Virus record (IMG/VR): IMGVR_UViG_3300024348_000190
Span: 1 to 28,054 of that record
DNA length: 28,054 bases
Direction: 5' to 3' (one strand)
Source of the DNA: a virus
This document shows positions 1-28,054 of this stretch, piece after piece. The position numbers and the translations under genes were made by a program. Numbering within the stretch: position 1 is the first letter of the stretch; every line of letters begins with the position of its first letter. The notes under the pieces are model-generated. The model was not told the DNA's origin, made no database searches, and saw only the letters and a program-made list of their open reading frames with translations.

Positions 1-7
1 AAATCCT

Positions 8-418
8 TTATAAACTAAATATTTTGTATTGATCGTTACTCCAGCTAATTGTGATGGAGATAGGACTAGCAGTAGCAGCTACTGGCAAACCTGTGGCTGT
101 ATCTATGTAGGCCAAAAGCCTTGATGTAGATCTAACTCCAGTATCCTTATATAAAACCAGATAGGCAAAACCGCTAGTCCCGTAATCTTCTACCGTAATA
201 TTATCAGCGTCAAAGACACCAGAAGCTGTTGTTTTTCCGGCTAGTAAACTAGTAGTTGCTGCGACTGAATCTTCACTAATGCTTGACAAGAATTCATGTG
301 TGCTTAAATTTACTGTATAAGTATTTTTTACTAACGCAATTTTTATATTATTGTCAGTCAAGTCAAATAGGCCCTCTAATAAGCCTTCTTTGCCTTTTGC
401 ATATAATGAATTAGCCAT
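8..418 (-). CDS. Small phage structural protein, unassigned family
   Basis: This 136-residue protein has a pattern seen in many tailed-phage late operons: an opening MANSLYAKGKE, then NIKIALVKNTYTVNL and a repeated beta-strand layout, a GVFDADNITVEDYG segment, LLAYIDTATGLPV, and a C-terminal ITISWSNDQYKIFSL. The family recurs next to capsid or tail genes in phage genomes as I remember them, but I know of no proven function. A beta-rich virion protein (head-tail joining, tail or decoration) is the best guess. The ATG overlaps the TAA of the preceding gene by one base (TAATG), which implies translational coupling. The stop lies 7 bases from the window edge, so the operon probably continues to the left. 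Confidence 0.8.
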   Translation of the reverse strand: MANSLYAKGKEGLLEGLFDLTDNNIKIALVKNTYTVNLSTHEFLSSISEDSVAATTSLLAGKTTASGVFDADNITVEDYGTSGFAYLVLYKDTGVRSTSRLLAYIDTATGLPVAATASPISITISWSNDQYKIFSL

Positions 419-1191
419 TATATGCCGACTTCCGAAGAGACAATAACTCTATATTTATATCCAGTCTCGAAATAAGTTTTGCTATCTGTGTAGTAAACCG
501 GAGTTGCGTCGGTAGATGGAAAATCTATATAAACATCTGGTTTCCATGAATGCATGGAAACTTGAGCCGGAAGTGCTTCCCATCTGGTTGGCGTTTTTTG
601 TATCTTCTTACGTTGTGCTTTAAAATACTTACTGGTTAAAAAGTTTGATGCTGGGCGAGAACTAAATGAGATAATAGTTCTTCCATTATTCTCATCATTT
701 CCTATATAAAAATCTCCATTATTTGGACTGACAGATTCTATATAGAAATTAGGATTTTTAGCTAATATTTGATAACCAGTTTCAATATCTGTTCTAATAG
801 ATTTATCTTCTACTAAAACTTCATTTAAAACAGTAGCTTTACTTTCCTGTAGGATTGACGGAGTTGCTGACTGTGTTTGACTCGTGAAACTGATTCTTTC
901 TTCAGGGATAGTCATACCCGAGGAATCTAGTAAATTTTGAACGCGGACAACATAGTCTATATTACCGGATAGAATGACATCCCAATATAAAGTTAAAGTT
1001 CTACTAATCTGATTATAATCAGTAATAGTGTTAATAGTCCTAAATGGGGAATTTATCTGAACAGGTGTAGCTGCGTCAGTATATACTAAAAAATTTGCAT
1101 CAACTAAGGATGCTATTTTAATAGTCCTACCGAATTTAATATTAACAGTATTAACGCTTACTGTAGCGTTATCAATAAGATATAAGGCCAC
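418..1191 (-). CDS. Putative beta-rich phage structural protein
   Basis: This 257-residue protein has no family I can name. It is rich in beta-strand-like Thr/Ser/Val stretches, and parts look Ig- or fibronectin-like (for example TLYWDVILSGNIDYVVRV and the C-terminal FETGYKYRVIVSS). That fits an exposed virion protein. The start is GTG at 1191: a GGAG Shine-Dalgarno sits 8 bases upstream (complement of 1200-1203). It is the first gene after the terminator that closes the capsid unit, so it needs read-through or its own promoter; I could not see a convincing promoter in 1192-1240. It ends in a one-base overlap with the next gene. A neck, tail or fibre-associated role is inference from context only. 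Confidence 0.7.
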   Translation of the reverse strand: MALYLIDNATVSVNTVNIKFGRTIKIASLVDANFLVYTDAATPVQINSPFRTINTITDYNQISRTLTLYWDVILSGNIDYVVRVQNLLDSSGMTIPEERISFTSQTQSATPSILQESKATVLNEVLVEDKSIRTDIETGYQILAKNPNFYIESVSPNNGDFYIGNDENNGRTIISFSSRPASNFLTSKYFKAQRKKIQKTPTRWEALPAQVSMHSWKPDVYIDFPSTDATPVYYTDSKTYFETGYKYRVIVSSEVGI

Positions 1192-1240
1192 TCAACACAC
1201 TCCAAATTCAAAACCTATTGTAATAGTAATAAATCAATTC

Positions 1241-1281
1241 AATAAAAAGCAGAGGGGGCAGTAGATTTCTCTACCGCCCCC
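1241..1281 (-). terminator. Rho-independent terminator after the capsid gene
   Basis: Read on the minus strand, an 11-base stem (GGGGGCGGTAG pairing with CTACTGCCCCC, one G-U pair) closes a 6-base loop and is followed by TCTGCTTTTTATT. The arms are 1271-1281 and 1254-1264, and the T-rich tail is at 1241-1250. The very GC-rich stem and the T run in AT-rich surroundings make this a textbook intrinsic terminator. It lies 45 bases after the capsid stop codon, so it ends or attenuates the head-gene transcript before the two leftmost genes. Confidence 0.92.
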
Positions 1282-1298
1282 AAGCTTCAGGGTAATTT

Positions 1299-1320
1299 GT
1301 AACTATAACGACCCTAAGGT
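1299..1320 (-). other. 23S rRNA helix-69 / I-CeuI-like sequence in capsid mRNA 3'UTR (antisense)
   Basis: On the plus strand these 22 bases read GTAACTATAACG, then AC, then CCTAAGGT. As remembered, bacterial 23S rRNA around helix 69 (about E. coli 1910-1931) reads the same except for GT in place of AC, giving 20 of 22 identities. That rRNA segment is also the core of the I-CeuI homing endonuclease site. The similarity stops abruptly on both sides, so this is not an rRNA gene fragment of useful length. Because the capsid transcript is made from the other strand, the mRNA would be antisense to the rRNA. The two mismatched positions become G-U wobbles, so all 22 positions could pair. Function is unknown. 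Confidence 0.6.
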
Positions 1321-1325
1321 TTCTA

Positions 1326-2384
1326 TCAGGCTATGTCGTTAGTAACCTGTACTTCGTAGTTACGGCTGAGTCTGACGTTCTTAGCAACAGTGATACCTTC
1401 ACCATCACCCAGCATCACGATGTCGTAACGCTCTTTCATCTTGAGCTGGCGAATATCGCGGCCCGGATCGTCGAACTGATCGGTACTCATCTCGTCTTTG
1501 ACGAGAAGTGTTCCGACTTCATTACGGTCGATGAGGAAGAGGTCTGATTTAGCTGCTGTTGCACCACTCTTAGCCGTGAAGCTAACGAAAGGAGAAACAA
1601 TAACGTTCAATCCCATAGGGGCAGTCTGATTCAATGCGCCATCTGCAGACTGGGGACGATAGCCCCAGCTTGTTCCAACGCCCGATGCTGCGCCACCTTG
1701 ATGGAAGACGGCATCCTTGAGGAAGATCGACCACATGAGGGGGTGTAGAATAAAGTCTGTTGGAATATGGTTTTCAGCCATGAGAACGGCAGCCATGTCG
1801 ATGATATCGTCCCACTTGACTGTCTTATTGGCAGCGCCATTAATGTCAAGACCGGTTGTGTCATCGTAGCCAGCGTCGTCGTTGTCAAAAACGATTGTAG
1901 CTGCATCTTTGAATCGGCTCAGAGCAATTTGCTCCTTAAGGCGAGCCATAGCACGGCCGGCTGCGCGAACATGCAGACCAACAATGTCCCAAAGTGAATC
2001 AGCGATTACTTCTTCCGTGAAAGAAAGCTTAACGCCCTTCTTCGAGACTTTGCCCTCTACCTGCTTTGCGAAAGCGAGTGCTTGTTCTGGATACTCTTGT
2101 CCTTCTGGGATCTCAGCAGCTTGAATAGCATTGACGGCCGGGAATTCCAATGAACGTCCCTTGCCGAGACGAACAGTGGAAAGCAATGGAGTCACTAAAA
2201 GCTGTGGCTCTGCTGCTTCTCTGAGCGTACGTGAGAGAACTTTCGGGAAAAGTGCTGCTGCGTCTGACGATGCAAAAGCTTCCTTAATTGTTACTCTATT
2301 TTCTGCGTCGATATACCCGTCCTCGGTCATTGCTGTCTCCCAAGCTGGGAGACCCGAGAGGAGCTCTTGGATTGTCTTAGTCAT
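1326..2384 (-). CDS. Major capsid protein, HK97 fold
   Basis: This 352-residue protein builds the icosahedral shell. The sequence follows HK97-fold phage capsid proteins: an N-terminal arm (about 1-60), then LLVTPLLSTVRLGKGRSLEF and PAVNAIQAAEIPEGQEYPEQ, a helix-rich spine and P domain (roughly 110-215), and the late motif MKERYDIVMLGDGEGITVAK near residue 320. The next upstream genes are protease-scaffold and candidate decoration protein, the usual capsid order. It has an AGGAGG Shine-Dalgarno (2397-2402) 12 bases before ATG, a rather long spacing. A strong terminator follows the gene. GC content is clearly higher than in flanking fibre genes, consistent with high expression or a different history. 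Confidence 0.92.
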   Translation of the reverse strand: MTKTIQELLSGLPAWETAMTEDGYIDAENRVTIKEAFASSDAAALFPKVLSRTLREAAEPQLLVTPLLSTVRLGKGRSLEFPAVNAIQAAEIPEGQEYPEQALAFAKQVEGKVSKKGVKLSFTEEVIADSLWDIVGLHVRAAGRAMARLKEQIALSRFKDAATIVFDNDDAGYDDTTGLDINGAANKTVKWDDIIDMAAVLMAENHIPTDFILHPLMWSIFLKDAVFHQGGAASGVGTSWGYRPQSADGALNQTAPMGLNVIVSPFVSFTAKSGATAAKSDLFLIDRNEVGTLLVKDEMSTDQFDDPGRDIRQLKMKERYDIVMLGDGEGITVAKNVRLSRNYEVQVTNDIA

Positions 2385-2387
2385 CTT

Positions 2388-2402
2388 AGGAATATTCCTC
2401 CT
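2388..2402 (-). promoter_or_regulatory. Capsid gene ribosome binding site overlapped by a palindrome
   Basis: The minus strand reads AGGAGGAATATTCCTAAG and then ATG. The AGGAGG is an excellent Shine-Dalgarno, and its last four bases (AGGA) begin a perfect 12-base palindrome, AGGAATATTCCT (2388-2399). Folded in cis this gives only a 4-base stem with an ATAT loop, so it is weak. As double-stranded DNA the palindrome could be a protein site. Regulation is speculative; the ribosome binding site itself is secure. Confidence 0.55.
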
Positions 2403-2422
2403 GTGTTATTGTTTCTTATTTA

Positions 2423-3199
2423 TTAGAGTGTCAGGTTGACGCGGAATGCACCAATGACATTAGTTACATCTAGATTCGAACGAATACCGAGCTTACCAGT
2501 ATTAGGACCAGCCTTGGTAAGTTCATAAACGGTCTTCAACGCACCCGGATCTGATGGAAGCTGCATGTAGCTGAGGAGGCCGTCATCAAAGTTTGTAGCA
2601 AACTTTTCGACTTCGACAACCTTACCTACTTGCAAGTAGCTGTATACGGAGCTGCTATCGAGGAAATCGGTAGCTGCAGCCAATACTGGACGTCCCATTA
2701 CGTCGGAACGAACTACTGAACCAACTGTCACGTTATTGTTAATGCCGCTGACCATTGGATACTCTACATAGCCGTGAGTGATAAATCCAGCACCTTGCGA
2801 GGTACCTTTATCGAAGGGTCTGTAAAGATCATACTGTGCGCAACCGATAGGAATCGAACGAGCAGGCACAGTGACTGTGTCAGTTGCTCCGGACGAGTAA
2901 GCGGGTGTTGCACCAGCTGTGGGGTCCCATGCTGTATTGCTCATGTCATCGCCCCATACCTTGCTTGAACCCGTACCGTTAGCAGGAACAATACGAGCGT
3001 CACCGTTAGCATCGGCTACAACTGAAAGGATGGTTCCCTTCGGGATGACAATCTCAAAACGATCATCTTCACTGTCGTAATACCATGTGGGTAGACCGGG
3101 GTGTGGCAACAAGTATGCTGCGGGGGCTATGCCCTCGGAAACAACGAAGCGACCAGAACCGGTCTTACTATGTACTTTGCGAAATTTTGCTAAACTCAT
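2423..3199 (-). CDS. Candidate head decoration / structural protein
   Basis: This 258-residue beta-rich protein sits between the protease-scaffold gene and the capsid gene, where lambda-like phages encode the shell-stabilising decoration protein. Segments such as VSEGIAPAAYLLPHPGLPTW, IPKGTILSVVADANGD, IPIGCAQYDLYRPFDKGTSQ and GFITHGYVEYPMVSG resemble an unnamed structural family that I associate with capsid genes of tailed phages. There is no signal peptide or membrane helix. An AAGGAG Shine-Dalgarno lies 7 bases before ATG. GC content matches the capsid gene rather than the AT-rich fibre genes, so the two probably share high expression. Decoration is inferred from position; another virion role is possible. 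Confidence 0.75.
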   Translation of the reverse strand: MSLAKFRKVHSKTGSGRFVVSEGIAPAAYLLPHPGLPTWYYDSEDDRFEIVIPKGTILSVVADANGDARIVPANGTGSSKVWGDDMSNTAWDPTAGATPAYSSGATDTVTVPARSIPIGCAQYDLYRPFDKGTSQGAGFITHGYVEYPMVSGINNNVTVGSVVRSDVMGRPVLAAATDFLDSSSVYSYLQVGKVVEVEKFATNFDDGLLSYMQLPSDPGALKTVYELTKAGPNTGKLGIRSNLDVTNVIGAFRVNLTL

Positions 3200-3216
3200 T
3201 TTTTATCTCCTTAGTT

Positions 3217-3972
3217 TTAAAGTTTACGTCTACCCATAAGGGCATCAACTAGAATTTGTTCGAAAGACTCTTTGGGATCTGAAGCCTTAATGGGCTCCTC
3301 TTCCATGTCTATAGTAAGCACATTTTCTTCTTTTACCGAAACTTCGGCTTCTGAAGCAATTGTGGGCATATTCAACATCTCGCCAATTCTTTTACCAGAC
3401 TTACTTGGTGTCTTAGCAAGATCTCTCAGGCTATCAGCTAAAGAAGATGCTGTTCTTGTAGAATACTCTTCGATTAGTTTTTCACGATCATCTGATAGTT
3501 CAAAACCAAGTCCGATTCTAGTATCAACAACTCTTTCAATCAATGTTCTATGTAATGCACTCTTGAGTTTTTTATTTTCTTCTTCAAGGGATTGAATTCT
3601 AGCTTTTGCAATTGCATCCTGCTCAGAGACTACATTTGTGTCAGTGAGGTCTGCTCCTGCTGTTTCTTTCCCTTGATCTTCTTCGGCCTCAGATGAATTA
3701 GCTGAATCAACTTCTTGATTACCTATTTCTTCTGCTTCTTCAGGCAAAGCCTTAGATCCATTTTCTTTCGACTCAGATTCCTCAGAAGCCACTTCTTCTA
3801 CAGTGGTCTCGGAATCTGCCTCGGTGACAACGACTTCTGATTCAATCGTTTCTTCTGATTCAATCGCCTCTTCTAATTCTTCTGATTCCTTAGCTACTGA
3901 GATTGTAGAAAGATCATCACTTAATTCTTGGACTGCAGCGAGGATATCATCGCCGTTAGTGTCTTGATCCAT
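3217..3972 (-). CDS. Nested scaffold protein from internal start
   Basis: Inside the protease-scaffold frame, an in-frame ATG at 3972 (residue 290 of the long form) is preceded by AGGAGA (complement of 3981-3986) with an 8-base spacing, a near-ideal ribosome binding site in the middle of a gene. It starts a 251-residue product beginning MDQDTNGDDILAAVQELSDD. This product is acidic, then coiled-coil-like, with no protease residues. Phages with protease-scaffold fusions often make the scaffold alone in excess by this arrangement (lambda Nu3 within C). The start falls exactly at the domain boundary, which supports the reading. No protein evidence is available here. Confidence 0.7.
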   Translation of the reverse strand: MDQDTNGDDILAAVQELSDDLSTISVAKESEELEEAIESEETIESEVVVTEADSETTVEEVASEESESKENGSKALPEEAEEIGNQEVDSANSSEAEEDQGKETAGADLTDTNVVSEQDAIAKARIQSLEEENKKLKSALHRTLIERVVDTRIGLGFELSDDREKLIEEYSTRTASSLADSLRDLAKTPSKSGKRIGEMLNMPTIASEAEVSVKEENVLTIDMEEEPIKASDPKESFEQILVDALMGRRKL

Positions 3973-4839
3973 ATTGGAATTCTCCTGACAATTATCGATA
4001 TTTTTATTCTGATCAGATAGTAATGAACTATCATTGTATTTGTAATTTTCGTTCTCCTGTATGGACAGGGCCGTTAGAAATGCTCCCTTTAGTTGGAGAT
4101 AAATTGGCTTAGACTCTTTCTTCTTCATATCAGAAAGAATTGATCTATTCTCTTGAATTGAGAAGATATCCTCATTATCCATACTTAAAACAAATGCGTT
4201 ACTTCGTGCAATCCAATTTTCTGAATCAAAAAGCTCTGCTTTACCATCAACAGCTTTTAGGGATCTAACGCCAGACTTTTGATCTGCGGGTTGATTGACG
4301 AATGAATACTCTTTAAAGCTAATGTCTTGCATATCTACATAAGCGAGTTTACCTTTATAGACTTTGCCTCTTTTGTATTTTACAACCTTCGGCCTGCCTG
4401 ATGCATCTTCCGTTGCTAAATCTTCTCCTGAGACGCTACAGACTGCTTTACCAGCCCTTCCGCCAACGGAGCCAGTCAAGTATCTCTTATCAAGAACTTT
4501 TTGAGCAGCAACGGGATCAGTAATTGCTATTTGTAAACGAACGAATGAGGAACCATCTTCTTCTTTGTCCATTTTTGCAGCCATAACCCTGCCAATAGCT
4601 TCTGTATTTAAATCATGATTAAGGATGATTGGCTTTGGATATGGATCCACCCATGATTGGAGTGCTTTTTCTAATTCTTGTGCGGAATAATTATTGTAGT
4701 TAGAAGTGAGACCCTCATGGATTGCAGCGACTTCTATTATTAAACCGTGCTTTGAATTAAATGACTCTGAAAAATTGATATCCGACTTAGAGAAGTCAGG
4801 AAGTTCTAATGTAAAATTTTCTATAAAGTCAAATGACAT
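3217..4839 (-). CDS. Prohead protease-scaffold fusion protein
   Basis: This protein has about 540 residues. The N-terminal 200 residues look like a prohead serine protease: a strand-rich start, IILNHD with candidate catalytic His75, RYLTGSVGGRAG with candidate Ser124, and EYSFVNQPAD (177-186), the usual closing motif. Residues 290-420 are highly acidic (runs of Glu, Ser, Ala), and 410-540 are predicted helical or coiled coil, as in scaffolds. Such proteases mature the prohead by cleaving scaffold and capsid. I chose ATG at 4839 because AGGTGA stands just upstream. An in-frame GTG at 4848 would overlap that site. An internal start (separate entry) probably yields scaffold alone, as in lambda C/Nu3. 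Confidence 0.88.
   Translation of the reverse strand: MSFDFIENFTLELPDFSKSDINFSESFNSKHGLIIEVAAIHEGLTSNYNNYSAQELEKALQSWVDPYPKPIILNHDLNTEAIGRVMAAKMDKEEDGSSFVRLQIAITDPVAAQKVLDKRYLTGSVGGRAGKAVCSVSGEDLATEDASGRPKVVKYKRGKVYKGKLAYVDMQDISFKEYSFVNQPADQKSGVRSLKAVDGKAELFDSENWIARSNAFVLSMDNEDIFSIQENRSILSDMKKKESKPIYLQLKGAFLTALSIQENENYKYNDSSLLSDQNKNIDNCQENSNMDQDTNGDDILAAVQELSDDLSTISVAKESEELEEAIESEETIESEVVVTEADSETTVEEVASEESESKENGSKALPEEAEEIGNQEVDSANSSEAEEDQGKETAGADLTDTNVVSEQDAIAKARIQSLEEENKKLKSALHRTLIERVVDTRIGLGFELSDDREKLIEEYSTRTASSLADSLRDLAKTPSKSGKRIGEMLNMPTIASEAEVSVKEENVLTIDMEEEPIKASDPKESFEQILVDALMGRRKL
3834..3866 (-). repeat. Short tandem repeat in the scaffold acidic region
   Basis: A 15-base unit (cttctgattcaatcg on the plus strand) occurs at 3834-3848 and 3852-3866, a period of 18 bases or six codons. 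It encodes the repeated acidic I-E-S-E-E/V segments of the scaffold linker. It probably reflects slippage in a low-constraint acidic tract. Confidence 0.6.
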
Positions 4840-4919
4840 GTAAATCACCTATTGATGTATAATTCTTTTTTATATAGTAAGTTTATTTTTATAACATTAA
4901 ACAAATTTATATGAATATA

Positions 4920-5699
4920 TCAGACTTTAGCATAGTTGTCTGATAAAGATTCATATCTATTATCTCCGTTTTGGAGAAATGACTGATAAAATACTTCTGA
5001 CATAATATGTGGAGCGTAAATATACGATGCACAGTATAGCTTAAAATTTTCTTTTTTGCAAGCTAGTGACCAGCCGACATCTTCACCCTGTTGATGAACA
5101 TCATAAGATATATTGTTATATACATCTTTACTCATCATTTTTGCAGCCATGATTACATCTGATTGAAAATATGTTCCAAGTTCATATTTTTCTTTTCTAT
5201 AAGCTTTTGATGTATCATCCTGTCTCCAGTCCATGACGCTCGGATATAGTGTTCCAATTGGCGTCATAAACATGAGTGGATTAACTGCATCTGCTCCAGC
5301 TTTAATATGAGCTATTAATAGTTCTATTGTATTTGGATTTGTTAATAGAATATCTGAATCTAAACTAAAATAATAATCTGGTTGGATATCTCTAACTGTT
5401 TGCAATAGAGAGTTTCTCAAAGAAACCATATTTACATACTTAGATATATTCCATTGTCTTCCATTGTTTGAATGTTCAAAATGAGGAATATCTTCTCTTA
5501 CCTTAATTTCAAAGTAAGGTATATTTTTATCGAATCTTTTCCAAGCTTCTAATGAAGCTATTGTTTCTTTATCATCTGGAGAAACTTCAAAAACAAAACC
5601 AATTTCCTTGAAATTAACTGATTGGTTTATCAGGCAACGTATCCAATGTGGAAGAATCCATGATCTCTTGTACATTGGAGTCCCAATTAAGAGTTTCAT
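4920..5699 (-). CDS. Glycosyltransferase, GT-A fold (GT2-like)
   Basis: This 259-residue enzyme is predicted to transfer a sugar from a nucleotide sugar to an unknown acceptor. The start MKLLIGTPMYKRSWILPHWI is a GT-A opening for nucleotide binding. YYFSLDSDILL carries a DxD metal site (Asp114, Asp116). QQGEDVGWSLACKK holds the acidic E-D pair that usually gives the catalytic base. There is no signal peptide or transmembrane helix, so it is cytoplasmic. It sits 3 bases after the small post-portal gene and about 80 bases before the protease start, that is, within the head genes. This suggests modification of a virion protein or host surface glycan, but DNA modification cannot be excluded. The 80-base AT-rich gap after it shows no clear promoter or terminator. 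Confidence 0.85.
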   Translation of the reverse strand: MKLLIGTPMYKRSWILPHWIRCLINQSVNFKEIGFVFEVSPDDKETIASLEAWKRFDKNIPYFEIKVREDIPHFEHSNNGRQWNISKYVNMVSLRNSLLQTVRDIQPDYYFSLDSDILLTNPNTIELLIAHIKAGADAVNPLMFMTPIGTLYPSVMDWRQDDTSKAYRKEKYELGTYFQSDVIMAAKMMSKDVYNNISYDVHQQGEDVGWSLACKKENFKLYCASYIYAPHIMSEVFYQSFLQNGDNRYESLSDNYAKV

Positions 5700-5702
5700 G
5701 AA

Positions 5703-6002
5703 TTATTTCTTTTCTTCCTCTGATATTTCAGTGGTAGTTTCTTTTGCCTTCGTAATTGGTTTCTCTTGCGCGGGCGCGGGCGCGGGTGTAGGCGCGGGCT
5801 CAGGAGATAGATCTTCTTTAGTGGATACAATCTCTTCAAGTGTATCGATTCTATCAATTAGCTGGGTAATGATATCGAAAATTACTTCAAGAGCTAATCT
5901 AGTTTGACCATTATCTACGACCTTTTGAAGGCCCTTAACAGCGTCTTCTGTTCCTAGGTATTGGGATAATTTTTCATTATTTATTATCATTTTGTTCGAC
6001 AT
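5703..6002 (-). CDS. Small post-portal protein with Pro/Ala linker
   Basis: This 99-residue protein overlaps the portal end by 26 bases. The N-terminal 60 residues (EKLSQYLGTEDAVKGLQKVV, ALEVIFDIITQLIDRIDTLE) look like a helical bundle or coiled coil. Then comes a proline-alanine linker (PEPAPTPAPAPAQ) and a Lys/Glu-rich charged tail. ATG at 6002 is preferred because AAAGGA lies 8 bases upstream. ATGs at 6023, 6020 and 6011 lack a properly spaced site. The linker is written in extremely GC-rich DNA unlike its surroundings. The function is unknown; an assembly cofactor or minor head component next to the portal is a guess from position. Confidence 0.72.
   Translation of the reverse strand: MSNKMIINNEKLSQYLGTEDAVKGLQKVVDNGQTRLALEVIFDIITQLIDRIDTLEEIVSTKEDLSPEPAPTPAPAPAQEKPITKAKETTTEISEEEKK
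5768..5801 (-). repeat. GC-rich simple repeat encoding Pro-Ala linker
   Basis: About 34 bases of gcgcgg-type repeats (cgggcg units with one tgta interruption) encode alternating Pro and Ala. The tract is almost pure G/C inside DNA of roughly one-third GC. It looks like a slippage-prone minisatellite that sets linker length. Confidence 0.7.
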
Positions 6003-7635
6003 TGATTTCATCCTTTTCATCATTTGTATAAACTATAGTATACTCTGATTCAAGCGCATTTTCAACTAGTGTCAACCAAGCGTTATCTGATCTTCTAATA
6101 TTTGCTGAGGTGCTTCTTCCCTGCTGATTAGTCGGGCGAATTACATTACCCGCACCTTTTCTTTTATTAGGAACATTTGTTTGACCTTTTTGTGCTGGCT
6201 CTTGTTTGTCGGCGTTCATAGTGGCGTCTTTAGACTTCAGTGAAGCACTTAGTTCTGTTTGTTTTTTATTCGCATTTATTTGAATTTGTGATTGAATAGC
6301 TGCATAGAAATCTTTTGGATCGTGATCGGCGTCCATGCCTAATTCCATTCTAGCTTCTGACAGTCCTATTAAATTACTTGTAAACTTTTGAATAGTATGA
6401 GTTTCTTTTTTAACTTGAGTATCAACATCTATTTCGTTGAACTTAAAGTAACAACGATCTGATGCATCACTTTCAAGTGGATTAGTCATAGGGTCAAATC
6501 CACCTTCAAGTAAAAGCTCATTAAACAAATGTACTCTTACCATTTCAGAGAAAAGCTTTTGATATTGCTTGACCTTGTCGTAAAGAGCTGTATCCAATCT
6601 ATCTGTCATTGATCTGTTACCGCCGCCCATTGACATACCAAGGTGATGAGGCGCAACACCCAATCCAACAGATACTCTTTCCTTAAAATGATCAAGATAC
6701 TTAGATGCATCGAGTGCGGTATTGGCAGCCCCGATAACTTCTATGTTGTGACGGAAAGGTAAGATCAATCCACCTTCTGCTCTAAGATTTTCTAATTCTT
6801 GGCCAGCGGTGCTTATCTCATGAGGTTCTGCTGGTTGATCTGCAGTTCCTATGGTGTACTTGTACAATGGGAATAGTTCTCTATGAACCAGGTTTTGAAT
6901 ATCCTCTTCGATTTGTCGAAGAGCGACAATGTCATCCAAGGCCGATTCTATGAATGGCGTCCCAAATGCTCTGCCAGTTTTCTTGTCGATATAGACATGA
7001 ATGACTTTGTCTGCGCTCCATACGGGGTCACGATCTGATGGCATATACGTCAGCGGATCTGTGCTCTGTTCATATTTCTGTGGTCTATTGTGTCTATCTC
7101 TTAAAATCCTTACTTGCTCAGTAGGTATTAAGTAATAACCAACAACAGGCTGACTAGCATTGACTCCCTCTAAAGGACTTGGAAAGTATTCCGATATGTC
7201 TCCACGTGCCTTAACAATGAATGCGTTCCCATATTTAAAGAGATGATCTGTGACTTCTATTAGAAAATCTAAGAAAGGGCGCTTCATTGCCAATTCCATA
7301 TAATCTATTCTTTGATATAAGTAGGAAATTGCTTCAGGATTTTCACCTACAATTTTCCAATTTTCTTTCCAGAATAACTCTTTATATTTATTTAAAGCCT
7401 GCTTTACATATGAATCGGTGTCAGCTGCCTGCATGATTCTATGGAAATCATACGGAGAAGGTTCGAATGTAGATCTTTTGCTATAAAAATAAGTATTACC
7501 TTGAAAACCGAGAGCTAACGATGCGACTTTCATCGATCTACTAACTGATTTGATTTCTTCGCCATCTAGTGCTTTGGCTGTAAAATTATTATTTTTATCA
7601 ACTTGCCTAAACGGCAAATAGTCAAAGACTGCCAT
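5977..7635 (-). CDS. Portal protein
   Basis: This 552-residue protein is the dodecameric ring at the DNA-entry vertex, where terminase docks and the tail attaches. Portal-type features appear in order: a helical start with LNKYKELFWKENWKIVGENP, HLFKYGNAFIVKAR, YYLIPTEQVRILRD, VIHVYIDKKTGRAFGTPFIE with SALDDIVALRQIEEDI, then HFKERVSVGLGVAPHHLGMS with the GGGNRSMTDRL loop and the stem-helix region, followed by a polar, disordered tail. The start is ATG at 7635 with GGAG 6 bases upstream; an in-frame TTG at 7647 is less likely. It lies 8.6 kb downstream of terminase rather than beside it. Confidence 0.9.
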   Translation of the reverse strand: MAVFDYLPFRQVDKNNNFTAKALDGEEIKSVSRSMKVASLALGFQGNTYFYSKRSTFEPSPYDFHRIMQAADTDSYVKQALNKYKELFWKENWKIVGENPEAISYLYQRIDYMELAMKRPFLDFLIEVTDHLFKYGNAFIVKARGDISEYFPSPLEGVNASQPVVGYYLIPTEQVRILRDRHNRPQKYEQSTDPLTYMPSDRDPVWSADKVIHVYIDKKTGRAFGTPFIESALDDIVALRQIEEDIQNLVHRELFPLYKYTIGTADQPAEPHEISTAGQELENLRAEGGLILPFRHNIEVIGAANTALDASKYLDHFKERVSVGLGVAPHHLGMSMGGGNRSMTDRLDTALYDKVKQYQKLFSEMVRVHLFNELLLEGGFDPMTNPLESDASDRCYFKFNEIDVDTQVKKETHTIQKFTSNLIGLSEARMELGMDADHDPKDFYAAIQSQIQINANKKQTELSASLKSKDATMNADKQEPAQKGQTNVPNKRKGAGNVIRPTNQQGRSTSANIRRSDNAWLTLVENALESEYTIVYTNDEKDEINVEQNDNK

Positions 7636-7698
7636 GTATCTCTCCAATATGAAAACTATATATAATAGTAGCTAAAGTGGTGTTTTTTTATAAGTTAA

Positions 7699-7908
7699 TC
7701 AGTTAACGTCGAGATTAGCTTTATCAAAAGCGTTTTTCATAATGATATTTTTAACAGCTTCAATCCAAAAAATTGTCTCTGCTTCATTAAAATCGCTTCT
7801 GTACTGGAGATTTGCGTTTGAAATCTTAATTTCAATTGAAAATTCCTTAGCTTCTACTGGCTCAGTTGTTTGAATTTCTTCAATTATTTCAGTTGTTTCT
7901 TCTGACAT
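7699..7908 (-). CDS. Small acidic protein, unknown
   Basis: This 69-residue protein starts MSEETTEIIEEIQTTEPVEA. A strongly acidic, probably disordered first third is followed by a compact segment (IEIKISNANLQYRSDFNEAE, FWIEAVKNIIMKNAFDKA) that could be one beta-alpha unit. ATG at 7908 is chosen because GAGG stands 8 bases upstream; an in-frame TTG at 7926 has no such support. It lies just before the portal gene with a 63-base gap. I do not recognise it. Position suggests a head-assembly accessory, which is inference. Confidence 0.65.
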   Translation of the reverse strand: MSEETTEIIEEIQTTEPVEAKEFSIEIKISNANLQYRSDFNEAETIFWIEAVKNIIMKNAFDKANLDVN

Positions 7909-7918
7909 TTTATTTACC

Positions 7919-8110
7919 TCACTCAAAGTTGTCTGTTTTTGTTTGTTTAATTGTTTTTTCTGTTTTACCTGGTTGCATTGCAGCGATTAAGTTTGCGACT
8001 TTGATGTTCAGCTGCTTAATCGTTGCCTCTTTTATGACCAAATCGGTTGTTAACTGGCCAATTTTTTCGCTGAATGTTTGAACTAGAATGTTAATATCTA
8101 AATCGTCCAT
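7919..8110 (-). CDS. Small coiled-coil protein, unknown
   Basis: This 63-residue protein (MDDLDINILVQTFSEKIGQL, then LVIKEATIKQLNIKVANLIA) has leucine/isoleucine heptads through residues 8-45 and a Lys/Thr-rich polar tail, so it is probably a short coiled coil. There is no signal peptide or membrane helix, so it is not an Rz-type spanin. An AAAGG Shine-Dalgarno lies 5 bases before ATG. Ten bases separate its stop from the next start. The function is not recognised; a small virion or assembly factor is possible. Confidence 0.65.
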   Translation of the reverse strand: MDDLDINILVQTFSEKIGQLTTDLVIKEATIKQLNIKVANLIAAMQPGKTEKTIKQTKTDNFE

Positions 8111-8146
8111 ATTTACCTTTCGTCAAAATTCTAAACAATTATTATA

Positions 8147-9289
8147 TCACATTGGATAGGAGTCTAGCAGAGTATTTACGTATACTTCTTGATCATTTAG
8201 TCTTTTAGAATATGTTCGATACATTTCCATAATCCAATGTTTGACGAATTCTGGCACTATCGGATCCTCTTGATCTTTAATAAGTAGTGTGGAATCATTC
8301 TTGATATACTTTTCTACCGTTTGTGCAGGTATCTCTAGTAAAGCATTTCTCACTTCTAAGGGCATTTGAATCGCTCTGAGCACCCTATCGCTAATGACTG
8401 CTATTGGTTCCCTATTGCCAAACTCCAAATACGCTAGACCCCATTCTATAATAAGTCTAAACAATTCTTCCAAGGTAGAGCCTATACACTGCGGGTGTAT
8501 GGCCCAAAGACTTTTCGAATCTTCTTTAGAAAATTGGTCTATGTAATCTTGATCAATTTCATCGTAAGTTATTATGGCGTGCGGTGCTAAATCTAAAACG
8601 GTTTCATGTCTAGTTACAATCTTAAATTTTCCTAAAGGATTGTCATCTAGTCTTTCTATCCCATGATTAGAAATTGTTTTAGACATAAAATCCATTGTTC
8701 CATGAGTTATGTCTTCAAAACTTTTAATCATATAATTATTATTAGAGCAAACATCACCATAAAAACTTTCACTATATGTTGGAACTGCTCTCCACAATAG
8801 GAAACCTCTATATTTTCTTTCGCATGGATTTCTTAATTCAATATCCCAGTTAAGTCTATTTTGATTCCATGAATAAGTGAACTCTGCCGAAAGCTTTGGT
8901 TCCTCAACTGGAGGTCTCCAACAATTCATATCTTTGCTCCAGACCCAGTTATTATGCGGTTGCTTTTCTTGGTCTTTATTATCCACTAAATCATCAAAAG
9001 AGAAATGTGATATTGTTAAAATATCTGAATTTTCCCCTATAGCTTTTGCTTGAATCCCGGCTTGACTATTAAGAAATGTGATTAATTGTTTTAAAGTATA
9101 AATTTTAATATTAAAAAAATTAATTGATTCCTTTTTTAAATTAGAAATCTTAAAATTGTCATCAACTTGAGACACACTTATCCCTTCATGCGTTTCGAGT
9201 ATAATTTGATCAGAAGAAGGAATGTATTTTTTTAAAACGTCGTAAATATTAATCGCTTGATTTTCTTTTAAAAAAGTAATATATTTCAT
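8147..9289 (-). CDS. Phage protein with duplicated N-terminal domain, unknown
   Basis: This protein has 380 residues. Residues 1-78 are clearly related to the start of the preceding gene (shared MKY-TF, INIY, and ESINFFNIKI). A linker then leads to NWVWSKDMNCWRPPVEEP, a W-W-S-x(5)-W-x-P-P pattern that I associate with tail or tail-chaperone proteins of aquatic phages. The long C-terminal part (130-380) is of unknown fold. It has no transmembrane helix. An AAGGTG ribosome site lies in the end of the preceding gene. I infer a virion-associated or assembly role from its place between the fibre genes and portal. Confidence 0.7.
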   Translation of the reverse strand: MKYITFLKENQAINIYDVLKKYIPSSDQIILETHEGISVSQVDDNFKISNLKKESINFFNIKIYTLKQLITFLNSQAGIQAKAIGENSDILTISHFSFDDLVDNKDQEKQPHNNWVWSKDMNCWRPPVEEPKLSAEFTYSWNQNRLNWDIELRNPCERKYRGFLLWRAVPTYSESFYGDVCSNNNYMIKSFEDITHGTMDFMSKTISNHGIERLDDNPLGKFKIVTRHETVLDLAPHAIITYDEIDQDYIDQFSKEDSKSLWAIHPQCIGSTLEELFRLIIEWGLAYLEFGNREPIAVISDRVLRAIQMPLEVRNALLEIPAQTVEKYIKNDSTLLIKDQEDPIVPEFVKHWIMEMYRTYSKRLNDQEVYVNTLLDSYPM

Positions 9290-9299
9290 AAATTACACC

Positions 9300-9626
9300 T
9301 TAATGTTCAGTTGATTCATCAAACGGAGGGGGCGTACTTGTGTCGAATATATCCCTACGTCCATTCATAACTTCTAATGAATAATCAGAATTATTATTTA
9401 CAAATTCTTTTAGTTCTTCAATTGAATGAATTTTAATATTAAAAAAGTTAATTGATTCTTCTGTCAAATTTGAAAAATCAAAATCATCATCAACTTTGGA
9501 AATAGATAATTGACCAAAATAAGAATTAAGTAAAAAGAATGTTTTATCACTATGCGGGAAAAGGGTACCTAAAGTTTCGTATATATTTATATTATTCTTA
9601 TATTGACAAAACGTTACATATTTCAT
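9300..9626 (-). CDS. Short paralogue of the following gene's N-terminus
   Basis: This protein has 108 residues. Its first 80 residues align with the first 78 of the next gene: MKYVTF versus MKYITF, INIYETL versus INIYDVL, ISKVDDDF versus VSQVDDNF, then the identical ESINFFNIKI. The DNA is also alike there (for example tttaatattaaaaaa and ttaattgattc in both). It ends in a short proline-rich, acidic tail instead of the large C-terminal region. This is a tandem duplication followed by loss or gain of the C-terminal part. The ribosome site is weak (GGATGA). Function is unknown. Confidence 0.7.
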   Translation of the reverse strand: MKYVTFCQYKNNINIYETLGTLFPHSDKTFFLLNSYFGQLSISKVDDDFDFSNLTEESINFFNIKIHSIEELKEFVNNNSDYSLEVMNGRRDIFDTSTPPPFDESTEH

Positions 9627-9632
9627 TTTTTT

Positions 9633-11795
9633 TTAATCATCCAATGTTTCATAGGTTGCTTGTAGTTGCACTTCTGTTATTGTAGCATAGTATAGATTAT
9701 CGCCCGAATAAAGAGCTGAATCTATATCGAAAGATATATTATACGGTGGAGAGTTTAGCGCATCTGGAGTTACTATATATGTCTCATATGCCGACAGATT
9801 ATTTATATCACCATATTGTGTATAATTGATTCCATCAACAACAAGACTAGATATTCGAGGTGAACCAGTAGGGCCAACCCTAATGGAGAACTTATATAGT
9901 TTTGCATTCCTATGACCATCGGGTAATGACGGAGTAAAGTTTGCCGAGAATGATTCTGTCACTCTGGATGATACTTTGGTAGTTGTAGGAATCGTATATG
10001 TCGCAGATCCTGATGCCACAGAGAGTGGAACATCAGCTCCATATTCACCATCGGTTTGTGTAAAGTAGTTATCTGCCGCTGATGTATAATTACTAGTTCC
10101 ACCAAAAACGCTAACATCATTACCAGCTGTTTTGTAAACAAATAAGGTGCCACCAAAAGAGTTAGTATTGTTAGCTGGCGTTGTTCCTCTTGGTGCTAAA
10201 AATACCGTTGATCCAGAAGACGACATCACAAAGTATCGTTGATTAAAGGCGCTATTACTGCTACTTACAACGGTAACCTCATCTGCGTATTGTAGAATAC
10301 ATCTTGAATCTGACTCTAAAGCCAGTATGACATATGGTGAGTACGCGGTACTTCTTGCTATAGAAGAAATGCCATATCTCAAGCTAGTTACTGTCGTAGT
10401 GATTGATGGGTATGAGGATGAAATTGCGTGATTGGAGTCTAAAAAGTAAAGGTTTTGGGCATAATAGGCAGTGCGCGCAAAGGCTGTTATTACTTTAAAC
10501 TCCGTAGCAGTTCCAGATACATTACGATATGGATAAGAGAACCATATAGAACCTTGATTCCCATCTGAACCCATGGAAGAAGAATATCCTGAGGCGTTAG
10601 AACTCGATGTTGTACTACTGGCTGATATCCAGCCAGTAGTTTTAGTAGTCCATGTTTTTCCTCTTATTGCTTCAGTGTACTGTCCATTATTACTCCATGG
10701 CCCATATATCCCAAGGTCAGAATAATATACTCTTGCTCTAAATCGGTATTCTCTTGTTTGAACTACGGAGAAATTTTGTCCATAATAACTTGTACCAGTT
10801 CCGGTAACAACTTCAGTTCCAAGGAATGAAGTTGTACCTAGCCAGGCAAGATTACCCCTAGTTCTATATTGCCATTCCCACTGAATTTTTGCATTACCAT
10901 TATTGTATGCGTTAATATCAGTAAGAATAGGTAAATTAGTATCTGTAGTGCCATTAAAACCATCGAATCTGAATGGTATCATTGCAATATGAAGTGGATA
11001 CGTGCTTGTTGCACTAGAAAAAGAACTATAAATACTAGAAGAGTCTACTGGCGATCCATAGTAAGTTCTTGCACGACAATAGTATGGAGTGTTCGGCGTC
11101 AAGCCAGTAAATTGGACTGTTCTAGAAGCAGTTGTATTATCTAGGGGAAGAATACTACTATTAAGTACTTGTACCGGTGCACTTCCATTTTCTGTCCATA
11201 TCTCAAATCGAATATATGCTGCAGCTCCGTTAGTCGAATAGTTGGAGCTAGAGCTTGATGAAAATGACAGTTTTGTGGAACTGATTGTTCCTGTATTTGT
11301 TGGTGTTGTTGGAGTTGTTTTTGAATAGGATGCTGTTGAGGCATCGAGTGTTGATACTGCACTAAATTCTACAAAAGTTCCCTCTGCGTCATAGAACGCG
11401 ATGTAGCTAGAAAAGTTATAGGACGTTCCTGGACTTAGATCAGAAAAAGTAAATGTTTGATTTATTGCGCTGGTTGTTGGATCAACTGGGCTACTTTGAA
11501 AATTCCCTGAGTTACTTGTTCTATAAGCATAAACTTTTTTGTTATCAGAACCTGATGCTATGACTCTCACAGTAACAGAAGTTGGAGTTGCGCTTACAAA
11601 GCTAAACGCTGGAGGAGTGTTGCTTGTTATTCTTGAATAAAAAGTTTTCCATGCACTTCCATCATATATCTCTCCCTTATTAACATTAGTGAATGTGGCA
11701 TCTCCTGTAGTAGGGTTAACTGCAGTGCATATTTCTGGATCACTTATTGTTTGCCAGTCATTTGTTCCGGTGCCGGTTCTAATTTGTATAGTCAT
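9633..11795 (-). CDS. Fibronectin type III-containing tail/fibre protein
   Basis: This 720-residue protein is Ser/Thr/Tyr-rich. The start (MTIQIRTGTGTNDWQTISDP and later GEIYDGSAWKTFYSR) is a short beta domain common at the head of phage tail proteins. At least two fibronectin-type III-like domains follow (about 60-155 and 160-275), with the characteristic LSPGTSYNF and LTPNTPYYCRARTYY. A third Ig-like region lies near 275-375. The last 150 residues look like a jelly-roll. Such domains mediate weak surface binding on virions. The start has AAGGA 6 bases upstream. No enzymatic motif is visible. It is likely a virion surface or fibre component; the exact tail location is unknown. Confidence 0.8.
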   Translation of the reverse strand: MTIQIRTGTGTNDWQTISDPEICTAVNPTTGDATFTNVNKGEIYDGSAWKTFYSRITSNTPPAFSFVSATPTSVTVRVIASGSDNKKVYAYRTSNSGNFQSSPVDPTTSAINQTFTFSDLSPGTSYNFSSYIAFYDAEGTFVEFSAVSTLDASTASYSKTTPTTPTNTGTISSTKLSFSSSSSSNYSTNGAAAYIRFEIWTENGSAPVQVLNSSILPLDNTTASRTVQFTGLTPNTPYYCRARTYYGSPVDSSSIYSSFSSATSTYPLHIAMIPFRFDGFNGTTDTNLPILTDINAYNNGNAKIQWEWQYRTRGNLAWLGTTSFLGTEVVTGTGTSYYGQNFSVVQTREYRFRARVYYSDLGIYGPWSNNGQYTEAIRGKTWTTKTTGWISASSTTSSSNASGYSSSMGSDGNQGSIWFSYPYRNVSGTATEFKVITAFARTAYYAQNLYFLDSNHAISSSYPSITTTVTSLRYGISSIARSTAYSPYVILALESDSRCILQYADEVTVVSSSNSAFNQRYFVMSSSGSTVFLAPRGTTPANNTNSFGGTLFVYKTAGNDVSVFGGTSNYTSAADNYFTQTDGEYGADVPLSVASGSATYTIPTTTKVSSRVTESFSANFTPSLPDGHRNAKLYKFSIRVGPTGSPRISSLVVDGINYTQYGDINNLSAYETYIVTPDALNSPPYNISFDIDSALYSGDNLYYATITEVQLQATYETLDD

Positions 11796-11804
11796 AATAA
11801 ATCC

Positions 11805-13607
11805 TTAATAAGAAAGATATATATCCCCAATAGCACCAGTACTGGGTCTGGCGTTGCTGGCCCCAGCTCGAATATTTCTTAGAATCATAGTATTTAAAGC
11901 TCCGCTACTAGTTGTCACGCCACCACCAAAACCATTGATACTTGATGTAACAACTCCACCACTAAACCAAGCTACTCCAGTTGGAGAAATAAATGATAAA
12001 GTTGGCCCAGACCCTGCGTATATACTACCATTATATCCTCCTGGATCCCCGATGCTCCAGCCACCTATTGATCCAGATGATGCTGTTATTTGACCATTAA
12101 AAAAAGCGTTACCAGAAGAGTCTATGCCAAAGTTTTTAGATCTTATTACTCCATTATCCAAATTTATTTGCATACCTGCGGTTGAGAAATTGCCGGTTGA
12201 ATAAGTATACCCAGTTGATTCAATTGTTCCAGTTCTTATTTTCCCACCAGATATTGTTGTAATATTAGAATTTATATCTGAAGCTGCCTGACCTGGTTGC
12301 AATGATGTTGAACCACTAGCTGCACCCGAGGCAATAGTTGACCCTGTTGTTGAGCCTATCACTACATCTCCGGCAATGGTTAGCTGTTGAAGAGCTGCGG
12401 TACCAGTCCCCGCGCCAACTGCCGCCGCTGTAAAAACACTTCCTACAATATATGTGGATCCCGTAGTCCCTGCAGCGGTATTCCACTGAGCTTGGGTCGT
12501 ACCAGTTAAAGATACAATTTTATAACTTTTACCAACAATAAAATTTCCAGCTATTGTTAAATTTCCCCAGGTTAATTTATTCCCTAAAGAAAATTGACTA
12601 GTATTATCAACGTAGAATCCTGTATTAACATTATTGAAAGCTCCTGTTCCAATATATATTGCATTAGAAGAAATTGCTACACCACCAATAGTTCCAGCCT
12701 GAATAGTTCCTTGAAAGGTTAATGAATTTCCATTCCATGAAACAAAATTAGTCGCATTTCCAGTTCTGAACTGTCCGTTGGTGTACCAATAGTTGAATCC
12801 TCCAGAGCCCAGTGTCATTCCACCTGCACCAGCATTTATGGAGTCATTAATATTTAACAGGTTTCCGCCTGAACCCACACTGATACTATCTGCAGCTAAG
12901 TTTGCTTGGACCTGAACATCAGATCCAATTGTTATACTGTCATTGTCATATGTAATACCATCTGGTCCACCTAAACTAAAACTACCATCTCCTTTAATCT
13001 GCCACCCTTGTAATCCAAAAGTGTCACTATAAGTAGTCGACTGAATAATGGAGTTTGCTCCATTAAGATTAATAGTATGAGCCCCAATTGTTCCGGCAGT
13101 TAATTTTGAAACGGTTAAAGATCCAATATATTGGTTATCAATTAAAGGAGTGTGTGGATCAGTTCGAACTAATGGAGTCCATGGTCCTGCATTCCCGGTT
13201 GTGTCGATAGTTCTTGCTCTACCCCAAAAAGGCAAAAGCCCCTCATCTGGATCATAATCTTCCTCTAATTGAAGATTACTTACCCTGACAGTAAAGACGT
13301 TGGCGTCAGCAAAACCAGTTAATGGACCATCTTCATCGGACATATTGGAATTTTCATATAATTCATATTCATATCTACTTATATCTAAGTCTTGGCTATA
13401 ATCAAAAACAAACATAACATTTTCCAACCCTGCAAATAGCTGGAGATTAGTTAGTGCGGATGGTGTCGTTGCATCATTTGGGACTTGAAATCTAATAGTG
13501 TCTGAATAATCAGAAAGAACATTTAAATCAGAATTCTTAGCCCTAACGGTAAGAACATATTCTTTTCCAGGCTTTAAATTTTCTATTTTCTTTTTTATAA
13601 TAGCCAT
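11805..13607 (-). CDS. Tail fibre / host-interaction protein with FN3 and beta-helix repeats
   Basis: This protein has 600 residues. The first 150 residues form a fibronectin-like domain (LKPGKEYVLTVRAKNSDLNV and LTNLQLFAGLENVMFVFDYS). After it come LTVSKLTAGTIGAHTI and many short glycine/serine-rich beta repeats (IQAGTIGGVAISSNAIYIG, ASSGSIGGWSIGDPGG), typical of the distal part of phage tail proteins. A module around residues 365-410 (GKSYKIVSLTGTTQAQWN, then VGSVFTAAAVGAGTGTA) is a repeat that I associate with aquatic phage tail proteins. ATG at 13607 follows the previous stop directly; an in-frame GTG at 13622 overlaps the upstream gene. AGGTGG lies 11 bases from this ATG. Receptor binding is likely but unproven. 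Confidence 0.8.
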   Translation of the reverse strand: MAIIKKKIENLKPGKEYVLTVRAKNSDLNVLSDYSDTIRFQVPNDATTPSALTNLQLFAGLENVMFVFDYSQDLDISRYEYELYENSNMSDEDGPLTGFADANVFTVRVSNLQLEEDYDPDEGLLPFWGRARTIDTTGNAGPWTPLVRTDPHTPLIDNQYIGSLTVSKLTAGTIGAHTINLNGANSIIQSTTYSDTFGLQGWQIKGDGSFSLGGPDGITYDNDSITIGSDVQVQANLAADSISVGSGGNLLNINDSINAGAGGMTLGSGGFNYWYTNGQFRTGNATNFVSWNGNSLTFQGTIQAGTIGGVAISSNAIYIGTGAFNNVNTGFYVDNTSQFSLGNKLTWGNLTIAGNFIVGKSYKIVSLTGTTQAQWNTAAGTTGSTYIVGSVFTAAAVGAGTGTAALQQLTIAGDVVIGSTTGSTIASGAASGSTSLQPGQAASDINSNITTISGGKIRTGTIESTGYTYSTGNFSTAGMQINLDNGVIRSKNFGIDSSGNAFFNGQITASSGSIGGWSIGDPGGYNGSIYAGSGPTLSFISPTGVAWFSGGVVTSSINGFGGGVTTSSGALNTMILRNIRAGASNARPSTGAIGDIYLSY

Positions 13608-13608
13608 C

Positions 13609-14526
13609 TTATCTGATTCCACCTATAGATACAAAAACTGCTTGATCACTAATTTCTTCTTTGCCAATAGTTAAGTATAAATTATAACTAAAAGAATAAG
13701 AAGATATTTTAACGTTATTCCCAGAGGATATAATATTTTTATCGGCAATTGTTTGAAGTTCTAAATTATAATCTCGATAATTTAAATCATTATTTTCATA
13801 TAAAAGAACATTTTCTTGGGATGTTGAATTATAGCAATCTACTGTTGTCCAGTCAAGCTCTAATTCCATATTGGGAAATTGTGTATTTTGTAAACCGGTT
13901 AATTTAAATTTAAACTTTCCATAATCAGGTCCTTTATTTCCGTATATTTGAATACTTGGTCCTGTAAAAGTAAAGTATAATTTTGCGCCTGCGTTTGAGG
14001 AAAGTCCGTTATCCCAGTCGAGGTTTGGATTTATAAACGAAAAATTATAAGATGATTCCGAGCCCGCAACTACATCATAATCAGTTATATCTACTTCAGA
14101 AAATAATGAATTAAACTGCGCTTGTCCCTGTGATGTCACCTGGTAATCTTCAGAGTTAAATAATTTAATATATCGTAAATTTCCAGTTTTGTAATATATA
14201 CTATATTGACTTATTGTTTCTATGTCTGCTGCATGATCTTCTGCAGCTTGAAAATACAACGTATTATTATTAATGATATTATTTACTGGAGTAAATTCAA
14301 AGTCTGACCCAATAGTTTCATAAACTACTAGATATGAAGAATGGTCGTCTAAAAGATTTAAGGAACTATTATAATATTTTTCTATTTCTAGATCAGTTAC
14401 ATCTATGAATAGCCATGTATTTTTTAATATTTTATCATTAGGCGTGAACTTGTTAATAGTTCTTTTGACGAGCGGATAAGAATAAGCTGTGGATTCTCCT
14501 TGTTTAAAATATTTAAACCATGTCAT
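13609..14526 (-). CDS. Jelly-roll structural protein, possible carbohydrate binding
   Basis: This protein has 305 residues. The middle (about 175-240) has KLYFTFTGPSIQIYGNKGPD and YGKFKFKLTG, the signature of galactose-binding-like jelly-roll domains (F-x-G-x-x-I-x-x-Y-G-x-K-G-P-x-x-G). The rest is beta-rich with no signal peptide or enzyme motif. Its ATG follows the previous stop by one base, and its own TAA sits next to the following fibre start, so all three are coupled. I infer a fibre or baseplate protein that may bind glycans. The binding residues cannot be assigned from sequence alone. Confidence 0.72.
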   Translation of the reverse strand: MTWFKYFKQGESTAYSYPLVKRTINKFTPNDKILKNTWLFIDVTDLEIEKYYNSSLNLLDDHSSYLVVYETIGSDFEFTPVNNIINNNTLYFQAAEDHAADIETISQYSIYYKTGNLRYIKLFNSEDYQVTSQGQAQFNSLFSEVDITDYDVVAGSESSYNFSFINPNLDWDNGLSSNAGAKLYFTFTGPSIQIYGNKGPDYGKFKFKLTGLQNTQFPNMELELDWTTVDCYNSTSQENVLLYENNDLNYRDYNLELQTIADKNIISSGNNVKISSYSFSYNLYLTIGKEEISDQAVFVSIGGIR

Positions 14527-14527
14527 A

Positions 14528-28054: not shown

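Follow-up and report, generated by a model that had tools for sequence, protein, structure and literature searches.

The locus studied here raises the question of why a phage capsid mRNA should carry, just behind its stop codon, a sequence complementary to bacterial 23S rRNA, and whether this complementarity is selected or accidental. The window, that is the whole stretch of DNA analysed, comprises 28,054 nt (IMG/VR record IMGVR_UViG_3300024348_000190, positions 1-28,054).

A capsid 3'UTR complementary to helix 69 of 23S rRNA

The major capsid protein gene of the window (352 aa; 1326..2384, minus strand) was identified as an ORF matching the PHROG 3922 major head protein (E=1.3e-27), and a homology search related its product to the capsids of Bacillus, Moorella and Acinetobacter phages. 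Its stop codon at 1328-1326 is followed by an intrinsic terminator, recognized by sequence and fold as the stem-loop GGGGGCGGUAGA-GAAA-UCUACUGCCCCC (1254..1281, minus strand) with a U-tract at 1248-1244. Between stop codon and terminator, where the preliminary description had placed it, lies a 22-mer that reads GTAACTATAACGACCCTAAGGT on the plus strand (1299-1320) and ACCUUAGGGUCGUUAUAGUUAC in the mRNA (1299..1320, minus strand). The mRNA past the stop codon thus runs UAGAA-ACCUUAGGGUCGUUAUAGUUAC-AAAUUACCCUGAAGCUU, then into the strong terminator. The 22-mer is present in a single copy; neither a search of the window at up to three mismatches nor 100 shuffles gave a further match, in line with the initial estimate that chance matches in the window would be far below one. 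Beyond the terminator, a TTATTACTATTA motif (1221..1232, minus strand), likely a phage late promoter and also present 29-55 nt upstream of several genes in the relative G001, lies upstream of the next gene (257 aa; 418..1191, minus strand), an ORF with no PHROG match. Its TTACTATT form, shared with sites about 30-55 nt upstream of several G001 genes (28885, 32382, 36879, 132494) and probably the phage late promoter, resembles the sense loop of helix 69 (H69) at 8/10 bases, perhaps by coincidence. The window also encodes a Clp/ATP-dependent protease ATPase homologue (26385-27830, minus strand; PHROG 4871, E=4e-104), which lies near structural genes in G001 too.

The 23S sequence had been given as the same bases with GT in place of AC, and annotated 23S genes are indeed identical to the 22-mer at 20 of its 22 positions. 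As pairing targets we used complete actinobacterial rRNA operons, verified with Rfam. The mRNA-strand 22-mer paired at 22/22 positions (20 Watson-Crick and 2 G-U) with two 23S genes of the GGT type, both differences becoming G-U pairs as predicted, and at 21/22 with one of the CAT type. The next-best site in the operon gave 17-18 pairs, and shuffled 22-mers averaged 16.95 and never exceeded 18. We take the target segment to be 23S positions 1910-1931 in E. coli numbering. The helix 69 label holds for 1910-1924, the loop of H69 with its 3' strand; from there to 1931 the segment is linker leading to H70/71.

The element is made of two blocks and a spacer, all on the minus strand. Block 1, CCUUAGG (1313..1319), begins 6 nt past the capsid stop codon (CCTTAGG at 1319) and is complementary to 23S 1924-1930, while block 2, GUUAUAGUUAC (1299..1309), is complementary to the H69 loop and its closing pairs (1910-1920). 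Both blocks face universal 23S positions. The spacer, GUC in the window (1310..1312), faces 1921-1923, and these positions, opposite the part that varies in phages, also vary among Actinomycetota (GGT, CAT, CGT). By our own arithmetic, 17 fixed bases whose spacing may take five values would match somewhere in a 5.1-kb rRNA operon with a probability of about 1.5e-6.

The element is conserved in related phages while its flanks vary

The exact 22-mer was present in 55 other IMG/VR contigs; contigs in this database are mostly fragments. For the conservation test we used capsid relatives at about 85-100% identity and required of a conforming 3'UTR the block CCTTAGG (or TCTTAGG, ACTTAGG, CCTTAAG, ACTTAGA, CCTTGGG), then a spacer, then TTATAGTTAC, in which up to two changes were tolerated. 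The element lay directly behind the capsid stop in 76 of the 77 distinct 3'UTRs of related phages, beginning 0-15 nt past the stop codon in conforming 3'UTRs, with a single exception at 27 nt. Spacer length ranged from 2 to 9 nt among relatives (spacers as listed for the 77 3'UTRs count the G preceding TTATAG), and the spacer was sometimes non-complementary to 23S rRNA, as with GUAG, GAAG and one 9-nt spacer. The terminator stem, the right arm of the hairpin described below and the flanks varied freely. This is the pattern that the preliminary description had proposed to look for in related phages, and it supports the suggestion made there of an rRNA-targeting 3'UTR RNA. The carriers are a large group of freshwater phages with the hairpin just behind the main shell-protein gene. 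The GAAA tetraloop of the capsid terminator (usually GAGAAATC; window 1266-1269, minus strand) is kept in most relatives, and the stem around it is almost wholly replaced.

Across 29 divergent representatives, pairwise identity was 0.91 in the 17-nt core versus 0.47 at fourfold capsid sites, and the core was the less conserved of the two in 0/351 pairs. Column conservation was 0.76-1.00 in block 1 and 0.86-1.00 in TTATAGTTAC. Synonymous capsid sites are near saturation while the element is kept. None of 28 relatives, the largest of 194 kb, had more than one copy, sense or antisense, when both strands were searched at up to two mismatches (21 of them matched at that level), so the phage itself offers no pairing partner for the element. 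Firmicutes relatives did not have the element, nor did the cultured phages whose capsids are 25-45% identical (Bacillus KLEB27-3, Moorella MTATph1, Acinetobacter ME3). Its absence from Bacillus, Moorella and Acinetobacter phages at 40-45% capsid identity counts against the antisense explanation.

The same bases had been read as the core of the I-CeuI site, which raised the possibility of a homing endonuclease target or decoy, or of a scar left by an rRNA intron. The segment does overlap the I-CeuI core, and bacterial loci, in many cases tRNA arrays, contain sense copies whose I-CeuI-like match is longer. However, the match ends at 1320 and is followed by TTCTAT, so the full I-CeuI site, which continues TAGCGA, is absent. 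A search for LAGLIDADG_1 and LAGLIDADG_3 domains (PF14528, PF00961) gave 0/12 among large relatives, with the controls detected. Moreover, a spacer of 2-9 nt would not be followed by a site-specific endonuclease, and the hairpin evolves by compensatory changes of the RNA type. Together these observations make a homing origin very improbable.

Rfam gave no match in the window at gathering score, the best sub-threshold hit being BjrC68 (24.8 versus 39 bits). INPHARED matches to a 42-mer were 23S contamination or, in one Pectobacterium phage, a CDS match, and the one IMG/VR contig with exact 23S antisense proved to be a real 23S gene. A genome scan for exact host 23S (..NNCCC..) returned one true 23S, with GGCCC, and 14 loci that are not 23S by Rfam. 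These 14 bacterial loci (L263-L272, L274-L277; e.g. L264:2141-2161, minus strand) carry GTAACTATAACGNCCCTAAGGTAGCGA and a conserved extension, for which there was no Rfam match; eight are cyanobacterial, the others belong to Saprospiraceae, Verrucomicrobia, Myxococcota, Archangiaceae and Catenulispora, and many are tRNA arrays. By sequence they mimic H69-H71 of 23S in the sense orientation, a mimicry so far unrecognised, and some are exactly complementary to the phage element.

A covarying hairpin whose core substitutions tend to retain pairing with 23S rRNA

The 82-nt 3'UTR folds into two hairpins (-35.6 kcal/mol, z=-5.68), the second of which is the terminator. In the first, UUAGGGU pairs with ACCCUGA (1317-1311 with 1293-1287; 3' arm at 1287..1293, minus strand, assigned by fold and compensatory changes). 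The 3' part of block 1 doubles as the 5' arm of this stem, and block 2 forms the exposed, mostly unpaired loop. Stable hairpins and an intrinsic terminator with a U-tract right behind the stop codon are what is seen in 3'UTR-derived small RNAs of the phiKZ type. Among relatives the stem changes in a compensatory manner (GGGT/ACCC, GGGC/GCCC, GGGA/TCCC, GACTGT/ACAGTC, GGATAG/CTATCC, CTTAGAA/TTCTAAG) while the loop is unchanged. We measured covariation by arm swapping, because MAFFT set the right arms of short hairpins out of register; own right arms paired better than swapped arms in 200/200 shuffles. The element is therefore conserved by selection as RNA, as a covarying hairpin before the terminator. 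This local hairpin competes with the 23S duplex and accounts for part of the CCUUAGG conservation.

Within the whole 16S-23S-5S operon, the best duplex was at H69 for 29/29 divergent variants with GGT-type 23S, although their spacers vary in length and sequence. Duplex dG at H69 was -18 to -37 kcal/mol for the 29 variants versus -20.7 +- 1.6 for shuffles, and 27/29 variants beat the best shuffle, with GGT-type and likewise with CAT-type 23S. Core changes were inferred by parsimony on the capsid tree. Pairing with 23S rRNA was retained in 14 of the 23 changes, all via G-U, against a uniform expectation of 7/51 (p=2e-7), and in 13 of the 17 transitions against 7/17 (p=0.003); both p-values are approximate, since the binomial tests assume uniform mutation. 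The hairpin does not account for several of the pairing-retaining substitutions, which fall on bases that it leaves unpaired.

An alternative is that the hairpin loop binds a phage or host protein, for capsid autoregulation or RNA stability, and that its complementarity to 23S rRNA is accidental. The real covarying hairpin with its invariant loop favours this reading. Yet 17 fixed bases at the right spacing match one rRNA site (chance about 1e-6, own arithmetic), substitutions at unpaired positions retain 23S pairing by G-U, and the word recurs in unrelated RNA folds (see below), which leaves protein binding improbable. As for an RNA antisense to rRNA, the best complementarity in the operon lies at one functional site, above shuffles, and substitutions preserve it. 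We conclude that the element is a genuine RNA feature directed at 23S H69. Its complementarity to 23S rRNA is very probably the selected property, and we infer, with good support, that it would act through base-pairing with 23S rRNA.

The same antisense word occurs in other phage RNAs

Scanning for CCTTAGGA-N(1-6)-TTATAGTTAC retrieved 53 contigs, versus 3 with a reversed-pattern control. Most of the 53 belong to the same capsid clade as the window. Five contigs carry an unrelated capsid (PHROG 1623, 1.6e-82), with the element 1-2 nt past the stop codon and a terminator behind it. The nearest cultured relatives of these capsids are those of Streptomyces phages (49%), and the element was not found in Streptomyces phages with a PHROG 1623 capsid. 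Because the PHROG 1623-type carriers have some tail or fibre genes in common with the window's clade, exchange and convergence are equally possible.

Other carriers hold the word in free-standing stem-loops. A 12-bp stem closes the loop holding the element in the L412 group (6 contigs). L451 (around 2674-2696, minus strand) has a 13-bp outer stem and a U-run and adjoins a tRNA; L453 (around 9617-9639, minus strand) has a 12-bp outer stem and a U-run ahead of a tRNA cluster. L434 and L444 also hold the element in stem-loop RNAs, and the enclosing stems of all these exceed 99-100 of 100 shuffles. The enclosing-stem score was clearly significant only for L412, L415, L424, L434, L444, L451 and L453. 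By this simple score L413, L442, L454, L419 and L449 were not significant; L449 and L419 have local structure that it did not single out. Two of the three reversed-pattern control matches (one locus) also had moderate stems, and a few of the singleton carriers could be chance, about 3-10 such matches being expected. Apart from tRNAs, the other carriers had no Rfam match. The L451 and L453 RNAs are unannotated, structured and about 120 nt long, and combine the anti-H69 word with a position beside phage tRNA genes.

Pure coincidence had been listed among the first readings, and selective attention during that reading is the one thing that could favour it. It is rejected by conservation in 76/77 distinct 3'UTRs, by the duplex, core-identity and wobble-preserving substitution tests and by recurrence in unrelated contexts, and we consider its probability negligible.

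Probable hosts

WhiB is encoded in 4 of the 28 relatives, both of the ~194-kb ones included, and among control genomes the WhiB profile matches only Corynebacterium. This suggests that the hosts are probably Actinomycetota, an indirect assignment at phylum level. Among freshwater actinobacteria, Nanopelagicales are a group from which phages have been isolated (PMC10202952). RlmH adds an N3-methyl group to H69 loop base 1915, which would spoil the central pair. The enzyme is present in E. coli and B. subtilis and missing in 49 of 61 sampled Actinomycetota, where the H69 loop would be free to pair; we regard this as circumstantial support for pairing.

Candidate functions of the anti-H69 RNA

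H69 forms intersubunit bridge B2a with 16S h44 and is hidden in 70S ribosomes. Free 50S is therefore a plausible partner, and loss of subunit joining a plausible effect. The capsid mRNA 3'UTR would be a two-hairpin RNA whose first hairpin presents CCUUAGG-spacer-GUUAUAGUUAC against H69 and the adjoining 23S strand. Pairing with H69 on free 50S would take place late in infection and involve either the abundant capsid transcript itself or a short RNA cleaved from its 3' end, the loop starting a kissing contact from which the helix then extends. Bound 50S would stay out of 70S, so that free ribosomes would be parked or down-tuned and translating ones left untouched. PNA against H69 inhibits E. 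coli growth (PMC7038079), and in phiKZ an RNA of ~100 nt with two hairpins is processed out of a 3'UTR (PMC8545117). Given these two precedents and the bridge role of H69, we prefer a trans-acting, late, 3'UTR-derived RNA that would occupy H69 on free 50S and limit 70S formation as the likeliest function. We assign trans occupation of 50S as its main function only tentatively, and against it is the fact that the phage itself needs ribosomes, so that broad inhibition would cost it.

The element might instead pair in cis, capturing 50S released at termination for recycling, for preventing 70S run-on or for re-initiation near the capsid mRNA. The tight placement 0-15 nt past the stop in nearly all variants, the 1-2 nt distance behind the stop of an unrelated capsid and the capsid mRNA being the sole carrier within the genome all fit this, and the strict placement keeps a cis role in recycling or insulation possible. 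However, a 3'UTR-derived RNA would likewise sit just past the stop, and free-standing stem-loop RNAs that lie at a distance from stop codons and beside tRNA genes contain the same word (L451, L453, L412 group). We consider a cis role unlikely. The duplex could also mark 23S or pre-23S rRNA for cleavage, e.g. by RNase III, or block 50S maturation, so that new ribosomes are disabled or rRNA is recycled. A 20-22 bp duplex is in principle long enough for RNase III, and newly made 50S is without the late H69 modifications, but mismatches and bulges at the spacer in many variants argue against a required continuous dsRNA, and this reading is improbable. On balance, a two-hairpin antisense RNA against 23S H69, with putative occupation of 50S, is the explanation that we find somewhat probable overall.

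Relation to known systems and implications

BYDV-type plant-virus 3' translation enhancers are eukaryotic, target 18S rRNA and enhance cap-independent translation; they resemble the phage element as 3'UTR structures with an rRNA-complementary stretch, which in their case is short. The epsilon element of the T7 gene 10 leader is likewise a proposed rRNA complementarity in a phage capsid mRNA, but it lies in the 5' leader, is short, targets 16S rRNA and is disputed. To our knowledge, no natural RNA is directed at a 23S functional centre through extended base-pairing; the open-access literature searched contained none. Synthetic anti-H69 PNA (Kulik et al. 2017, as quoted in PMC7038079) is also antisense to H69, and the phage element would be its natural counterpart, encoded in a genome.

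The phiKZ PHIKZ298 ncRNA, found by Grad-seq (PMC8545117), likewise comes from the 3'UTR of a virion-protein gene and has two stem-loops, the second being the terminator, but host and sequence differ. PAK_P3 sRNA1 and sRNA2 and T4 RNAs C and D (PMC4933390; NC_000866) are small RNAs of virulent phages encoded partly beside tRNA genes, and PAK_P3 sRNA2 has been proposed to act on ribosomes (PMC4933390). Duplex scans of the T4, PAK_P3 and phiKZ RNAs gave no 23S target above shuffles, and the anti-H69 word was not found in T4. In T4 rnaC/rnaD (L457:1409-1672, minus strand) and PAK_P3 sRNA2 (L480:36344-36477) there are tRNA T-arm sequences resembling GGTTCGAATCC or GGTTCGATTCC. The element would act as antisense RNAs do and has the form of a phage sRNA derived from a 3'UTR; as far as we searched the open-access literature, its target class is new.

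It is quite possible, though a little less likely than not, that several unrelated phage lineages evolved or exchanged anti-H69 RNAs that remove 50S subunits, as a general RNA-based takeover of ribosomes. The H69-like sense RNAs in bacterial tRNA arrays might then be decoys against them. If the binding is real, it would be a new viral control of ribosomes by RNA instead of protein. H69 would be a target repeatedly chosen by phages, functions could be assigned to some unassigned phage RNAs, and the element would offer a natural template for the design of ribosome-directed antisense molecules.
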